Source of the DNA: an uncultured Spirochaetaceae bacterium
GTDB taxonomy: Bacteria; Spirochaetota; Spirochaetia; Sphaerochaetales; Sphaerochaetaceae
Reading direction: 5' to 3'
Length of the DNA: 64,000 nt
Assembly (NCBI GenBank): GCA_944390725.1
Contig: CALXQU010000001.1
Coordinates: 1-64,000 of the forward strand
Shown here: positions 1 through 64,000 of the stretch, piece by piece
Numbering within the stretch: position 1 is the first letter of the stretch
Layout of the letters: each line of letters begins with the position of its first letter
Made by a program: the position numbers and the translations under genes
Notes under the pieces: model-generated
What the model was told of the DNA's origin: nothing
Database searches by the model: none
Seen by the model: only the letters and a program-made list of their open reading frames with translations

Positions 1-247
1 CTTCATTCTCCTTCTTTCCCTTCGCTTAGGATGACAAAGACCTTCTTCCAGCCTCTCCCGAGGCCATGACAGTCTAGCCTGACCCGACATCTTCTGTCAA
101 GCCTTCCAGCCTGCCGACCTTCGACATTCTGCACGCTTCACCTGCCTTTGTAAACCCCTTTCGCGAAAAATTTTCCGATTATCCGCATAAGGCCGGGATT
201 ATTCATTGCGTAAGAATGAAATATTGTTCCGAAATTTTTCAGGGGCC
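1..247. other. Non-coding window start; possible fragment of a dispersed intergenic repeat
   Basis: I see no convincing gene here. On the minus strand, bases 1-40 read as a tract around GTCATCCTAAGCGAAGGG followed by purine-rich sequence. This resembles the short GTCATCCTGAGCGAAG-type intergenic repeats seen in many bacterial genomes, but it is a partial and diverged match, so the identification is weak. The rest is AT-rich towards 170-240, just past the stop codon of the hydrolase gene that ends at 248. Confidence 0.25.
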
Positions 248-1903
248 CTATTCCCACCTTCCGGAAACCGCGTCGATCTCCTCGGAAATCCTGTCCAGGG
301 CCTTCATCAGCCTCTGCGAGGAGCGCTCATCAGCAGGGTCGATCCCCCTTGCCCGTTCCTCCATCCTGGCGACGATCCCATCCAGCCGTCCCTTTGCCGC
401 CTCCATCCGAGAGAGGCATCCGTCCATCATCATGGCTGTCCGCCGGCGGAGAGGCTCATCGCCTGATGACGGGATATCCTCCGAAGACAGGTCGACCTGC
501 TCCAGAAGGGCGGGGGCGTAGGCCCTGATCCCCAGCCCATGCGAGAGCTTCGAGGCGAAGTATTCCGCGCATTCCTTCTCCCCATGCACGACGAATATGC
601 CCTTCGGCTTAGGATCGAAGGCGGAAGCCCAGGAGAGCAGCCCCTTCTGGTCCGCATGCCCCGAAGTCCCCTTCAGTATCCTGATCTCGGCATTGACGCA
701 CACCTCCTCCCCGAAGAGGGAAACGGTATCGGCGCCATCGACGATCTTCCTGCCGAGCGTCCCCTCCGCCTGGTAGCCTACGAAGAGTATCGTCGAGGCG
801 GACCGCCATATATTATGCTTGAGATGGTGGCGGATCCTGCCTCCCTCGCACATCCCGGACGAGGAGATGATCACGGAGCTCTCCTTCCTTGAGTTGAGGG
901 CCTTCGAATCCTCCTGGCTCGTGACGGTGACGAGGGATGGGAAGAGTATCGGGTTGATGCCCCTGCCGGCCAGCGCCCTGGCATCATCGTCGAAATAGTC
1001 CGACCTCAGGCATGAGGAGAAGACCTCGGTGGCCTTCACCGACAGCGGGCTGTCCAGGAAGACAGGTATCGTATAGCCGACCATCTTCCGTTCCATGATG
1101 ATTCTGAAGAGGTAGAGTATCTCCTGGGTCCTGCCCACGGCGAATGAGGGGATGATGAGGTTCCCGCCACGGCTGAAAGTCTCATCGGTGATCCTGGCAA
1201 GCTCCTCGGCGCGGCGGATGAGCATTTCCCTCTCGCTGCCTTCCATCGCCTCATGGAGGCGGTCGCCGTATGTCGATTCCATCACGGCGAAGTCCGCCTG
1301 CCTGAAATACGAGGGATCCCTGAGCATCGGCACGCCATGGTTCCCGATATCACCCGAGAACACAAGCGACTTCTCCTGCCCGTCCTCGATGTATGAGAAC
1401 CGCACGGAAGCGGAGCCGAGGAGATGGCCTGCATCTATCATGGTGAATGAAAGAGAGGGCGTGAGATCCACCCTGCTGCCATATTCCACATCGACGAAGA
1501 GCGAGACAGCAGCCGCCGCATCCTCGGCTGTATACAGGGGCTCTACCGGCTTCCTGCCCCTGCGCAGGTTCTTCCGGCTCTCCCATTCGGCATCGCTTTC
1601 CTGGATATGGGCGCTGTCGGCAAGCATGATCGAGCAGAGGAGCCTCGTGGCGCCTGTTGCATAGATAGGGCCGGCATACCCTTCCTTGGCAAGGAGCGGC
1701 AGGCGGCCTGAATGGTCGATATGGGCATGGGTGAGCACGACGGCATCGACCTGATAGGGAGAGACCGGAAGCTCCCTGCCAACAGTATCCTCATCGCCGC
1801 CCTGGGCGAGCCCCAGGTCGACAAGGACCGAGAAACCATCATGGGAAATAAGGAACGAGGAGCCGGTGACGGTCCTCGCTGCGCCTAGGAACGAGATCTC
1901 CAT
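248..1903 (-). CDS. MBL-fold beta-CASP RNA-metabolising hydrolase
   Basis: A 551-residue metallo-beta-lactamase-fold hydrolase of the RNase J/CPSF73-like class, presumably a cytoplasmic Zn-dependent nuclease acting on RNA. The zinc motif HAHIDHSG is at residues 59-66, with further metal-site segments DAGHLLGSAS and SGDIGNHG. A beta-CASP middle region follows, and the C-terminal RMMBL motif SGHADQKGL lies near residue 415. About 90 charged residues after that look helical and are not part of the usual core. The start has an AGGAGG ribosome-binding site. The family is clear; the RNA substrate and any exonuclease versus endonuclease role cannot be read from the sequence. Confidence 0.9.
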   Translation of the reverse strand: MEISFLGAARTVTGSSFLISHDGFSVLVDLGLAQGGDEDTVGRELPVSPYQVDAVVLTHAHIDHSGRLPLLAKEGYAGPIYATGATRLLCSIMLADSAHIQESDAEWESRKNLRRGRKPVEPLYTAEDAAAAVSLFVDVEYGSRVDLTPSLSFTMIDAGHLLGSASVRFSYIEDGQEKSLVFSGDIGNHGVPMLRDPSYFRQADFAVMESTYGDRLHEAMEGSEREMLIRRAEELARITDETFSRGGNLIIPSFAVGRTQEILYLFRIIMERKMVGYTIPVFLDSPLSVKATEVFSSCLRSDYFDDDARALAGRGINPILFPSLVTVTSQEDSKALNSRKESSVIISSSGMCEGGRIRHHLKHNIWRSASTILFVGYQAEGTLGRKIVDGADTVSLFGEEVCVNAEIRILKGTSGHADQKGLLSWASAFDPKPKGIFVVHGEKECAEYFASKLSHGLGIRAYAPALLEQVDLSSEDIPSSGDEPLRRRTAMMMDGCLSRMEAAKGRLDGIVARMEERARGIDPADERSSQRLMKALDRISEEIDAVSGRWE

Positions 1904-1920
1904 GGATGCCTCCTAGCAAG

Positions 1921-1929
1921 ATGATAGCA
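1921..1929 (-). promoter_or_regulatory. Extended -10 promoter for the MBL hydrolase gene
   Basis: On the minus strand the sequence is TGCTATCAT, an extended -10 (TGn plus TATCAT), 17 bases before the ATG at 1903. An AGGAGG site lies between, so the 5' leader would be short. No good -35 is visible. Confidence 0.45.
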
Positions 1930-1952
1930 TCACATCCATGGCAGCTGCGTGT

Positions 1953-2399
1953 CTATTCGAAGAAGAGCTGGTATACGTCCTGGGGAGTCTTCGACGAGAG
2001 GAGCATCCTCACGAAGAGCTGGGAGGAAGCGACCTTGGCAATCGACGACAGCAGCTGAATATGCTCCGCGGGGCTGTCATCGCGGGCGAGGACGAGGAAG
2101 AATACCCTCGTGCCCTCCTTGCCGCCGAACGGCACCGGTATGCGGGAGATGCCTATGACCACGGCATTCCTGGCCAGCCCGTGGAGCTTGGCATGCGGGA
2201 TGGCGATGCCGTTCTCCATGGCAGTGGAGCCAAGGGCTTCCCTTGCCTTGACGGCCGCGGCTATGGATGATGCTTCAGCCTGCGGGAGGCCCTGCTTGGC
2301 TGCATAGAGCCCGACGAGCTCATCGATGACGGAGCTGCCGTCAGCAGATGAGAGCGGTACCTTGATAAGATCCCTGTCCAATGTCTCAAGCAATGTCAT
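1953..2399 (-). CDS. PTS EIIA domain protein (fructose/mannitol/Ntr type)
   Basis: A 148-residue stand-alone PTS_EIIA type 2 domain. The phosphorylatable histidine is H69 in the motif GIAIPHAK, and the length matches a single domain. It would accept phosphate from HPr or an EI(Ntr)-like system in the cytoplasm. No EIIB or EIIC partner lies next to it, so a regulatory role like that of EIIA-Ntr is as likely as sugar transport. It follows the Usp gene with a 3-base gap and so appears to be the last gene of the V-ATPase operon. The active site looks intact. The link to ATPase function is inference from operon position only. Confidence 0.85.
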   Translation of the reverse strand: MTLLETLDRDLIKVPLSSADGSSVIDELVGLYAAKQGLPQAEASSIAAAVKAREALGSTAMENGIAIPHAKLHGLARNAVVIGISRIPVPFGGKEGTRVFFLVLARDDSPAEHIQLLSSIAKVASSQLFVRMLLSSKTPQDVYQLFFE

Positions 2400-2402
2400 A
2401 AC

Positions 2403-2885
2403 TCACCCCTCGAACTGTTCCCAGATGCCGCTGTCGTCCCTGACGACCAGTACCTGGCACGGTACCGTACGCAGCATGCGGTCATTCTCGCTTGTCAGCT
2501 CATCACGCCTAGAGCGTATTGCATTGACAGGCCCTATTGCAAGCAGGTCTATGCCGTTCGCCTTCACGTAATCCTGTATGACGATATGGGGAGAGCCCTC
2601 TATCGCCTTGACGATGATGTCCTGGTCCTTGGAGGACGCGAGGCGCTCGGCATGCCTCAGGTGCCTTGCCGAATCCTTCTTCAGGTCCTCCAGGTACTCC
2701 CTCTTCTCCTGGTCGATGAATATGTGGGCGCGGACAAGCTCGCTGAGGGCCTTGGTATTGACCACATAGACAGCATGCAGCTCCGCGCCAGTGCTCTTGG
2801 CCAGGAGTATCGAATACATCAGAGCGCTTATCGACTCCTCGCTTCCATCGAGATAAGCGAGTATCTTCCTGAACGGGACCTTCAC
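2403..2885 (-). CDS. Universal stress protein (UspA family)
   Basis: A 160-residue single-domain UspA protein: N-terminal beta strand FRKILAYLDGSEESISAL, a central charged region, and a final strand VPCQVLVVRD. The canonical nucleotide-binding G-x2-G-x9-G(S/T) signature is not conserved (the segment reads GPVNAIRSRRDELTSEND), so ATP binding is doubtful. The gene overlaps subunit D of the V-ATPase by 4 bases and is followed 3 bases later by the EIIA gene, so all three are probably translated from one message. Its function here is unknown. Confidence 0.85.
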   Translation of the reverse strand: MKVPFRKILAYLDGSEESISALMYSILLAKSTGAELHAVYVVNTKALSELVRAHIFIDQEKREYLEDLKKDSARHLRHAERLASSKDQDIIVKAIEGSPHIVIQDYVKANGIDLLAIGPVNAIRSRRDELTSENDRMLRTVPCQVLVVRDDSGIWEQFEG

Positions 2886-3511
2886 TTGCCTGCCTCCCTT
2901 TCCATCCTATCCTTCACGGCCTTCATGAGGACGAAGTTCTCCCTCTCGGCCTCCTCGATCCTGCCTGTCAGGTACTTCACAGTCTCCATTCTATCAGGAA
3001 TCACGAGCTTTTCGAGCGAATTGACCTTCCTGATCGTCTTCTTGACCTCGCGGGCCAGCCTCATGATCGAGACCTTCAGCTCCGCCATCTGCCCCATCAG
3101 CGAGAGCGCATCGCTGAAGCGTGATACAGCGATTTCCGAGACCATGCTGATTCCCTCGGGGGAGAAGAACGGACCCTTGCCGGAGAACTCGGTCGCCACC
3201 TTAGGAAGCGAGACGCCCATGACCTTGCGCTGCGAGAGCGTTATCGATGACGATATGCTCACCGCCCCCGCAAGGTTGGCAACCCTGAGCCTGCCCATAT
3301 GCATGATGGCATCCTGGAGGCTCTCATCGGCATCGGCAAGCGCCTTCTCGACCCTGTTCTGGTAATCCACGGCCTGGTCGACGAGCGTAAGCAGCTCCGA
3401 TACCAGGATGGACCGCTTCTGGTCAAGAAGCTCATAGCCCGTCCTCGAGAAGGCAAGCTCGTTCTTGATCTTCATCAGGTTGCTTCTTGTAGGCGCTATC
3501 TGCACACTCAT
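2882..3511 (-). CDS. atpD: V-type ATPase subunit D
   Basis: A 209-residue subunit D of the V/A-type ATPase central stalk, the rotor shaft that turns inside the A3B3 head. The N-terminal APTRSNLMKIKNELAFSRTGYELLDQKR is diagnostic of the family. Both ends are long helices that would form the coiled coil. It lies 3 bases after the subunit B stop and overlaps the following Usp gene by 4 bases. The gene name follows bacterial V-ATPase usage (also ntpD) and is not the F-type beta subunit. Confidence 0.95.
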   Translation of the reverse strand: MSVQIAPTRSNLMKIKNELAFSRTGYELLDQKRSILVSELLTLVDQAVDYQNRVEKALADADESLQDAIMHMGRLRVANLAGAVSISSSITLSQRKVMGVSLPKVATEFSGKGPFFSPEGISMVSEIAVSRFSDALSLMGQMAELKVSIMRLAREVKKTIRKVNSLEKLVIPDRMETVKYLTGRIEEAERENFVLMKAVKDRMEREAGK

Positions 3512-3514
3512 CGG

Positions 3515-4930
3515 CTATCCTCTGTAATGCTCAGCGATTTCCTCGTCGGTAAGGCGCTGCAGCTCCTCCGCCGGGAGTATCGACAGGGCCTCCCATGCGA
3601 TATCCAGCGTCGTCTCTATCGACCTGTCCTCATCATATGCCTGGGAGACGAACTTCTTCTCGAAGCACTCGCCGAACTCGATGTACTTATGGTCGAGCTC
3701 AGTCAGCTCCTCCTCGCCGATGACGGACGCGAGGTTCCTCACATCCTGCACGTGGGAATAGGAGGCGAAGAGCTGGTTCGAGAGATGCGGATGGTCCGCC
3801 CTCGTCATCCCCTCTCCGATACCGTCCTTCATCAGGCGCGAAAGCGATGAGAGCGCATTGACAGGAGGATAGATGCCCCTGCCATGCATGTCGCGGTCGA
3901 AGACGATCTGCCCCTCCGTGATATATCCGGTAAGGTCCGGGATCGGATGGCTGATATCGTCATTGGGCATGGTGAGTATCGGGAGCTGGGTAATCGACCC
4001 TGGCTTGCCGATGAGCTTGCCGGACCTCTCATAGATCTCCGCGAGATTCGAATACAGGTAGCCAGGATAGCCCTTCCTGGACGGGATCTCGCCGCGCTGC
4101 GTGGAGATCTCCCTGAGCGACTCGCAGTAGTTCGTCATATCGGTCATGATGACCAGCACCTGCTTGCCGCAGTCGAAGGCAAGGTGCTCAGCCAGCGTCA
4201 GCGCCGTCTTCGGCGTGATGGTCCTCTCCAGCGACGGGTCGTCCGCCAGCGAGAGGAACATGGCTACATTGCCCAGCACCCCCGTCTCCTCGAATGAGTC
4301 GATGAAGTACTTGGCGACATCGTACTTGACGCCCATAGCCGCAAAGACGATGGCGAAATCGGAAGCCCCTCCCCTGACCTTGGCCTGCCTGACGATCTGC
4401 GCCGCCAGCTGGTTATGCTCCATGCCGTTGCCGGAGAATATCGGGAGCTTCTGCCCCTGGATCAGCGTCATCATGCCATCGATCACGGATATGCCGGTCT
4501 GGATGAAGTCCCGGGGATACTCCCTGGCAGTGGGATTCATCGGCACGCCGTTGACATCGCGCTCATCGGATGAGGCGGGCACGGCCGCCCCGTCGCGGCT
4601 CTTGCCGAGCCCGTTCATGACCCTGCCGAGCATCTTCTCGGTGACGCCGAGCGTCAGAGGCTCCCCCAGGAAATGCATCCTGGTGCCTGGCAGCGAGAGC
4701 CCGTCGGTCCCCTCGAAGCATTGCACGCAGACAGCCTCATCGGAGGTGTCGAGTACCTGTCCGGAACGGACGGAGCCATCGGGTGCGAGGATCTCGACGA
4801 GCTCGCCGTATCCTACCGGGTGGGTATTGCGCATATACACGAGCGGTCCGTCGATCCTGGACGCGCCCCTGTATTCCCTTCCCGCGAGAAGGGTCCTGTC
4901 TATCTGGCTGTTTAGGATATCATTCTTCAT
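3515..4930 (-). CDS. atpB: V-type ATPase subunit B
   Basis: A 471-residue non-catalytic nucleotide-binding subunit of the V1 head. The position of the P-loop holds SGNGMEHNQ (residues 166-174) instead of GxxxxGKT, as expected for subunit B. Other family segments include [31 protein letters not shown] and [23 protein letters not shown]. It pairs with subunit A in the A3B3 hexamer. Its start lies 11 bases inside the 3' end of the subunit A gene, which suggests translational coupling. The length is normal. Confidence 0.96.
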
Positions 4931-6701
4931 AAAGGCTCCCCAGCTGCATCATCGAGCGCTCGAGCTTGAGCTCGATCCTGTCGATCTCATCGGTATCGTC
5001 ATTCGACACGTTGAAGCGCATCTTGGCGATATCCTGCACGACCTGCAGGCGGCGGATCTTCACGAGCGGCACTCCCTTCGATATCGCATCGGCCCCGAGG
5101 TCATAGTAGCGGAGGATCACCGAGAGCATCTTCACCTGCTTCCCGATTGAGCAGTAGCGGTCTATCTCATCGAAGGCGTTCTGCTGCAGGAATGCCGTCT
5201 TGAAGAGCGAGCACACCTCAAGGATGAAGTTCTGCGAGTCAGGAAGGGCATCCGGGCCTACCAGCTTGACGATCTGCTGCAGCCTGACCTCCTTCTGCAG
5301 GAGCTCCATGATCCTCTTCCTGTTATCGTACCACCTGCCCTGGCTCTGGCCGTCCCACCATCTCCTCACCTCATCGACATACTCGGAGTAGCTGTCGAGC
5401 CAGGAGATCGCCGGATAGTGCCTTGCCGACGCAAGCGACCTGTCCAGCCCCCAGAAGGCCCTGACGAACCTCTTCGTATGCTGGGTGACAGGCTCGGAGA
5501 AGTCGCCTCCCGGAGGGGATACGGCGCCGATTACGGAAACGGACCCCTCATTGCCCGAGAGCGTCTTCATATGGCCAGCCCTCTCATAGAACTGGGCGAT
5601 GCGGGTCGGCAGGTACGCAGGGAAGCCCTCTTCCGCCGGCATCTCCTCCATCCTGCCCGAAAGCTCCCTGAGCGCCTCGGCCCAGCGGGATGTGCTATCC
5701 GCCATGATGGCGACCGAGTAGCCCATGTCGCGGTAGTACTCAGCCATGGTGATGCCTGTGTAGATAGATGCTTCCCTCGCCGATACCGGCATGTTGGATG
5801 TATTGGCTATGAGGATCGTCCTCTGCATCAGCGAGAGCCCCGTGCGGGGGTCGACGAGATGGGGGAACTCCCTCAGTACGTCAGTCATCTCATTGCCGCG
5901 CTCACCGCAGCCGATATAGACGATGATATCGGCATCGCACCACTGCGCAATCGAATGCTGCGTCATAGTCTTGCCTGTCCCGAAGCCTCCCGGGATGGCG
6001 ACGGTGCCTCCCTTGGAAAGGGGGAAGAGGGTGTCGATGACCCTGAGGCCAGTCACGAGGGGCGTGCCGAGGTCAAGGTGGTCCCTGACCGGGCGCGGGA
6101 CCCTGATCGGCCAGTGCTGCACCATCGTCAGCGCAGCTGCCTTGCCGCTTCTGTCCTGCACCATCGCCACCTGGTCAGTGACGCGGTAATCGCCCTCATC
6201 GGCGATGCTCACCACCTCAAGCTCCTCGCCTGCATCGGCGGGAACCATGATGCGGTGCTCCACCCTCTCGGTCTCTGCCACCGTGCCGATGACCGATCCG
6301 CGCGATACGGTATCGCCGGGCTTCACCGACGGCACGAAATGCCAGAGCTTCTCATGGCTGACCGCCGGCACGTCTATGCCGCGTCCGATGAAATCGCCGG
6401 AAACCGTCCTGATCTCCTCGAGCGGGCGCTGTATGCCATCATATATATTGCCTATCAGGCCGGGACCGAGCTCCGCAGAGAGGCTCATGCCCGAACCATA
6501 GACATTGTCACCGGGCGAGATGCCGGTAGCGTCCTCATAGACCTGGACCGTCGCCTGGTCGCCATTGAGCTTGACTATCTCGCCGACGATACCGAGCTCC
6601 GATACATGGACAAGCTCCATCATCATGGCATCGGTGATGCCGGTTATCTGGAGCACAGGCCCGTTGACGCGCTTAACCTTACCTACTATTCTGCCTTGCA
6701 T
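4920..6701 (-). CDS. atpA: V-type ATPase catalytic subunit A
   Basis: A 593-residue catalytic subunit of the V1 head. The P-loop GGFGTGKT is at residues 238-245 and the catalytic-glutamate segment CGERGNEM at 265-272. The non-homologous insert typical of V/A-type subunit A lies between residues about 110 and 195. Length and motifs are complete. The gene overlaps subunit E upstream by 23 bases and subunit B downstream by 11 bases. It hydrolyses or makes ATP as part of the membrane rotary enzyme. Confidence 0.97.
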
Positions 6702-7302
6702 ATTCTTCCTGGATTATCCTTCTGATGTCCCTCTGGTACCTGCGCTTCCTCACGCCGAGCTGGTTGTTGTAGGACACCTTGCCATCGGCGGACGAAAGCA
6801 CGACTCCTGCATCCCGGAGGTCGCCGGGACCCAATGTGAGCCTCACATCGAGGCCGGCCTTCTCCTTCGCCTCCTTCTCGGCGGCGCGGAGGATCTCCTC
6901 GGTCACAGGCGAGGAATGCGAATAGGAGACGACGGCTTCGGGCCTGTCCAGGCCGATGGCCGCCTCCGCTATCCAGCTGACAAGCACCGGGGAGAAATCC
7001 GGGGAGGAGACGAGGTCCCGCATCTTGGCATCGACCCTCTCCATCACCTGGCTGAAGGAGACATCGAGCATCTTCAGCTCAGCCGTACGCTCGATGCTCT
7101 TGGCGGCGCTCTCCTCCTTGAGCCTTATCTGCTCAAGCTTGAGCGCGAACATCCTCCGCTGGCTCTCCCTCTCCTTCTCGGCACGCTGGTGCCCATCCCT
7201 GGCAATCGCCTCGGCATCGGCCCTGGCCTTCCCGATTATGGAAGACGCCCTTGCCTTCGCATCGTTGAGGATCCCTTCCACAAGTGGATTTTCAGCTGTC
7301 AT
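6679..7302 (-). CDS. atpE: V-type ATPase subunit E
   Basis: A 207-residue peripheral-stalk subunit E. The first half is a long charged alpha helix rich in A, E, K and R (NDAKARASSIIGKARADAEA onward), predicted as a coiled coil that pairs with the H/G-type subunit encoded at 11035-11361. The C-terminal part is the globular domain that binds the V1 head. It overlaps subunit F by 4 bases and subunit A by 23 bases. Sequence similarity in this family is low, so the assignment rests on order, length and the coiled coil. Confidence 0.88.
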   Translation of the reverse strand: MTAENPLVEGILNDAKARASSIIGKARADAEAIARDGHQRAEKERESQRRMFALKLEQIRLKEESAAKSIERTAELKMLDVSFSQVMERVDAKMRDLVSSPDFSPVLVSWIAEAAIGLDRPEAVVSYSHSSPVTEEILRAAEKEAKEKAGLDVRLTLGPGDLRDAGVVLSSADGKVSYNNQLGVRKRRYQRDIRRIIQEEYARQNSR

Positions 7303-7595
7303 ATGGAAACTCCTATCGCATCATTGACCAGCGACCGCAGGTCCGGGCTCCTCCCGCCTGGCGATGGGATCTCCACCACAAGCGGGAAGGTCTCGGAGAA
7401 GAGGAACCTGTTGACGGTTGGGCGCACGAGGTCAGCAGCATCCTTGGTGATGATGATGACGCCATGGTTCCTGTCCTCAAGGGCCTTGTCCCAGGCAGCC
7501 TCAGCTTCCTGCTGGGTATGCACTGCCTGTCCCGATACCCCTACGAGCGAGAAGCCGAGCACGGTATCGTCGTCGCCGATCACGAAATATTCCAT
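7299..7595 (-). CDS. atpF: V-type ATPase subunit F
   Basis: A 98-residue central-stalk subunit F. The start MEYFVIGDDDTVLGFSLVGV is typical of the family, as is the internal strand GVIIITKDAADLV. It binds subunit D in the rotor and is thought to modulate ATP hydrolysis. It sits between K and E, with a 1-base gap to the K stop side and a 4-base overlap with E. Confidence 0.93.
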   Translation of the reverse strand: MEYFVIGDDDTVLGFSLVGVSGQAVHTQQEAEAAWDKALEDRNHGVIIITKDAADLVRPTVNRFLFSETFPLVVEIPSPGGRSPDLRSLVNDAIGVSI

Positions 7596-7596
7596 C

Positions 7597-7941
7597 TCAG
7601 ACCTTTCCGAGAATCATCAGCGCCGTAATGAATCCGAATACGACGAGACCTTCCGCAAGGGCGATGAAGATCAGGGCATTCGTGGCGATCTCCGGCTTCT
7701 CCGATATGGCTGCCATGGCGGCGGACCCTACATTGGAGATTGCCATGCCGGCACCGATGGCTCCGAAGCCGAATGCGAGCGCTGCTGCGAAGCATACCCA
7801 TGAGACATCGGAGCTGCCCTGTCCGGCTCCTTCGGCCGCTGCGCTGAGCGTCGGCGTGAAGAAGAATGCCGTCAGTGCCAGAAGGACGAGCGTGAGTACG
7901 AGTGAAAGACCAATCTTCCTTTTCAATGCATATGCGGTCAT
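7597..7941 (-). CDS. atpK: V-type ATPase proteolipid subunit K
   Basis: A 114-residue membrane rotor-ring subunit. An N-terminal hydrophobic segment (about residues 11-35) is followed by one helical hairpin: helix one is Gly/Ala-rich (FGFGAIGAGMAISN) and helix two carries the ion-binding glutamate E97 in IALAEGLVV. I place the start at the ATG at 7941, which has AGGAGA six bases upstream; a TTG 18 bases earlier is less likely. Unlike the well-known Na+ V-ATPase K subunit, this has one hairpin, and I see no glutamine beside the carboxylate site, which fits H+ better than Na+. That last point is inference. Confidence 0.93.
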   Translation of the reverse strand: MTAYALKRKIGLSLVLTLVLLALTAFFFTPTLSAAAEGAGQGSSDVSWVCFAAALAFGFGAIGAGMAISNVGSAAMAAISEKPEIATNALIFIALAEGLVVFGFITALMILGKV

Positions 7942-7955
7942 AAAGACTCTCCTAT

Positions 7956-9941
7956 TCAATCGGCAGAGATCCTGCTCCTGAAGCTCACTGGCTCAAAAGC
8001 GATTCCCTTGCCGGTAAAGTACTTGGTGAAGAACTCGTAGTAGTTCAGCCTGAGGGACTGGATCCCTGCGGAAAGCCCCTCGAGGACTATGACGAGAACA
8101 TTGCCGATCGCCGCTATGGCGATATACGCGGCCATGCTGCCGGGCATCTCCGCCATCTGGTAGAAAGCCGACATGAGCGACGCATGGGCGATTCCCAGTC
8201 CAGCCACCCTCATGAAGGAGAGCGTGTTGGAGAGGAATCCGGAGAATATCTCCAGGACCTGGACGACGAAGTCCATGATGGTATCGACGGCCAGATGGCC
8301 GATGCCGCCTTCCGCCGTCCCCCTGCGCCTTGCGATGATATAGCCGACGGGTCCCTTCAGGAAGAGGACCGCCAGCGCGGCTATCAGCAGCGGCGCGAAC
8401 CACGGAGCGGATGGGAACGTCCTGTATCCGGAGGCAACGAAGCCGAAGGCGAACCAGATTCCCAGCGTGTAGATGAGGCCGCCCATGAGACCGTTCTTAT
8501 CGAAGACCAGCTCGAAGAACCTCCTCTTCCTCACCAGGTTCACCCAGTTCAGCAGCAGTCCGAGATATATGATTATGATACCGAACCTTATCGTAATCCC
8601 CAGGATATCGTAGATGGAGGTTATCAGGCCCTCGGTGGCTGTGCCTGCCACGACAGCCTCGTATTCGAACCACAGGGCCGGGAAGAGCGGCAGCCCGAAG
8701 CATGAGCCGAAGAGGATGCCTCCGACCATCGAGGCCGGCCCCAGATACAGCAGCAGGTTGCACAGGTACCTGGAGATGATGCCATCCTTCCTCAGCGGAT
8801 TGCGCTTATAGTAGATGGTGCCGATGATGCCTGCCAGCAGGAGCACGAAGCCCTGCCCCAGGTCCGCGAACATGAGGGCGAACATGGCAAGGTAGGCGAC
8901 AGCCGTGAACGGCGTCGGGTTGATGGAGCCGTATTCGGGCGTCGAGTAGTTGTCGACCATCCTCCTGAACGGGCTGAGGATCTTCGGGCTCGTCATCATC
9001 ACCGGGACTTCCTCACGCGGGAGATCCGCGGCATCGGTCCACTCTATGATGCACCTGCCCTTCGTCGTATCGTATATCGTCCTGGTGACGTCTTCCTCGC
9101 TGTCAGCAGGCACCCAGCCAGAGAACAGCGTCGTGTTCTTCGTATACGAGAACCTGGACTCGACATGCTCGCAGAGCTCATGGACACGCACGTTCACCCA
9201 CATCGCGATAAGCTCGCTGCTGCGTTCGGCAATCTTGCCGGCAGCTGCCTGCGAGAGCTCCGAGAGCTTCGCCTCAAGCCCGGCCTTCTCCGCCCTGGCC
9301 TTGCCTATCGCCTCGTCCATGGCTGACTTCTGCTCCTCCACATCGGTGCTTTCCGTCCAGCCGAACCTGTCCATCGCCTCGCTCACGCGCTGCGAGTCCC
9401 TGCGGAGCGTCAGCGAGATGCACGGCTCGGATGAGAAGAGGAAGATGCCGCCGATAGGCTCCAGCCTGCCCTGCAGCTCAGCCGGGGTGGAATGCGTCAC
9501 ATGGCCTACCCTGAGGTCCAGGTACTCCGTCTTGCCTTCGCTCTGGTACCTGATGAGCTCGGAGATCTCATTGATCTTCTGGTTCAGCTCCTTCTGCCTG
9601 TTCCTGACGGTCTGCAGAGAGCCGCCGATCCTGTCCAGGAGCCTCCTGTTGCCTTCCATATCAAGGGGCGGGAGGTCCCCGATATCCATGCTGTCGAGGT
9701 CAGGAAGCTGGATGGACGCCTCGCGCAGGAGCGTCTCGATCCTGATCCTCATATCGGTAAGCACTGCGCGCGGTACGGAGGATGAGTGGCTGGACAGGCG
9801 CGCCATCTTGTCGGCAGGGAGGAAGTCCATCCTGACGAATTCCATGACGCCTTTCGCGAGAAGTGCCTTGACGACAGCATCCCTGTCGCTATCCATGACG
9901 ACAGCTGTCAGCATCTTCATCTTTTCCGTAAACATGCTCAT
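7956..9941 (-). CDS. atpI: V-type ATPase subunit I (a subunit)
   Basis: A 661-residue stator membrane subunit. Roughly the first 330 residues are cytoplasmic with coiled-coil stretches (for example RRLLDRIGGSLQTVRNRQKEL); the rest holds seven or eight membrane helices. The essential arginine is in the segment NTLSFMRVAGLGIAHASL near the C-terminus, facing the K-subunit glutamate. The start is the ATG at 9941, which overlaps the subunit C stop in an ATGA arrangement with GGGAGG upstream; an upstream in-frame start would run deep into subunit C. Confidence 0.94.
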   Translation of the reverse strand: MSMFTEKMKMLTAVVMDSDRDAVVKALLAKGVMEFVRMDFLPADKMARLSSHSSSVPRAVLTDMRIRIETLLREASIQLPDLDSMDIGDLPPLDMEGNRRLLDRIGGSLQTVRNRQKELNQKINEISELIRYQSEGKTEYLDLRVGHVTHSTPAELQGRLEPIGGIFLFSSEPCISLTLRRDSQRVSEAMDRFGWTESTDVEEQKSAMDEAIGKARAEKAGLEAKLSELSQAAAGKIAERSSELIAMWVNVRVHELCEHVESRFSYTKNTTLFSGWVPADSEEDVTRTIYDTTKGRCIIEWTDAADLPREEVPVMMTSPKILSPFRRMVDNYSTPEYGSINPTPFTAVAYLAMFALMFADLGQGFVLLLAGIIGTIYYKRNPLRKDGIISRYLCNLLLYLGPASMVGGILFGSCFGLPLFPALWFEYEAVVAGTATEGLITSIYDILGITIRFGIIIIYLGLLLNWVNLVRKRRFFELVFDKNGLMGGLIYTLGIWFAFGFVASGYRTFPSAPWFAPLLIAALAVLFLKGPVGYIIARRRGTAEGGIGHLAVDTIMDFVVQVLEIFSGFLSNTLSFMRVAGLGIAHASLMSAFYQMAEMPGSMAAYIAIAAIGNVLVIVLEGLSAGIQSLRLNYYEFFTKYFTGKGIAFEPVSFRSRISAD

Positions 9942-11035
9942 ATATGCAAAGCCTCCCTGATCTTCCCTTCTTCCCAATTATAGTACTTCGCGGAGAGCAC
10001 CGCCTGCACGAGCCCGTCCTGCTGGCGCCTGATGAAGAAATATGCGAGGACGACGCCGATCGAGAACGGGTTGCCCAGCAGAAGGCGCGAATACTCCTTC
10101 TCCCTGGTCGCCGCGAGGTAGTTCTCGATTCTGAGGATCTGCATGGCATTCTCGTCCTGGCTGGTAAGGTCGTCCGACATCCCGCGGATATCATCGATCT
10201 CCTCCATGATCGCCGGATAGCGGCGGCTGACGATGCCCTTCATCCTGGCCATCATCTCATCGGCCGGAAGCGAGCCCATCCTGGCAGCTTCCCTCCCTAT
10301 GGTCCCATAAGGGAGGATGACATCCTTCATCTCCTCCGGGCCGAGGCTGTAGTAGAATCTGTACCTTATCAGGAAAAGTATGTTCTTGAGGTCGACATCG
10401 ACGCTGAAGATGGCCTCCGCGATCTTCCTGTCCTCCTTAGCGAGCGCCTCTGCCGCGGCCTCGAGCTGGCCGAACCACAGATGGTCCAGGGCAATCTCCA
10501 GGGGAAAGAGCCCCGTGACGCCCAGGTCCCTGTCGGCGAATTCCCTTGCGATCCCCGCATACGGGGTGGCGGAAAGGGCATGCACTATATCCTGGAATGA
10601 CGAAGCATTGACTATCCTGTCATAATCGATCGGATGGACGATGAGCCTCTTCTCGATATACGGGGCGCGGCTGTTGATCTGATGTCCGCGGATGGCCGCC
10701 GAGTACCATATCCTCAGCGCGTTCTTCAGGTTATCGATCTCCACCTTCTCGAGCAGCATCGTTATGTAGCCGCGGCTTCTCTCCTCAAGGTAGGATGCGA
10801 CCTCGCGGTAGGAAGCTATCTCATCATCGACAAGGGCAAGCTCAACCTGCTGCAGGTCACCGGTGGCCCTGTACACCTCGGCAAGGCGCGCGAAGCGGGT
10901 GCCGTCGAGCTTGGCGATAGCCTCGGAAAGCGTCGGGGCCTTTATCATCTCATCAATCGCGGATTCCGACCGCATGATGCCGATCCTGGCCCTGAGCTTA
11001 GCATTGATGAATGCGTAATCGGAGACCCTGCCCAT
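9938..11035 (-). CDS. atpC: V-type ATPase subunit C (AC39/d type)
   Basis: A 365-residue subunit that docks the central stalk onto the K ring. The N-terminal DYAFINAKLRARIGIM and the mostly helical remainder match the V_ATPase C/AC39 family, as do its length and position. It overlaps the H(G) gene by 1 base upstream and subunit I by 4 bases downstream. Confidence 0.92.
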   Translation of the reverse strand: MGRVSDYAFINAKLRARIGIMRSESAIDEMIKAPTLSEAIAKLDGTRFARLAEVYRATGDLQQVELALVDDEIASYREVASYLEERSRGYITMLLEKVEIDNLKNALRIWYSAAIRGHQINSRAPYIEKRLIVHPIDYDRIVNASSFQDIVHALSATPYAGIAREFADRDLGVTGLFPLEIALDHLWFGQLEAAAEALAKEDRKIAEAIFSVDVDLKNILFLIRYRFYYSLGPEEMKDVILPYGTIGREAARMGSLPADEMMARMKGIVSRRYPAIMEEIDDIRGMSDDLTSQDENAMQILRIENYLAATREKEYSRLLLGNPFSIGVVLAYFFIRRQQDGLVQAVLSAKYYNWEEGKIREALHI

Positions 11036-11361
11036 CAGCCATTCCCTGCGCCTACGCCAGTGATGCGGCTGATGATCCTGTCTGAAGCACGCTCAAGGAG
11101 GTCCTCCGGCAGCACGGGAACCCTTTCCGGATCGCCCAGCTTCCTCTCAAGCTCATCGAGATGGGCGTTCATCACCTGCTCGGCATCATCAATCGCCTGC
11201 TGGCCTTCCCTGGCGGTATCGGCAGCTGCCGAGCTGATCTCGGCCGCGGCTTTACGGTTCGCCTCATCCACGATGCCCTGCGCTTCCTTTTCCGCATCCT
11301 CTATGATCTTCGCTGCCTCATCCTCTATAGAGAGGATGCCATCAATCACTTCGCTCTGCAT
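11035..11361 (-). CDS. V-type ATPase peripheral-stalk subunit H (G-type)
   Basis: A 108-residue, almost entirely helical and charged protein (IEDEAAKIIEDAEKEAQG with heptad-like A/E/K pattern), matching the subunit H/G family that forms a coiled coil with subunit E. I choose the ATG at 11361, which has GGAG five bases upstream. A longer reading frame extends upstream, but it is antisense translation of the tRNA-Pro gene at 11479-11552 and should not be annotated as coding. It is the first gene of the ATPase operon. Confidence 0.85.
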   Translation of the reverse strand: MQSEVIDGILSIEDEAAKIIEDAEKEAQGIVDEANRKAAAEISSAAADTAREGQQAIDDAEQVMNAHLDELERKLGDPERVPVLPEDLLERASDRIISRITGVGAGNG

Positions 11362-11379
11362 ATGCGCTCCATCGCGTTT

Positions 11380-11408
11380 ACAATGAATCTTTTGCCCTGC
11401 TCTGTCAA
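11380..11408 (-). promoter_or_regulatory. Probable promoter of the V-ATPase operon
   Basis: On the minus strand a perfect -35 TTGACA (11403-11408) is followed after 17 bases by CATTGT (11380-11385), a weak -10, 18 bases ahead of the first ATPase ATG. The -35 is strong, the -10 poor. Confidence 0.45.
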
Positions 11409-11440
11409 CCATCAGCCAGGGCGGCCTGTGCGGCAGAGCC

Positions 11441-11469
11441 TTTACACTTGCCTGCGCTTGTGGTAATCT
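11441..11469 (+). promoter_or_regulatory. Promoter of tRNA-Pro
   Basis: TTTACA (11441-11446), a 17-base spacer and TAATCT (11464-11469, preceded by TGG) end nine bases before the tRNA 5' end, the expected spacing for a tRNA transcription start. Confidence 0.6.
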
Positions 11470-11478
11470 GCACCTCAG

Positions 11479-11552
11479 CGGGCAATAGCGCAGGGGTTTA
11501 GCGTACAAGTCTGGGGGACTTGGGGTCGGCGGTTCAAATCCGCCTTGCCCGA
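11479..11552 (+). tRNA. tRNA-Pro(GGG)
   Basis: A complete 74-nt cloverleaf. The acceptor stem CGGGCAA pairs with TTGCCCG, starting with the C1-G72 pair typical of proline tRNAs. D stem GCGC/GCGT; anticodon stem CAAGT/ACTTG with loop CTGGGGG, giving anticodon GGG and G37; T arm GGCGG-TTCAAAT-CCGCC. The discriminator is A and CCA is not encoded. It lies between divergent genes: the V-ATPase operon leaves on the minus strand and an OppD-type gene begins six bases after the tRNA. Confidence 0.95.
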
Positions 11553-11557
11553 TATAA

Positions 11558-12484
11558 ATGGAAGGGAAGCTTCTATCAGCAGATGGCCTCAGGGTCATGA
11601 TCGGAAAGGAAGAGCCTGTGAGGGCATCTTCCTTTTCTATTGATTACGGGGAAGCGAAGGCGCTGATCGGGGAATCAGGGTCAGGCAAGAGCATGACGGC
11701 CCTTGCCCTCATCGCGCTGCTGCCGGAGCATGCCGCTGCGGAAGGGAGGATCGCATACAGGGGGACGGAGATTGATGCCTCGGACACCAAGCGGCTCTCA
11801 GCTCTCCGCGGCAGGGAGATCGCCATGATGTCCCAGGACCCTTCCTCCTCGCTCAATCCGGCATACAGGATAGGAAAGCAGATAAGGCGCATCGCAGCCA
11901 TCGGCGGGGCGGAGGATCCGCGGATGGAAGCGGAGAGGCTCCTTGAGGCAGCCGGCCTCGGCGGCGCAGGGCGCAAGTACCCGCATCAGCTTTCAGGCGG
12001 CATGTGCCAGCGGGCGCTGCTGGCGATGGCCCTTGCGGCATCGCCTTCCCTCTTGATAGCCGATGAGGTGACGTCCTCTCTGGACAGCGATACGGAGAGG
12101 TCCGCCATGGAGCTCATCCTCACTATGATGGGGGAGAGGGCCCTCTCGCTCCTGATGATCTCGCACTCGATCGCGCTGGCAGCATCATACGCGGATTCCA
12201 TCGCCGTCATGCATGGCGGCTGCACCGTCGAGGAAGGACCTGCCGCAGAGGTCCTCCGCCACCCTGCCCATCCATACACGGAGCTTCTTGCCGCATGCGC
12301 GGCGATGAAGAGGGATCCCGATGGCACCCTCGTGACAATCGGCGGCAGGATGCCTAGCCCTGCGGAAAAGGTGCCAGGCTGCACATTCGCCGGCAGATGC
12401 CCATATGCGGAAAGGAGATGCATGGACGGCATGCCGGCCTGGCGCAGCAATGGCAGCCACAGATGGAGATGCATCCATGGATGA
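11558..12484 (+). CDS. Oligopeptide/nickel ABC transporter ATPase, OppD type
   Basis: A 308-residue ABC ATPase. Walker A GESGSGKS is at residues 38-45, the signature LSGGMCQR at 145-152, and Walker B LLIADE at 165-170. A C-terminal oligopeptide/dipeptide-transporter domain carries the cysteine-rich segment CTFAGRCPYAERRC. It would energise import of peptides, nickel or similar solutes with the OppF-like neighbour, whose gene it overlaps by 8 bases. No permease or binding protein is adjacent, so the substrate is unknown. The ATG lies directly after tRNA-Pro and has no Shine-Dalgarno sequence, because that space is tRNA; the mRNA may be released by tRNA 3' processing. Confidence 0.88.
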   Translation: MEGKLLSADGLRVMIGKEEPVRASSFSIDYGEAKALIGESGSGKSMTALALIALLPEHAAAEGRIAYRGTEIDASDTKRLSALRGREIAMMSQDPSSSLNPAYRIGKQIRRIAAIGGAEDPRMEAERLLEAAGLGGAGRKYPHQLSGGMCQRALLAMALAASPSLLIADEVTSSLDSDTERSAMELILTMMGERALSLLMISHSIALAASYADSIAVMHGGCTVEEGPAAEVLRHPAHPYTELLAACAAMKRDPDGTLVTIGGRMPSPAEKVPGCTFAGRCPYAERRCMDGMPAWRSNGSHRWRCIHG

Positions 12485-13127
12485 GCTGCTGAGGGTTGAG
12501 AACCTTTCCCTGTCATATGGGCATGAGAAGGTGCTGGAGGATATATGCCTCTCGGTCGCGAAGGGCGAGAAGGTCGGCATCTGCGGCCGCTCAGGCGCAG
12601 GGAAGACGACGCTTGCCCGCTGCATCATGGGGCTTGAGAGTCCGGATGCCGGCAGGGTGCTACTCAACGGCAGCGACATATCCCGGATGAAGAGGAAGGA
12701 CCTGATAGGGATGCAGATGATACCGCAGGCGCCTGCTTCCTCGCTGGAGGGATGGATGAGCGTGCGCGCCGCGATACTGGAAGGGGCCAGGACGCTGAAG
12801 CCAGGCAGGGAGGCCATGGAGAGGATGCTCCCGCCGCTCCTTGCCAGGACAGGGCTGGATGCAGGCCTCCTGGGCAGGAGGACGGACGGGCTCTCAGGCG
12901 GGGAGAAGGCCCGGGTCGCGATTGCCCGCGCGCTTGCGCTCTCCCCTTCCCTCCTGATAGCTGACGAGCCCACGGCATCGCTCGATGCATCGCTGCGCTC
13001 GGCGATCCTCAACGTGCTCGCATCGCTGGACATGGCGATGATCATCATCAGCCACGATGAGGACGCGCTCGGCTTCATCGCCGCCAGGACCTTCCGCCTA
13101 GACGCTGGCAAGCTCATCGAGAAATGA
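12477..13127 (+). CDS. ABC transporter ATPase, OppF type
   Basis: A 216-residue ABC ATPase. Walker A GRSGAGKT is at residues 37-44; signature LSGGEKARVAIARAL and Walker B LLIADEPTASLD follow. It lacks the C-terminal peptide-transporter extension, so it is shorter than classical OppF. The start at 12477 has GGAG eight bases upstream and overlaps the OppD-type gene; a longer upstream frame is only overlap. It presumably forms an ATPase heterodimer with its neighbour, using permeases encoded elsewhere. Confidence 0.86.
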   Translation: MDELLRVENLSLSYGHEKVLEDICLSVAKGEKVGICGRSGAGKTTLARCIMGLESPDAGRVLLNGSDISRMKRKDLIGMQMIPQAPASSLEGWMSVRAAILEGARTLKPGREAMERMLPPLLARTGLDAGLLGRRTDGLSGGEKARVAIARALALSPSLLIADEPTASLDASLRSAILNVLASLDMAMIIISHDEDALGFIAARTFRLDAGKLIEK

Positions 13128-13136
13128 TACTATTCA

Positions 13137-13189
13137 TCTGCTGATATCATATGATATATAAATCATAATGATATCATACTCATAGCAGA
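13137..13189. repeat. AT-rich inverted repeat between convergent genes
   Basis: Outer arms TCTGCT (13137-13142) and AGCAGA (13184-13189) enclose an AT-rich core with the perfect 14-base palindrome ATATCATATGATAT (13144-13157) and ATGATATCAT (13168-13177). It lies between the ends of the OppF-type gene and nagB and could act as a bidirectional terminator or a protein-binding site. It lacks a GC-rich stem with a T run. Confidence 0.5.
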
Positions 13190-13193
13190 CTTA

Positions 13194-13916
13194 TTACATT
13201 CCAAGCAGAAGCGATGCGGAATCCCTATCAAGGAAGAGCTTCCAGTCAGGATGCGTCTTGAGGATCGTCGACGGGATCCGCGGCGATACGGAGGTCGTAA
13301 TCGCCTTGATGACAGCCTCCGCCTTGACCGTATGCGGGCAGGCCGTGATGATATGACGCACCCCCATGATGGCCTTCGGAAGCATGGTGACAGCCTTCTC
13401 CGGCACATCCGACACCTTGGAGAACCAGCCCTCGCCGACCTGCTGCTTGCGGCACCTGTCATCGAGCGTGACGATCCTGTAGATATCATCGGACTCGAAA
13501 TCCGCAGGAGGGTCATTGAATGCGATATGGCCATTCTCGCCGATGCCTATCACCCCGATATCCACAGGGCTCTCGCGCCATGCCTGCGAGACCTCCTCTA
13601 TATTGTCCTCGCACACGAAGTTGACCTTGCCGGGATGGACCTTATCGACGAAGCGCCTGGAAAGGTAGAAGCGGAAGCTTGCCGCATGGTTCTCAGGAAG
13701 CCCGACGTATTCATCGAGATGGAACATCTCCACCCTGCTCCAGTCCAGGTCCTCCTTCACCAGGCTGCCGTACATCTCGAACTGGGACGAGCCCGTCGCC
13801 AGCACGATGCGGCACCATCCCCTCTCCTCTATCGCCTTCCTTATCTCGCATGCGATGGCTCCGGCAGCCCTCCTGCCAAGGTCCTCGGCATTATCCGAAA
13901 TGCTTATCTCGATCAT
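13194..13916 (-). CDS. nagB: Glucosamine-6-phosphate deaminase
   Basis: A 240-residue cytoplasmic enzyme that converts glucosamine-6-phosphate to fructose-6-phosphate and ammonia. The phosphate-loop region is LATGSSQFEMYG; MFHLDEYVGL holds the catalytic D68; GIGENGHIAFNDPP (124-137) holds H130. The length is normal for NagB without the C-terminal allosteric extension. Two TAA codons in tandem end the gene. It overlaps the upstream flavodoxin-ferredoxin gene by 4 bases. No nagA or GlcNAc permease lies alongside. Confidence 0.93.
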   Translation of the reverse strand: MIEISISDNAEDLGRRAAGAIACEIRKAIEERGWCRIVLATGSSQFEMYGSLVKEDLDWSRVEMFHLDEYVGLPENHAASFRFYLSRRFVDKVHPGKVNFVCEDNIEEVSQAWRESPVDIGVIGIGENGHIAFNDPPADFESDDIYRIVTLDDRCRKQQVGEGWFSKVSDVPEKAVTMLPKAIMGVRHIITACPHTVKAEAVIKAITTSVSPRIPSTILKTHPDWKLFLDRDSASLLLGM

Positions 13917-14677
13917 CTATCCTCCTCTTTGGTGTAGAATGCGTTTTCCTGCCGTACGGACAGCCTTTCCGTCAGCATCCGGGCAAAGGCGGCATAGCCG
14001 CTGTCGCCCTCCATCGTCCTGGCGCCCCTCGGGCAGACCCTTATGCACCTGAAGCAGGAGATGCAGCGGCTGCTGTCTACCGTCCTGCAGCCAGGGCCGA
14101 TGGCGCCTTCAGGGCAGAGCCTTGCGCAGAGCCCGCAGGAGATGCACCCTCCTGACGTGGAAGGCCTGTATGCGCCTCCGTCCCCGCCTTCGCGGTATGG
14201 CCGCGTCCCCGGAATCCTGAGCGCTCCGTCCGAAGGGGCCTCCACGGCCCGCCTGCCGAAATCACGGAGGGCTGCCAGGTCATCGCCACCAGGACGCCCC
14301 TGGGCGATGGTGCCATAGGTATGCCTGCCGACCGAAGCGGCAGCGCCGATTACGCGGAAGCCCTGCGCCTCCATCGCATCGGCAAGCTCCAGAAGCGCAT
14401 CATCATACGCCCTGTTGCCATAGCTCACGGCGACGATGCAGCGCGTACCGCTGCCGGAAAGCAGGGAGAAACGCTCCATCGCGCCCCTATAGACCCTGCC
14501 CTTGTACACGGGAGCCGCCACTACGAGGATATCATCAGGGGCGAAGCTATGCGCTCCGGCCTGGCTCCTCACCGTCATATCGATTTCAGAGGCATCCTCC
14601 GCTATCCCCGAGGCGATGGCAAGAGCGGCCTGGCGGGAATTGCCCGTGGCGGAGAAGAATGCGGTATATACGCTCAT
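13913..14677 (-). CDS. Flavodoxin-like protein with two [4Fe-4S] ferredoxin motifs (EFR1-type)
   Basis: A 254-residue fusion. The N-terminal flavodoxin-like domain has the FMN phosphate loop FFSATGNSR (7-15). The C-terminal bacterial ferredoxin has two CxxCxxCxxxC motifs (178-188 and 205-215) ending in CP, so it should carry two [4Fe-4S] clusters. It is a soluble electron carrier of anaerobes; the partner is unknown. It follows nrdD by about 115 bases and overlaps nagB by 4 bases, so it may share an operon with nagB. An electron-supply role for the anaerobic ribonucleotide reductase system is possible but inferred only from position. Confidence 0.87.
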   Translation of the reverse strand: MSVYTAFFSATGNSRQAALAIASGIAEDASEIDMTVRSQAGAHSFAPDDILVVAAPVYKGRVYRGAMERFSLLSGSGTRCIVAVSYGNRAYDDALLELADAMEAQGFRVIGAAASVGRHTYGTIAQGRPGGDDLAALRDFGRRAVEAPSDGALRIPGTRPYREGGDGGAYRPSTSGGCISCGLCARLCPEGAIGPGCRTVDSSRCISCFRCIRVCPRGARTMEGDSGYAAFARMLTERLSVRQENAFYTKEEDR

Positions 14678-14745
14678 AGGGAATCTCCAAGTCTAGGATA
14701 TTCTACCCTATGGGGAGCGGAATTGCACCTGGAATTATCGATTGA

Positions 14746-14769
14746 GGCCCCTCCGTCTCCGAAGGGGCC
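14746..14769 (-). terminator. Hairpin after nrdD
   Basis: GGCCCCT (14746-14752) and AGGGGCC (14763-14769) form a strong 7-bp stem directly downstream of the nrdD stop. No clear T run follows on the minus strand, so it may be a processing or attenuating hairpin rather than a full terminator. Confidence 0.4.
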
Positions 14770-14791
14770 CCAGATGATGCAGACCGGTATA

Positions 14792-17170
14792 TCAGACAGC
14801 GCTTTCAGCGAACGCCCTGATCTGCGAGGCGTTGGATACCACCGTGGCCACGCCATCCGTGAAGGAGACGAGGCTCGGGGCCTGCACGATGCCGTACTGC
14901 CTGCAGAGGTCCATGTTCTCCTCCGCATCCACTACCCTGTACTTCAGCCCTGCCTTGTCGAGGGCGGCCTTGGCTATGCGGCAGTTGGGGCATGTCTTCG
15001 TCACGAAGAGCAGGAGCTCATCGCCATTGCCCTCCGCCGTGAAGCACTCCTCATCCCTGGCGAAGACCTTCCCAGGCACCCCATGCCTCGTGAGCTTCGA
15101 GTGCGGGATATCGTATGTCTTCCTCTCCTTGAACTCCTCGGCCTTGCCTACGTTCCAGTTCTGCACCGGGCGGTAGTAGCCGGTGATCCTGGAATACACC
15201 TCGGTCGGCTTATGGCAGTGCGGGCACTGGTAGACCTCGCCGGCCAGGTATCCATGCTCGGAGCATACGGAGTATGTCGGGCTGAGCGTGTAGTACGGAA
15301 GCTCATAATTCTCCGCGATCTTCCTCACCAGCGTCATGGCGCTCTTCCAGTCAGGGAGCTTCTCGCCGAGGAAGGCGTGGAAGACAGTGCCTGACGTATA
15401 GAGCGTCTGGAGCCTGTCCTGCACATCGAGCGCCTGGAAGATATCATCGGTATAGCCGACCGGCAGGTGCGACGAGTTCGTGTAGTACGGCGCATTGCAG
15501 TCGCTGGAAGCCGTGATGATATCAGGGAACTGCTCCACATCGTGCTTGGCAAGCCTGTAGGACGTGGATTCGGCAGGCGTGGCCTCGAGGTTATAGAGGT
15601 CGCCATACTGCTCCTGGTAGTCAGAGAGCCTGTTCCTCATATGGTTGAGCACCTCGACAGCGAAATCCTGGGCCCTCTTGTCCCCGAGGTCGACTCCGAG
15701 CCAGGAGGCATTGAGGCAGGCCTCGTTCATGCCGACGAGCCCTATGGTGGAGAAGTGGTTCTCGAATGTGCCGAGGTACCTCTTCGTATATGGATAGAGA
15801 CCCTCGTCGAGGAGCTTGGTGATGACGGTCCTCTTCACCTTGAGCGAGCGGGCCGAGATGTCCATGATCCTGTCCAGCCTCCTGTAGAAGTCAGCCTCGT
15901 CCTTGGCCTGGTACGCGATGCGCGGGAGGTTGACGGTGACGACTCCGACAGATCCTGTGCTCTCTCCCGATCCGAAGAACCCGCCTGACTTCTTCCTCAG
16001 CTCCCTCAGGTCGAGGCGGAGGCGGCAGCACATGCTCCTCACGTCATTGGGCGACATGTCGCTGTTGATGTAGTTGGAGAAATACGGGGTGCCGTACTTG
16101 GCCGTCATCTCGAACAGCAGCCTGTTGTTCTCGGTCTCCGACCAGTCGAAGTCCCTGGTGATGGAATATGTCGGGATAGGATACTGGAAGCCCCTGCCCT
16201 CTGCATCGCCTTCGATCATGATCTCGATGAAGGCCTTGTTGACCATGTCCATCTCCGCCTGGCAGTCGCCGTAGGTGAAGTCCTGCTCCTTGCCTCCTAC
16301 GATGGCAGGGACATTGGCAAGGTCCTTCGGGCATACCCAGTCGAGCGTGATATTGGAGAACGGAGCCTGCGTACCCCATCTTGAAGGCGTGTTGACGCCG
16401 TATACGAAGGACTCGATGCTCTTCTTCACCTCATTGAAGGAGAGGTTGTCCTTCCTCACGAACGGCGCGAGGTACGTATCGAAGGAGCTGAATGCCTGCG
16501 CTCCTGCCCATTCGTTCTGCAGTATGCCGAGGAAGTTGACCATCTGGTTGCAGAGCGTCGCCAGGTGCGATGCCGGAGACGACGTGATCTTGCCGGGAAT
16601 GCCGCCGAGGCCTTCCTGAATCAGCTGCTTGAGAGACCAGCCCGCGCAGTAGCCAGTGAGCATGGAAAGGTCATGGATATGGATATCGCAGGCGCGGTGG
16701 GCATTGGCGATCTCCTCATCATAGATCTCGTTCAGCCAATAGTTGGCCGTGATGGCTCCGCTGTTGGAGAGGATGAGGCCTCCCACGGAATACGTTACCG
16801 TGCTGTTCTCCTTGACCCTCCAGTCATTGAGGTGGAGATAGTTGTCGACGACTGCCTTGTAGTCAAGGCTGGCCGACTTCATGTTCCTGATCTTCTCCCT
16901 CTGCTTGCGGTAGAGGATATAGCACTTGGCGACATCGGCATAGCCGGCCTCTGCGAGGACTTCCTCGACGCTGTCCTGTATGGATTCGACGGTGATCTTG
17001 CCATCCACGACCTTCTTCGAGAAATGAGCCGTTACCTTGAGCGCGATGAAATCGATGACATTGTCATCATACGGCTTCTGGATGGAATCGAAGGCCTTCT
17101 TGATTGCTGCCGAGATTTTGGAAATATCGAAGGAGACTACTGCTCCGTCACGTTTTACTACCTGATACAT
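14792..17170 (-). CDS. nrdD: Anaerobic ribonucleoside-triphosphate reductase with C-terminal glutaredoxin-like domain
   Basis: A 792-residue class III ribonucleotide reductase that reduces NTPs to dNTPs under anaerobic conditions. An N-terminal ATP-cone (residues about 1-95, beginning MYQVVKRDG) gives allosteric control. The zinc site VCSEHGYLAG...QCPHC precedes the glycyl-radical segment RITGYYRPVQNW, with the radical glycine at about residue 664. Unusually, about 80 residues follow with a redox motif CPNC at 727-730 and a glutaredoxin/thioredoxin-like layout (FVTKTCPNC, then YGIVQAPSLV). The start is the ATG at 17170 with GGAGG five bases upstream; a longer frame upstream would cover the promoter and is rejected. 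NrdG is encoded just upstream. Confidence 0.95.
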   Translation of the reverse strand: MYQVVKRDGAVVSFDISKISAAIKKAFDSIQKPYDDNVIDFIALKVTAHFSKKVVDGKITVESIQDSVEEVLAEAGYADVAKCYILYRKQREKIRNMKSASLDYKAVVDNYLHLNDWRVKENSTVTYSVGGLILSNSGAITANYWLNEIYDEEIANAHRACDIHIHDLSMLTGYCAGWSLKQLIQEGLGGIPGKITSSPASHLATLCNQMVNFLGILQNEWAGAQAFSSFDTYLAPFVRKDNLSFNEVKKSIESFVYGVNTPSRWGTQAPFSNITLDWVCPKDLANVPAIVGGKEQDFTYGDCQAEMDMVNKAFIEIMIEGDAEGRGFQYPIPTYSITRDFDWSETENNRLLFEMTAKYGTPYFSNYINSDMSPNDVRSMCCRLRLDLRELRKKSGGFFGSGESTGSVGVVTVNLPRIAYQAKDEADFYRRLDRIMDISARSLKVKRTVITKLLDEGLYPYTKRYLGTFENHFSTIGLVGMNEACLNASWLGVDLGDKRAQDFAVEVLNHMRNRLSDYQEQYGDLYNLEATPAESTSYRLAKHDVEQFPDIITASSDCNAPYYTNSSHLPVGYTDDIFQALDVQDRLQTLYTSGTVFHAFLGEKLPDWKSAMTLVRKIAENYELPYYTLSPTYSVCSEHGYLAGEVYQCPHCHKPTEVYSRITGYYRPVQNWNVGKAEEFKERKTYDIPHSKLTRHGVPGKVFARDEECFTAEGNGDELLLFVTKTCPNCRIAKAALDKAGLKYRVVDAEENMDLCRQYGIVQAPSLVSFTDGVATVVSNASQIRAFAESAV

Positions 17171-17194
17171 TGGTTCCTCCGTCGTGTAGAGAGG

Positions 17195-17223
17195 ACTATA
17201 GCATAGGTTTTCCCATTGGACAA
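17195..17223 (-). promoter_or_regulatory. nrdD promoter
   Basis: Minus-strand -35 TTGTCC (17218-17223), 17-base spacer, -10 TATAGT (17195-17200), 25 bases ahead of the nrdD ATG. Two NrdR boxes lie immediately upstream. Confidence 0.65.
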
Positions 17224-17230
17224 GGCCTGT

Positions 17231-17277
17231 ACACAATACAGAGTGTCGCTTTTTACAGATAACGCTATATATAGCGT
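17231..17277 (-). promoter_or_regulatory. Tandem NrdR boxes upstream of nrdD
   Basis: Two 16-base sites: ACACAATACAGAGTGT (17231-17246) and the perfect palindrome ACGCTATATATAGCGT (17262-17277). Both fit the known NrdR-box pattern (about acaCwAtATaTwGtgt). The 15-base gap gives 31 bases centre to centre, three helical turns, as usual for NrdR pairs. NrdR would repress nrdD when dATP/ATP is high. The regulator gene is not in this window. The remaining 17278-17436 up to nrdG is AT-rich then GC-rich and holds no gene. Confidence 0.85.
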
Positions 17278-17436
17278 AAGTCGACATTGCAAACAGATAT
17301 ATTAATTATATCGTTTCCGATAAGCAGCCATTGCATTCCATCATATGCGCGCAAAAAACATCATCTTCCTTAAGCGATGCCATGCAAGGACTTGGCCCTG
17401 CGGATCCGGGCCTCTCCGCCAGCGCGGGCGGAAAAG

Positions 17437-18129
17437 CTATCTATCGCGTATGGAAGCCTGCCCGACATGGGGCGCCAGTATCGAGAGGTACCGTTCCATA
17501 TCCTCCTGCGCCGGGGTCGAGAACACGGGGTCGATTATGTCGCCGCTATCGCTGTAGGCCTGCAGGAAATAGCGGGGGGCACCCTCCACGAGCCTGGCTA
17601 TATCCCTGAACGAATCATCGTCATGGAGCTCCGCCATGACAGTCGTCCTGAACTCGAAATCGACATGGCCCTCCAGGAGGAAGGCGATGGATTCCAGCAC
17701 CGGCGCCGGGTCGAAGCCCTCGATGCCTACGGTGGCACCATAGCGCGGAACCGAGTTCTTTATATCCATGGCGACATAGTCGAAGAGCCCTTCCCTGACA
17801 GCCTCCTTCAGCACATCAGGCCTGTAGCCGTTCGTATCGAGCTTGGTCCTGAAGCCAAGGCTGCGTATCCTCTCCGCGTACTGCAGCAGGTCCTTCTGCA
17901 GCGTGGGCTCACCGCCAGTCAGGACGACGCCCTCGATCATCTTCCGCCGCTTGGCAAGGTAGCCGAATATCTCCTCATCGGGAATCCGTGGCTCCGTATC
18001 CGGATGGAGGACAAGCGCCGCATTCTGGCAGAACGGGCAGCGGAAGTTGCATCCGCCTGAGAAGAGGATCGCCGCCACAAGTCCGGGGAAATCGACCAGC
18101 GTCATCTTCTGCATACCGTGTATGACCAT
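17437..18129 (-). CDS. nrdG: Anaerobic RNR activating radical-SAM enzyme
   Basis: A 230-residue radical-SAM activase that installs the glycyl radical on NrdD. The cluster motif CNFRCPFC is at residues 27-34 after DFPGLVAAILFSGG, followed by the SAM-binding GGEPTLQ and the KLDTNGYRP segment. This is the NrdG2-type layout. It starts at 18129, overlapping the end of the upstream GNAT gene by a base, and ends 266 bases before nrdD. The NrdR boxes lie after it, so its own expression is driven from the GNAT side. Confidence 0.92.
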   Translation of the reverse strand: MVIHGMQKMTLVDFPGLVAAILFSGGCNFRCPFCQNAALVLHPDTEPRIPDEEIFGYLAKRRKMIEGVVLTGGEPTLQKDLLQYAERIRSLGFRTKLDTNGYRPDVLKEAVREGLFDYVAMDIKNSVPRYGATVGIEGFDPAPVLESIAFLLEGHVDFEFRTTVMAELHDDDSFRDIARLVEGAPRYFLQAYSDSGDIIDPVFSTPAQEDMERYLSILAPHVGQASIRDR

Positions 18130-18602
18130 CAGAGCGCCTCCTTATCATAGGCGACACGCTCGGTGCCGTCCGCGATCGTGATGATGCCGCAGCGCCTGAA
18201 TCCCCTTTCCGTAAGGGCCCTGTCCATCACGATGTTCTTCCTGTGGGTATCTATGCGTATATAGCCTATCTGGGAGAAGGCGAAGCCCAGCGCCTTGTCG
18301 AGGATGCCATGCGACCCCGGAGCCGCGGCGATGCGGTGGATGACGCCATAGGGCCTTTCTGAGCTCCAGCTTCCGTCGATCACGCGGTAGGTCGGGTCAT
18401 CTGCAGCCATGAAGAAGAAGACGCCTTCCATGTCACCGATGACATAGAGCCCGCCCGCTATGATATCCTTCTCCAGCATGGCTGGCTGCGGATAGCCGTT
18501 TATCCACTGCTCATCGTTGCCATACGAGCGCATGAAGCCGCGTGCCGCATCATATACCTGCATAATCCTGGGAAGGTCCCCTTCCACCGCTTTCCTGATC
18601 AT
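18129..18602 (-). CDS. GNAT-family N-acetyltransferase
   Basis: A 157-residue GNAT protein: IRKAVEGDLPRIMQVYDAAR at the start, and the acetyl-CoA region VIHRIAAAPGSHGILDKALGFAF, a variant of the usual Q/RxxGxG/A loop. Substrate unknown. It is cotranscribed with nrdG (1-base overlap), which may be fortuitous. A TAGATT -10 lies only 6 bases before the ATG. Confidence 0.8.
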   Translation of the reverse strand: MIRKAVEGDLPRIMQVYDAARGFMRSYGNDEQWINGYPQPAMLEKDIIAGGLYVIGDMEGVFFFMAADDPTYRVIDGSWSSERPYGVIHRIAAAPGSHGILDKALGFAFSQIGYIRIDTHRKNIVMDRALTERGFRRCGIITIADGTERVAYDKEAL

Positions 18603-18608
18603 ACAAGC

Positions 18609-18617
18609 AATCTAGCA
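18609..18617 (-). promoter_or_regulatory. Extended -10 next to the start codon of the GNAT gene
   Basis: Minus-strand TGCTAGATT ends 6 bases before the ATG at 18602, and TTCCCA lies 17 bases further upstream. Transcription would begin at or next to the ATG, so the message may be leaderless. Confidence 0.45.
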
Positions 18618-18648
18618 CAAGGAGATGCCGCTGGGAAGGATTGCGCCG

Positions 18649-18682
18649 TAAAAATAAGAAGCCGGGACGCAATGCCCGGCTT
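18649..18682 (-). terminator. Intrinsic terminator of the oadB operon
   Basis: On the minus strand AAGCCGGG pairs with CCCGGCTT (8 bp, 8-base loop) and is followed by TCTTATTTTTA. It lies 30 bases after the small membrane protein gene. Confidence 0.8.
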
Positions 18683-18711
18683 GCTTCTGAAGAGGCCATC
18701 AGGCCCCGCTG

Positions 18712-18831
18712 TTATTTATCCTTCTTTCCCGTGATCTTGTTGAGGACGACGAGCGCGACGAAGAGGATACCGAGAGCGCAGGCCAGAAGGCCCCAGCTCG
18801 AGAATGCGATTACGAATACATTAGGTTCCAT
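18712..18831 (-). CDS. 39-residue membrane protein, OadG-like
   Basis: A short open frame with AAGGAG eight bases before the ATG at 18831. It has one hydrophobic helix (about residues 5-30, ending GILFVALVVLNKI) and a lysine-rich tail (GKKDK). It starts 13 bases after the oadB stop and precedes the operon terminator. OadG/gamma subunits of Na+-pumping decarboxylases have one N-terminal helix, so this may be a minimal gamma subunit that assembles OadB. At 39 residues it lacks the usual periplasmic or zinc-binding tail, so a distinct microprotein is possible. Confidence 0.7.
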   Translation of the reverse strand: MEPNVFVIAFSSWGLLACALGILFVALVVLNKITGKKDK

Positions 18832-18843
18832 ATCCAAGACTCC

Positions 18844-19944
18844 TTAGCCGAATATCGGGAGCAGCTCCGAGAGGAGGAGACCGCCGGCGAGAACAGATGC
18901 GATCTGGCCAGAGACATTGGCGCCAAGGGCGAACGGAAGGAGATGGTTCTGCTTGTTCGCCTCGATGCCGACCTTCTGGACAACGCGCGAGGACATCGGG
19001 AATGCCGAGATGCCTGCGCCTCCGATAAGCGGATTGATCTTCTTATCCCTAGGCAGGAATATGTTGATTATCTTCAGGAAGATGACGCCGCAGGCCGTAT
19101 CGAAGATGAATGCGACAAGGCCGAAGGCCATGATCATCAGCGTAGCCGGGGTAAGCAGCGCTTCTGCGGACATCATCGGGGAGATGGCCAGGCCGAGCAC
19201 CAGCGTGATAAGCGGCGAGAGCATGTCCTGGGCTGCGCGCGAAAGGGAGTCGATGACACCGCACTCGCGGATGAGGTTACCGAACATGAGCATGCCGACG
19301 AGGGCTGCCGAATCCGGTGCGAGGATACCGCAGACGATGGTCGTCACGATCGGGAAGACGATCCTCGTCGTCTTCGACACCGATGCAGCTGAATAGTGCA
19401 TCTGGATCGCCCTTTCCTTCTTCGTCGTGGTCGCCTTGAGGACGACTGGCTGGATCATCGGGACGAGCGCCATGTAGCAGTATGCCACTACGAGGATGGC
19501 AGCCACGTAATTCGAATTCAGCCTCTGGGAGACGAGGATGGCAGTCGGGCCATCAGCTGCGCCGATGATGCCGATCGAGGCAGCATCGTTGAGCGGGAAG
19601 CCAAGGAGGGATGCGATGATCATCGAGATGAAGATACCGCCCTGGCCTGCCGCGCCGATGAAGATCAGCCACGGCTTGGAGATAAGCGGGCCGAAGTCGA
19701 TCATCGCGCCGATGCCGATGAAAAGCAGAAGCGGGAAGGCCTCTGCGCTCTCGATTCCGACTGAATAGAGCCACTGGAGGATCGCATGCTCCTCAAGCAT
19801 GACCGAACCAGGGAGATTGACGAGTATAGCGCCGAATCCCATCGGAAGAAGAAGCGTAGGCTCCATCTCCTTGCGGATGGCAAGATAGATAAGCAGCAAG
19901 CCAACCGCGATCATTATCACTTGGTTAACCAATTCGGTGTTCAT
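18844..19944 (-). CDS. oadB: Na+-transporting carboxylate decarboxylase beta subunit
   Basis: A 366-residue polytopic membrane protein that couples decarboxylation of a biotin-bound carboxyl group to Na+ export. Family segments include LLIYLAIRKEMEPTLLLPMG near the N-terminus, then GAMIDFGPLISKP, GIIGAADGPTAILVSQ and GNLIRECGV. I place the start at the ATG at 19944, which aligns with known OadB N-termini; no Shine-Dalgarno is visible there. The alpha (carboxyltransferase) and biotin subunits are not in the window, so the acid (oxaloacetate, methylmalonyl-CoA or glutaconyl-CoA) is undetermined. Confidence 0.9.
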   Translation of the reverse strand: MNTELVNQVIMIAVGLLLIYLAIRKEMEPTLLLPMGFGAILVNLPGSVMLEEHAILQWLYSVGIESAEAFPLLLFIGIGAMIDFGPLISKPWLIFIGAAGQGGIFISMIIASLLGFPLNDAASIGIIGAADGPTAILVSQRLNSNYVAAILVVAYCYMALVPMIQPVVLKATTTKKERAIQMHYSAASVSKTTRIVFPIVTTIVCGILAPDSAALVGMLMFGNLIRECGVIDSLSRAAQDMLSPLITLVLGLAISPMMSAEALLTPATLMIMAFGLVAFIFDTACGVIFLKIINIFLPRDKKINPLIGGAGISAFPMSSRVVQKVGIEANKQNHLLPFALGANVSGQIASVLAGGLLLSELLPIFG

Positions 19945-19951
19945 ACGTGCG

Positions 19952-19957
19952 ATTCTA
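19952..19957 (-). promoter_or_regulatory. -10-like hexamer adjacent to the oadB start
   Basis: Minus-strand TAGAAT, seven bases before the ATG, with no Shine-Dalgarno in between. A leaderless oadB message is possible. The -35 region is poor. Confidence 0.35.
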
Positions 19958-20014
19958 AACAATAGAGGGGAAAGATTCCATAGCGTCTCCGCGGTATGGG
20001 GGAAAAGATTTTCC

Positions 20015-20043
20015 TTGACCGCTTTAGTAAACCGATTTAGCAT
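20015..20043 (+). promoter_or_regulatory. Promoter with LacI-family operator in the spacer
   Basis: -35 TTGACC (20015-20020), 17-base spacer, -10 TAGCAT (20038-20043). The spacer contains TAAACCGATTTA (20028-20039), which fits the LacI/GalR-family operator pattern with a central CG and A/T flanks. It lies 96 bases before the LacI-type gene, so that protein probably represses its own operon with malQ. Confidence 0.6.
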
Positions 20044-20138
20044 TTGCTTACCGGAGGACAGGGATGGAAAGAGGGATGCGCCTCCTGCCTCGCAGGCCAG
20101 GAACGCGCCATGGACGGCGGACCGCGAAGGGATGAGGA

Positions 20139-21149
20139 TTGGGAAAGAGGGCGACGATACAGGATATAGCTGAGAAGGCAGGATACTCGAAGACCGCGGT
20201 ATCATTCGCGTTCAATGCTCCCGGAAGAATCTCCGCAGAGGCACGCGAAAGGATACTGAGCGTCGCCAGGGAGCTGGATTACGCACCGGATCCGATGGCC
20301 AGGAACTTCTCGAAGGGGAAGCATATGGCCATCGGCTTCCTGCTTCCGCAGGATGCGGGCAAGGCGCTTGGCAATCCCTACACGCAGACGATGATAATGG
20401 GCATAGCCTCCGTCTGCCAGGACCATGGCTACGTGCTTTCGATCATCCCTCCCCTGCGCTCCTCGGTACCGGAAGCGGTACGCAATGCCCCTGTGGACGG
20501 CCTCATAGCCATGGGGCTCTACATAGGCAGGGGCATCAGGGATGCGCTCAGGAGGCGCGGCCTCCCCATCATCTCCATCGATGGGTCGGAGGATGACGGG
20601 TTCCCATCGGTCGGCATCGATGACGAGGCAGCCGCATATATGCAGATGGAAGCTGCCATCAGCAATGGCCATAGGGACATCGCGGTGATATCGCTGCCGG
20701 AAGCGGCATACGGCAGCAGCGGGACAGGCATAGTACAGAAGAGGAAGCAGGGATACATCAGGGCCCTCGCCCAGGCAGGCATCGGCTGGGACAACGTGAT
20801 GAAGGTGCAGTCCCCTGCCTCTTACCAGGGCGGCATGGAGGCGGCAGAGTCGATCATCGCCTCGCACGTCCCCAGCTGCATAGCGGCCATGGCGGACATC
20901 TCCGCGCTTGGGGCCATCGCGGCGCTGTCGCGGAACGGCCTCTCGGTCCCTGGCGATGTCTCCGTAATCGGCTTCGACGGCATAGAGGCCCCGGGACAGC
21001 AGCTGGCCACTATAGTGCAGAGCGCCGAGGAGAAAGGAAGGGAGAGCGCATCGATGCTCTTCTCCATCATAGACGGCAGGGAGGTGGCTCCTCCGGCGAG
21101 GAACATCGGATTCGCCTTCCGCCAGGGAGAGACGCTCAGGAGGGTCTGA
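20139..21149 (+). CDS. LacI/GalR-family transcriptional repressor
   Basis: A 336-residue regulator: N-terminal helix-turn-helix (ATIQDIAEKAGYSKTAVSFAFN, hinge to about residue 60) and a periplasmic-binding-like sugar-sensing domain (VSVIGFDGIEAPGQQLATI is typical). The start is a TTG with AAGG upstream, matching family N-termini. It overlaps malQ by one base (ATGA), so the likely signal is an alpha-glucan sugar such as maltose. The effector is inferred from context. Confidence 0.87.
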   Translation: MGKRATIQDIAEKAGYSKTAVSFAFNAPGRISAEARERILSVARELDYAPDPMARNFSKGKHMAIGFLLPQDAGKALGNPYTQTMIMGIASVCQDHGYVLSIIPPLRSSVPEAVRNAPVDGLIAMGLYIGRGIRDALRRRGLPIISIDGSEDDGFPSVGIDDEAAAYMQMEAAISNGHRDIAVISLPEAAYGSSGTGIVQKRKQGYIRALAQAGIGWDNVMKVQSPASYQGGMEAAESIIASHVPSCIAAMADISALGAIAALSRNGLSVPGDVSVIGFDGIEAPGQQLATIVQSAEEKGRESASMLFSIIDGREVAPPARNIGFAFRQGETLRRV

Positions 21150-22696
21150 TGGATATCGAAGGGAAGAGGGAAGCCGGGATACTGATGCATATCACATCGC
21201 TGCCGACGGATTACGGCATCGGCGACCTGGGACCGGCCGCATATGAGTTCGCGCACCAGCTGAAAAGCGCAGGCGCGACGCTCTGGCAGGTGCTGCCGCT
21301 GGGCCCTACCGGATACGGCAACAGCCCCTATGCGCAGAGAAGCTCCTTCGCAGGCAATGAACTGCTCATATCCCCTGCCCTCCTGCGGATCGAGGGGCTC
21401 CTTGATGACAGGGACCTGATGGACGTGCCTGCCTTCCCCAGCGACCGTGTCGATTTCCAGGCTGTCGAGAAATGGAAATGGCCCTTGCTGAGGAAGGCTG
21501 CCGCGAAGGCACTGAAGAAGGTGGGGATCCGCCGCGAGATTGAGGCATTCCGCGCCAGGGAGAGCTACTGGATCGAGGACTATGCCCTCTTCATGGCGCT
21601 CTATGATAGCTACTGCGATGCCAGATGGCATACGGTCTGGGACGGGAATGAGGGCAGAAGGGACCCGCAGGCGCTTGAGGATGCGAGGAAGAGGCATCGC
21701 CGGGATATCGAGGCATACATCGCCTTGCAGTATCTCTTCGACAGCCAGATGAGGGCGCTGAGGGAGCATACGCGCTCGCTCGGCATCAGGATCATCGGCG
21801 ACATCCCCATCTTCGCCGGGGCCGACAGCGCGGATACCTGGTCCCATCTCGAGCTGTTCAAGACAGATGCCGACGGCCATTACAGCGCTGTGTCAGGCGT
21901 CCCTCCTGACTGCTTCTCGCCCCATGGGCAGCTCTGGGGCAATCCGGTCTATGACTGGAAGGCGCATGAGAGGACCGGCTTCAGGTGGTGGAAGGAGAGG
22001 ATGAGGAGGACGCTCGGGATGGCCGACATCGTACGACTCGACCACTTCAGGGGCCTTGATGCCTACTTCGAGATCAAGGCAGGGGCGAGGACGGCAGAGC
22101 ACGGCAGGTGGAGGAAGAGCCCCGGGAAGAAGCTCCTTGCGGCCCTGAAGGAGGAGTTCGGATCCGTTCCCATCATCGCCGAGGACCTCGGATGGATCAC
22201 AGACAGCGTCAGGAAGCTGAGGGACTCGTTCTCGCTTCCCGGCATGAAGATCGCCCAGGATGGCTTCAGCAGGGATGCGAAGGGATACCTCAACACCTAT
22301 GATGACTTCCTCCCCCACAACTACACGCGCCAGTTCGTCGCCTACCCCGGCACCCATGACAACCATACGGCGAAAGGCTGGTTCCTCTCCCTGCCGGATA
22401 TCGGGAGGCATATCGTGCGCGAGTATCTCTCCTCCCCTGATGACGATATCGTCTGGGGGCTGATACGCGCGATCATGATGAGCAATGCAGATACCGCCAT
22501 CTTCCCCATGCAGGACGTGCTGGAGCTCGGCGATGAGGCGAGGATGAACTGCCCATCCACATGCAGCAGCAGCAACTGGACATGGAGGATGGGGAAAGGC
22601 GCCTTCAATGCGTACAGGATCTCGCGCTTCGCCTTCCTGGCAAGGATCTCAGGGCGCAACGGCCTCACGGCCAGGGAATACGGCAGGGGAAGCTGA
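21149..22696 (+). CDS. malQ: 4-alpha-glucanotransferase (amylomaltase)
   Basis: A 515-residue GH77 enzyme that transfers alpha-1,4-glucan chains between maltodextrins in the cytoplasm. N-terminal TSLPTDYGIGDLGPAAYEF is diagnostic. Catalytic residues are visible: nucleophile D298 (VRLDHFRG), acid/base E345 (IIAEDLG) and D404 (GTHDNHT). The length is standard for bacterial MalQ. It is translationally coupled to the LacI-type gene and ends one base before the convergent MFS gene. Confidence 0.95.
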   Translation: MDIEGKREAGILMHITSLPTDYGIGDLGPAAYEFAHQLKSAGATLWQVLPLGPTGYGNSPYAQRSSFAGNELLISPALLRIEGLLDDRDLMDVPAFPSDRVDFQAVEKWKWPLLRKAAAKALKKVGIRREIEAFRARESYWIEDYALFMALYDSYCDARWHTVWDGNEGRRDPQALEDARKRHRRDIEAYIALQYLFDSQMRALREHTRSLGIRIIGDIPIFAGADSADTWSHLELFKTDADGHYSAVSGVPPDCFSPHGQLWGNPVYDWKAHERTGFRWWKERMRRTLGMADIVRLDHFRGLDAYFEIKAGARTAEHGRWRKSPGKKLLAALKEEFGSVPIIAEDLGWITDSVRKLRDSFSLPGMKIAQDGFSRDAKGYLNTYDDFLPHNYTRQFVAYPGTHDNHTAKGWFLSLPDIGRHIVREYLSSPDDDIVWGLIRAIMMSNADTAIFPMQDVLELGDEARMNCPSTCSSSNWTWRMGKGAFNAYRISRFAFLARISGRNGLTAREYGRGS

Positions 22697-23860
22697 TCAG
22701 CGCCTGGCGGCCTTCACCACCTGCAACACGACCATCACCACGATGGGCACCGCGATAAGCGAGAAGCCCGTGGCGACGCCTGCCGCATCGGCAACGCTTC
22801 CGATGATGACGGGCATGACGATCGCGCCCACGGTTGCCGTCCCTATGCAGATACCGGTCGCGACGGTGGAGTTGTTGTAGTTCCTGTCCATCGTGGAGAG
22901 CGTCGTCGGATAGATGCCGCTCATGGCCAGACCTGTGCCGATGACGCCTATGACCTTGAGGGCCATGGAAGGCGCGGCTATCAGCAGCAGGAACGAGGCG
23001 AGCATCATGATGCCGAGGATGAGGATCAGGCGGGGCTTGTCCACCCTGGCGGATATCGCGGCACAGACAAGCCTGCCAGCCAGGATCATGATCCAGAGCA
23101 GCGACTGCATGGCCGTGGAGAAGCCGGCACCGGCATCAAGCGAGGCGAAATAGGTGACAAGCCAGCCCATCAGCGAGGCCTCGCCGCAGAGGTAGAAGAA
23201 CATGATGAAGGTATTGACCCAGAAGGTGAAGGAGCATGGGAACTCCTCCTTCCTGCGGTCCTTGCCGGACCTTCCCGAGGAAAGCGATGAGAAGACGACC
23301 AGCACGAGGGCAAGTGCCATCAGCGCCGCTATCACGAGAGGCTCGGCACGCCAGCCTGACGACGAGAGCGCGATGACCATGAAAGGCGCGATGAAGGCAC
23401 CGACGGCGAACGTGGCATGGAGGAGGTTGAGGCCTGCTCCCTTGTTGGCCATGCTCTCCCCTACGACGACATTCGTGATATTCGACATCGTGCCGCGCCC
23501 GATCCCTGTCAGCGCGAAGGCGCAGAAGAGGATGAGGGGATTGCCTGTAAGGGTGATCAGGGCGAGGCCTATGACGATGCCTGAGCCGAGGAGCACGGTA
23601 TTCTGCTTGCGCCCTATCGCATACGGCAGGATCCCCGAGATGAAGAGCGCGGCCAGATTGCCGATCTGATGGGCGGACAGCAATGCCCCCCTCACCGTCT
23701 GGGAGAGCCCATGCTCATCCCCGAGGAACGGGAGGATGACGCCGAGCACGGTGCTCATCATCCCTGAAACGAAGAACAGGAAGTATATCCTGACGAGAAG
23801 CCCGGCATCCTCCTTCCTCACCCCGAGGAAGGAAGCCGGACCTGCAGATTGTCTTTCCAT
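22697..23860 (-). CDS. MFS permease
   Basis: A 387-residue, twelve-helix major facilitator protein. The loop after helix 2 reads YAIGRKQNT in place of the usual GRRxGRR. It resembles the FucP/sugar-type and YfkF-type groups, but the substrate cannot be called. Its final helices end VVMVVLQVVKAARR. The ribosome-binding site is poor. It lies downstream of the Gfo/Idh/MocA gene on the same strand and converges with malQ. Confidence 0.82.
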   Translation of the reverse strand: MERQSAGPASFLGVRKEDAGLLVRIYFLFFVSGMMSTVLGVILPFLGDEHGLSQTVRGALLSAHQIGNLAALFISGILPYAIGRKQNTVLLGSGIVIGLALITLTGNPLILFCAFALTGIGRGTMSNITNVVVGESMANKGAGLNLLHATFAVGAFIAPFMVIALSSSGWRAEPLVIAALMALALVLVVFSSLSSGRSGKDRRKEEFPCSFTFWVNTFIMFFYLCGEASLMGWLVTYFASLDAGAGFSTAMQSLLWIMILAGRLVCAAISARVDKPRLILILGIMMLASFLLLIAAPSMALKVIGVIGTGLAMSGIYPTTLSTMDRNYNNSTVATGICIGTATVGAIVMPVIIGSVADAAGVATGFSLIAVPIVVMVVLQVVKAARR

Positions 23861-23865
23861 AGCAA

Positions 23866-23889
23866 AGCCCCAGCTGTAAAGCCAGGGCT
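23866..23889 (-). terminator. Hairpin between oxidoreductase and MFS genes
   Basis: AGCCCCAGCT and AGCCAGGGCT (10-bp stem with two G-U pairs, 4-base loop) followed on the minus strand by TTTGC. It may end the oxidoreductase message or fold over the MFS translation start six bases away. Confidence 0.4.
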
Positions 23890-23896
23890 GATGATA

Positions 23897-24880
23897 TCAC
23901 AGCGTGATTTCCGAGCCAAGCTTGATTCCCCAGATATCCCTGAGGGAATCCATCACCTTCATGACCCTGACTGTCTCTGCCCATGGCATCGAAGGCGGCT
24001 CGAGAAGGCCCTTCGCAAGGCAGTCGGCGCATTCGCGGATCTCGTACTCATAGCCGTTGACCTCATGCTCTATCGTCTCGCACGAGAGCTCCTGCGGCTT
24101 CTTCTCGCCATCATAGACTGTTATCTTCTCAGGATTGTTGATGTTCTCGATGACGATGACGCCCTCGGTACCGTAGATGATGCCCCTCCTGTCGGTATTC
24201 GTCTCGGTATCGCTGGAGACGGAAGCCATCGTGCCGTCCTGGAATGCGAGGGAGACGGAATTCCTCGCATCGACGCCGTCCTTGATGTTGGCAAGCCCGG
24301 AAATCGAGGCAAGCTGGGAATGAGCGAACATCATGGCGAAGTTCAGGGCGTATACGCCTACGTCAAGGAGCGCGCCGCCTGCGAGCTTCGGGTCCTGTAT
24401 CCTCTTCTTATGCGCGATCTTGTAGCCGAGGTTGGCGCTTATGGAGACTACCCTGCCGATCTTCCCGGACGCGATGATCTCATCTATCTTCCTGCGCGAC
24501 GGCATATAGCGGGTCCAGATGGCCTCGGCGACGAAGACGTTCCTTGCCTTGGCTGCCGCGAAGACCTCCTCGGCCTCTGCAGCATTGACGCAGAATGCCT
24601 TCTCGCAGAGGATGGCCTTGCCATGGCTGATGGCCTCCAGCATCTCCTGCTTATGATGGCTATGCGGAACCGCGATATACACGAGGTCGACATCACTGTC
24701 CTGATAGAGCTCCTGGTATGAGCCGTATGCCCTCTCTATGCCGAAGCGGGAAGCGAACTCCCTGGCCTTCTCAAGGTCCCTGCTTGCTGCGGCGATAAGC
24801 TGGATATCGCCGCCCATCCTCACCATCGTATCGGCCAGAGTCGCGGCGATATTGCCGCATCCGATAATGCCTATCTTCAT
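23897..24880 (-). CDS. Gfo/Idh/MocA-family NAD(P)-dependent oxidoreductase
   Basis: A 327-residue sugar or polyol dehydrogenase. The Rossmann motif IGIIGCGNIA is at the N-terminus, then the ILCEKAF segment (EKP-like motif with catalytic lysine) and the C-terminal GGALLDVGVYALNFA typical of dihydrodiol/glucose-fructose oxidoreductase relatives. The start is the ATG at 24880 with GGAGG ten bases upstream. It is divergent from a small membrane protein with only 47 bases between. Substrate unknown. Confidence 0.88.
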   Translation of the reverse strand: MKIGIIGCGNIAATLADTMVRMGGDIQLIAAASRDLEKAREFASRFGIERAYGSYQELYQDSDVDLVYIAVPHSHHKQEMLEAISHGKAILCEKAFCVNAAEAEEVFAAAKARNVFVAEAIWTRYMPSRRKIDEIIASGKIGRVVSISANLGYKIAHKKRIQDPKLAGGALLDVGVYALNFAMMFAHSQLASISGLANIKDGVDARNSVSLAFQDGTMASVSSDTETNTDRRGIIYGTEGVIVIENINNPEKITVYDGEKKPQELSCETIEHEVNGYEYEIRECADCLAKGLLEPPSMPWAETVRVMKVMDSLRDIWGIKLGSEITL

Positions 24881-24927
24881 TTGTCTTATTCCTCCATTGG
24901 TCTTATTATACATTTGCAGGAGGAAAT

Positions 24928-25254
24928 ATGGCATTCATTTCATTGATTCTCATCATCCTTATGATCGCCCTTGTGGTGGCGATGATTGTCGTATATATAA
25001 TGCTCGCGAACAAGGTCGCCAAGGAAGCGAGGAACAGGGGCGAGAGCTACGGCTTCTACCTCTTTGCCGGCATATTCCTGTCCCCGCTGCTTACGGCGAT
25101 CGTGCTGCAGGTGACTGCCGACAAGACGAGGAAGAGGGTCGCTGACGAGCTTGCGACAATCTCCCAGAACGTCTATGCATCCGCAGAGCTCCTGAAGGAC
25201 CTCAAGGCGCTGAAGGAAGCCGAGAAGGAAGGCAAGGCTCCCGAAGGGAACTGA
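24928..25254 (+). CDS. Small two-helix membrane protein of unknown function
   Basis: A 108-residue protein with strong AGGAGG six bases before the ATG. The first membrane helix spans about residues 3-27 (very I/L/V-rich), the second about 45-62 (FYLFAGIFLSPLLTAIVL); a charged helical tail (residues 65-108) follows. I do not recognise a family. It is monocistronic, followed by a terminator, and shares a divergent promoter region with the oxidoreductase gene. Confidence 0.75.
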   Translation: MAFISLILIILMIALVVAMIVVYIMLANKVAKEARNRGESYGFYLFAGIFLSPLLTAIVLQVTADKTRKRVADELATISQNVYASAELLKDLKALKEAEKEGKAPEGN

Positions 25255-25266
25255 CAGGAAACCACT

Positions 25267-25298
25267 AAGGGCACCGATGATGGCATGAAGGTGCCCTT
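25267..25298 (+). terminator. Intrinsic terminator after the small membrane protein
   Basis: AAGGGCACC pairs with GGTGCCCTT (9 bp, 14-base loop), 12 bases after the stop codon. Only a short T run follows. Confidence 0.65.
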
Positions 25299-25352
25299 TG
25301 CTGGCTATATGGCCGCATCATCAGGCAGCCAGGGGATATCAGGCAGGGAATC

Positions 25353-26186
25353 ATGCTGGCCTGGCCTCCCCGCATAACGGGTGCCTGCAGTCCGCAGCGT
25401 CAATACCGAGATGCTTTCCCCTGCTGGGATATCAGGCGGCTGATAGCCGAGGATGAGCAGGAGAACCGGGAAAGGGCACAGTACGGAGAGCAGACCCTAA
25501 AGACTCTCTCAAAAAGACTTACGGCAGAGATCGGCAGTGGATTCTCAATGACTAATCTTTCTTTCATGAGGAGGTTTTACCTTGCATATCCAAAATTTCA
25601 GACGGTGTCTGAAAAATCGAGCTGGTCACACTACTGTGAGCTTCTCACTATCTCCGATGATAATAAGCGCTGCTTCTATGAGAAGGAATGCATTGCTTCA
25701 AAGTGGTCTGTCAGAGAATTGAAAAGGCAGCTTGATTCATCGCTGCATGGGCCTCTCCTTCTCTCCCGCGGAAAGGAGAATAAGGAAGAAGCGAAGCGGC
25801 CTGCGGAGAAAGGACAGGAGATAGAGAGGCCTGAGGATATCCTCAAATACCCTTATGCATTCGGGTTCGTGGGGCTGCCTGAGGGCAAGCCTGCGATGGA
25901 AGCTGACCTTGAGGATGCCCTGGCCAGCCATATCGAGAAGTTCCTCCTGGAGCTTGGCAAGGGATCCATGTCCGTCGGAAGGCAGCAGAGGATAACATCC
26001 GATAATGAGCATTGCTATGCTGATATGGTCTTCTACGGCAAGATCCTCAGGGCCTATGTGATAATCGGGCTAAAGACAAGGAAGCTTTTGCCTGCTGCTG
26101 CCGGACAGCTTAATATCTATCCCGATTGCTGCAAGGCTGAAGCCAATGATGCCGATGACAATGACCCTATCGGCATCATCCTCTAA
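25353..26186 (+). pseudogene. Decayed DUF1016/PDDEXK nuclease gene (YhcG type)
   Basis: A 277-codon frame similar to DUF1016 proteins. The N-terminal DUF1016 part is clear from about residue 25 (CWDIRRLIAEDEQ..., then GFSMTNLSFMRRFYLAYP, SSWSHYCELL and KWSVRELKRQL), and a PDDEXK part starts near residue 185 (ASHIEKFLLELGKGSMSVGRQQRIT). Three signs of decay: the expected residues before WDI (RSVNTEMLS) are in the neighbouring frame around 25395-25420, implying a frameshift; the catalytic ELK reads GLK at residue 239 (one base, GAG to GGG); and a stop cuts the protein right after DPIGIIL, where intact relatives continue. Base composition is lower in GC than the neighbours. Confidence 0.75.
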
Positions 26187-26299
26187 GCCAAGATCGGATA
26201 TGTGGGGAGTGCGGTAAGCAAATCCGATTTCCGCACGATCCGCTCCAGCCGCTTCATTCCTTTATCGGACAGCTTTCCATAGTTCAGCTTATGAGCCGC
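26187..26299 (-). other. Coding-like remnant after the MFS gene
   Basis: On the minus strand an open frame continues past the MFS stop, encoding a peptide with the segment LNYGKLSDKGMKRLERIVRK, but no start codon or ribosome site. It may be the tail of a lost gene. I cannot assign a family. Confidence 0.2.
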
Positions 26300-27487
26300 C
26301 TACAGATTTAATGCAAGCACAATTGCAGCCATAAACGACAGCATGCCACCGAATGCGAATGGTGCGAACGCGCCGATGCCATCCCATAGCAGACCTGCGA
26401 TTACGCTTGCTGGAAGCAAGGCAATCCCCGCCAGAGTGGATTGCAGGCCGAGCATTGTGCCCTTAAGCTGCGGAGGTGCGATCTCTGCGATAAGTGCCCG
26501 TTCCGCCCCTGTGGTCATCGCCGTATAAATACCGTAGATCACGAAAACCAAAACCATAAACGGCTTGGAGTTGCAGAAGGCAAATCCGAAATATACAAGC
26601 GAGAAGGTGATGTATCCGCTCACGAGCAGCCGCTTTCTTCCGATTTTATCAGAGAGCTTGCCGCAAGGAATCGCCAATAGGGATGCAGACAGGTTGTAGA
26701 TAAAGTAAAGCAGTATCGTAGCACTGCTGTCGAACCCTATATCCGAAGCTCGGAGGAGCAGGAAGCTATTCGAGGAGTTCCCGAGCGTAAATAGAAAGGT
26801 AATGGCAAGATAGAGCTTGAGCCTGCCATCCAGCTGAGAGATATTCTTCCAGAAATGTTCCCGTTGTACGATTTCCCTTTTCCCCTTCTTCTCATGAACC
26901 AGCAGGAACAACAGGAGCGCGATTATTATCGGGATAGCGGAAACAGCGAATATCATTCTGTATCCATTTGCGTCTGCACCGATATCCTTCAGAAGAAGGA
27001 ATGCCATAAGGATTCCGATAGCTGACCCTGCCATATCGAGCATCTTATGGATGCCGAAAGCCCTGCCTATGCTGTTCTTGCCTGCGCTTTCAGAGACCAT
27101 TACATCTCTTGGCGCAGTCCGGATTCCCTTGCCGAACCGGTCAATCACCCTTGCTAACAAGATCCCGCCCCAGGATCCAGCGAATATAAGAGCTGCCTTA
27201 TAGAGCAGTCCTGTTGCATATCCACAGAATGCGATTGCCTTCTTGTGCTGGAATCTGTCGCTTATATATCCGCTGAACACCTTCAGGAGACTGGCCACGC
27301 TTTCCGCGATCCCCTCGATGATTCCAACGAGCACCGGAGTCGCTCCGAATACCGCTGTCAAGTACAGTGGAATCAATGGATATACCATCTCGCTGGATAT
27401 ATCCGCAAAACAGCTTATCAAGCCGAGTATGATGACATTCCGGGTTCCCTTTGCAACACTGGCCCTGCTTTTTTCATCATCTTCCAT
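26300..27487 (-). CDS. MFS exporter, MarR-linked
   Basis: A 395-residue major facilitator with about twelve helices. N-terminal NVIILGLISCFADISSEMVYPLIPLYL and the motif GKGIRTAPRDVMVSES are typical of a bacterial MFS group annotated as multidrug or unknown transporters. Codon use is visibly more AT-rich than in the surrounding genome. The ATG at 27487 has AAGGA seven bases upstream; a TTG five codons earlier is less likely. Its start is five bases after the MarR stop, so the pair is an operon and the MarR ligand is probably its substrate. Confidence 0.85.
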   Translation of the reverse strand: MEDDEKSRASVAKGTRNVIILGLISCFADISSEMVYPLIPLYLTAVFGATPVLVGIIEGIAESVASLLKVFSGYISDRFQHKKAIAFCGYATGLLYKAALIFAGSWGGILLARVIDRFGKGIRTAPRDVMVSESAGKNSIGRAFGIHKMLDMAGSAIGILMAFLLLKDIGADANGYRMIFAVSAIPIIIALLLFLLVHEKKGKREIVQREHFWKNISQLDGRLKLYLAITFLFTLGNSSNSFLLLRASDIGFDSSATILLYFIYNLSASLLAIPCGKLSDKIGRKRLLVSGYITFSLVYFGFAFCNSKPFMVLVFVIYGIYTAMTTGAERALIAEIAPPQLKGTMLGLQSTLAGIALLPASVIAGLLWDGIGAFAPFAFGGMLSFMAAIVLALNL

Positions 27488-27491
27488 CTTC

Positions 27492-27950
27492 TTATCCTTC
27501 AATCAGTTTTCTCACGTCTGGAAACCCTGAGCGGGACTGCTGCTTTGACCGTACATACAGGCCATTCAGAATCCGGCAGAATCCAGCCCTTTCTTCTTCA
27601 GGCAGCTCAGATAACAGCCATCCATAGAAAGCCTGCTCGATTGAGACTTTGGAATTCCGGAGATTCTCAGCCTTTTCAGTTGCATATAGAAGCTTGCTGC
27701 GGCCATCGGCAGGATTATCCTTGCGGACAAGGTATCCCTTCGCTTCCAGGCTGGCAGCTTGCCGGGCGGCTGCACCTTTGTCGATTTTCAATTCCGCCCT
27801 GATCTGTGCCTGTGTCATGCCAGGGTGATGGCGCAGCAGATGGATGAAATCGAATTCCGCTGTCCCGATACCATCAGCTTTCATTACCTGTACCGTGAGC
27901 CTGCTGGCTTCACGGGCGATTTTCGTGATCTGTCGTTTGCTTTGATCCAT
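27492..27950 (-). CDS. MarR-family transcriptional regulator
   Basis: A 152-residue winged-helix regulator: LLRHHPGMTQAQIRAELKIDKGAAARQAASLEAKGYLVRKDNPADGRSKLLYATEKA is the DNA-binding domain, flanked by dimerisation helices. The ATG at 27950 has GAAGG five bases upstream; the longer upstream frame crosses the operator and is rejected. It is followed by an MFS exporter and preceded by a perfect inverted repeat. Probably autorepresses and derepresses the exporter on ligand binding. Confidence 0.88.
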   Translation of the reverse strand: MDQSKRQITKIAREASRLTVQVMKADGIGTAEFDFIHLLRHHPGMTQAQIRAELKIDKGAAARQAASLEAKGYLVRKDNPADGRSKLLYATEKAENLRNSKVSIEQAFYGWLLSELPEEERAGFCRILNGLYVRSKQQSRSGFPDVRKLIEG

Positions 27951-27966
27951 ATATGCCTTCGAATTG

Positions 27967-28000
27967 GATGCAGTATCAACCAAATAGTTGATACTGCATC
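27967..28000 (-). promoter_or_regulatory. Perfect inverted-repeat operator of the MarR-MFS operon
   Basis: Arms GATGCAGTATCAAC (27967-27980) and GTTGATACTGCATC (27987-28000) are exact reverse complements separated by 6 bases. The repeat covers the -10 and the transcription start of the MarR gene, 17 bases upstream of its ATG. Confidence 0.85.
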
Positions 28001-28016
28001 TTTCTGATTTTATCAA
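27988..28016 (-). promoter_or_regulatory. Promoter of the MarR-MFS operon
   Basis: Minus-strand -35 TTGATA (28011-28016), 17-base spacer, -10 TATCAA (27988-27993). The -10 lies inside the right arm of the operator, so a bound repressor would block RNA polymerase. Confidence 0.6.
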
Positions 28017-28059
28017 GCCTCGTCTCAAGCTTTTGCCTGACCAGTCCGATACGGATGCG

Positions 28060-28400
28060 TCGCCCCCAGACGTTTCGCGATGGAATACCTTGGTCCTCTG
28101 GATCAGATATCCAGCATTTCGGTATAACCGCATCCTGCTGCTGAACAGCAATACCTGCCATATGTGGCGATAATGATGTGAAGATGTCCCAGAAGATCCA
28201 TGTCCTGTACCTTCATCCCTTGTTTTCCATGCCGATACATTGCACTGCCGCATATTGGACATCCCTCTGGTCTTTTGGGGCTGTACCGATCCCTCCTGTG
28301 ATATAGATATCCTTCCCTGTCTTTGTTGTTACAGGTCCTGGTTCTGCCGTGACAGGAAAGCATGACAGTTCATGCCGTATTGTGATATTCCCGTTCACGG
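28060..28400 (-). mobile_element. Transposase remnant, ISL3-like zinc-ribbon N-terminus
   Basis: The minus strand encodes GCPICGSAMYRHGKQGMK...DLLGHLHI...YGRYCCSAAGCGYTEMLDI, i.e. a CxxC...C...C zinc ribbon followed by the strand pattern seen at the N-terminus of ISL3-family transposases. The frame meets a stop straight after, and no catalytic domain or terminal inverted repeats can be seen. Frame changes upstream also suggest decay. Family assignment is from the pattern only. Confidence 0.45.
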
Positions 28401-28660
28401 GGATGCTCGTCCTGTCGATTTGTCCTTGCTTTTTTTCAAATCTTAAGGGATCTCATACCTCTTCTGTTGCTTTGCTGTTGTCCTGGTCCCACGGCTTTCT
28501 GTATAGAGCCATATGCATTGGGATAGGTTGAAAGCAGGATCTTCGCTTCAGGATATGTCCTCTATCTCCCTGGGAAGGAAGCCCTGGAAGAGGAAGCGCA
28601 GGCATTCATCGAAGGCGGGGAAGGGAGGCCTCCCCGCTGCCTTGCCGCGGACCATGGGAA
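28401..28660. other. Non-coding or decayed stretch
   Basis: No gene supported on either strand. It contains a GCGGGGA/TCCCCGC inverted repeat near 28617-28640 and probably more debris from the adjacent transposase. Confidence 0.4.
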
Positions 28661-28682
28661 GATGGCGGGCCACCCCGCCATC
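28661..28682 (-). terminator. Terminator of the ABC exporter operon
   Basis: GATGGCGGG pairs with CCCGCCATC (9 bp, 4-base loop), two bases after the stop codon of the ABC gene; the minus strand continues TTCCC. Confidence 0.65.
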
Positions 28683-28684
28683 CG

Positions 28685-30586
28685 TCATTCAAGCTCGGTC
28701 TCGCCTGTGCAGAGCCTGTAGTAGGTCCCTTTCTGGGCCATGAGGTCATCATGGTCGCCGCGCTCGATTATCCTTCCATGGTCGAGGACCATGATCGCAT
28801 TGGAGTTGCGCACCGTCGAGAGCCTATGGGCGATTACGAAGACCGTCCTGTTCGCCATCAGCTTGTCCATGCCGTCCTGCACGAGGCGCTCAGTATAGGT
28901 ATCGATGGAGCTGGTGGCCTCATCCATGACGAGGACGGGAGGGTCCGCCACGGCGGCCCTGGCGATGGACAGCAGCTGGCGCTGCCCCTGCGAGAGGTTC
29001 TCCCCGTTGTTCTCCAGCATCGTATCATAGCCATCAGGCATCATCATGATGAAGTCATGGGCATTGGCGAGGCGTGCCGCCTTCTCTATCTCCTCATCTG
29101 TCGCATCGAGCTTGCCGAACCTGATATTGTCCCGGATGGTGCCGGTAAAGAGGCTCGTATCCTGCAGTATCATGCCGAGAGACCTCCGGAGGTCAGACTT
29201 CCTTATCTTGTTGATATTGATGCCATCGAAGCGGATCTTGCCGTCCTGGATATCATAGAAGCGGTTGAGAAGGTTCGTAATCGTCGTCTTGCCTGCGCCC
29301 GTCGAGCCGACGAAGGCGATCTTCTGCCCCGGCTTCGCATACAGCGAGATATCATGGAGGACGATCTTGTCAGGCAGGTAGCCGAAATCAACGTCCTGCA
29401 TCACGATATCGCCGCGGAGCGGTGTGTACGTGATGGGGCTGCCGTCATGGTGCGGATGCTTCCATGCCCACTGCCCGGTATGCTCATCGGTCTCGACGGT
29501 ATTGCCATCAGCATCCGTCTTCGAGTTGACGAGCATCACGTAGCCGTTGTCCGTCTCGCTCTCCTGGTCCAGCAGGTCGAATATCCTCTCCGCGCCGGCG
29601 AGGGCCTGGAGCATGATGTTGGACTGCTGCGCGATCTGGTTGATGTTGTTCGAGAACGACCTCGAGAGCTGGAGGAACGCCGCCAGCGTGCCGATCGTAT
29701 AGCCCGATGTGGGGCCGCCTGTGGAGATGGCGATGATAGCTCCGATGATGACAAGGGCGACATACTGCAGATTACCGATGTTCATCGTCACAGGCCCCAT
29801 GATGTTGGCCAGTGTATTGGCGACGGACATCTGCTCGAAGAGATCCTCGTTGATCTTATCGAAATCCTCCTGGCTGGCCTCCTCATGGGTGAAGACCTTT
29901 ATCACGCGCTGCCCGTTCATCATCTCCTCGATGAAGCCGTTGACAGCGCCGAGCGCTGCCTGCTGCGAGGCATAGCGCGTCCTGGACTTCCTCGTGATGA
30001 AGCCAGATGACCTGATGGTCAGGAACGCGAACACGGCCACTACCGCGGTGAGCACCACGCTGTTCGCCAGCATCGAGATGACAAGCATCAGCAGCGTGAT
30101 GCCTGACTGCATGACAATCACCAGCGAGTTGGAGATGAGCTGGTTGAGCGTATCGGTATCGTTCGAGAAGCGCGACATGATATTGCCGTGGGCATTCCTG
30201 TCGAAATAGGAAAGCGGCAGCGATTCCAGCTTCCTGAACATCTGCACGCGGATGCGGAAGAGCGTATCCTGGCTGACATTGACCATTATGCGGCTGAGGA
30301 TATACGTGAATGCGACAGAGACCAGGATCACGCATCCGTATCCTGCCAGCGCCCTCACGATAGGCCCGAAGTCGGGATCCTCGACGCCGATGATCGGCAC
30401 GATATAGGAATCGACGAGCGTTCCCAGGAACGATGCCGAGAACACGATCGCGATGGATGATACTATTATGCAGAGGAGAATCACCGCGAAGTGGCCCTTC
30501 CTGTCGCCGAACGTGATGGAGAGAAGGCGCCTGAGCGCTTTCATCGGATCCTTGGCTGCCGTGCCTGCCTTCTGTGCCCTAAGCAT
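28685..30586 (-). CDS. ABC exporter half-transporter, catalytic partner
   Basis: A 633-residue fusion of a six-helix exporter membrane domain and an ABC ATPase. Walker A is GSTGAGKT, the signature is NLSQGQRQ, and Walker B MDEATSSID keeps the catalytic glutamate (E556). Before the ATPase there is an insert of about 35 residues (SKTDADGNTVETDEHTGQ...). The start is the ATG at 30586 with AGGAGG upstream, overlapping the previous gene by 8 bases. With that gene it should form a heterodimeric exporter like TM287/288 or LmrCD, moving drugs or lipids out of the cell. Confidence 0.92.
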   Translation of the reverse strand: MLRAQKAGTAAKDPMKALRRLLSITFGDRKGHFAVILLCIIVSSIAIVFSASFLGTLVDSYIVPIIGVEDPDFGPIVRALAGYGCVILVSVAFTYILSRIMVNVSQDTLFRIRVQMFRKLESLPLSYFDRNAHGNIMSRFSNDTDTLNQLISNSLVIVMQSGITLLMLVISMLANSVVLTAVVAVFAFLTIRSSGFITRKSRTRYASQQAALGAVNGFIEEMMNGQRVIKVFTHEEASQEDFDKINEDLFEQMSVANTLANIMGPVTMNIGNLQYVALVIIGAIIAISTGGPTSGYTIGTLAAFLQLSRSFSNNINQIAQQSNIMLQALAGAERIFDLLDQESETDNGYVMLVNSKTDADGNTVETDEHTGQWAWKHPHHDGSPITYTPLRGDIVMQDVDFGYLPDKIVLHDISLYAKPGQKIAFVGSTGAGKTTITNLLNRFYDIQDGKIRFDGININKIRKSDLRRSLGMILQDTSLFTGTIRDNIRFGKLDATDEEIEKAARLANAHDFIMMMPDGYDTMLENNGENLSQGQRQLLSIARAAVADPPVLVMDEATSSIDTYTERLVQDGMDKLMANRTVFVIAHRLSTVRNSNAIMVLDHGRIIERGDHDDLMAQKGTYYRLCTGETELE

Positions 30587-32303
30587 TCTTCCTGCCTCCT
30601 TCCTGCATCTCGTACAGCTGCCTGTACTCCGCATTGCGCTCCATCAGCTCCGCATGGGTGCCCCTGTCCACGATGCGTCCGCCGCTCATCATGAATATCT
30701 GGTCGGCATCCATTATCGAGGAGAGCCTCTGGCTGATGATGATCTTCGTCAGATGCTGGACATCCTCCCTCAGCGCGCGCCTTATCTGCGCGTCCGTAGC
30801 AGTATCGACCGCGGATGTCGAGTCATCGAGGATGAGTATCCTCGGATCCTTCAGCAGCGCCCTGGCGATGCAGAGCCTCTGGCGCTGGCCGCCGGAGAAG
30901 TTGGTGCCTCCCTGGTCCACATGGCTATCGAAGCCATCCTTCATCGATGAGATGAACGGCGTCACCGATGCGATGTCCGAGGCCTTCCTGATAGCCTCAT
31001 CTGATGCATCGGGATTGCCCCAGCGCAGGTTCTCGGCGACGGTGCCGGTGAAGAGCGTGTTCTTCTGCAGCACGACCGAGACATTGTCGCGCAGCGCCTT
31101 GAGGCTGTAGCTGCGGACATCCCTGCCCCCGACCTTCACCGTGCCTGACTTGGCGTCATAGAGCCTCGCGATAAGCGAGATCAGCGTGGTCTTCCCGGAG
31201 CCTGTCGGGCCGAGTATGCCGATCATCTGGCCGCTCTCAATCCGCAGGCTTATATCATCGAGGACCACGGAATCCCTGCCGTACCCGAAGGAGACATGGT
31301 CGAACTCTATCGAACCGTCGGCGACCTCCTTCTCCCCTTCCGGATTCGGGTCCATCGAAGGCTCGGAGGAAAGCACCTCCGCGATCCTCTGCATCGAGGC
31401 CCAGGAGATGGACATCATGACGATGACCATGCCGACCATCAGGAGCGATGAGAGGATCTGGAACGTGTAGGTATAGATGGAAAGCAGCTCGCCTGTCTGC
31501 AGCTGCCCTATATTGATGTATCTGGCCCCCAGGTATGAGAGCGCGATGATGCATGCGAACGTGACTGACATCATTATGGGGCTGGTGAATGCCATTATCC
31601 TCTGGCCCTTCTTGAAGTTATCGCGGATGACAGCCGCGGAGTCATTGAATATGGCCTGCTGCTGGTCCTCCCTGACATAGGCCTTGACGGTACGTATGCC
31701 GCCCAGGTTCTCCTGGACGACCCTGTTGAATACATCGTAGCCCTTGAATGCCTTGGTGAAGTACGTGTGCGTCCTGCTGAATATGAGATAGATGCCGCAG
31801 GCGAGCACCGGGATGGCCACTGCGAACACGAGCGAGAGCGCGCCACCGTTATGCCATACCATGATCATGGCGAAGATGAACATGATGGGGGCCCTGACGC
31901 AGATGCGGATCATCATCTGAAACGACATCTGCACGTTCTGCACATCGGTCGTCATCCTCGTGATCAGCGATGGCGTGGAGAACCTGTCGATATCGGCGAA
32001 GGAGAACGACATGACCTTGGCGTATTCATCATGCCTGATGTTCTTGGCGAATCCTGATGAGGCCTTGGATGCGCTCCAGGCACCCAGCATGCCGAACGAG
32101 AGCGAAAGCATCGCAGCCGCCACGAGCATGATGCTGACGCGCCTGACGACATCCATATCCGTATTGCTTATGCCCGCATCGACCACGTAGGCCATCAGCG
32201 TAGGGATAAGGACCTCCATCGCCACCTCACCTACCATGAAAAGCGGGGTTATCGCGGCATACTTCCAGTATTCCCTTACCCTGGAAAGAAGTATCTTCAG
32301 CAT
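30579..32303 (-). CDS. ABC exporter half-transporter, degenerate-site partner
   Basis: A 574-residue half-transporter: membrane domain (about residues 1-310), then ATPase with Walker A GPTGSGKT, signature FSGGQRQR and Walker B ILILDDSTSAVD. The residue after Walker B is aspartate (D494) instead of glutamate, the hallmark of the non-catalytic site in heterodimeric exporters. The gene overlaps the MarR gene by 7 bases upstream and its partner by 8 bases downstream. Confidence 0.92.
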   Translation of the reverse strand: MLKILLSRVREYWKYAAITPLFMVGEVAMEVLIPTLMAYVVDAGISNTDMDVVRRVSIMLVAAAMLSLSFGMLGAWSASKASSGFAKNIRHDEYAKVMSFSFADIDRFSTPSLITRMTTDVQNVQMSFQMMIRICVRAPIMFIFAMIMVWHNGGALSLVFAVAIPVLACGIYLIFSRTHTYFTKAFKGYDVFNRVVQENLGGIRTVKAYVREDQQQAIFNDSAAVIRDNFKKGQRIMAFTSPIMMSVTFACIIALSYLGARYINIGQLQTGELLSIYTYTFQILSSLLMVGMVIVMMSISWASMQRIAEVLSSEPSMDPNPEGEKEVADGSIEFDHVSFGYGRDSVVLDDISLRIESGQMIGILGPTGSGKTTLISLIARLYDAKSGTVKVGGRDVRSYSLKALRDNVSVVLQKNTLFTGTVAENLRWGNPDASDEAIRKASDIASVTPFISSMKDGFDSHVDQGGTNFSGGQRQRLCIARALLKDPRILILDDSTSAVDTATDAQIRRALREDVQHLTKIIISQRLSSIMDADQIFMMSGGRIVDRGTHAELMERNAEYRQLYEMQEGGRKNA

Positions 32304-32722
32304 AGCTCCTCCTCATACAGTCCGATCAGCTTCTCGCCGATCCGGGAGAATTCCTCTATCTCATCCTCAGTCAGCGCATCGGCGATCCGCTCATCAAGCT
32401 TCCTTATGCCGCCGATGGCATGCGAGAACAGGTCCCTGCCCTTATCGGAAAGGGTCAGTATCCACTGCCTCCTGTCGTTTTCGCTCGCGGCAGCCTCTAC
32501 CAGGCCTTCAGCCATCAGGCGGCTGACGAGCCCGGAGACAGTCGCCCTCGTCATCCTGAACTCCTCCTGGAGATCCTTATGGGAGACAGGGCCTTTCTCC
32601 ATCATGTAGCCGATGAACCTGAACTCCGATGTGCGGAGCCCATATCCGGCAAGGTTCCTGTCGAAGAGCCTCGCCGCCAGCCTGGCCAGCTTGCCTATCG
32701 TCAATGATACCGGTTCATTCAT
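32297..32722 (-). CDS. MarR-family regulator of the ABC exporter
   Basis: A 141-residue winged-helix protein: MMEKGPVSHKDLQEEFRMTRATVSGLVSRLMAEGLVEAAASENDRRQWILTLSDKG carries the helix-turn-helix and wing. It is the first gene of a three-gene operon with the exporter pair, and an inverted repeat overlaps its start codon. Likely a ligand-released repressor of the exporter. Confidence 0.88.
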   Translation of the reverse strand: MNEPVSLTIGKLARLAARLFDRNLAGYGLRTSEFRFIGYMMEKGPVSHKDLQEEFRMTRATVSGLVSRLMAEGLVEAAASENDRRQWILTLSDKGRDLFSHAIGGIRKLDERIADALTEDEIEEFSRIGEKLIGLYEEELC

Positions 32723-32746
32723 ATTTGTTTGTTTCCGAACGAATAT
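32721..32746 (-). promoter_or_regulatory. Inverted repeat at the MarR start (probable operator)
   Basis: ATATTTGTT (32721-32729) and AACGAATAT (32738-32746) are reverse complements with one mismatch and an 8-base gap, touching the ATG of the MarR gene. A typical layout for autorepression. Confidence 0.5.
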
Positions 32747-32837
32747 TATTGATGAGCCCGTATCTGGTCAATCATGCATGCGAAAACTACACATTCACCA
32801 CATATTCCCGGCCCTGCACCTTCCTGCCCTTTTCGTA

Positions 32838-32843
32838 TATAGT
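32838..32843 (+). promoter_or_regulatory. -10 hexamer adjacent to the rdgB start
   Basis: TATAGT, with six bases before the ATG at 32850 and no Shine-Dalgarno. Suggests a leaderless message. Confidence 0.4.
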
Positions 32844-32849
32844 CATGGC

Positions 32850-33461
32850 ATGAAGCTGTATTTCGCATCAGGCAATGACCACAAGAGGCAGGAGATGTCC
32901 CGCCTTCTGGGAGGATACGAGCTCGTGCTGCCCAAGGATGAGGGCATCGCGTTCGATCCGGATGAGGACGGCTCGACATATATCGAGAATGCCATGATAA
33001 AGGCGAAGGCGCTCTGGGACATAGTCCACCAGCCCGTGCTGTCCGATGATTCGGGACTGAGCGTCAGGGCCCTCGGCGGCAGGCCGGGCATCCATAGCGC
33101 CAGATATGGCGAGGAAGATGGCAGGAAGCTCTCATCGGAGGAGAAGTACATGCTCCTCCTGAGGAACATGGAGGGGATTGGGGACAGGAGCGCATCATTC
33201 ATCGCGGCGCTCTGCCTCATGCTCGACGAGGAGAGGATCTACATCATACAGGAGCGATGCGCCGGACGGATAGCGATGGCGCCATCAGGGGCGGCAGGCT
33301 TCGGATACGACCCGGTCTTCATCATCGATGAGGCAGGCATGACAGCGGCAGACCTCCCTGCGGAAGATAAGGACCGCTACTCGCACAGGGGGAAGGCTGC
33401 CCGGAGGATGGGAGCCCTGCTGGAGCGGGAGCTGGAAGGCATAAGGAGGAATCAGCAATGA
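32850..33461 (+). CDS. rdgB: XTP/dITP pyrophosphatase (Ham1/RdgB)
   Basis: A 203-residue house-cleaning enzyme that hydrolyses ITP, XTP and their deoxy forms to monophosphates. KLYFASGNDHKRQEM at the start, then DDSGLSVRALGGRPGIHSARY and the C-terminal GFGYDPVFIIDE and SHRGKAARRMG are all diagnostic. I choose the ATG at 32850 because it aligns with family N-termini; the longer frame upstream has no support. It overlaps pepF by 4 bases. Confidence 0.94.
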   Translation: MKLYFASGNDHKRQEMSRLLGGYELVLPKDEGIAFDPDEDGSTYIENAMIKAKALWDIVHQPVLSDDSGLSVRALGGRPGIHSARYGEEDGRKLSSEEKYMLLLRNMEGIGDRSASFIAALCLMLDEERIYIIQERCAGRIAMAPSGAAGFGYDPVFIIDEAGMTAADLPAEDKDRYSHRGKAARRMGALLERELEGIRRNQQ

Positions 33462-35233
33462 AGAGAAGCGAGCAGATCGAAAGCAATACATGGGACCTCT
33501 CATCGCTGGCGAAGGACGCCGCGGCCTGGGAGAAGGACCTTGCCAGGCTGAAGAAGGCATTCAGGAAGGCCAGGTCATTCAAGGGGACGCTATCCAGGAG
33601 CCCGGACAGCCTCTATGCATTCCTCTGCTATCTCAGGGACACGGAGATGGAAGCCGAGAGGATCGGCAGCTGGGCCTTCCTCTCATATGAGGCGGACAGC
33701 AGCAACCCCGATGTGCAGAAGCGGATGATGATGTACCAGGATGCGGCTGACGCATTCACCCAGGATATCTCCTGGTATTCGACGGAGCTCATATCCATAG
33801 ATGATGCCCTGGTCAGGCAATGGATGAAGGAGCCCAGGTACGCGGAATTCAGGGTCTACCTGAAGAAGAGCCTCAGGGAGAAGAAGCACATACTCTCCGA
33901 GAAGGAAGAGCATCTGCTCTCGCTCTACGCGCCGGTCTCGGGCTCGGCCGAGAAGGCATTCATGGACCTGAACAACATCGAGCTCTCGTTCGATGGCGTA
34001 TTCGGCGAGAAGCTGACGCATGGAAGCTATGCGAAGTTCCTCAAGAGCCAGGATGAATCGGTACGCGAGACAGCATACAGGAACTACTACAGGGCCTATG
34101 ATGCGCACAAGAACACGATAGCGGACCTCTATATAAGCTCGGTCAAGGAGGATATCTTCACATCGAAGGCGAGGAATTACAGGTCATCCCTGGATGCGGC
34201 CCTCTTCCCTGACAATATCCCGGAGTCCGTCTACCGCTCCCTGATCGATGCCGTGCACGGGGCCTTCCCCCTGCTCCACAGCTACTATGAGACGAAGGCG
34301 GAGGTCCTCGGCAGGAAGAAGCTCAGGCACTGGGACTGCTATGTGCCGATGGTCAGCGGCGTGAAGTCATCGCGGACATACGATGAGGCCGTGGCCCTGA
34401 TAGCGGAAGCCGTGAAGCCCCTCGGGGAAGGATACCGCGATACCCTCATCAGCGGCCTGACAAGCGAAAGATGGGTAGACCGCTATGAGAACGAGGGGAA
34501 GCGCAGCGGCGCCTTCTCCGCGGGCGGATACATAGGCAAGCCGTATATCCTCACCAACTATGAGGACGATGTGCTCGACTCCGTCTTCACGCTGATCCAT
34601 GAAGGCGGCCATTCGATGCATTCCTGGTACTCCTCGCGCAGCAACCCGTTCATGTGCTACAGCTATTCGATATTCGAGGCTGAAGTCGCCTCGACATTCA
34701 ATGAGAACCTGCTCTCGAGATACCTGCTCAGCACCTCGCAGAGCGATGAGGAGAAGGCATACATCCTCGGCAAGAACCTCGATGATATCGTGGCGACGCT
34801 CTTCCGCCAGACGATGTTCGCCGAGTTCGAGCTGAAGGCGCACGAGATGGCGGAGAGAGGAGAGCCGCTTACGCTCGAGGTGCTCAGGACGCTCTACCGC
34901 TCGCTCCTCGCCCAGTACTTCGGTCCGGCCATGGAGTTCGAGGATGTAAGCGACCTTGAATGCCTGAGGATCCCGCATTTCTACAGGGCCTTCTACTGCT
35001 TCAAGTACGCCACGGGGATATCGGCATCGATCGCGCTTTCGGAGAGGGTGCTGGCCGGCGGCGGCAGGGAAAGGGATGACTACATGGGATTCCTCAGGTC
35101 CGGCGGCTCGGCGTATCCGATACAGGCGCTCAGGAAAGCAGGAGTCGACATGGGTACCCCGGAGCCAGTCATGAAGGCCACCGAGCATTTCGGCAGGCTG
35201 CTCTCAGAGTTCAGGAAGCTGCGGGGGATCTGA
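33458..35233 (+). CDS. pepF: Oligoendopeptidase F
   Basis: A 591-residue M3-family zinc metallopeptidase that degrades oligopeptides in the cytoplasm. The zinc motif HEGGH is at residues 381-385 (LIHEGGHSMHSWYS), the third ligand is probably in FEAEVASTFNE. Full length for the family (about 600). GGAGG lies nine bases before the ATG, and the gene overlaps rdgB. Confidence 0.95.
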   Translation: MKRSEQIESNTWDLSSLAKDAAAWEKDLARLKKAFRKARSFKGTLSRSPDSLYAFLCYLRDTEMEAERIGSWAFLSYEADSSNPDVQKRMMMYQDAADAFTQDISWYSTELISIDDALVRQWMKEPRYAEFRVYLKKSLREKKHILSEKEEHLLSLYAPVSGSAEKAFMDLNNIELSFDGVFGEKLTHGSYAKFLKSQDESVRETAYRNYYRAYDAHKNTIADLYISSVKEDIFTSKARNYRSSLDAALFPDNIPESVYRSLIDAVHGAFPLLHSYYETKAEVLGRKKLRHWDCYVPMVSGVKSSRTYDEAVALIAEAVKPLGEGYRDTLISGLTSERWVDRYENEGKRSGAFSAGGYIGKPYILTNYEDDVLDSVFTLIHEGGHSMHSWYSSRSNPFMCYSYSIFEAEVASTFNENLLSRYLLSTSQSDEEKAYILGKNLDDIVATLFRQTMFAEFELKAHEMAERGEPLTLEVLRTLYRSLLAQYFGPAMEFEDVSDLECLRIPHFYRAFYCFKYATGISASIALSERVLAGGGRERDDYMGFLRSGGSAYPIQALRKAGVDMGTPEPVMKATEHFGRLLSEFRKLRGI

Positions 35234-35587
35234 CGAATACGCGGCCTTTATCATGCCATCCTGGAAGATGAAGGCCACCTTCGCTCCCCCATCGAGGTCA
35301 AGCAGCTCCACGGCGCCATCCTTCTCCAGCCCGGCAATGGGATTGGAGAGCGGCAGCAGCGCGGAAAGGTATGGGGAGAGGGCCTCCCCTGCGATAATGG
35401 GGTCCGCCGTATACCTGGCGAGCCACTCCTCCGTATATGGCTCCCTTGCAGCCGCAAGCGCTGTCTCGGTAATGGAGCCCGGCTCCACATCGGTCACGAC
35501 CCGGCCTATCGAGCCGGACTCAGGCGCGACGGCCGCAAGATGCGCGGCAGCGATGGCAATGGCGATGATGGCTGCGACCTTCCTCAT
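35204..35587 (-). CDS. Small exported protein of unknown function
   Basis: A 127-residue protein. The start at 35587 gives an N-terminal signal peptide (MRKVAAIIAIAIAAAHLAAVA). The rest is acidic with no recognised domain. Its 3' end overlaps the end of pepF by 30 bases in convergent orientation. There is no Shine-Dalgarno; a TATCAT sits seven bases before the ATG. I do not recognise the family. Confidence 0.6.
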   Translation of the reverse strand: MRKVAAIIAIAIAAAHLAAVAPESGSIGRVVTDVEPGSITETALAAAREPYTEEWLARYTADPIIAGEALSPYLSALLPLSNPIAGLEKDGAVELLDLDGGAKVAFIFQDGMIKAAYSSDPPQLPEL

Positions 35588-35594
35588 GATATGG

Positions 35595-35600
35595 ATGATA
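35595..35600 (-). promoter_or_regulatory. -10 hexamer adjacent to the start of the small exported protein
   Basis: Minus-strand TATCAT, seven bases before the ATG at 35587. A TTGACA lies upstream on the same strand but 20 bases away, which is long. Confidence 0.4.
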
Positions 35601-35637
35601 CTCTCATTTAGCGGTCCTTTTGTCAAAAAGCCGCATA

Positions 35638-35646
35638 TGCTAAGCT
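35638..35646 (+). promoter_or_regulatory. Extended -10 adjacent to the HD-protein start
   Basis: TGCTAAGCT ends six bases before the ATG at 35653; TTTGTC is a weak -35 16 bases upstream. No Shine-Dalgarno is present, so the transcript may be leaderless. Confidence 0.4.
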
Positions 35647-35652
35647 GTCCCC

Positions 35653-36921
35653 ATGAGAAGAAGCGAAGCGCTTGGGATCCTCCACGCAGGATTCATCCAT
35701 ACCGTCAAGGACCCGCTCTGGGGGAATATACCGATGACCGAGGGGCTGAAGAGGCTGCTCGAGACAGACGATGTGGAGAAGCTTTCCAGGATCAAGCAGA
35801 ACGGCCCGGCGTACCATATATACCCCGGTGCCGTCCACACCAGGCTGAACCACAGCCTCGGCGTCTACTACCTGGCACGTGAGATACTGCTGTCCATAGC
35901 CACCAAGGCAGAGGACCTCCCGCTCACCAAGGAAGGGATGCTCAGCTTCCTGGCAGCCTGCCTGCTTCATGATATCGGGCATTTTCCCTACGCCCATTCG
36001 CTCAAGGAGCTGGCCCTGAAGGAGCATGAGGAGATTGCTGCAGGACTCATACTCAGGGACGGCCCGCTGAAGGATGCGATAGCAGGGCTCGGCGCCTCGC
36101 CGGCGATGGCTGCCGCCATAATAAACAAGGATGCGCCCTCCTCGGACCGCGAGACGCTCCTCTACAGGTCGGTGCTCTCAGGCACGCTCGACCCTGACAA
36201 GCTGGATTACCTCACGCGTGATGCCTTCTTCGCCGGCATCCCGTACGGCAGGCAGGATACCGACTACATCATCTCCTCGCTTTCCTATGCCGATGGATCG
36301 ATAGTCCTCGATTCAAGCGCCATCTCGAATGTCGAGCAGGTGCTGTTCTCGAAATACATGATGTACAGGAACCTCTACTGGCATAAGGGCGTCAGGAGCG
36401 CTACCTGCATGATAAAGAAGGCCCTGCTCTCGGCGCTCAGGGATGGCTACATAGGATACGATGACCTGTACATCAAGGACGACTATGAGTTCCATGAGCT
36501 GTGCAGGCAGAAATCAGCATATCCGCCATTCTCGCTGATCGAGCAGGCTGAGCACGGCAGGCTGTTCGAGCGCAAGGCATACAGGCCCTTCTCCGCCGAT
36601 GGGGCGATCGAGCGCAAGGCGCTCTCCATCACCGAGCGGTTCAGGACGGAAGCCGAGATATACGGGATACTCAAAGGAAGGTATCCGCAGCTGAGGGAGT
36701 ATGAAGCCATCATCGATATCCCCGAGCCCATCAGCTTCGAGACCGAGATCGGCATCCTGATGCCTGGCGGCTCCATATCCTCGATAGCTGAGGAAGGGAT
36801 GATCTTCGAGAAAGCCGGCGACCTCTTCTCCAGGAGCCTCCGTTCTGTCGCGCTCTATCTGCCGCCCTATGTATCGGAAGAGGATGCGGAAGCGGCATTC
36901 AGGGAGGCGGACAATGGATGA
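35653..36921 (+). CDS. HD-domain phosphohydrolase
   Basis: A 422-residue protein of the dGTPase-like HD group. Metal-binding residues are H67 (TRLNHSLGVY), H106-D107 (LLHDIGHFPYAHS) and a later aspartate, probably in TLDPDKLDYLTRDAF. These proteins hydrolyse nucleotides or related phosphate esters in the cytoplasm; the exact substrate is unknown. It overlaps the following PP-loop gene by 8 bases. Confidence 0.87.
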   Translation: MRRSEALGILHAGFIHTVKDPLWGNIPMTEGLKRLLETDDVEKLSRIKQNGPAYHIYPGAVHTRLNHSLGVYYLAREILLSIATKAEDLPLTKEGMLSFLAACLLHDIGHFPYAHSLKELALKEHEEIAAGLILRDGPLKDAIAGLGASPAMAAAIINKDAPSSDRETLLYRSVLSGTLDPDKLDYLTRDAFFAGIPYGRQDTDYIISSLSYADGSIVLDSSAISNVEQVLFSKYMMYRNLYWHKGVRSATCMIKKALLSALRDGYIGYDDLYIKDDYEFHELCRQKSAYPPFSLIEQAEHGRLFERKAYRPFSADGAIERKALSITERFRTEAEIYGILKGRYPQLREYEAIIDIPEPISFETEIGILMPGGSISSIAEEGMIFEKAGDLFSRSLRSVALYLPPYVSEEDAEAAFREADNG

Positions 36922-37705
36922 GCGGATTCCCTACCAGAGCCTCATCGACGGGGATATCCCGCCATGGGTGATGCGCTTCATAAAGGGCGTCGGCCGCGCC
37001 ATCAACCGCTACAGGATGATACAGGGAGGAGACGAGGTCGTGATAGCTGCCTCGGGCGGCAAGGACTCTCTGGCGCTGGCGCTGGCGCTATCGCTCCGCC
37101 GGAAATGGCTTCCAGTGGATTACGGGCTCAAGGCTGTGATGATCGACTGGATTGAGCATCCCATACCGGTGGAGTACCGCGGCAGGATAGCAAGGTACTT
37201 CGATGACCTCGGCATCGGCTTCACCCTCTTCGACGAGCCCCAGTTCCCTGAGTCCTTCAAGGGAGAGTTCAACTGCTATCTCTGCGCAAGGAACAGGAGG
37301 AGGATACTCTTCGAATATGCGGAAAGGACAGGAGCTGGCCTGATAGCCATGGGCCACCATCTGGATGACCTGGCCGAGACGACGATGATGAACCTCTGCT
37401 TCAGGGCCAGCTTCTCGACGATGAAGCCGGTACAGGAGTTCTTCGGCGGGAAGATGCACATCATCAGGCCGATGATCGAGATCCATGAATCGGCGACGCG
37501 CCGCCTTGCCCAGGTATATGACCTTCCTGTCGTGAAGCCTGTATGCCCATATGACCAGACCAATGTCAGGGCACGCCTCAAGCCTGTCATCTCGGAGCTC
37601 TGCCATATCGACAAGCTGGCACGCGAGCACATCTACAATGCCCATGATTTCAGCGGATGCCTGCTTCCGGAGAAGCCGGTACCGCCAGGATCAGACAGGC
37701 GCTGA
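36914..37705 (+). CDS. ttcA: TtcA-family PP-loop protein (tRNA 2-thiolation)
   Basis: A 263-residue ATP-pyrophosphatase-type enzyme. PP-loop SGGKDS is at residues 47-52. Three cysteines that would hold a [4Fe-4S] cluster are present: C121 and C124 (NCYLCARNRR) and C211 (KPVCPYDQTN), matching the TtcA pattern. TtcA thiolates C32 of some tRNAs; related PP-loop proteins exist, so the symbol is probable rather than certain. The start at 36914 lies inside the HD gene (8-base overlap). Confidence 0.82.
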   Translation: MDERIPYQSLIDGDIPPWVMRFIKGVGRAINRYRMIQGGDEVVIAASGGKDSLALALALSLRRKWLPVDYGLKAVMIDWIEHPIPVEYRGRIARYFDDLGIGFTLFDEPQFPESFKGEFNCYLCARNRRRILFEYAERTGAGLIAMGHHLDDLAETTMMNLCFRASFSTMKPVQEFFGGKMHIIRPMIEIHESATRRLAQVYDLPVVKPVCPYDQTNVRARLKPVISELCHIDKLAREHIYNAHDFSGCLLPEKPVPPGSDRR

Positions 37706-37786
37706 GCGCTCTCCGACCCGTCTTTCCGTCCATAATCATATTATTTTCATATAGTTGCCTTGCACCTACTGTGGTAGACTTAGACA

Positions 37787-37803
37787 AAGGGCATTATGTC
37801 CTT
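37787..37803 (+). promoter_or_regulatory. Near-palindrome before the large repeat protein gene
   Basis: AAGGGCATTATGTCCTT reads almost the same on both strands (two mismatched pairs) and ends 12 bases before the ATG at 37816, next to the AAGGGG ribosome site. It could be an operator or a small mRNA hairpin. The rest of 37706-37786 is AT-rich with no clear promoter. Confidence 0.3.
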
Positions 37804-37815
37804 AAGGGGTAGAAA

Positions 37816-40800
37816 ATGAAAAAGACTCTGGCAGTTCTCGCGACGATCCTCTCCATCACGGCGGCTTTCGCCGCTCCGCTTTCCATCAAGGAAGGCAACC
37901 TGGATGCCATCCAGCTCTACGCGCCTGACGGAAGCATCATAGATTCCGCCTCGGATATCACGGGAAGCGGATTCATAATCAGGGCCACGGAAGGAGGCCA
38001 GGTCTTCTCCTGCGATTTCGGTGATATCCACATCGGCGATGATGCCACCATAGCAGTCACGGGATTCACCGTCTCCGAGCCTTCCCTATACCTGCTCGAC
38101 GGCAGCATGAACATCGTACTCCCCGGCGATGAGATAACCTTATCAGTCTACACCCCTACGACGCTCTATATGGTCTCCGGCCCTGGAGAATACGCTTTCT
38201 CATCGACAGCGGAAGCGGAGTCATTCGCCAACTTCTCCGATACGGAGGCTTATGCATATGACTCGATCTTCGCAAAGGAGATAGGAATCCCGGCGATGTC
38301 CGGCCTTGACCTGATGAGCTCACCGGTCCCGGAAGCAGTCAGCGAGGAGGAATACCATGCCGCCTCCGTGCTCGGCACCATCTCCTACCCGGCGGAACCT
38401 GAGGAAGAAGCCATAGCTGCAGAGCCTGAGGAAGAAGCCATAGCTGCAGAGCCTGAGGAAGAAGCCATAGCTGCAGAGCCTGAGGAAGAAGCGCTTCCTG
38501 CGGATATCATCACGGAAGACGTGCTCGGCTATAAGCTCACCTTCGCGGTCGGGGATGGCATGACCACCCTTTCCTACCCATCTATCGTCACGGACCAGGA
38601 CGTCATAGGATTCATGGCATATGAGAGCGAGAAGCATCCTGCCGATGCGGCAGCGGTGAGCTACGCAATCGGCGACGGTGAGACAGTGCTTGAGTATCCT
38701 GAAGCAGTCTCAAGGGCTGCCGTCAGGTCATACATCCCCGTATTCGTCTCGGATATAGAGGAATACGTCGCCATAATCAGCCAGCCTGCAGTGCCATCTG
38801 CTCCAGCAATGGAGGCTCCTGAGCAGGTCCTTGAGCCGGAATCCGTCACGGAGGATATCATGGGCTATGAGCTCGTGTTCACCATCGGTGATGGCTGGAC
38901 CGTGCTTTCCTACCCGTCTATCGTCACGGACCAGGATGTCATAGGCTTCATGGCATATGAGAGCGCGAAGCATCCTGCCGATGCGGCAGCAGTGAGCTAC
39001 GCAATCGGCGACGGCGAGACAGTGCTTGAGTATCCTGAAGCAGTCTCCAGGGCCGATGTCAGGTCCTGCATACCTGTATTCGTCTCCGACATAGAGGAAT
39101 ACATCAGCCTCCCCGGCCAGCCTGCAGCGCCGGAGAAGCCTGCGATGACGGAGCCCGTGATCACCATCGGGCCTGATGTCGTCATCGAGCACCCCATGGG
39201 CTATGAGATCGTGTTCACCATCGAGGATGGCAGGACCACCCTTTCCTATCCGCCGGCAATCACGGCAGAGGATGTCGAGGCCTTCATGGCATACGAGAGC
39301 ACGAAGCATCCTGCCGACGCGGCAGCGGTAAGCTACTCAATCGGGGATAGTGAGACAGTGCTTGAGTATCCTGCTTCCGTCTCAAGGGACGAGGTCAGGG
39401 CATATATACCTGTCTTCACATCCGACATAGAGGAATACATCGGCATCATCAGCATCCCAGCAGCCACTGCAGGGGAAGAAGGGACTGCCGCCGTTCCCGT
39501 TTCCGGAGAGGATATCCCCTCCCCATATATAACGGGACAGGATATCAGGCCGGAGTTCCTCTTTGACCTCGGCCTCAAAGGCAGGGCCTACGCGGACAGC
39601 CTCGGCAACGTATCAGTCGCCCCTGCCCTCGAGCTTGCCTTCTACTATGGCGGATTCTCGGCGGCATTCAACATCGATCCGATCCATATCGCCTCGATAA
39701 CCAACCTGCTCGACAATCCCGATGCAGATGCATTCAGCTGGGTCGGCTGGGCATCCGACTTCATCGAGTACATAAGCTTCAGGACCATAGATGAGAGCGT
39801 GACGCTCAACCTTGACCGCTTCTCGTTCCTCAGCGGCGACAGCCTGGGGCTCTATGCCGGGCTCGACCACAACTGGGACGGTAAGGACAGGGCCCTCACG
39901 TTCGAGCACACCTTCAGCTCCACCTATTACTCGCACCGCATCTGGTTCGATGACCTCTCCTTCAGGAGGGATCCGGTATGGTCTACAGGCGGGCTCTCAT
40001 TCACATTCGGATTCTCCGAGAGCTATCCGGCCTCGATTACCCTGGAAGGCATGGCAAGGATCAACAGGGATGATATCGCGCTGACTGAATTCTATCCGGA
40101 GGCATCGCTCTTCATCCCGTTCTATGCCTCAGGGAATGACTACATCGGCCTTTCCGGAGGGGCTGCCACGCTATTCGTGGGTGACTGGAACGTGAATCCG
40201 TTCACGGAGAACGGCTATCTGGCCTTCGCCAGCATACCGATGAGCTTCAGCGACTTCTATGCGGAGGTCGGTGCCGGCTATTCTACCGGATACGTGCATT
40301 ACGGATCGGTCGGCAACGGCTCATATGACCCGGTCGATGGCCAGCTCCTGACATTCTACGGAGCCCTTGGCTACAACGGCAGCACTGTCGGCGCAGGAGT
40401 GAGGGGCTGGTTCGACCTTGACGTCAACACCCTCTCGTATATCAGCGAGAATTCCTTCATAGATGCATACGCCTACCTGAACATCTACAGCAGCTTCACG
40501 ATATTCGGCGGCGTGCAGTCATATCTCCTCGACGGCTCCTATGATCCTTCGTTCTACGCAGGGTTCAGCGCCGCGGCAGGTCCTCTCGATGCCTACTTCA
40601 AGGCCATGTATAAGGACCGCGCATGGTCCTTCTCGGTCGGAGGACGCATATCAGCGCTCGGAGTCGGCAGGGAAATCGCGGAAAGCTACGAGAAGCAGGC
40701 TGCCGGCGTAGATATCACCACAGGCTTCAGGTATGACTTCGATATGAACAGGACGGTCTTCGATGTCATGCCCGCGATCCGCATCGGGGACAGGAGCCTC

Positions 40801-41952
40801 GGAGTCACGCTGAGGGCGCCTCTGCAGCTGGCATTCAGCGACGACGGCTCGATACGCCTTGAGGGATTCAACGGCCATAGCTTCTACAACTTCGGCGCAT
40901 CCGAGATGAACGAGGAAAGGAAAGTATGGGCAATCTATTCCGATACCCTCTCGATCATCGACGGCCTCTACCTCGGCAAGGAAGGCGACCCGGTATACCT
41001 CGTGATGGACAGGGACTATGCAAGGACATCGACGCTCTTCTCCGGCTATGGCACGGCAGGCGACCTTGCCTTCGCAGCAGGATTCTCCTTCCCCGTCCTC
41101 GACATCTCGCTCTATGTGGATGACGCGGCAGCCCCGCACCTTGGCGAGTTCTTCCTCACCATCCTTCCCGGCGGGCTTGGGAGCGTCGCCATCAGGCTCG
41201 GCACCAGCATGAACTTCCTCTACCAGGACAAGACGGCATACTCGCTTGAGTTCCATCCTGAGCTGAGGATCGACGTCCCGATCGGCGACTTCTCGCTCTC
41301 GGCATTCGTGCTCGGCTCCGCTGGGCTCGATGTGGCGGATGGCACCTCATCCTCCTATCTGATCTACAGCAAGGAAGCAGGAGCCGCCTATGACTGGATG
41401 GCAGGCGCGGAAGCTGCGTACAGAGGAGGCTTCTTCGATATCATCCTCACGGCAGGCTACAGGACAGGCGCCCTGGGATACGGCATCTACGACGAGCTCG
41501 GCTCCTTCAGGAAGACCCCGTATGATATCACGAGCCCGTCAGCGGATGGCTGGTTCGGCAGGATCGAGATCGCTACGAGGATAGACTGGTTCTACCTCAG
41601 CGCATCCTACTACATCGACAACCTCGTGGAGTTCGGCAGGAATCCTGCGGAAGGCAGCTACTCCGACACATTCACGGCCAGGATAGGAGCGGATCTGGAG
41701 AATGCCGATATCTACGCACGCTTTGCCAGGAAGGGCTTCGCCAGGTCCCTGCTCATGGAAACGCCGTTCCTCAGCTACATGAGCTCCGATGACACGCTCT
41801 TCGCGCTTGGCGCCGAGCTCAGGTACGGCAATGTCAGCTTCCTTGCTGAGCTTGGCCTCAGCATCGTCGAGGAGGAAGGCGCATACATGAACATCCCGTC
41901 AGCAGCTGGCCAGCACTTCCAGCTCAAGCTCGGCACCAGGTTCGGATTCTGA
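37816..41952 (+). CDS. Large exported protein with three 112-residue repeats and a C-terminal predicted beta-barrel
   Basis: A 1378-residue protein with a signal peptide (MKKTLAVLATILSITAAFAA) and AAGGGG before the ATG. Residues about 25-190 form an unassigned N-terminal domain. Residues 193-225 are a spacer of nearly four copies of AEPEEEAIA. Residues 236-555 hold three copies of a 112-residue unit; each has two related halves with the core IGDGxTxLxYP (GYELVFTIGDGWTVLSYP and SYAIGDGETVLEYP). From about residue 580 to the end, alternating aromatic/glycine strands and a final aromatic residue (GTRFGF) suggest an outer-membrane barrel. I recognise no known family for the repeats. Its stop overlaps the mutL start (ATGA). 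Confidence 0.85.
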   Translation: MKKTLAVLATILSITAAFAAPLSIKEGNLDAIQLYAPDGSIIDSASDITGSGFIIRATEGGQVFSCDFGDIHIGDDATIAVTGFTVSEPSLYLLDGSMNIVLPGDEITLSVYTPTTLYMVSGPGEYAFSSTAEAESFANFSDTEAYAYDSIFAKEIGIPAMSGLDLMSSPVPEAVSEEEYHAASVLGTISYPAEPEEEAIAAEPEEEAIAAEPEEEAIAAEPEEEALPADIITEDVLGYKLTFAVGDGMTTLSYPSIVTDQDVIGFMAYESEKHPADAAAVSYAIGDGETVLEYPEAVSRAAVRSYIPVFVSDIEEYVAIISQPAVPSAPAMEAPEQVLEPESVTEDIMGYELVFTIGDGWTVLSYPSIVTDQDVIGFMAYESAKHPADAAAVSYAIGDGETVLEYPEAVSRADVRSCIPVFVSDIEEYISLPGQPAAPEKPAMTEPVITIGPDVVIEHPMGYEIVFTIEDGRTTLSYPPAITAEDVEAFMAYESTKHPADAAAVSYSIGDSETVLEYPASVSRDEVRAYIPVFTSDIEEYIGIISIPAATAGEEGTAAVPVSGEDIPSPYITGQDIRPEFLFDLGLKGRAYADSLGNVSVAPALELAFYYGGFSAAFNIDPIHIASITNLLDNPDADAFSWVGWASDFIEYISFRTIDESVTLNLDRFSFLSGDSLGLYAGLDHNWDGKDRALTFEHTFSSTYYSHRIWFDDLSFRRDPVWSTGGLSFTFGFSESYPASITLEGMARINRDDIALTEFYPEASLFIPFYASGNDYIGLSGGAATLFVGDWNVNPFTENGYLAFASIPMSFSDFYAEVGAGYSTGYVHYGSVGNGSYDPVDGQLLTFYGALGYNGSTVGAGVRGWFDLDVNTLSYISENSFIDAYAYLNIYSSFTIFGGVQSYLLDGSYDPSFYAGFSAAAGPLDAYFKAMYKDRAWSFSVGGRISALGVGREIAESYEKQAAGVDITTGFRYDFDMNRTVFDVMPAIRIGDRSLGVTLRAPLQLAFSDDGSIRLEGFNGHSFYNFGASEMNEERKVWAIYSDTLSIIDGLYLGKEGDPVYLVMDRDYARTSTLFSGYGTAGDLAFAAGFSFPVLDISLYVDDAAAPHLGEFFLTILPGGLGSVAIRLGTSMNFLYQDKTAYSLEFHPELRIDVPIGDFSLSAFVLGSAGLDVADGTSSSYLIYSKEAGAAYDWMAGAEAAYRGGFFDIILTAGYRTGALGYGIYDELGSFRKTPYDITSPSADGWFGRIEIATRIDWFYLSASYYIDNLVEFGRNPAEGSYSDTFTARIGADLENADIYARFARKGFARSLLMETPFLSYMSSDDTLFALGAELRYGNVSFLAELGLSIVEEEGAYMNIPSAAGQHFQLKLGTRFGF
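38392..38490 (+). repeat. 27-bp tandem repeat inside the large exported protein
   Basis: About 3.7 copies of a 27-base unit (starting GCAGAGCCTGAGGAAGAAGC), encoding A-E-P-E-E-E-A-I-A. The copies are nearly identical in DNA, suggesting recent slippage and possible length variation between strains. Confidence 0.9.
38521..39480 (+). repeat. Three 336-bp direct repeats encoding the IGDG domain
   Basis: Equivalent codons fall at 38521, 38857 and 39193, a period of exactly 336 bases (112 codons). Copies one and two are very similar in DNA, including long shared tracts around TATGGATAGAG-type and GAGACAGTGCTTGAGTATCC segments; copy three is more diverged. Confidence 0.9.
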
Positions 41953-43745
41953 TGGGCAGGATAGCCCTGCTTGATCCCCGGCTCGCATCACGCATCGCGG
42001 CCGGGGAAGTCATCGAGAGGCCCCAGTCGATAGCGAGGGAGCTTCTCGACAATGCGCTGGATGCCGGAGCTGATGAGATCAGGGTCGAGATTGAAGGCGG
42101 CGGGATAGACAGGATCTCGGTCATCGATAACGGCAAGGGCATCGCCCGCGAGGACCTTGCCATGCTCGGCAGCCGCCATGCCACCAGCAAGATAAGCCGG
42201 GAGGATGACCTGTACGCCATCACGACGCTCGGCTTCAGGGGCGAGGCCATCTACTCCATCTCGGCGGTATCCAGGTTCACGATGAAGACAAGGTCTTCGG
42301 AGACAGGCGAGTCATCGACGCTCTCCATCGACAACGGCAGGCGCGGCGAGATTGAGCCATATGGCCCGGACAGGGGCACGATCGCCACGGCGGAGGCGCT
42401 GTTCGCGGAAATACCGGCAAGGCGCTTCTTCCTCAAGCGCGCATCGACGGAAGGCAGCCTGATCAGGAATCTCGTCATCTCCAAGGCCCTCGCCTTCCCT
42501 GCCGTACGGTTCACGTTCGTATCCGATGGCGCGATAAGGCTGGACTGGCCGAAATGCGCTTCGCCCAAGGAACGCTGCATGCTGCTCTACAGGAGCCTCG
42601 GCATACCTGACGCGGATGTCGGGGAGATGGCAGCGGAAGGAGACGGCTTCAACGTCAGCATCATCGCTGGCAACTCATCAGTCAAGCGCTCCGACAGGAA
42701 GGAGATAAGGCTCTACGTCAACAGGCGTCCCGTCGATGACTATGCGCTGCAGCAGGCCGTGGTCTATGGTTACGGGGAGCTCCTTCCCGGAGGCTCATTC
42801 CCCTGCGCTGCCGTATTCATCGATGACAATCCGGAGATGGTCGACTTCAACATCCATCCGACGAAGAAGGAAGTCAAGCTGAGGAATGCCGCGGAGATAC
42901 ACCATGCCATCGTCACCGCGATAAAGTCAGGCGTCGAGCGCAGGATCCCGGAAGCGATGCCTGTGCAGAAGGAATTCTATCTGGAGGAGACGACGAGGAG
43001 GACCGAGCACCAGGCCAATCCCCTATCCTACCCACATCATGCCGCACCGAGGCATGGAGGCGGCAGCTTCGCAGCTGAGCGCATCGCCCCTGCATTCCCG
43101 AAGGATAGCGGCTGGCTGGAGAAGGCGAAGTCGCTGAAGGCCGAGCGGGATAGCTCCCTGGAGAGGAAGGATGCAGGAAGGCCCCATGTGGCGGAGCATA
43201 CGGAAGATGGATTCAGGTACATCGGCCAGGCATTCAGGCTGTTCCTCATCGTCGAGAAGGGGGATGAGCTGCTCTTCATAGACCAGCATGCGGCGCATGA
43301 GCGGATCATCTACAACGAGCTCATACAGCAGATCGACGTGCAGAAGCTGCTTGTCCCCATCCCGATCGAGACCGATGCAGCCTCATCCGCATTCCTTGAT
43401 GAGCACAGCCATGTCTATACCAAGCTGGGGATCATGCTGTCGAAGAAGGATGACGGCAGCTGGGAAATCACAGCGCTGCCTGCCGCCTGCCGCCCGATAG
43501 AGTCACAGGTAGTGGATTTCATCGAGGCATCCAGGCTGGATGACGAGGAGCTGGAAGCGCAGCTTTTCGCCATAATCGCCTGCAGGGCCGCGATAAAGGC
43601 CGGTGATGATATCGACAGATGGAGCGCTGAGGAGCTCGTGAGGAAGGCGCTCGCCCTGCCGGATCCGGCATGCCCCCATGGACGCACATTCATAACCGTG
43701 GTGAAGGAGAAGAACCTCAGGCTGCTCAGCGGACGTACTGAATGA
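41952..43745 (+). CDS. mutL: DNA mismatch repair protein MutL
   Basis: A 597-residue MutL. The GHKL ATPase motifs are clear: IAAGEVIERPQSIARELLDNALDAGA (E30, N34), DNGKG (59-63), GSRHATSK and GFRGEA (94-99). The C-terminal domain has DQHAAHE from residue 444, ACRAAIKAGDD and CPHGRT (574-579), as in MutLs with endonuclease activity. In DQHA-x2-E-x4-E the last glutamate position is N, with E one residue later. The start overlaps the previous gene's stop by one base. No mutS is in the window. Confidence 0.95.
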   Translation: MGRIALLDPRLASRIAAGEVIERPQSIARELLDNALDAGADEIRVEIEGGGIDRISVIDNGKGIAREDLAMLGSRHATSKISREDDLYAITTLGFRGEAIYSISAVSRFTMKTRSSETGESSTLSIDNGRRGEIEPYGPDRGTIATAEALFAEIPARRFFLKRASTEGSLIRNLVISKALAFPAVRFTFVSDGAIRLDWPKCASPKERCMLLYRSLGIPDADVGEMAAEGDGFNVSIIAGNSSVKRSDRKEIRLYVNRRPVDDYALQQAVVYGYGELLPGGSFPCAAVFIDDNPEMVDFNIHPTKKEVKLRNAAEIHHAIVTAIKSGVERRIPEAMPVQKEFYLEETTRRTEHQANPLSYPHHAAPRHGGGSFAAERIAPAFPKDSGWLEKAKSLKAERDSSLERKDAGRPHVAEHTEDGFRYIGQAFRLFLIVEKGDELLFIDQHAAHERIIYNELIQQIDVQKLLVPIPIETDAASSAFLDEHSHVYTKLGIMLSKKDDGSWEITALPAACRPIESQVVDFIEASRLDDEELEAQLFAIIACRAAIKAGDDIDRWSAEELVRKALALPDPACPHGRTFITVVKEKNLRLLSGRTE

Positions 43746-44289
43746 TGGTATAGCGGTTGGAATACCTGTCGGTCCATTCCATCCTCACGCTTGCCGCGTA
43801 CGCCGTGGGCATGTCTCCCCTGCGCCTCTCGCCATAGGCCACGCGGTTGCCATCCTTGTCATATTCCGTGACATATGCATCAGAGGTGAGGCCATCCTCA
43901 CCGTATATGGGGAATGAGGCATCGGCCTGGTACACGGCATCGGCAGAGCACTCCGTCCCCTGGTCCGAATAGAACAGGCACATATACGTGCCTTCAGGGA
44001 ACCGGGCGCCATCCGTGATCTCCAGCTCGGCCGTGCGTATGCCGCTGCCCTGGATGACCCCTTCCCAGGAGAGGACGGAGCCGGGGCTCTTCACGCTGAA
44101 GGAATACGAATCGTCCTCAAGCGAGAAGGCGGCAGAGAGGATGAGGCTGGAATCCCAGCTCCCGCTGCCATCGGCGGAGACCGTCACGGTGTTCTCCGAA
44201 CGCAGCGAAAGGGACGAGACATCAAACTGCTCCTGGCTGCAGGAGCAGATGATGGCAATAAGCGATAAGGCAGCAAGGAGCCTCTTCAT
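43726..44289 (-). CDS. Putative lipoprotein of unknown function
   Basis: A 187-residue protein. The N-terminus MKRLLAALSLIAIICSC looks like a signal peptide with a lipobox-like IIC, so it is probably acylated and attached to a membrane. The rest is beta-rich and hydrophilic with no recognised domain. Its 3' end overlaps the end of mutL by 20 bases in convergent orientation, and its start overlaps the acyltransferase stop by 4 bases. Confidence 0.7.
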   Translation of the reverse strand: MKRLLAALSLIAIICSCSQEQFDVSSLSLRSENTVTVSADGSGSWDSSLILSAAFSLEDDSYSFSVKSPGSVLSWEGVIQGSGIRTAELEITDGARFPEGTYMCLFYSDQGTECSADAVYQADASFPIYGEDGLTSDAYVTEYDKDGNRVAYGERRRGDMPTAYAASVRMEWTDRYSNRYTIIQYVR

Positions 44290-45413
44290 TCACTGGCCTT
44301 GAGGGCGCTCCTGACAGGGTTGGCATAGCTGTTGAGCACGAAGTCCCTCACCTCCGGAGCCAGATGGGCGAAGCGGGCGAGGAACGCGTCTTTATCCAGG
44401 CCTGCCGCCTTGTCCGCGAACCTGCCGGTGCCTTCGATGCAGTCATAGGCGAAGTAGTTCGTATCCCATAGCCTGTACATGCTGTGGATCTGCCTGTCGA
44501 TGGCAGCAGCTGCCTCATCGGCATCGGCATACTCATCGGCCAGGACATCGCCTATGCTGAGATGGACCCTGCCTTTCTGGCATTTCATGCCCTTGGTCAT
44601 CGAGATGAGGTCCTCGTACTTCTTCTTGGCATAGTCGCCGTCATGGGTCTTCCTGATGACCTCTTCCCTGCCCTTGTTGATATCATTCGGGTCGTATTCA
44701 TAGCTGATTGCCACCGGCACGATATTCATCTCCTTTACGAGGTCGGGGAACCTCTCGCCGCTCGAGCGGCTGGAGAGGAAGAGCATCTTCACTATCGCCG
44801 GCTGCGTGATGTCGAGCCCGTCCTTGGACCTGCCGGACTTCTGCGCGACCCAGACGGAGTGGTGCTCCTCCGTGATCAGCTTGTGGAAATACTCGGAGAT
44901 CCTCACGGACTCGAGGTACTTCTCCCTGATGGGGAGCTCACGGCGGATCACGATGCCTCCGTTGAGCCTGAAGAGGTCCTCGATGAACTGGTTGACGATG
45001 AGGTTGTCGCCGAATGCCATCTCGCACACAGGCAGATGATGGGTGGAGAGCGCATAGTCGAGAAGCGCGCAGTCCAGGATGATATCGCGATGGTTCGAGA
45101 TGAAGACATAGCCCTTCGCAGGGTCCAGCTTCTCCAGGCCCGAGACGGTGAACTCCGTTATCGTGCGCCTGATGATCGTCGGTACGAAGATACCGCATGT
45201 GATATCGTTCAGGAAGTCATCATAGCTCCTGACGGAGGAGAAGCTCCTGACGATATGGTCCAGATAGGCCTTGTTCGTCGCTTCCTCGATATCGCCGGAT
45301 ACGAGCGTGACGAAGCCGCTCAGATGGCTCATCTCCCCGTTGAGGCGCCTGAGCGCATCGATGACATCCTGCCCCCTGTACGGTGCAAAGCTCTTGTATC
45401 TATCGTAATCCAT
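44286..45413 (-). CDS. Glycerophospholipid acyltransferase-like protein
   Basis: A 375-residue protein of the PlsB/PlsC-like superfamily, probably acting at the inner face of the membrane in phospholipid synthesis. Block I is VFISNHRDIILD, close to the usual NHxxxxD but with one extra residue; a later block reads GGIVIRREL, and a further one VPVAISYEYDP. The start at 45413 overlaps the stop of the preceding gene (ATGA), which explains the lack of a ribosome site. Acyl donor and acceptor are unknown. Confidence 0.78.
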   Translation of the reverse strand: MDYDRYKSFAPYRGQDVIDALRRLNGEMSHLSGFVTLVSGDIEEATNKAYLDHIVRSFSSVRSYDDFLNDITCGIFVPTIIRRTITEFTVSGLEKLDPAKGYVFISNHRDIILDCALLDYALSTHHLPVCEMAFGDNLIVNQFIEDLFRLNGGIVIRRELPIREKYLESVRISEYFHKLITEEHHSVWVAQKSGRSKDGLDITQPAIVKMLFLSSRSSGERFPDLVKEMNIVPVAISYEYDPNDINKGREEVIRKTHDGDYAKKKYEDLISMTKGMKCQKGRVHLSIGDVLADEYADADEAAAAIDRQIHSMYRLWDTNYFAYDCIEGTGRFADKAAGLDKDAFLARFAHLAPEVRDFVLNSYANPVRSALKASE

Positions 45414-46384
45414 CAGCTGATCGTCTTCAGGAACTGCGTGCGTTCCCACTTGTATCCCTCTTCGGACTTCTCCTGTGCAAGGCGTCCTCTGAAGTCATTG
45501 ATCGATGAGAACCCATGCCTTCCCATCCACGCTTCAATCGCATCATTCATCGAGGTTATCGCGGAGAATCCGTTCCTGATGACGGACGTGCAGACCTCGC
45601 AGGCGGGAGCGCCGGCAAGGATCATCTTCACGACTGTCTCGCCTGAATGGATGCCGGTATTGCCGGCAAGGTCCATCTTCACCTCGCCGCTCATGAGCCC
45701 GATCCACCTCAGGGCCTCGCCGTACTCATCAGGCGATGATGAAGGGGATCCCTGCGAGAACGTCATCGTCTCGATATCGATATCGGGACGGAAGAAGCGG
45801 TTGAAGAGGACAAGGCCGTCGATACCTATCCTGTCGAAGCTCATGATGATATTCGCCAGCGATGAGTACTTGTAGCCAATCTTGATGGAAAGGGGAATCC
45901 TGATCTTATCCCTAGCGGCCTTGGCGAACTCGATTGCCCTCCTGTCCACCTCGCTGCCGGGAACGCTGCTCTCCGATGAGATCGGATAGTAGTTCAGCTC
46001 GATGGCATCGGCACCGCATGCGGCGAACCTGCCGGCATAGTCGATCCATGCATCCATGGTCTTCGCCGAGATCGACGCGATGACGGGGATGGAAAGCTCC
46101 TTCTTGGCCATCGTGAGCAGCTTCATGTACTTGTCGATATAGAAGTCGCGCGACGACTGGGCGAAGAAGCCCTCCGCCGATGAATGCGACAGATACTCCT
46201 CATTGGCCTCCATCTCCGATGAGACATCGGCCTCTATCTGCTCCTCGAAGATGGACTTGAGCACCACGGCTCCGGCTCCGGCTTCCTCGCATTTCCTCAA
46301 TGATACTATATTCTGCGTAATAGGCCCTGATGAGACGATTACAGGCGACTTCAGGCCAAGGCCTAGATATTCCGTATTCAGCAT
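45413..46384 (-). CDS. Dihydroorotate dehydrogenase-like flavoprotein
   Basis: A 323-residue TIM-barrel protein like class 1 DHODs: LGLGLKSPVIVSSGPITQNI near the start, ADAIELNYYPI, PLSIKIGYKYSSLANI and the C-terminal GNTGIHSGETVVKMILAGAPACEVCTSVIRNGF. It lies outside any pyrimidine operon and belongs to the DHOD-like subgroup found in anaerobes, so true PyrD activity is uncertain. It is the first gene of a three-gene overlapping set. Confidence 0.82.
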   Translation of the reverse strand: MLNTEYLGLGLKSPVIVSSGPITQNIVSLRKCEEAGAGAVVLKSIFEEQIEADVSSEMEANEEYLSHSSAEGFFAQSSRDFYIDKYMKLLTMAKKELSIPVIASISAKTMDAWIDYAGRFAACGADAIELNYYPISSESSVPGSEVDRRAIEFAKAARDKIRIPLSIKIGYKYSSLANIIMSFDRIGIDGLVLFNRFFRPDIDIETMTFSQGSPSSSPDEYGEALRWIGLMSGEVKMDLAGNTGIHSGETVVKMILAGAPACEVCTSVIRNGFSAITSMNDAIEAWMGRHGFSSINDFRGRLAQEKSEEGYKWERTQFLKTIS

Positions 46385-46412
46385 ATCCGCTCCTTTCCAT
46401 GATTATAGCACA

Positions 46413-46440
46413 AGAGGGCCATCGGTTACGACAGCCCTCT
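46413..46440 (-). terminator. Hairpin terminator after the Lrp gene
   Basis: AGAGGGC pairs with GCCCTCT (7 bp) around a 14-base loop that itself contains TCG/CGA. It sits 18 bases after the Lrp stop; the minus strand continues with TTGTGC. Confidence 0.6.
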
Positions 46441-46457
46441 CCCCTTGCCTGGTGCGG

Positions 46458-46919
46458 TCAGACCGTATAAGGCACCCAGAATGACTTCGACTGGTAGACG
46501 ACGAACGTCTCGACCTCCAGCACATCCGCGATCTTGACGAGCTCGGTCTTGAAGAAATCAAGCAGGCTCAGCCCATCATCCTCGGAGAGCGTGAGCTGGA
46601 CTACGAGGTCATAGCGCCCGGTGACGACGGCAGCGCTGAACACGCCGCGCAGGCGGCAGAACTCCTCCGCCTTCTCCTCCAGGTCAAGCGTCTTCAGCTT
46701 GACGCCCATCATCACCACCTGCAGTCCCGGGACCTTCTCCGGATCCACCAGCCCCATGATCCTGAGGACACCTTCCTCCTGCATCCTGTTGACGCGGGCA
46801 CGGACGGTATTCTCAGTGATGCCGAGAGACTCGGCTATAGCCGAATAAGGCTTCCTCCCGTCCTCTAGCTGGGAGACTATAGCCTTATTCGTATCATCTA
46901 TGCGCCTGTCCCTGCTCAT
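46458..46919 (-). CDS. Lrp/AsnC-family transcriptional regulator
   Basis: A 153-residue regulator: helix-turn-helix in ISQLEDGRKPYSAIAESLGITENTVRARVNRMQEEG-type sequence, then a RAM ligand-binding domain (VVTGRYDLVVQLTLSEDDGLSLLDFF). It overlaps serC by 4 bases and is the last gene of serA-serC-lrp, so it probably senses an amino acid such as serine and controls this operon. Confidence 0.9.
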   Translation of the reverse strand: MSRDRRIDDTNKAIVSQLEDGRKPYSAIAESLGITENTVRARVNRMQEEGVLRIMGLVDPEKVPGLQVVMMGVKLKTLDLEEKAEEFCRLRGVFSAAVVTGRYDLVVQLTLSEDDGLSLLDFFKTELVKIADVLEVETFVVYQSKSFWVPYTV

Positions 46920-47995
46920 CCGTTCCTTCTCTCGAAATCCTTCATGAACTGCGCAAGCGCGGCAGCATCCTCCATCGGAAGCGCGTTGTAGAGGCTCGCC
47001 CTGAGCCCGCCGACGGACCTGTGTCCCTTGAGGCCCAGCATGCCTTCCTTGGTCGCCTCCTGGACGAACTTAGCCTCCAGCTCCTCAGAAGGAAGCCTGA
47101 AGACCACATTCATGCGCGAGCGGTAGCGCCTATCGACAGGCGAGCGGAAGAAATCGGAGGAATCGATCACGTCGTAGATGTATCCCGACTTCTCCCTGGC
47201 ATGGAGCTCCATGCCTTCCGCGCCGCCATTGGCGAGGATCCATTTGAGGACGAGGCCCACAGCCCAGATCGAGAAGACAGGCGGCGTATTGTACAGCCCC
47301 TTCTCCTTCGCATGCTTCGCATAGTCCATATAGGCAGTGAGGCCGGAGTTGCGCCTCTCGAGCATATCGTGGCGCATGATGATGAAGGTAGCGCCAGCAG
47401 GGCCGAGGTTCTTCTGGACTCCGCCATAGATCATCGCGAACTTCTTCACGTCGACAGGGCGCGAGAGGATATCCGAGGACATATCCGCGATAAGCGGCAC
47501 ATCGCCGGTATCAGGGAACGACTGCCACTCTATTCCGCCGATCGTCTCATTGGAGCAGAGATAGAAGTAGGACGATCCTTCAGACGGCTTCACCTCAGCG
47601 GGATCGGGAAGCGTGGTGAAGCCCGACTCCTTGCCATCGAATGCCACATTGACATCGCCAAGCAGCCTGGCGTCATCGCAGGCCTTGTTCGACCATGAGC
47701 CCGTGCGGACGTAATCGGCATGGCTTCCCTTCAGGAGGAAGTTCATCGGGATCATCGTGAACTGGAGCGTGGCGCCGCCGCCGAGGAAATAGACATCATA
47801 ATCATCGGGGATGGCCAGGAGCTTCCTGAAATCAGCGAGGCATTCGTCATACATCTCCTCGAACATGCCGCCGCGGTGCGATGCCTCGACCATCGAGAGG
47901 CCCTTGCCCTTGTAGTCGACGATATTCTCCTTCAACTGCTCAAGCACCTCCACCGGCAGGACCGACGGCCCTGCGAAGAAGTTCATCTTCCTCAT
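46916..47995 (-). CDS. serC: Phosphoserine aminotransferase
   Basis: A 359-residue PLP enzyme that converts 3-phosphohydroxypyruvate and glutamate to phosphoserine. MNFFAGPSVLPVEVLEQL at the start, GGGATLQF, and YGGVQKNLGPAGATF holding the PLP lysine are diagnostic. Normal length. It overlaps serA by 4 bases and the Lrp gene by 4 bases. A serB-type phosphatase is not nearby. Confidence 0.95.
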   Translation of the reverse strand: MRKMNFFAGPSVLPVEVLEQLKENIVDYKGKGLSMVEASHRGGMFEEMYDECLADFRKLLAIPDDYDVYFLGGGATLQFTMIPMNFLLKGSHADYVRTGSWSNKACDDARLLGDVNVAFDGKESGFTTLPDPAEVKPSEGSSYFYLCSNETIGGIEWQSFPDTGDVPLIADMSSDILSRPVDVKKFAMIYGGVQKNLGPAGATFIIMRHDMLERRNSGLTAYMDYAKHAKEKGLYNTPPVFSIWAVGLVLKWILANGGAEGMELHAREKSGYIYDVIDSSDFFRSPVDRRYRSRMNVVFRLPSEELEAKFVQEATKEGMLGLKGHRSVGGLRASLYNALPMEDAAALAQFMKDFERRNG

Positions 47996-48873
47996 ATCCT
48001 TCCCTCCTTGATAAGGTTATCGATCGTCTCATACACTTCATTGCCGATCCTCAGCAGGTTCTCCACCGTATTGGCACCTACATGGGGCGTAAGCGTGACG
48101 TTCTCCAGTCCGAGGAGCGGATAATCCTCCGCCGGCGGGTCTGACGGGTATACATCGGTGGCATACCAGGAGACGGCACCTGACTTCAGGGCCTCCGCGA
48201 GGTCTTCCTCATTGACGCACTTGCCGCGTCCCGTATTGATGATGACGGGCTTCCTCCCCATCTTGGCGATGAGGTCCTTATTCACCATGCCGGCAGTCTC
48301 ATCCGTGAACGGGAGATGCATGGAGATGTAGTCGGCATCCCTGACAGCATCCTCGAGGCTCATCATCTCCGCGGCATCGCTCTTCTCCACATACTTGTCA
48401 TAGGAGACGACGCGCATGCCGAACGCCTTGGCCCTTACGGCCACCTGGCGCGCTATATTGCCGATTCCCAGCAGGCAGAGCGTCTTGCCGTTCAGCTCGG
48501 TACGCTTCACGCTCTTGTTCCACTCGCCCTTCTTCATCGTGCTGTCGTAGTATGGTATATGGCAGGGCACCGAGATCATCAGCGCGAATGCGAGCTCTGC
48601 GACCGCGATGGCGCTCGACTTGGGCGTATTCACCGCGATGATGCCCTTCTCCTTGCAGTAGGCCTTGTCGATATTGTCCATGCCGACCCCGCCGCGGATA
48701 ATCAGCTTGAGGTTCTTCGCCTGGTCGATATACTCCTTCGTGGCCTTGGTCTTAGATCTGATGAGGATCACGTCTGCTTCCGCGATGCGGGACTTGTCGT
48801 CAGTCACTTCCCCGAATACGGAAAGCTTCTCCGGCAGGCTCTTATCAAAAGCATCGGAAATGAGAATCAACAT
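47992..48873 (-). CDS. serA: D-3-phosphoglycerate dehydrogenase (short form)
   Basis: A 293-residue NAD-dependent 2-hydroxyacid dehydrogenase. The NAD-binding motif is LLGIGNIARQVAVRAKAFG; the catalytic region includes GRGKCVNEEDL and LTPHVGANT. It lacks the C-terminal ACT domain of long SerA proteins, so feedback inhibition by serine would have to work differently, perhaps through the operon's Lrp regulator. GGAGG precedes the ATG. The pairing with serC makes the assignment strong. Confidence 0.9.
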   Translation of the reverse strand: MLILISDAFDKSLPEKLSVFGEVTDDKSRIAEADVILIRSKTKATKEYIDQAKNLKLIIRGGVGMDNIDKAYCKEKGIIAVNTPKSSAIAVAELAFALMISVPCHIPYYDSTMKKGEWNKSVKRTELNGKTLCLLGIGNIARQVAVRAKAFGMRVVSYDKYVEKSDAAEMMSLEDAVRDADYISMHLPFTDETAGMVNKDLIAKMGRKPVIINTGRGKCVNEEDLAEALKSGAVSWYATDVYPSDPPAEDYPLLGLENVTLTPHVGANTVENLLRIGNEVYETIDNLIKEGRI

Positions 48874-48894
48874 AAACTGCCTCCTTTCGCTTTA

Positions 48895-48931
48895 CACAAA
48901 TAATTGTGCTTTACATTGCGGAGGCAGTCAA
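48895..48931 (-). promoter_or_regulatory. Promoter and overlapping palindrome of the serA-serC-lrp operon
   Basis: Minus-strand -35 TTGACT (48926-48931), 17-base spacer, -10 CACAAT (48903-48908). The palindrome CACAAATAATTGTG (48895-48908, 5-bp arms) covers the -10 and start point. The Lrp-type protein of this operon is a natural candidate to bind it. Confidence 0.5.
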
Positions 48932-48994
48932 ACAAAATAATGAGTTTTTACGAGATCCGATAATATTGCATCGATTATGGCAGGCCTGCGGCGG

Positions 48995-49594
48995 CTAGTA
49001 CCAGTAGGTCACGGAAAGAGACGGGGCGACCGATGCGCCGGATATCTTCTCCTGCGAGTCGTTGCCGCTGAACCTCGCGCTGAAGAGCGGGGTCGCGAAT
49101 CTCGCGCCGATATCGATCGAGACATTGCTGGCGACGCTGAACATCGCCTTCACCGATGCGTAGAAATCGAGGATGATGCCGCGGTATCCATCGGCACCCC
49201 CTTCGTTGACATCGATATCCGCAAGGAGTCCGAAGCCGACGCGTGCCGTGAAGAAGCCCTGCTGCACGAACTTGTAGCCGAGCCCTATGTTGAAGTAGAA
49301 GTCCCAGGGATAGGACGAGGAGAACGCAAGCGGCTCATCAGCCATCCTCTCGGCATAGAGCATGCTGCCTCCGGCTCCGTATTCGACGCCGAAGCCTGAA
49401 TCGCCGAAGAAGTTGGCGCCGTCGAATCCGATGGAAAGGCGCATCTTCACGAAGTTCTCCGACGGCCCGTTCGTCACATATGTATGCCCGCCCCAGAAGA
49501 AATCGGGAGCGACGATGACGCTTGCATATCCCTCAGCGAAGGCAGGAGCCGCCAGCGCGGCAAGCAGCAGGAACGCTGCGATGATCCTCTTCAT
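48995..49594 (-). CDS. Predicted outer-membrane beta-barrel protein
   Basis: A 199-residue protein with signal peptide MKRIIAAFLLLAALAAPAFAEG, alternating amphipathic strands rich in glycine and aromatics, and a C-terminal YWY, as expected for a barrel of 8-10 strands. GGAGG lies before the ATG. Function unknown. It faces the serA promoter region, with rpsU upstream on the same strand. Confidence 0.75.
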   Translation of the reverse strand: MKRIIAAFLLLAALAAPAFAEGYASVIVAPDFFWGGHTYVTNGPSENFVKMRLSIGFDGANFFGDSGFGVEYGAGGSMLYAERMADEPLAFSSSYPWDFYFNIGLGYKFVQQGFFTARVGFGLLADIDVNEGGADGYRGIILDFYASVKAMFSVASNVSIDIGARFATPLFSARFSGNDSQEKISGASVAPSLSVTYWY

Positions 49595-49640
49595 GTTCCC
49601 TCCAACCCCGACATGATACAGCGGATCGGCGGGGAAAAGG

Positions 49641-49664
49641 AAGAGGCCGCATCAGCGGCCCCTC
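49641..49664 (-). terminator. Terminator of rpsU
   Basis: GGCCGC (49645-49650) and GCGGCC (49655-49660) with loop ATCA, extendable by four weaker pairs; the minus strand continues TCTTCCTTTTCC. It lies just after the S21 stop. Confidence 0.75.
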
Positions 49665-49667
49665 TGA

Positions 49668-49877
49668 TCAGTATGACTTGGAAGAGTTCATCTTCCTGAC
49701 TTTCTTCATCTGCTTCCTCGCAAGAGCCTTGTTCTTGCGGTTGAGGATGGTTGAAGGCTTCTCATAGTACTCGCGCTTCTTCCACTCGCGGATGATGCCT
49801 TCCTTCTCGACCATTCTCTTGAAGCGCTTGATCGATTTCTCCAAAGGCTCGTTCTCATCTACCTTTACAAATGCCAT
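49668..49877 (-). CDS. rpsU: Ribosomal protein bS21
   Basis: A 69-residue basic protein of the small ribosomal subunit: [20 protein letters not shown], then [13 protein letters not shown] and a lysine/arginine-rich tail. Normal length. AGGAGG before the ATG. Single-gene unit with its own terminator. Confidence 0.95.
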
Positions 49878-49940
49878 GATATCACCTCCTCTCCCTGCGG
49901 GTCAGAATCTCCTGCATTCTGCACATATGGCAGGAACTTG

Positions 49941-52061
49941 TCAATCACTTCCCGCCTCCGACATCGCCTGCACTATGATCTGCAGCTTCGACTGCCCCTT
50001 CCAGTAATTGACATCAGGCGTGAATACGATATCGGCGCGCACGCCCCTGGCGTAGCGATCCCTGTCATCCGGGGACCACCAGAGCGCCGGCCATATGAAG
50101 CTGCCGAAGCGGACAGCGAACCTGAGCACCCTGCTGTCGCCCCTGTTGGGATATACCTCCGCAATCTCCGCCCCGTGGATGGAGAAGCGCAGCTCACCGT
50201 TCTCCTGGCCATATGGCTCAAGCATCTGGGAGATCTTCCAGAGATCCTCCGTCATATACTGCGGAGGGATCTCCGCATCCGCCTCGACGGCTTCCGCTTC
50301 CCCGCCGCTCTCATCAAGGGTGGCGGCATATCCGGAAGCGACCTCGATGAAGCGCTCCCTGTTCCCGGAAGGCATCGAGAATCCCGCCGCGAAGCGGTGC
50401 CCGCCGAAATCATCGAAGAACGAGGCGAAGAGGCTGAGGAATGAGCGCGCATTGCACCCTCCCGAGCTGCGCATGGAGGCGAAGACGCGGTCTTCGGACT
50501 CTGACATCACGATGGCAGGCACCGAATGCTCCTTCTGCAGCTTGGAGGCGAGCGCCCCCGTAAGGCCGCGCGGTATGCGGCTGTCGGAGACGATGATCAT
50601 CTTCCCGCCCAGGGCCTCCTTGCTCTCCGCGGCCTTGCCAGCGATCAGCGAGAGGGCATCCTCCTCCCCCTTCTGGCGCTTCCTGTTCAGCTCCAGCAGC
50701 CTGTCTGTCAGCGCCTCGGCCTCCCGGATATCATCGCAAAGGAGGAGCGAGAGCGCCGTATCGGGGTCGCCCATGCGGCCGGCGGCATTGATCACAGGCG
50801 CCACATAGAATGAGATATCGCGGGTATTGAGCAGCTTGCCCGCCAGGTTCTGCCTTCCCAGCAGCGGCTTGAGGCATTCCAGGGGACGCTCGCCGAGCAG
50901 CCTGAGGCCGCGCCTGACGATGATCTTGTTCTCGTTCCTCATCGGCATCAGGTCGGCAGTCGTGCCGATCGCTGCCAGCTGCAGGTATCTATCGAATCCG
51001 GATGAGAGCGAAGGCTCGGAATAGAAGGCCATGGACCTGAAGAGCGAGAGCAGCGCCTCCATCTCCCTGTCGCCGTCCCTGTACCTTACGGCGCGTGAGA
51101 GCATGGCAAGGTCGAACAGCGACCTGCCGCGCGCAGACGGCATGATGCTGTCCAGCCGCTGCCTGATATCTATCAGCGAGATATCCACGCCGCTGCCGAA
51201 TGCCTTGCGGAGCATATTGCGCTCCGTATCGCCATCGAGCACGAACACAGGCAGCCCGACTGCCAGAAAGTCCATCAGCCTCGTCCTTTCGATCGACATG
51301 GCGCCTTCGACGAGCTCCTCGGAAATCCTGTCGGTCTCGATGAGGTTCTCCAGCCTCACCGCATTGATCCTTATGGTGCCGTTGCGCGGCTCAGCATGGA
51401 GCAGTATGCACTCGCTTGAGTAGAAATCCGTCTGCGAGAACTTCAGCGCCCAGACCATCTTGGCAGCCACGGCACAGCCCGCGAGGCCGGTGAACGGATA
51501 TCCGCAGCCCGGCACGAGCGGGTCGAAGATAGCGGCAGCGGGAGGAAGCTCCTCGCCAGGTATGTGATGGTCGAGCACGATCACGTCAATGCCGCTCCTC
51601 TCCAGCGTCCTGACCTCCTCGATAGCGGAGATGCCGCAGTCGACGGTTATCACGAGCGAATATCCCTTCTCCTGGATCTCGGCTACCTGGGCCATCGTGA
51701 GTCCATATGGCTCATCGCCCCGGGGCAGCCTTGTGGAGACATCCTTCGCCCCGGCTTCCTTCAGGCCGCGGTACATTATCGCGGCGGCAGCCACCCCGTC
51801 CACGTCCCTGTCGCCGAAGATGAGGATACTCTCATCCGATTCGATGGCATCACCTATCCTGTCGACGGCAGGGAAGACATCATCGCATTCGAACGGCGAA
51901 TGCAGGTAGACGGCATCCGACTCCAGGGTGAACATCATCTCCTCATCGCTGTCTATGCCGCGCCTCTCCAGCACCGTGGCAGCCAGGAGCGATAGCGAGA
52001 ACCGCTCCTTGAGGCGCCTGACGCGGGCTGGATCCGATGGCTTTATCTCAACTCTCATCAT
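49941..52061 (-). CDS. recJ: Single-stranded-DNA exonuclease RecJ
   Basis: A 706-residue DHH-family 5'-3' exonuclease for recombination and mismatch repair. Motifs: GDRDVDG (83-89, usually DYDADG), VDCG (140-143), and DHH (164-166, VLDHHIPGE). The DHHA1 segment GGHRFAAGF is present in the C-terminal half. Slightly longer than E. coli RecJ. It overlaps recO by 14 bases. Confidence 0.93.
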   Translation of the reverse strand: MMRVEIKPSDPARVRRLKERFSLSLLAATVLERRGIDSDEEMMFTLESDAVYLHSPFECDDVFPAVDRIGDAIESDESILIFGDRDVDGVAAAAIMYRGLKEAGAKDVSTRLPRGDEPYGLTMAQVAEIQEKGYSLVITVDCGISAIEEVRTLERSGIDVIVLDHHIPGEELPPAAAIFDPLVPGCGYPFTGLAGCAVAAKMVWALKFSQTDFYSSECILLHAEPRNGTIRINAVRLENLIETDRISEELVEGAMSIERTRLMDFLAVGLPVFVLDGDTERNMLRKAFGSGVDISLIDIRQRLDSIMPSARGRSLFDLAMLSRAVRYRDGDREMEALLSLFRSMAFYSEPSLSSGFDRYLQLAAIGTTADLMPMRNENKIIVRRGLRLLGERPLECLKPLLGRQNLAGKLLNTRDISFYVAPVINAAGRMGDPDTALSLLLCDDIREAEALTDRLLELNRKRQKGEEDALSLIAGKAAESKEALGGKMIIVSDSRIPRGLTGALASKLQKEHSVPAIVMSESEDRVFASMRSSGGCNARSFLSLFASFFDDFGGHRFAAGFSMPSGNRERFIEVASGYAATLDESGGEAEAVEADAEIPPQYMTEDLWKISQMLEPYGQENGELRFSIHGAEIAEVYPNRGDSRVLRFAVRFGSFIWPALWWSPDDRDRYARGVRADIVFTPDVNYWKGQSKLQIIVQAMSEAGSD

Positions 52062-52803
52062 CCTCTCCGAAAATATCCCAGATCCCCGATTCGATGCTCC
52101 TGAGCCTGCCCGGATACGAAAGGCGCAGCATGCGCAGGAAGTAGCGGAATATCCTGTGGCGCTGCATCGGGCTCACGGACAGCAGCATCGCGTCCTCAAG
52201 CCCCACTTCCTGGATCCTCTGCACATAGCGGCGCGCATTGGGAGGAAGTATCAGGGATGATGCCATCGTATCACAGCGATGGCAGACAGGAACACCCTCC
52301 GCGGAGGAGAAGCCGAGCACCTCGCCATCTCCGTACGGCATGCCGCATACCGGGCATGATTCCCAGTCCCCGATGAATCCGGAGAGGGAGAGGAAGACGA
52401 CGATGAACGCTATGGCGACGCTTTCCGGCTCATGGTCCTCAAGGAGGTCCAGCGCCCTGCAGTAGGCTGAATACAAGGCAGCATCGGCAGAGCGTCCCGT
52501 GATGACGAGCTCGGAGAACAGCGAGGCAGGCATCGAGCGGCCGAGGTCCGACAGTATCCCCTCATGCGTGGAGATGACATCGATATCGCGGATCGTCCAC
52601 AGCTCCGACTGCCCTATCCTCTCAAGGGAGAACGTACCCTCCGTATAGAGCGGCGCCTTGATGGCCCTTACGGACTTGCGTGCCCCATAGCTTATGATCC
52701 TCACAAGCCCGCTGTCAGGCGAGAAGAGCGTGAGGAGCCTGTCGGCTTCCTTGCATCTCTCGCTTCTGATGACTATCCCCAGGCCTTTGGATGAATGCTC
52801 CAT
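52048..52803 (-). CDS. recO: DNA repair protein RecO
   Basis: A 251-residue recombination mediator: OB-fold N-terminus (GIVIRSERCKEADRLLTLFSPDSGLVRIISYGARKS), helical middle and a four-cysteine zinc site (CPVCG...CHRC). The ATG at 52803 matches family starts; it has no Shine-Dalgarno but lies 7 bases after a -10. It forms an operon with recJ. Confidence 0.92.
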   Translation of the reverse strand: MEHSSKGLGIVIRSERCKEADRLLTLFSPDSGLVRIISYGARKSVRAIKAPLYTEGTFSLERIGQSELWTIRDIDVISTHEGILSDLGRSMPASLFSELVITGRSADAALYSAYCRALDLLEDHEPESVAIAFIVVFLSLSGFIGDWESCPVCGMPYGDGEVLGFSSAEGVPVCHRCDTMASSLILPPNARRYVQRIQEVGLEDAMLLSVSPMQRHRIFRYFLRMLRLSYPGRLRSIESGIWDIFGEDDES

Positions 52804-52810
52804 ACCTGTG

Positions 52811-52839
52811 AAGATAGGAAGTTGGGAGTGCAGTGTCAA
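52811..52839 (-). promoter_or_regulatory. recO-recJ promoter, leaderless layout
   Basis: Perfect -35 TTGACA (52834-52839), 17-base spacer, -10 TATCTT (52811-52816) on the minus strand, then 7 bases to the ATG. Transcription should start at the start codon itself. Confidence 0.75.
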
Positions 52840-52873
52840 TGAATCCGCCCTCCTCGCAGAAACCCCCGCGAAT

Positions 52874-52882
52874 TGCTATGAT
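52874..52882 (+). promoter_or_regulatory. Extended -10 adjacent to the DUF4105 gene start
   Basis: TGCTATGAT ends six bases before the ATG at 52889; no Shine-Dalgarno is present. The spacer to recO is only about 85 bases and carries both divergent promoters. Confidence 0.55.
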
Positions 52883-52888
52883 GGGGCC

Positions 52889-54166
52889 ATGCGCATGATC
52901 TGCATGATACTGATAGCCGCAGCCATGCTGCCGCTCCACCCGGCCTCGGTTTCCGGCGGCAGCCAGCTCCGGCCCGGCCTCTTCTACAGCGAGGAGGAGC
53001 TTGGAAAGACATCATTCGGGGAAGAGCTCAGCGAAAGCGAGCGCAGCTATTATGGCCAGATGGAGATCTCCCTCATAACGGCAAGCCCCGCGGAGCCTGT
53101 CTACCTCTATTTCGGCCACAGCGCGCTGAACGTGAAGGCACCTGGCAAGGATGCCGTCTCATTCGACTGGGGCACATTCGCCTTCTCGCCGGACTTCTAC
53201 AGGCAGTTCGCCTTCGGCCTGCTCTACTATACGCTCACCGCAGGCTATTCGGACAGCAGGCTCCTGCAGTTCGAATGGGAGGACAGGACGACGACGGAGG
53301 TTCCGCTCCTGCTCACGCCTGAGGCCAAGAAGGGCATAGCCTCCTTCCTGGAGAGGAACATCCAGCCTGGGAACGTCACATACCAGTACCATTACTACAA
53401 GGACAACTGCGCGACCCGCATCCGCGATATCTACGCCCATGCAGAGCCCGGCTTCCGGGAATGGGCCGAATCGATAGAGACAGGCAGAAGCTACAGGGAC
53501 TACGCCATGCCATGCCTCTCCCCGTCCCTTTTCTTCGCCTATTTCCTCAACTTCCTGCAGGGACCGGAGATAGATGAGCCGCTCAGCCTCTACCAGGCAT
53601 GCTTCCTGCCTGCAGTGCTGCAGGATGCCGTTGCTGAGTTCGAATCGGTGGAGCCTGCCGTCCTGTATGAGACAAAGACAAGGGAACCGGTGCCGGAGAG
53701 CTATTCGCTTGAGGCAAGGGCGCTGGCAATCGGCGCCGCCTGCATGGCCATGATACTGCTGGCATATTCCCGGAGAAGATGGGTCCGGCGCATAGGCGAT
53801 GCGCTCTCCGCCATCATCTACATCATAGCAGCGGCCATGTCATCGATACTGGTCTTCATGATGCTCTTCACGAACCATGACGTGACATACGGCAACATCA
53901 ACCCGTTCATCATCAGCCCCTTCACCATCGTCCTGGCAGCGCTCCATATCACGGCGATGGGATCGCGGAAGGAGGGCCTGAGGCGCAGGGAGCTGGGAAC
54001 CGCAGCCGCCGTGCTCTTCGCAGTGGCTTTCCTGGCCCTGCTCTTCCAGCTGCTGACGCCGTTCCATCAGGACAATGCGCCTTTCTACATCACGGCCTTC
54101 ATGGCATATGGGGCGGATGCCGCGGGAACGGTGGCATCCGCAATCAGGAAGCGTCTGGGAAGATAG
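52889..54166 (+). CDS. DUF4105 membrane protein (Lnb-like)
   Basis: A 425-residue protein: signal peptide or anchor (residues 1-22), an extracytoplasmic DUF4105/Lnb-N domain with H77 (YLYFGHSALNV) and C174 (YYKDNCATRIRD), the conserved pair proposed as catalytic, then four or five membrane helices from about residue 275. Some DUF4105 proteins (Lnb) transfer an acyl chain within lipoproteins to make lyso-lipoproteins; others are uncharacterised. The activity of this one is inferred. It converges on the DlgD-like gene. Confidence 0.82.
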   Translation: MRMICMILIAAAMLPLHPASVSGGSQLRPGLFYSEEELGKTSFGEELSESERSYYGQMEISLITASPAEPVYLYFGHSALNVKAPGKDAVSFDWGTFAFSPDFYRQFAFGLLYYTLTAGYSDSRLLQFEWEDRTTTEVPLLLTPEAKKGIASFLERNIQPGNVTYQYHYYKDNCATRIRDIYAHAEPGFREWAESIETGRSYRDYAMPCLSPSLFFAYFLNFLQGPEIDEPLSLYQACFLPAVLQDAVAEFESVEPAVLYETKTREPVPESYSLEARALAIGAACMAMILLAYSRRRWVRRIGDALSAIIYIIAAAMSSILVFMMLFTNHDVTYGNINPFIISPFTIVLAALHITAMGSRKEGLRRRELGTAAAVLFAVAFLALLFQLLTPFHQDNAPFYITAFMAYGADAAGTVASAIRKRLGR

Positions 54167-54169
54167 CGC

Positions 54170-55171
54170 CTAGAGGGCCTTTATCCTCTCCCAGATCTCC
54201 TCGACGACAGGGATGCCATGCTCAAGGTTGTCCCTGCGCGTCTCCCAGGACCTCTGCCCAGGATAATATACCTTGCCGCCTTCGGCAGCGGGAACCGACC
54301 CGTTCACGTAATCAGCGATCGAGGAGACGATGCTGTCGGTAAGCGCGGCATCATCCATCTTCCCCGGGGCAACCGCGATCATCACCTGGCTCAGCCCCTC
54401 CTCCTTATCGAACGTGCCGATGCGTTCCACGGGATTGCCATCGGCAAGGACGGCCGCCACGGCATCGAGGGCAATCGAGAGGCCGCTGCCCTTCCAGTAG
54501 CCCATCGGCAGCACGCGCCCCGTCTTCTCTATCTCCGCCGGATCCCTCGTCAGCCGGCCTTCGCTGTCATAGCCGCCATCGACAGGCAGCATGCGGCCTG
54601 CCAGTCTCGCTTCCTCGAGCTTGCCATAGGAGAACTGCGAGAGGGCGCAGTCGACGACGATATGGTGGCCATCGCTCCTGGGCACCGCGATGACGAAGGG
54701 ATTGTTGCCTATCCTGCTATCCATGGCGCCCCATGCAGGCATATTCGGCATCGTATTCGACCAGCAGATGGCTATATAGCCTTTGTCGGCAGCCTGCCAG
54801 CCATATGTTCCACCGCGCATCCAGTGGTTATTGTTGCCGAGCGCCACGATGCCGATGCCGAACCTGTCGGCAAGCGCGCAGGCCCTGTCCATGGCGATAC
54901 GCGCATTCAGAGGACCGAATCCCCTATGCCCGTCCCAGCGCTCGAAGGCCATGAACGAGCTGACGCATCCAGCCTTGCGATGGGGGTCCATCAGTCCGCT
55001 GTCAAGGTATTCCACGACGCGCGGGAACCTGTTGGTGCCATGGGAATAGACGCCGTCAAGGCTGTTGTCGGCAAAGATGGAAGCGGCTGCCTCAGCATCG
55101 CCCTCGTCGAATCCACGCGAGAGCAGGACACGCCTGAACTCGGCTTTCAGCTCATCATATGGGATACGCAT
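54170..55171 (-). CDS. dlgD: 2,3-diketo-L-gulonate reductase-like (malate/lactate dehydrogenase 2 family)
   Basis: A 333-residue NAD(P)H-dependent ketoacid reductase. It follows E. coli DlgD/YiaK closely: SLDGVYSHGTNRFPR, GNNNHWMRGGTYGWQAADKG (catalytic histidine), GRMLPVDGGYDSEG and VLPMGYWKGSGLSIALD. DlgD reduces 2,3-diketo-L-gulonate in ascorbate/sugar-acid use; ureidoglycolate dehydrogenases are in the same family, but the PVDGGYD and MGYWKGSG segments favour DlgD. The other genes of an ascorbate pathway are not adjacent. Confidence 0.82.
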   Translation of the reverse strand: MRIPYDELKAEFRRVLLSRGFDEGDAEAAASIFADNSLDGVYSHGTNRFPRVVEYLDSGLMDPHRKAGCVSSFMAFERWDGHRGFGPLNARIAMDRACALADRFGIGIVALGNNNHWMRGGTYGWQAADKGYIAICWSNTMPNMPAWGAMDSRIGNNPFVIAVPRSDGHHIVVDCALSQFSYGKLEEARLAGRMLPVDGGYDSEGRLTRDPAEIEKTGRVLPMGYWKGSGLSIALDAVAAVLADGNPVERIGTFDKEEGLSQVMIAVAPGKMDDAALTDSIVSSIADYVNGSVPAAEGGKVYYPGQRSWETRRDNLEHGIPVVEEIWERIKAL

Positions 55172-55174
55172 AGG

Positions 55175-55193
55175 ATCCTCCCTAAGGAGGGAT
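55175..55193 (-). promoter_or_regulatory. Hairpin covering the ribosome-binding site of the DlgD-like gene
   Basis: On the minus strand ATCCCTCC and GGGAGGAT can pair (one mismatch, loop TTA), placing the GGGAGG ribosome site, five bases before the ATG, in the stem. It may lower translation initiation. Confidence 0.35.
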
Positions 55194-55218
55194 TATACCA
55201 GAGCCCCTGAGACGAAGA

Positions 55219-55238
55219 CATCCTCCCGGAGGAGGATG
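55219..55238 (-). terminator. Hairpin after the carbamate kinase gene
   Basis: CATCCTCC pairs with GGAGGATG (8 bp, 4-base loop), 20 bases past the arcC stop. The following minus strand is TCTTCGTCT, T-rich but broken. Confidence 0.55.
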
Positions 55239-55257
55239 CCCTATGGATTGATGCCTG

Positions 55258-56202
55258 CTATGGCACTATCTTCGTACCGCCCTCGCCGGAGACTGCTTCG
55301 GAAAGATGGGCTGGATCGGTGATGATGCCGAGCCCTCCCGTCGTCCTCACGTAATCAGAGACGGCCTGGACCTTGGGAAGCATCGAGCCGGCGGGGAACT
55401 GTCCCTCAGCAGCATATCCCTCAGCCTCGGCTACAGTCATCGAATCAATCTTCCTTTCCGTAGGCTTGCGGTAATCAAGGCAGACCTTGTCGACAGCTGT
55501 GGAGATTATGAATGCATCGGCATCAAGCGACTTGGCGAGTATCGCCGCGGCAAGGTCCTTGTCCACGACGGCTTCCCTGCCCTCATACAGCCCCTCGCCG
55601 TTCCTGACGACAGGTATCCCGCCGCCGCCTGCGGCTATGACGATCACGCCCGCATCCAGGAGGAGCTTGACGGTACCGAGCTCGACGATGGCCTTCGGCT
55701 TGGGAGAGGCGACGACCCTCCGCCAGCCCCTGCCGGCATCCTCTACGACGGACCAGCCTGAGTTCTCCTTATGGTACATGGCATCCTCTTCCGTCATGAA
55801 CGAGCCGATAGGCTTGGTGGGATTGCCGAAGGACGGATCCGCGGGATCCACCTCGACCTGCGTGACGACGGTCGCCACTTCCTTCCTGAGGCCGAGCTTG
55901 GCGAACTCATTGTCGAGCGCCTTCTGCAGCTGGTAGCCTATCGCTCCCTGGGTATCTGCCACGCAGGAATCAAGCGGTACGGAATGAAGGACCTTCCTTG
56001 CATATTCCGCCCTGAAGAGTATATAGCCCACCTGCGGCCCGTTGCCGTGGGCGATGACGACGCGATGGCCGTCCGCTACGAGCTTCGCGATATGATACGC
56101 CGTCTTCTCCGCAGCCTTGTACTGGGCATCTACCGTTACATGGGAGCTATCCTCTATAAGGGAGTTCCCTCCGATGGCTATGACAATCAGCTTTGAGTCC
56201 AT
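55258..56202 (-). CDS. arcC: Carbamate kinase
   Basis: A 314-residue enzyme making ATP from carbamoyl phosphate: IVIAIGGNSLIEDSS at the start, VIAHGNGPQVGYI, and GGGIPVV later. The start is the ATG at 56202 with AAGGGG six bases upstream. No arcA or arcB adjoin it, so the carbamoyl phosphate source (arginine, agmatine or allantoin catabolism) is unknown here. Confidence 0.94.
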   Translation of the reverse strand: MDSKLIVIAIGGNSLIEDSSHVTVDAQYKAAEKTAYHIAKLVADGHRVVIAHGNGPQVGYILFRAEYARKVLHSVPLDSCVADTQGAIGYQLQKALDNEFAKLGLRKEVATVVTQVEVDPADPSFGNPTKPIGSFMTEEDAMYHKENSGWSVVEDAGRGWRRVVASPKPKAIVELGTVKLLLDAGVIVIAAGGGGIPVVRNGEGLYEGREAVVDKDLAAAILAKSLDADAFIISTAVDKVCLDYRKPTERKIDSMTVAEAEGYAAEGQFPAGSMLPKVQAVSDYVRTTGGLGIITDPAHLSEAVSGEGGTKIVP

Positions 56203-56371
56203 ATGCAACCCCTTCAAGAAGAAGGTTACCACACCTGCAACAAAATGCAACAAAAATTGACATCCTGTATATCATGTTGGATCGCAAGCATTTACCGCTT
56301 GCATATTCCATACATTCACGCAATCAGGTGCTTTCCCGGAGGGAAAAGCCCCTGCCATCCAGGCCGGCATG
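56203..56371. other. Upstream part of the arcC / PTS-IIC intergenic region
   Basis: No gene. On the minus strand near 56240-56255 there is a direct repeat TGTTGCA-TTT-TGTTGCA just upstream of arcC. A TTGACA at 56257-56262 has no convincing -10. GCAAGC (56284-56289) and GCTTGC (56297-56302) form a small inverted repeat. Confidence 0.4.
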
Positions 56372-56460
56372 TTGACTCAGCCATGCCCTTTTGCGGATAA
56401 TCGCCTCATCGGAAGCCTTCGCTGTATTGAAAAGGGTACTGCGTCGTCCTGCTATCCGCA
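56366..56460 (+). promoter_or_regulatory. PTS-IIC gene promoter with two inverted repeats
   Basis: -35 TTGACT (56372-56377), 18-base spacer, -10 GATAAT (56396-56401). GGCATG/CATGCC (56366-56371 and 56382-56387) flanks the -35, and TGCGGATA (56392-56399) reappears inverted as TATCCGCA (56453-56460), overlapping the -10 and the leader. Possible operators or mRNA structure ahead of the gene at 56494. Confidence 0.55.
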
Positions 56461-56493
56461 CCAAGCAGATATCGTGAATGGAGAGCTAGGATC

Positions 56494-57519
56494 ATGCATG
56501 GAGACCCTGGAAGGAACATCGGGGACTATGTTGTCTCCGTACTCAACGGCATGGCCCAGGGACTGTTCTCGTCCCTGATCATCGGCCTGATAATCAAGCA
56601 GATAGGAACGTATGCGGGACTGGACTGGCTCGCATCCTTCGGCCAGATAGCGCAGTGCCTCACCTGCCCTGCCATCGGCATCGGCGTCGGATACAGCATA
56701 GGAGCCAAGGGGCTCTCGCTTCTTTCGGCTGCCACGGCAGGCACGATTGGAGGCGGAGCTATCACGGTCGCCCAGTCCGGCGCGATCGCGATTGCCTCCG
56801 GAGAGCCTCTGGGAGCATGCATCGCGGCGCTTGCCGGAGCGCTCTGCGGCAAGTGGGCAACAGGCAGGACGAAAGCAGACATCATCGCAGTGCCGCTCAT
56901 CACGATCCTCGCAGGCGGCATCACGGGCCTTTTCCTGTCCCCGGTGATAGCGGCGCTCATGGCGGGCCTCGGATCCCTGATAAACCATCTCACCACGCTT
57001 TATCCCCTGCCGATGGGAATACTCGTATCGGCTGTGGTCGGCATGGTGCTCACACTGCCGATAAGCTCTGCTGCCATCTGCATCTCGCTGGGCCTTTCAG
57101 GGCTTGCCGCAGGCGCTGCCTGCGCGGGTTGCTCTGCCCAGATGATCGGCTTTGCCTTCATGAGCTTCCGTGAGAACGGCATCGGCGGCCTCATCAGCCA
57201 GGGGCTGGGCACGTCCATGCTGCAGATACCGAATATATGGAAGAACTGGAGGATATGGATCCCGCCTACGGCCGCCTCGATGATAACCGGCCCTATCTCC
57301 ACATGCCTGCTGAAGATGACGAACAATGCAGCGGGAGCCGGCATGGGCACGAGCGGGCTTGTCGGGCAGTTCAACGCGGTTGCGGAGATGGGAGCCTCCG
57401 CCCTGCCTGGAATCGCCCTGGTCCACTTCATCCTCCCGGCGGTCCTCACCGTGCTCATCGCGGTCCCGATGAGGAAGAAGGGCTGGATAAGGGAAGGCGA
57501 CCTGAAGCTTCCCGACTGA
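56494..57519 (+). CDS. PTS EIIC-like membrane protein
   Basis: A 341-residue polytopic protein of the PTS_IIC-type 2 group (PF13303-like), about ten helices, many glycines and alanines, ending RKKGWIREGDLKLPD. Segments such as AQSGAIAIASGEPLGACIAALAG and TSGLVGQFNAV resemble this family, some members of which have no known EIIA/EIIB. Its role as a sugar permease is therefore uncertain. AGGA lies before the ATG. Confidence 0.8.
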   Translation: MHGDPGRNIGDYVVSVLNGMAQGLFSSLIIGLIIKQIGTYAGLDWLASFGQIAQCLTCPAIGIGVGYSIGAKGLSLLSAATAGTIGGGAITVAQSGAIAIASGEPLGACIAALAGALCGKWATGRTKADIIAVPLITILAGGITGLFLSPVIAALMAGLGSLINHLTTLYPLPMGILVSAVVGMVLTLPISSAAICISLGLSGLAAGAACAGCSAQMIGFAFMSFRENGIGGLISQGLGTSMLQIPNIWKNWRIWIPPTAASMITGPISTCLLKMTNNAAGAGMGTSGLVGQFNAVAEMGASALPGIALVHFILPAVLTVLIAVPMRKKGWIREGDLKLPD

Positions 57520-57528
57520 CCGGATGGC

Positions 57529-57978
57529 TCAGGCCTCCCTCATCTCCATATACAGCAGGGGATATGGATTCCCCTGCCCGTCCAGCTCAGTGCGCCTGCA
57601 GACCGTGAATCCCATATGCTCATAGAATCCCCTCGCCTGGGGATTCTGCTCATTCACCGCAAGCCGTTCCACTCCATAGCAGCCGATGCCTTTGCGGATA
57701 AGCTCCCGGCCAAGCCCCTTCCCGCGGCTATCGGGGTGTATGAAAAGCATCTCCAGGGTGCCATCCTGCACGCCCATGAAGGCGACAGGGCAGCCGTCAT
57801 CGCCTTCTGCCACAATCAGATGCGCGACTCCGGACAAGGCATCCGGCACATACTTCCTTATGTCCATCACCTCATCCCCAGAGAGGAAGAGATGCGTAGC
57901 CCTTACAGATGATTCCCAGACACCGAGAAGCCTATCGATCAGCTCCTGCGGCCTATCCCCTGCCTCATATATCCTCAT
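57529..57978 (-). CDS. GNAT-family N-acetyltransferase
   Basis: A 149-residue GNAT protein. The acetyl-CoA loop is IHPDSRGKGLGRELI and the C-terminal region has AVNEQNPQARGFYEHMGF, as in RimI/YjaB-like members. I choose the ATG at 57978 because the family N-terminus (MRIYEAGDRPQELI) begins there. It has no Shine-Dalgarno but a promoter ending seven bases upstream. Substrate unknown. Confidence 0.85.
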   Translation of the reverse strand: MRIYEAGDRPQELIDRLLGVWESSVRATHLFLSGDEVMDIRKYVPDALSGVAHLIVAEGDDGCPVAFMGVQDGTLEMLFIHPDSRGKGLGRELIRKGIGCYGVERLAVNEQNPQARGFYEHMGFTVCRRTELDGQGNPYPLLYMEMREA

Positions 57979-57985
57979 CAGCGAT

Positions 57986-58014
57986 AATCTACAGGTTATA
58001 GCGATGAAAGGCAA
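57986..58014 (-). promoter_or_regulatory. Promoter of the GNAT gene, leaderless layout
   Basis: Minus-strand -35 TTGCCT (58009-58014), 17-base spacer, -10 TAGATT (57986-57991), then 7 bases to the ATG at 57978. Confidence 0.6.
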
Positions 58015-58080
58015 AGGCTTCCCATAGCCGCTGGACAAACCGCGGCTTCCCTGCTGGAATACCATAAGGAGCCAGCCGCG

Positions 58081-58695
58081 ATGCCATCTTTCCTGCAGGG
58101 GCTATCCATGGGAATAGCCTACGTTGCACCGATCGGGATGCAGAACATATTCGTAATCGACTCAGCAGCCGCCGACAGGCTGCCGCGGGCACTGCTCACG
58201 GCGCTCATCGTGACATTCTTCGACATCACCCTTGCCCTCGCCTGCTTCTTCGGCATCGGCGCCATCATGGAACGGCATGGATGGCTGAGGACTGCGGTAT
58301 CCCTGGCAGGCAGCATTGCCATCATCGCGATTGGCACCAGACTCCTGCTGTCAAGGCCTGCCAGGGCCGGGAGAGGCGGGGATGGAAGATCCATCCTGCA
58401 GACCATCTCGGCGGCATGCATAGCCACGTGGTGCAACCCGCAGGCGATAATCGACGGGACGATGCTGCTCGGCGCATCCCATGCATCCCTGGAGCCATCG
58501 GAGGCCGTGCCGTTCATCATCGGCGTGTGCAGCGCATCCGCCTTATGGTTCTCAGGGCTGGCAATCGCCGTCTCATCGTTCAGCAGCCTGCTCACGGAGA
58601 AGGTGATCCGGGGCATCAGCATCGCATGCGGCAGCGTGATATGCCTATATGGCCTGAAGCTCCTGGCCACGGCCGTAGCGGCGCAGACTGGATAA
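58081..58695 (+). CDS. LysE/ArgO-family amino-acid exporter
   Basis: A 204-residue membrane protein with about six helices. GLSMGIAYVAPIGMQNIFVIDSA at the N-terminus is diagnostic of LysE/ArgO, and ATWCNPQAIIDGTMLLG carries the conserved NPQA segment. It probably exports basic amino acids. AAGGAG lies nine bases before the ATG. Its 3' end overlaps a PIN-domain remnant. Confidence 0.9.
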   Translation: MPSFLQGLSMGIAYVAPIGMQNIFVIDSAAADRLPRALLTALIVTFFDITLALACFFGIGAIMERHGWLRTAVSLAGSIAIIAIGTRLLLSRPARAGRGGDGRSILQTISAACIATWCNPQAIIDGTMLLGASHASLEPSEAVPFIIGVCSASALWFSGLAIAVSSFSSLLTEKVIRGISIACGSVICLYGLKLLATAVAAQTG

Positions 58696-58787
58696 TCACA
58701 CGCAATCTGAAGGATTTCGGCAATTCCCCTATACCACCTATCAGCCCCGGAGACGTGCCCAGGCTCATTGAAGGCGCAAGGCGATAG
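58683..58787 (+). pseudogene. C-terminal remnant of a PIN-domain toxin gene
   Basis: In another frame from the LysE end, the plus strand encodes ADWIITRNLKDFGNSPIP followed by PISPGDVPRLIEG and a stop. The DxIxTRNxKDF...SPxxxxxPxxF pattern is the C-terminus of VapC-like PIN (PIN_3) toxins. The N-terminal two-thirds and any antitoxin are missing. Confidence 0.6.
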
Positions 58788-58885
58788 GATATCGCAGAAG
58801 GAAGCCTGCTCCCCAAATCACCTCAGGATACAGGCAGGAATAACAGAGATATGGGCCGCGGGATAAGGACTCAGGCGTGCTTTGG

Positions 58886-58894
58886 TGGTATCAT
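58886..58894 (+). promoter_or_regulatory. Extended -10 adjacent to the start of the exported protein at 58901
   Basis: TGGTATCAT ends six bases before the ATG; no Shine-Dalgarno and no good -35. Confidence 0.5.
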
Positions 58895-58900
58895 TTCCGC

Positions 58901-59506
58901 ATGAGGAAGTTACTCGCAGCCATCCTTATCCTTCTGTCCGTCTCCGCCGCATATGCCTCCGATAGTGGCTTCGAGCCGTCGTATGGGCGCGGCAGCGCAC
59001 CGCAGGCCCCAGAGCCCCAGCAGGCCCTGCAGCAGGAACCGTACATAAGCTGGGAGCCATCCATCGGCATCGAAGCCGGCTATAAGGCGGACGGGCTGCA
59101 GCGCTTCGTCTCGAGCTCGTTCTACGCAGAGCTGGATATCGACCTGCTCGCGCTGGGGATAGGAGGCCGCCATATGGTATCGCTCCCTGTCTCCGTCGCC
59201 TATTCATCGGAAGGCGATGAGCACTCCTATGAGAGGAAGCAGGCAGAGGCCATCACAGGATTCGAGGCACGCTATGCCTACAGGCTCACCGAACTCTTCA
59301 GCCTAGGCATAGGCGCCGGCATGAGGTTCCAGTGGCATCTCGGCACGAGATACCTCTCGATGTCAGCCGGCGGCAGCATGATCCCGGCATTCAGGATCAA
59401 TGACTGGCTCTGGATCACGGTACCCGTATCCATGTACGGCTCACGCAATGACTGGAGCCTTACCATAGGAGCAGGAGCATCCTTCAGATTCGGCTCCATG
59501 ATATAG
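58901..59506 (+). CDS. Small exported protein, likely outer-membrane barrel
   Basis: A 201-residue protein with signal peptide MRKLLAAILILLSVSAAYAS, a short P/Q-rich linker (APQAPEPQQALQQEP) and then amphipathic strands with alternating aromatics (for example AGMRFQWHLGTRYLSMSAGG) ending in SFRFGSMI. Similar to the barrel proteins elsewhere in the window. No family recognised. It ends one base before the convergent phosphoesterase gene. Confidence 0.7.
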   Translation: MRKLLAAILILLSVSAAYASDSGFEPSYGRGSAPQAPEPQQALQQEPYISWEPSIGIEAGYKADGLQRFVSSSFYAELDIDLLALGIGGRHMVSLPVSVAYSSEGDEHSYERKQAEAITGFEARYAYRLTELFSLGIGAGMRFQWHLGTRYLSMSAGGSMIPAFRINDWLWITVPVSMYGSRNDWSLTIGAGASFRFGSMI

Positions 59507-60295
59507 CTAGAGGATATGCCTGCCGAGCGTACGGCGCGGCACCAGCATCTCCTCGCTGATATCCACCATGCCATCCTCTGATACATCCGCGATGCAGAAC
59601 CTGCCTGGAGCCGGTGAAAGCACCGGATAGCTCTCAAGAAGCGATGGCAGGCAGAGGAATGAGGTGCCATCGGCGCGGCATGTATACATCCAGTGCGTAT
59701 GGCCGCTGAAGCACACCGGGACCCGGCCCCTGCCGATGATGCCGGCAATGCGCTCCATCCCCGCAACGGAATACCCATCAGGATGATCCACGAAGAACGG
59801 ATTGCCCCTCTGGTCCTGCAGGCAGAGCGGATGATGTGAGAACACGAGCGGCACAAGGCCATCATCCTGCGAGAGCTCAGACGCAAGCCAGTCCATCTGC
59901 GCTGACGAGATCCCTCCCCTGCCCCCTTCCAGAACCTCAGAGGTATCGAGGAAGATGAGGCGGAAGCCATCCTGCACGGCGGAATAATACGGGGCCGGAA
60001 GCCCGAGGACCCTGGCATTATCATCCGTGGTGAGGAAATGCACATCATGATTGCCTATCACGTGATACGCCTTGATGCCGGATGAGGCGAAGGCACTGGC
60101 AACAGCCTCGAGATTGCCGAGATCTGCCGCATGGTCAGTATTGTTCACCCTGTCGCCAAGGTCGATGATGGCATCAGCCCTCTCCTCCCTGGCTATATCG
60201 ATGAACCGCTCGAGAAGCGGCAGGGCTTCCCTGCCCGGACGGCATTCCACCGTCTCAGGACCTGAATGTATGTCGGAAACGAAGGCTATCCTCAT
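59507..60295 (-). CDS. Calcineurin-like metallophosphoesterase
   Basis: A 262-residue phosphoesterase. Metal motifs: DIH near the start (FVSDIHSG), DLGDRVN, GNHDVHFL and GHTHWMYT, with SHHPL between. Such enzymes cleave phosphomono- or diesters (sugar phosphates, cyclic nucleotides). It is the last gene of the sugar ABC transporter operon, 3 bases after permease two, so it may act on an imported phosphorylated product. Substrate unproven. Confidence 0.88.
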   Translation of the reverse strand: MRIAFVSDIHSGPETVECRPGREALPLLERFIDIAREERADAIIDLGDRVNNTDHAADLGNLEAVASAFASSGIKAYHVIGNHDVHFLTTDDNARVLGLPAPYYSAVQDGFRLIFLDTSEVLEGGRGGISSAQMDWLASELSQDDGLVPLVFSHHPLCLQDQRGNPFFVDHPDGYSVAGMERIAGIIGRGRVPVCFSGHTHWMYTCRADGTSFLCLPSLLESYPVLSPAPGRFCIADVSEDGMVDISEEMLVPRRTLGRHIL

Positions 60296-60298
60296 TGA

Positions 60299-61147
60299 TT
60301 ACCCCTTGAGCCCAGAGGAGATGAACGAATCGACGAACATCTTCTGGAAGAACATGAATGCCAGGAGGAGCGGAAGGGACACGATGAGGGTGGCTGCCAT
60401 CAGCAGCCCCCACTCGGCTCCGCCCTCAGCCTGCTGCGCGAATACCGTAAGGCCTACCGTCAGAGGCCTGCTGTCCGTGCTCTCGGTGACGAGGAGCGGC
60501 CAGAGGAACTCATTCCAGTGGCTGGTGACGCTCATTATCGAGAAGGCGACAAGCGATGGCTTGACCTGGGGGATGAAGACATTCGCTATCGTCTGCAGCA
60601 CGCTGCAGCCATCAATCCTGGCAGCATCCTCCAATGACATGGGGATGACCATGAATGCCTGCCGCATCAGGAACACGCCCATGGCTGAGGCCATATACGG
60701 AAGCATGACCCCTATCCTGGTATCAAGCAATCCCATCCTGCTTACGGTCATGTAGTTCGGATAGATGGTGCTCTGCGCCGTGATCATGAGCTGCGTCAGG
60801 AACATCAGGAAGAGGATATTCCTGCCAGGGAAGCCCAGGCGTGCGAAGGCGAAAGCCGCCATCGATACCGTTATAAGCTGTATCGCAAGCAGTCCGAAGA
60901 CGATGACCACTGTATTCAGATAGTACTCGGCAAATGGGGCATAGCTCCATGCCGAGGTAAAGTTATCGAAGCTGGGAGCCTTCGGCAGCAGCGCATACGG
61001 GAAGCTGAAGATCTCCATCTTCGGCTTGAATGCTACCGATATCATCCAGACAAGCGGGAAGATCACGGCCAGCGAGACCAGTATAAGGACCGCATGCGTC
61101 AGCACAAGCTGCCATGACGGCCTGCGCACGGCGATGCTATCGTTCAT
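60299..61147 (-). CDS. Sugar ABC transporter permease (MalG type)
   Basis: A 282-residue permease with six helices. The EAA loop is SLEDAARIDGCSVLQTIANVFIP. It would form a heterodimeric channel with the neighbouring permease, overlapping it by 11 bases. The ATPase is not encoded here, as is common when a shared MsmK-like ATPase serves several importers. Confidence 0.92.
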   Translation of the reverse strand: MNDSIAVRRPSWQLVLTHAVLILVSLAVIFPLVWMISVAFKPKMEIFSFPYALLPKAPSFDNFTSAWSYAPFAEYYLNTVVIVFGLLAIQLITVSMAAFAFARLGFPGRNILFLMFLTQLMITAQSTIYPNYMTVSRMGLLDTRIGVMLPYMASAMGVFLMRQAFMVIPMSLEDAARIDGCSVLQTIANVFIPQVKPSLVAFSIMSVTSHWNEFLWPLLVTESTDSRPLTVGLTVFAQQAEGGAEWGLLMAATLIVSLPLLLAFMFFQKMFVDSFISSGLKG

Positions 61148-62045
61148 AATTCACCATCCTCTGGCCGCCAAACCAGTAGAAGAACGTAAGGATGAGCAGG
61201 AAGGCGAAGAGAAGCGTCGATGCGCTGCTGGCCATCCCTGGCTCCCAGTAGACGAATCCGTATTCATATATGTAGTAAAGCAGAACATCCGTGGAATTGT
61301 GGGGTCCGCCCTTGGTCATGACATATATCTGGTCTACGGCCTGGAATGAATTGACGATGGCAAGCAGTATGACGAAGAACGATGTCGGAGAGAGAAGCGG
61401 AAGCGTTACCATGCGCAGGCGCTGCCATGCCCCGGCGCCCTCCAGATATGCCTCCTCATACAGGCTCCTGTCGATCGACTGCAGGCCGGAAAGGAAAAGG
61501 AGCATGTAGTATCCGGAATACTTCCATATATAGACGATGATTATCGACACCATCGCATAGGGCGAGGTGTTCACCCAGTCTATCTTGGAAGGGAGGCCGA
61601 GGAAGCCGAGTATGTGGTTCACGAGGCCGATTGACTGGGAAAGCAGGAACACCCAGATCATGGATGCGGTGGCTATCGGCAGTATCGTGGGATAGAAGAC
61701 CGCGAACCTGTAGAATCCCTTTCCCCTGATCCTGGTATTGAGGACTATCGCGAGAAGGAGCCCGAAGAGCACGGCCGGAACCGTGCTGCATACCGCATAG
61801 ACGGCATTGTTGGCGATGGCTTCACGGAATTCCCTGCTTGAGAACATCGCACGGTAGTTGCCGAACCCTATCGCATCAGCACTGCCATGGGAACCTTCCA
61901 TCAGGCTCGTGACGGCTGAGTATGCAATCGGATAGAATGTGAATAGGATAAGGAATATGAAGCTGGGCAGTATGAGAAGGTATGCCATACCCCAGCTTTT
62001 CAGTTTTCTGCTGCTGACCATAATGATAAGGAAGCAGGATGGCAT
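61137..62045 (-). CDS. Sugar ABC transporter permease (MalF/UgpA type)
   Basis: A 302-residue permease with six helices and the EAA loop SLYEEAYLEGAGAWQRLRMVTLPLL. The start at 62045 has AGGGTGG just upstream; an in-frame ATG at 62021 also fits and begins closer to the usual N-terminus. It lies between the binding protein and the second permease. Confidence 0.9.
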   Translation of the reverse strand: MPSCFLIIMVSSRKLKSWGMAYLLILPSFIFLILFTFYPIAYSAVTSLMEGSHGSADAIGFGNYRAMFSSREFREAIANNAVYAVCSTVPAVLFGLLLAIVLNTRIRGKGFYRFAVFYPTILPIATASMIWVFLLSQSIGLVNHILGFLGLPSKIDWVNTSPYAMVSIIIVYIWKYSGYYMLLFLSGLQSIDRSLYEEAYLEGAGAWQRLRMVTLPLLSPTSFFVILLAIVNSFQAVDQIYVMTKGGPHNSTDVLLYYIYEYGFVYWEPGMASSASTLLFAFLLILTFFYWFGGQRMVNYER

Positions 62046-62078
62046 CGCGCCACCCTGCTGCCGGATCCACCTCCTGTC

Positions 62079-63350
62079 CTACCTGTACTCGGCGAGGATG
62101 CCGCTGCAGGAAGCCTGCAGCTCCTTCATCCCCTCTTCAGGGGAGATATTGCCCGCGAGGATGCTTTCGAACATCGAGGCCATGGCCTGTGAGACTTCCC
62201 TGGCATCATGGGTCTTCGGCGGCTCTCCTATCGCATACTGGAGCTGGTCCCTGGCTACGATTGCCTGGGGAAGGGCATCCGTGTACTCTACCATCTCCGG
62301 AAGGCCGAAGGCTGCCGGATTGACCGCGATGAATCCGCTCGCCATGCTCCACTTAGCTGTCTGGGCAGGCTCCGTCATCCACTTGATGAAATCCCATGCA
62401 GCCTGCACATGCTCATCGGAAAGCCCACTGCAGATGACGAACTGGCCGCCGCCCGTGGTGACGATGCGTTCCTTCCCTGCAGGGAGGAAGCCCACGCCCC
62501 AATCAAAGGACGCGCTGTCGCGCACGAATGCGAGGCTGCCTGTCGAGTTGTACATCATGGCTGTCTTGCCAGCCACGAAATCGCTCGAGGAATCACCGAA
62601 GAGCCTCTTGGCTGGCATATATCCCTTCTCTACCAGGCCAAGGAGGTACTCAATCGCCTCGATAGCCTCAGGTGAATCAAGATATGTCTCGGTTCCCTCG
62701 ACATTGTTGATCTCTCCCCCGTTCTGGAGGATGAAGATGGAAGGAAGCCACTGGTCGATAGGTATCTCCAGGCCGTATCTGTCATCGGTCGTGAGGATGG
62801 CGGCATACTCGGCAAGCTCCTCCCATGTCTCCGGGGCCTTCTCGGGATCGAGGCCTGCCTCACGGAACATATCCTTGTTGTAGTAGAAGATCGGCGTGGA
62901 CTTCTGGAACGGGATGGCATAGAACTCGTCGGCTACCTTCGCGTCATACAGCATGCCCGGGAAGAACCTGTCGAGGAATCCCTCGCCTTCTGCATCGATA
63001 AGCGGCTGGAGCGGGATGATGATCCCCTCATCGACAGCTGTCCATACATCAGCGCTCGTGAGAAGGGCTATATCGGCAGGGTTGCCGGCCTTGCTGCTCG
63101 TGAGCGTCCTCTGCATCGTCTGCACATAGTCGCCGGCATATATCGGCTCGACATCGACGTCAGGGTTTTCCTCTGAATACTGCGCGCAGAGAGCGTTCAT
63201 CGCGTTCGCGAGGTCACCAGCCGTTCCGATCGGATAGTAGAAACGGATCGTGAGCTGGTCCGATCCGGCTTCCTTCCCGCCCTGGGCGGAAAGCGATGCA
63301 GCTGCAAGAAGGCAGGCTGCAAGGAAGAGAATGATCCTGGTCTTTCTCAT
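62079..63350 (-). CDS. Sugar ABC transporter substrate-binding protein
   Basis: A 423-residue extracellular solute-binding protein family 1 member. The signal sequence MRKTRIILFLAACLLAAASLSAQ contains a possible lipobox LAAC, but it may be cleaved after SLSA. LTIRFYYPIG, then DIALLTSADVW, PETWEELAEYA and AAWDFIKWMTEPA are family features. The start at 63350 has GGAGGG upstream. With the GH28 gene divergent from it, oligogalacturonides or another oligosaccharide are the likely cargo. Confidence 0.91.
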   Translation of the reverse strand: MRKTRIILFLAACLLAAASLSAQGGKEAGSDQLTIRFYYPIGTAGDLANAMNALCAQYSEENPDVDVEPIYAGDYVQTMQRTLTSSKAGNPADIALLTSADVWTAVDEGIIIPLQPLIDAEGEGFLDRFFPGMLYDAKVADEFYAIPFQKSTPIFYYNKDMFREAGLDPEKAPETWEELAEYAAILTTDDRYGLEIPIDQWLPSIFILQNGGEINNVEGTETYLDSPEAIEAIEYLLGLVEKGYMPAKRLFGDSSSDFVAGKTAMMYNSTGSLAFVRDSASFDWGVGFLPAGKERIVTTGGGQFVICSGLSDEHVQAAWDFIKWMTEPAQTAKWSMASGFIAVNPAAFGLPEMVEYTDALPQAIVARDQLQYAIGEPPKTHDAREVSQAMASMFESILAGNISPEEGMKELQASCSGILAEYR

Positions 63351-63445
63351 AAGTCCCTCCGCCATGATACTTATCAGCCTAATGTGAATTGATCGGGCAG
63401 TGCCGTGTTAAATCGGCGTCAAATGCTTCCTGCCGGCTTGTTCCA

Positions 63446-63474
63446 TTGCAAGCCATGCCATCGGGCCTTATCAT
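63446..63474 (+). promoter_or_regulatory. Promoter of the GH28 gene
   Basis: -35 TTGCAA (63446-63451), 17-base spacer, -10 TATCAT (63469-63474). Transcription would start close to 63481, leaving only a few bases before the ATG at 63487. Confidence 0.5.
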
Positions 63475-63486
63475 CCAATGGTAGAT

Positions 63487-64000
63487 ATGACAGATACAGC
63501 AGCATTGCAGGCCATCCTCGACAGAGGCGGGGATGTGGTTATACCGAAGGGAAGATACACGACGGGGCCTCTTTTCGTCAGGAACGGCACGACGCTGACG
63601 TTCGAGGACGGCACTGAGCTCGTAGCGACGACTGACGAGAGCGAGTATCCGCTGGTGGAAACGCGCATAGCAGGCATCTGGATGAAGGCTTACCCCGCCA
63701 TCCTCAATGTCATCGATGGATATGACGTGACGATACAGGGCCATGCCACGATCGATGGAAGCGGGCCCTACTGGTGGGATAAGTACTGGGGCTGCGACGG
63801 CAGGGGCGGCTACCGCGGCAGGTACGATGCGGCAGGACTGCGGTGGGCCGCGGACTATGACTGCCTCAGGCCGAGGAACCTGCTGGTCGAGAACTCGGAG
63901 AATGTCAGGCTGCGCGGGATCGTATCGCGCGATTCGGGCTTCTGGAACATCCATATATGCTATTCGCGGAAGGTGACTGTCGAGGACATCACGATAGAAT
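63487..64000 (+). CDS. GH28 polygalacturonase-like glycoside hydrolase (partial, runs off the window)
   Basis: The first 171 residues of a right-handed beta-helix protein: a pectate-lyase-like N-terminus (LQAILDRGGDVVIPKGRYTTGPLFVRNGTTLTFEDG), YDVTIQGHATIDGSGPYWW, RPRNLLVENSENVRLRGIVSRDSGFWNIHICYSRKVTVEDI. These match exo-polygalacturonase-type GH28 enzymes. No signal peptide is visible, so it may act in the cytoplasm on imported oligosaccharides. An in-frame ATG at 63478 is an alternative start. The catalytic aspartates lie beyond the window. Confidence 0.85.
   Translation, partial: MTDTAALQAILDRGGDVVIPKGRYTTGPLFVRNGTTLTFEDGTELVATTDESEYPLVETRIAGIWMKAYPAILNVIDGYDVTIQGHATIDGSGPYWWDKYWGCDGRGGYRGRYDAAGLRWAADYDCLRPRNLLVENSENVRLRGIVSRDSGFWNIHICYSRKVTVEDITIE

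Follow-up and report, generated by a model that had tools for sequence, protein, structure and literature searches.

A candidate two-box operator overlapping the promoter of a MarR-MFS transporter operon in an uncultured Spirochaetaceae bacterium

The marR locus and its inverted repeat

The window, the 64,000-nucleotide stretch of DNA analysed here, contains on its minus strand a gene for a MarR-family regulator that is directly followed by a gene for an MFS transporter (Table 1). The transporter start lies 4 nt past the marR stop if the ATG at 27487 is used, or overlaps that stop if translation begins at the TTG at 27502. This layout agrees with the MarR-exporter operon proposed in the initial annotation. 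That the transporter works as an exporter is a guess from its family, and its co-transcription with marR is something we infer. For marR, the ATG at 27950 is the best start because the alignments of homologues begin there or a few residues later, and they give no support to a longer reading of 256 aa, extending to 28262, that appears in the list of open reading frames.

Table 1. Features of the marR-transporter locus (positions in the window)
Feature	Position	Strand	Remarks
-35 hexamer TTGATA (presumed)	28011..28016	-	14/28 homologues have TTGA, then 16 or 17 nt, then the -10
-10 hexamer TATCAA (presumed)	27988..27993	-	17-nt spacing to the -35; the 14 homologues that share the promoter read TATCAT here
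Perfect inverted repeat, presumed marR operator	27967..28000	-	14+14 arms, 6-nt spacer; unique in its own assembly
Candidate operator box 1, promoter-proximal, GATGCAGTATCAAC	27987..28000	-	Holds the -10 hexamer; fits GWTGN6CAWC at 8/8 fixed positions; placed alike in 14/28 homologues
Candidate operator box 2, downstream, GTTGATACTGCATC	27967..27980	-	Over the presumed start region; equivalent box in 13/14 homologues with a matching promoter
MarR-family repressor (predicted), 152 aa	27492..27950	-	ATG 27950; Pfam, homologue alignments, predicted fold
MFS transporter, 395 aa	26300..27487	-	ATG 27487 (TTG 27502 possible); Pfam MFS_1, E 8.6e-43

Sequence and predicted fold both assign the regulator to the MarR family. 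It matches the Pfam models MarR_2 (E 1e-14; 54.9 bits, cut-off 27) and MarR (E 1.1e-10; 41.7 bits, cut-off 24.6), and it scores below the cut-off of each of the named NCBIfam MarR equivalogs (BilQ, MarR, OhrR, FabT and MprA), the best being BilQ with 48 bits versus 125. In an AlphaFold2 monomer model (pLDDT 93.6, pTM 0.72), the elements follow the order of the MarR fold, with the wHTH flanked by the N- and C-terminal dimerisation helices. Foldseek comparison of this model with the PDB gave TM-scores by query length of 0.49-0.78 for the 50 matches listed, many of them with an rmsd of 5-7; we take all of these matches to be MarR-family proteins. The three highest scores among the 50 (0.75-0.78) belong to chains of Staphylococcus aureus MepR, which shares about 21% identity with the window protein. 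The solved proteins nearest in sequence are distant as well (best E 2.1e-9).

Upstream of marR, GATGCAGTATCAAC and its exact reverse complement pair at 14/14 positions, so that the inverted repeat of two 14-nt arms set 6 bases apart is present as first described, with 100% complementarity. Its nearness to marR was also correctly noted, but the distance had been given as 17 bases and is 16, counted between the repeat and the marR ATG (27950-27948). The repeat is the longest of all perfect inverted repeats with a loop of up to 20 nt in the window, the runner-up having 11-nt arms, and six dinucleotide-shuffled windows contained none with arms longer than 12. According to a passage in a review, palindromes in marR promoters often make the sites of MarR proteins easy to find (PMC5487221). 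The description of the site as unusually clear is fair locally, but by that passage the site would be a clean example of something common.

A search for the same palindrome elsewhere in the genome had been proposed as a check, and it was run on the assembly from which the window comes (2,082,071 bases, 84% complete). The exact palindrome pattern, the core pattern with up to three mismatches and the two-box pattern each matched once, always at the marR palindrome. A regulon of two-box sites in this genome was rejected, since the two-box pattern matches the marR site alone. When the inner bases of the two-box pattern were fixed as well, the assembly gave 0 matches; this narrower pattern is too strict and misses the known site too. 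A narrower single 16-mer, AGWTGNANNTNCAWCT, had 1 match in the assembly, at G000:C2:159600-159615, and the known site does not fit that pattern. Single GWTGN6CAWC boxes occur in the window at chance level (9 observed, 6.9 expected), and a single box alone therefore cannot predict targets.

Just upstream of the operon lies a frame of 86 aa (28103-28363, minus strand) that weakly matches an ISL3 transposase zinc ribbon and is perhaps the remnant of an insertion sequence.

Conservation of the box and promoter in homologues

Two sets of MarR homologues were collected. One contig scan yielded 18 loci (L002-L019) with 54-74% identity, which to judge by record title come mostly from Lachnospiraceae, Oscillospiraceae/Ruminococcaceae and other Clostridia; L017 and L018 are Erysipelotrichaceae-type records, and L007 is filed as Bacteroides. 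In the window's own family, 65 of 139 genomes had MarR matches at E 0.001, and the second set consists of the 11 homologues besides the window with E <1e-15 (L021-L031), the weakest of which, L031, has 35% identity. Six of the own-family genomes with a MarR at this level, the window's included, belong to the window's genus. When 392 genomes were drawn from the phylum as a possible out-of-sample set, five had a match with E <1e-15, namely the window's own and four of the eleven already used, and the draw added no further homologue. Among 72,556 plasmid records there were 8 MarR matches, all below 45% identity and 80% coverage. Upstream DNA was available for 28 homologues, 17 from the contig scan and the 11 from the window's family; it was shorter than 250 nt at three loci (L007, L015 and L016). 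The box counts refer to these 28 homologues, a set apart from 18 weaker MarR loci (L032-L049).

The motif GWTGN6CAWC is present within 250 nt upstream of 26 of the 28 homologues, counted on the same sequences from which the consensus was read; in 300 shuffles the mean was 0.43 and the maximum 3. One of the two misses, L016, has 149 nt of upstream DNA, and the other, L026, carries GTTG-N7-CAAC instead. Two strict boxes were found in 10 of the 28 and are lacking as a pair in the other 18. The enumeration of dyads alone is free of the dependence on a consensus read from the same sequences. When all 4-mer dyads with spacers of 0-16 were counted in the last 200 nt, GATG-N6, GTTG-N6 and TGTA-N2 came out jointly on top, with 10/28 each, and the highest count for any dyad in 60 shuffle sets was 4. 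The TGTA-N2 dyad overlaps the same boxes as the other two.

Homologues also bear on the TTGATA-17-TATCAA promoter that had been placed under the repeat. Both hexamers and the 17-nt spacer were found on the minus strand, and the repeat covers the -10 and the presumed start. The consensus promoter scanner requires a T as the last base of the -10 and for that reason passed this promoter over. The presumed promoter leans instead on the sequences of the homologues, 14 of which have TTGANN-16/17-TATCAW (mean 0.075 and maximum 2 in 200 shuffles), with TATCAT as the -10 in every case; the element is absent from the other 14. If the 14-mer is placed by the -10 in the 14 homologues that have the promoter, it agrees with the box at 8/8 positions in 11 of them and at 7/8 in three (L004, L011 and L012). 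A second box follows downstream in 13 of these 14, the exception being L029, with a gap of 6-8 in 11 homologues and of 11-12 in two. At the level of sequence, the recurrence of the box upstream of marR homologues, and its position on the -10 in half of them, give strong though indirect support to the initial proposal that the regulator and the repeat form a cognate pair.

Reading of the repeat as an operator

We consider it highly probable (roughly 0.87) that the repeat serves the MarR-MFS operon as its autoregulatory operator and consists of two 14-bp boxes, each for one MarR dimer. The two GWTG-N6-CAWC boxes would together make up the 34-bp palindrome, with 20 bp from centre to centre, or about two helical turns; at this spacing two dimers could sit on one face of the DNA. 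One dimer would lie on the -10 and the second on the start point and the early transcribed region, which would shut out RNA polymerase and keep both marR and the transporter gene low. A compound that binds MarR would release it from the DNA and allow expression of the operon, and the MFS transporter would export this compound or a related one. The sequence itself shows the site, the layout of the promoter, the gene order and the return of the boxes in front of marR homologues; binding, the presence of two dimers, repression, release by a ligand, the direction of export and the substrate are the parts of this model that we infer.

The initial annotation had treated the long perfect palindrome as the site. 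Its reading as an operator holds up well, but the mirror symmetry is not conserved, and two adjacent dimer boxes fit better. An unlikely competitor is one long dyad, in which one MarR dimer, or else one tetramer, is centred between the arms and contacts the inner half-sites TATCAAC-N6-GTTGATA. Mirror agreement between the boxes is 14/14 in the window, L006 and L009, 13/14 in L007 and 12/14 in L004, L018 and L019. The window's boxes taken singly are weak dyads (3/7 pairs; 2-6/7 in the 14 homologues that share the promoter), and the combination of weak single boxes with a perfect whole by itself favours the long dyad. Against this, agreement is perfect in just 2 of the 13 two-box homologues and falls to 7-11/14 in seven of them, and the gap between the boxes takes values of 6, 7, 8, 11 and 12, with N6 as the top spacing within both the GATG and the GTTG dyads. 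Moreover, two strict boxes occur in none of the 11 own-family homologues, and 10 of them carry exactly one. The variable gap, the N6 preference and the single-box homologues together point to the 14-bp box as the likely unit bound by a single dimer. Such a unit agrees with the statement, in a passage of a review, that MarR proteins bind palindromes as dimers, in consecutive major grooves (PMC5487221).

Far less probable is a role of the repeat as an RNA hairpin, either an intrinsic terminator on the plus strand or a structure in a 5'-UTR. The repeat folds as RNA on either strand, with a calculated energy of about -24 kcal/mol, and the plus-strand hairpin, with 6 G-C among 15 pairs and a broken T-tail, conforms to a loose terminator rule. 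However, the only plus-strand frames that end nearby (27245-27802 and 27759-28007, both candidate ORFs) are antisense to marR and the MFS gene, and the nearest plus-strand frame that matches a protein family stops at 26186. A marR transcript from the predicted start would contain one arm only, no Rfam match was found within 27400-28700, and in 7 of the 13 two-box homologues the two boxes are poor mirror images. We judged the terminator or hairpin reading unlikely, and gave even less credence to the repeat being the end of an ISL3-like remnant that came to lie at the promoter by accident. For such an origin speak the ISL3 zinc-ribbon fragment upstream (Pfam E 8e-5; 23.4 bits, below the required 25.5) and the distribution of the two genes within the genus, where MarR occurs at E <1e-15 in six genomes, the window's own among them, and the MFS transporter at E 1e-60 in the window's own only. 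It is opposed by the presence of like boxes at the promoters of marR homologues in many settings and by the single copy of the repeat in the assembly.

The arrangement of two MarR boxes has a known counterpart. In Escherichia coli, as a passage of the cited source describes it, MarR acts on its own operon, marRAB, through two operator sites in marO, one in the core promoter and the other near the translation start (PMC3920692). In marO, site I lies between the -35 and the -10, whereas in the window the -10 itself falls within box 1 and 6 bp separate the two boxes; the window operon also encodes a transporter instead of MarA. The sequence of marO differs from that of the window's boxes. In mepRA of S. 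aureus a MarR-family repressor likewise precedes a transporter gene, but mepA encodes a MATE exporter and the window gene an MFS protein, and the MepR operator has another sequence. Closest to the window are the homologues of the contig scan from Clostridia and other groups: 13 of the 17 with upstream DNA have a two-box operator candidate on a TATCAT -10. They differ from the window in that 16 of the 18 loci have an ABC half-transporter downstream and not an MFS gene. Among the matches listed from the open literature at title and abstract level, nothing dealt with this operator or MarR subfamily; this is a weak result, as sequence words match poorly.

In type, the locus would be an ordinary bacterial switch, an autoregulated MarR-transporter operon of a known kind, with an unusually tidy candidate site. 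What the MarR subfamily gains is a clear and testable candidate operator, GWTG-N6-CAWC, often present twice and placed on a TATCAT -10. It would allow further two-box sites to be hunted and reporters to be built with which the ligand could be found. Use as a ligand sensor, as suggested in the initial annotation, is speculation.

Transporter partners and spread of the regulator

The partner genes of the MarR homologues were compared by taking as neighbour the first frame of at least 90 aa on the same strand that starts more than 250 nt past the marR start. By BLAST clustering, the neighbour is an ABC half-transporter at 18 of 29 loci (Pfam was run on L003, L006 and L030). An EamA protein follows at six loci, five of them clustered (Pfam on L024) and L028 assigned from reading its sequence, and an MFS transporter at three (L017, L022 and L029; Pfam on L022). 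The remaining neighbours are a PF04018 protein (L009) and a MATE-like protein (L031, judged by reading). The MFS transporter of the window itself recurs at one of the 29 loci, L017, where a gene 82% identical follows the MarR homologue. Four MFS homologues from other genera (L054-L057; 64-65% identity) lack an upstream box and have no own-family MarR match beside them; three of the four carry a single chance box within the MFS gene itself. The window's MFS transporter is therefore not tied to a MarR of this type.

At L009, where the MarR gene has a perfect mirror operator, the gene that comes next (2440-3345) is a PF04018 gene resembling an undecaprenyl-phosphate translocase, in place of an ABC or MFS transporter.

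Mapped on the MarR tree, the transporter label requires 7 changes, compared with a mean of 11.3 after shuffling, and none of 200 shuffles was as low. By this measure the label is clustered on the sequence tree, and not in single clades. The tree is too poorly resolved for partner swaps to be counted, with 3 of 27 inner branches starred among 30 rows and the window row placed without support, and a swap of regulators between transporters is not proved by it. The closest MarR found is that of Oscillibacter sp. PC13 (73% identity), and the best within the window's genus has 53%. With the closest relative outside the genus, the sequences suggest that MarR moved between lineages, of which the tree gives no proof. 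As a tentative idea, which we hold to be rather less probable than its negation, MarR with its -10-embedded and usually two-box operator might form a portable cassette that was repeatedly paired with unrelated transporters (ABC half-transporters, EamA, MFS and PF04018) in Clostridia and in the window's family, possibly because they all respond to one shared compound.

The MarR of L007, a record filed as uncultured Bacteroides, pairs in the tree with that of L014 from Lachnospira (support 88/85, not starred), and the L007 contig is possibly misbinned.

The window holds a second MarR set on the minus strand (28685-32722), in which a MarR-family regulator gene (32297-32722) precedes overlapping genes for ABC half-transporters (30579-32303 and 28685-30634); the 240 nt upstream of this regulator contain no GWTGN6CAWC box. 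On the plus strand, 25353-26186 encodes a DUF1016/YhcG PDDEXK nuclease-like protein, which is possibly truncated; the match to its C-terminal domain stops at position 115 of the 157 in the profile.

Follow-up and report, generated by a model that had tools for sequence, protein, structure and literature searches.

In the stretch of DNA analysed (the window, 64,000 nucleotides), one uninterrupted open frame encodes a protein of 1378 residues, which computation shows to be an exported outer-membrane protein of a gut spirochaete resembling Ca. Ornithospirochaeta. From the N-terminus, this protein consists of a signal peptide, a FecR-fold domain, an acidic linker, three repeat units and two barrel modules, A and B (Table 1). 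The N-terminus (MKKTLAVLATILSITAAFA, followed by AP) resembles a Sec signal peptide when judged by eye, without a predictor, as the first-pass annotation of the locus had it. The adjoining genes code for an HD protein, a PP-loop ATPase and MutL; there is no sigma factor among these immediate neighbours.

Table 1. Features of the gene and of its product, with the evidence for each.
Feature	Residues	Position	Strand	Evidence
CDS	1378 aa	37816..41952	+	open frame and profiles
Signal peptide (...AFA/AP)	1-19	37816..37872	+	by eye
FecR-fold domain	20-166	37873..38313	+	fold match of orthologue model; profile across orthologues
Acidic linker	167-227	38314..38496	+	sequence; disordered in orthologue model
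27-nt tandem array (AEPEEEAIA), within linker		38398..38492	+	3.5 copies, 100% matches
Unit 1	228-322	38497..38781	+	repeat search and profile
Unit 2	340-434	38833..39117	+	sequence given to AlphaFold
Unit 3	452-546	39169..39453	+	repeat search and profile
Barrel module A	576-955	39541..40680	+	profile A; orthologue region matches 16-18-strand porins, VIA Z about 15
Barrel module B (terminus ...GTRFGF)	956-1378	40681..41949	+	profile B

The nearly four copies of AEPEEEAIA read earlier in the linker correspond to the perfect 27-nt array, and the three repeats with an exact period of 336 bases are recovered both by TRF (336-nt array, 2.7 copies, score 1097) and by a profile. The spacing is 336 and 336, the later copies showing, over 295 nt, 84% and 74% identity to the first; across the 95-codon units, the DNA identity is 82% (units 1 and 2), 74% (1 and 3) and 78% (2 and 3). 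The repeat is not a matter of chance, since the profile finds each unit with E about 1e-28 to 1e-30. The unit has 95 residues, and its consensus (GYtLtati.dG.a.l.YP..vTe.DVeaFFAyEneKYG...dGV.Ysf..dG.a.ltYPE.is.Edv.A.ld.Lv.DLiaYv) displays the two similar halves that had been described. A few residues (G, Y, YP, F, E, D and Y) are near-invariant among about 166 distinct units gathered from different carriers. With a mean net charge of -10.5, the units are strongly acidic, and they are joined by linkers rich in Pro, Glu and Ala.

The statement that the repeat belongs to no described family has held, and the searches gave no strong match of the repeat region to a known repeat family. Neither Pfam nor NCBIfam gave anything at the curated cut-off with the whole protein; a set of 22 units gave nothing at cut-off in Pfam, a best E of 0.027 against PHROGs and, as a profile against the sequences of PDB chains, a best E of 0.91. 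The unit has no match in plasmid records, nor in a library of viral structures at E <= 1e-3. A hit to the PKD domain (E 0.019) lies below the cut-off and is attributed to chance.

The AlphaFold model of unit 2 is confident (pLDDT 92.4) and has the order beta3-alpha-beta2-alpha. With Foldseek, this model has no match at E <= 1e-3; the best has E 6.3e-3, a TM of about 0.4 (TMq 0.42) and 14% identity, and several of the top matches are type III secretion chaperones. The unit shares its order of elements with the fold of these chaperones (SigE, SycN/YscB, SpcU), and also with Arp2/3 subunits, but the chaperone fold is helix-beta3-helix-beta2-helix and the unit lacks the first helix; moreover, type III chaperones are cytoplasmic dimers, whereas the units are tandem exported repeats. 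The best VIA matches, 3va7 (Z 8.8, 90 aligned residues, rmsd 3.0) and 2phc (Z 7.1), have scores at or near the range described by the tool as common among unrelated models. They correspond to the N-terminal domain of allophanate hydrolase subunit 1 and KipI-type proteins, which are cytoplasmic enzymes only 9-14% identical to the unit. The unit may be said to represent a domain family not described before, whose fold is predicted with confidence and which is spread over much of the cell envelope of one bacterial family. This family and the architecture look new, while repeat modules on envelope proteins are of an already known kind.

The repeat is not peculiar to this protein: it is a module carried by many exported proteins of the family. 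A single-sequence search had suggested that the unit is limited to the genus; this was overturned by the profile search, which detects it in 9 of the 22 genera of one spirochaete family and in none of about 163 genera of the phylum outside it. The exported architectures with units number at least seven: besides the present protein, the carriers include 5'-nucleotidase lipoproteins (with 1-10 units), small lipoproteins, small barrels, an FKBP prolyl isomerase and N-terminally anchored proteins. Two of the unit-bearing lipoproteins, L067 and L069, match PF02872 (E 1e-28 and 7.9e-32, respectively) and PF00149 (E 1.1e-12 and 3.8e-12). Many exported proteins of this family carry the unit, which the searches met in no other group; it therefore looks like a cell-envelope building block of the family's own making.

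The suspicion that copy number may vary is confirmed between species, the orthologues of the gene having 0 to 5 units each; in some of them, linkers rich in Pro and Glu or in TTVPE stand in place of the units. Many orthologues are unit-free and 14 of the 48 members of the genus have no unit anywhere in the genome, so the barrel protein does not depend on units. Units of the same protein are as a rule 74-99% identical to one another (the ten-unit lipoprotein has 61%), while their identity to units of other lineages is mostly 30-42%; expansion of the modules by duplication would give this pattern. As an exception, the units of a lipoprotein of genome G032 and those of a barrel protein of G025 are 77% alike.

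The region following the signal peptide was absent from the first-pass annotation. It is a distinct domain, matched by a profile across the orthologues, and in the model of an orthologue VIA superimposes it on the C-terminal domain of PupR (6ovk_R) and on the anti-sigma factor BDI_1681 (4m0h_B), with Z 14.4 in both cases and an rmsd of 2.6-3.0 over 130-133 residues. Pfam detects FecR in none of 18 orthologues; a distant relative gives E 0.057, under the cut-off. The domain has the same fold as the C-terminal signalling domain of anti-sigma regulators of the FecR/PupR type but, unlike these regulators, the protein has no cytoplasmic anti-sigma part and has repeats and a barrel fused on.

The C-terminal 800 residues or so had been read as one outer-membrane barrel. 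The barrel stands, by fold match, but the sequence is made of two modules. In the orthologue model, residues 319-688 match OccK, AlgE and porins with a VIA Z of about 15, and Foldseek returns 165 matches at E <= 1e-3, which are mostly outer-membrane barrels among the matches listed; a C-terminal structure devoid of a barrel was thus not what the model gave. Module A on its own matches whole porins, and the modules also occur apart (several orthologues have B without A). The C-terminal part may form two membrane barrels. The barrel has no match in Pfam. LptD comes first in the Foldseek list (E 5e-10) but was rejected as the identity of the barrel, with a TM of 0.12, an rmsd of 26 and no Pfam match. 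The outer-membrane protein GfcD combines, in one chain, two barrels with a periplasmic domain (PMC11494523, where Solan et al. 2021 is the reference for multi-barrel proteins). The present protein likewise has tandem barrel modules and a further exported part, but its N-terminal domains are different and its barrel, as said, is outside Pfam. In a relative, G145, a single chain comprises a FecR domain, a degenerate 5'-nucleotidase domain and both barrel modules, which links these parts. Its 5'-nucleotidase domain is 45% identical (E 3e-72) to that of the unit-bearing lipoprotein encoded in the same genome as the window, and its GNHD motif is lost (GPAD), therefore the fusion may be a relic.

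Regarding the role of the units, we favor, tentatively and with a probability of about 0.4, the idea that they are periplasm-facing, acidic and tandemly expandable modules that dock a shared envelope partner. Of the two locations proposed earlier for a binding module, surface or periplasm, the latter is favoured by the position of the units N-terminal to the barrel and beside a FecR-fold domain, and by units carried on proteins that have an N-terminal membrane segment; the periplasm is also, we infer, the compartment common to the carriers. The stretch that precedes the barrel would sit there, the units would bind the partner with an avidity increased by tandem copies, and they would keep partner proteins, as well as the FecR-fold domain, close to the periplasmic mouth of the barrel; the likeliest partner would be the unit-bearing 5'-nucleotidase lipoprotein. 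LysM and SLH modules gain avidity from tandem copies. Like these and PASTA, the units are small, tandem, flexibly linked and found on many carriers, but they have no Pfam match to any of them and are confined to one bacterial family. That the linkers vary freely in length and make-up speaks against docking, and fits a mere spacer as well. It may indeed be that units and linkers bind no ligand and serve as a periplasmic ruler, which does no more than keep the FecR-fold domain and the barrel a given distance apart: copy number also varies freely, and orthologues replace units by the linkers mentioned above. We consider this somewhat unlikely, because a pure spacer needs no conserved residues beyond those required for folding, contrary to the near-invariant positions seen across units and carriers, and because units are also stacked on carriers that have no barrel. 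It is quite unlikely that the portion ahead of the barrel reaches the cell surface, by way of the barrel or past it, to bind molecules of the host, the diet or neighbours, with copy number under selection. The fast change of copy number and linker sequence between species would suit such a surface module, and spirochaete lipoproteins can be surface exposed; however, regions N-terminal to barrels usually stay in the periplasm, FecR-type domains are periplasmic, and the proteins with an N-terminal membrane segment also speak against it. The similarity to type III chaperones, together with the fusion of one unit to an FKBP prolyl isomerase, might suggest that the unit escorts unfolded barrels or secreted chains, which we regard as very improbable given the level of the Foldseek scores, the missing N-terminal helix and the covalent tandem fusion to mature enzymes, which is unlike such chaperones.

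The organisms bearing the unit have unusual walls. The OmpA-like domain is missing in 138 of the 139 genomes of the order, although 20 of the 24 genera sampled elsewhere in the class have it, and the transpeptidase domain is missing in all 48 genomes of the genus. Added to the fact that lipoproteins, barrels and N-terminally anchored proteins all bear units, this raises the idea of an envelope tether in place of the OmpA-type anchors, with the units attached to cell-wall glycan or bridging the two membranes. It is an improbable one, since the units are so acidic, OmpA and units are both missing from about half of the order, and the genus g26 has units and has kept the transpeptidase. This last genus also shows that transpeptidase loss fails as a simple rule to explain the units.

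Sixteen orthologues, belonging to two genera, have the FecR part in one frame and the barrel in another, with a run of A at the junction whose length is exactly 9 in 16/16. That the frames are joined at an exactly conserved A9 makes programmed slippage likely, on the basis of sequence. The region downstream of the run has no consistent stem structure (mean z -0.87), therefore transcriptional slippage is slightly preferred over a ribosomal frameshift. In Yersinia pseudotuberculosis, tssM3 undergoes transcriptional slippage at A9 (PMC4256274). The orthologues are similar in that A9 joins two frames of one envelope protein; they differ in that the putative slippage site sits between a FecR-fold protein and a barrel. 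A more speculative and unlikely proposal is that the unit serves as the shared connector of an envelope scaffold peculiar to this family, in which lipoproteins, barrels and inner-membrane-anchored proteins would be joined via like units in the absence of OmpA-type anchors (and, in this genus, of transpeptidases), A9 slippage producing the ancestral FecR and unit part in free and barrel-bound forms at a set ratio, before the lineage of the window fused the two frames permanently. The conserved A9 of the sister lineages offers a testable case of programmed recoding of an outer-membrane protein, and a natural comparison between slipping and fused genes.

The repeat domain of the window protein (hereafter the unit, about 95 residues) is, according to its structure model, a compact two-layer sandwich of a generally known type that has no demonstrable relative. 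A profile that started from the three units of the window and was iterated over the loci of relatives found 202 copies in 65 frames (some loci overlap), later reduced to 166 distinct units, whose consensus consists of two halves, each with dGxaxlxYP ahead of an acidic helix start. Nine positions of the 82-position consensus (G1, Y2, G11, P18, F29, Y46, P59, D77 and Y81) are kept in at least 90% of the units, whose mean net charge is -10.5. The AlphaFold model, computed on 22 units from the window and related loci (pLDDT 92.4), has the order beta-beta-beta-helix-beta-beta-helix. The verdict on relatives is based on three results: the libraries of known families that were searched contain no match to the unit; Foldseek returns none at E <= 1e-3, type III secretion chaperones and Arp2/3 subunits being among the best matches beyond that threshold; and the best VIA match, the KipI-like domain of urea carboxylase, has a Z of 8.8, near the range that is common for unrelated models.

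The profile search detects the unit in 70 of 139 genomes of the order (9 of 22 genera, all from one family), including 34 of the 48 genomes of the window's genus, and in 17 of 393 genomes of a phylum-wide sample, every one in the window's family. The named relatives in the species collection are uncultured Spirochaetaceae, Candidatus Ornithospirochaeta stercoravium and stercoripullorum. The carriers include lipoproteins with a C-terminal 5'-nucleotidase and 1 to 10 units, whose gene is usually adjoined by that of a small lipoprotein with one or two units, and proteins that combine a fibronectin-like start with a small barrel. A prolyl isomerase also carries the unit (see the table), as do conserved proteins of 160-170 aa (L119, L120, L121 and L122), in which a membrane segment at the N-terminus is combined with one divergent unit that may represent an old form of the domain. 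In the window's genome, a second carrier gene, a unit-bearing 5'-nucleotidase lipoprotein, is broken by the ends of contigs C23 and C27, which probably belong to one gene interrupted by its repeats; the join is likely, not certain, since the overlap between the two ends lies in the repeats. In most cases, a unit resembles the other units of its own protein more than those of other proteins, which points to duplication or conversion acting repeatedly inside genes and to a limited exchange from one gene to another.

Coordinates of the features discussed
Feature	Coordinates (strand)	Description
Window gene	37816-41952 (+)	Open frame of 1378 codons; signal peptide at start
27-nt array	38398-38492	3.5 perfect copies, within the window gene
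Stop/start codons, window gene and mutL	41949-41953	TGATG; one base shared
L086, genome G018	2-600 (+)	Closest orthologue; TTVPE tandem repeat as linker before barrel; locus at contig start
L169, genome G145	415-5751 (+)	Single chain of 1779 aa
L115	1947-3524 (-)	FKBP-type prolyl isomerase; single unit at C-terminus
L066 end and L067	G000:C23:19611 and G000:C27:9743	Exact 47-base overlap in common

The safest part of our proposal is that the window protein is exported and holds its units like beads, joined by flexible acidic linkers, between its FecR-fold domain and its barrel. The full length of a unit-less orthologue (L096, 1126 aa) was modelled, with a mean pLDDT of 73 and a disordered linker. 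Residues 53-190 of this model match FecR-type periplasmic domains (Z 14.4), and a profile of this domain detects it at aa 22-165 of the window protein. Among the matches listed, residues 319-688 resemble 16- to 18-strand porins (Z about 15); that one domain filled the list, so that the structural comparison covers mainly this half of the barrel. The barrel halves A and B are probably separate modules, because the FecR domain occurs with B and without A in L052, L055, L058 and L059 (L057 is cut at its start), and with A and without B in a protein of genus g40 (L168). A and B align with an hhalign probability of 81% over 112 columns, and are perhaps distantly related. The G145 chain joins a FecR domain, a degenerate 5'-nucleotidase domain (with GPAD in place of the GNHD motif) and both barrel modules, which supports the link to 5'-nucleotidases.

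Protein parts that are N-terminal to a barrel normally remain periplasmic, and the other carriers share this compartment, so that the beads would face the periplasm. There, they would dock onto a binding partner common to many envelope proteins. We give this reading a probability of about 0.4, and favor it over a role of the units as mere spacers, which seems rather unlikely: a shared partner is the best explanation for a domain that one lineage has placed on many unrelated envelope proteins, in copy numbers that vary. Repeat modules, FecR domains and multi-barrel proteins are already known kinds; we found no description of the unit family, of its combination with FecR and barrel, or of the junction discussed next in the open-licence literature searched.

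In genus g26 and in the unit-less clade of the window's genus (all but one), the FecR domain and the barrel are encoded in different frames, the barrel frame being at -1, and no signal peptide is visible at the start of these barrel frames. The overlap of the two frames contains an exact run of nine A in 16 orthologues (11 plus 5; L131-L139, L141, L142, L160, L161, L163, L166 and L167). A seventeenth gene, L140, keeps the run with FecR and barrel in frame, and three g26 genes (L162, L164 and L165) switch frame without it. Over 20 loci (112,110 bases) there are 17 runs of at least nine A or T, all 17 at the FecR/barrel junction; no such run occurs in the 64-kb window. A transcript with one A added, or a ribosome that slips by -1, would bring FecR domain and barrel together in one frame. 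Slippage at such a run is documented in tssM3 of Y. pseudotuberculosis, with 15-25% frameshifting (PMC4256274). Phase variation is argued against by the constant length of the run in diverged genes; judging from sequence, the junctions are likely to be sites at which transcriptional slippage or -1 frameshifting is programmed.

In a tree, 41 barrels fall into three strongly supported groups: genus g26, whose FecR frame has 1 to 3 units, the unit-less clade, and the clade of in-frame fusions, which includes the window protein and has 0 to 5 units per protein without clear pattern. The three units of the window gene are spaced by exactly 336 nt. The first-pass annotation had seen a recent duplication in units 1 and 2; they are the youngest pair, yet not a very recent one, since the DNA identities of the pairs are 82%, 74% and 78%, and amino-acid changes exceed silent changes in every pair.

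The cell wall of the window's genus and order is predicted to be unusual. The transpeptidase domain PF00905 is found in 0 of 48 genomes of the genus and in 24 of 24 other genera sampled in the class, and the FtsW/RodA homologue of the genus matches weakly; 138 of the 139 genomes searched in the order lack the OmpA-like domain, which 20 of the 24 other genera have. Although many genomes are incomplete, gaps are an unlikely cause of absences that are so regular.

The window gene is preceded by an HD-domain gene and a PP-loop ATPase gene, and followed by mutL, with a stop/start overlap that suggests translational coupling.
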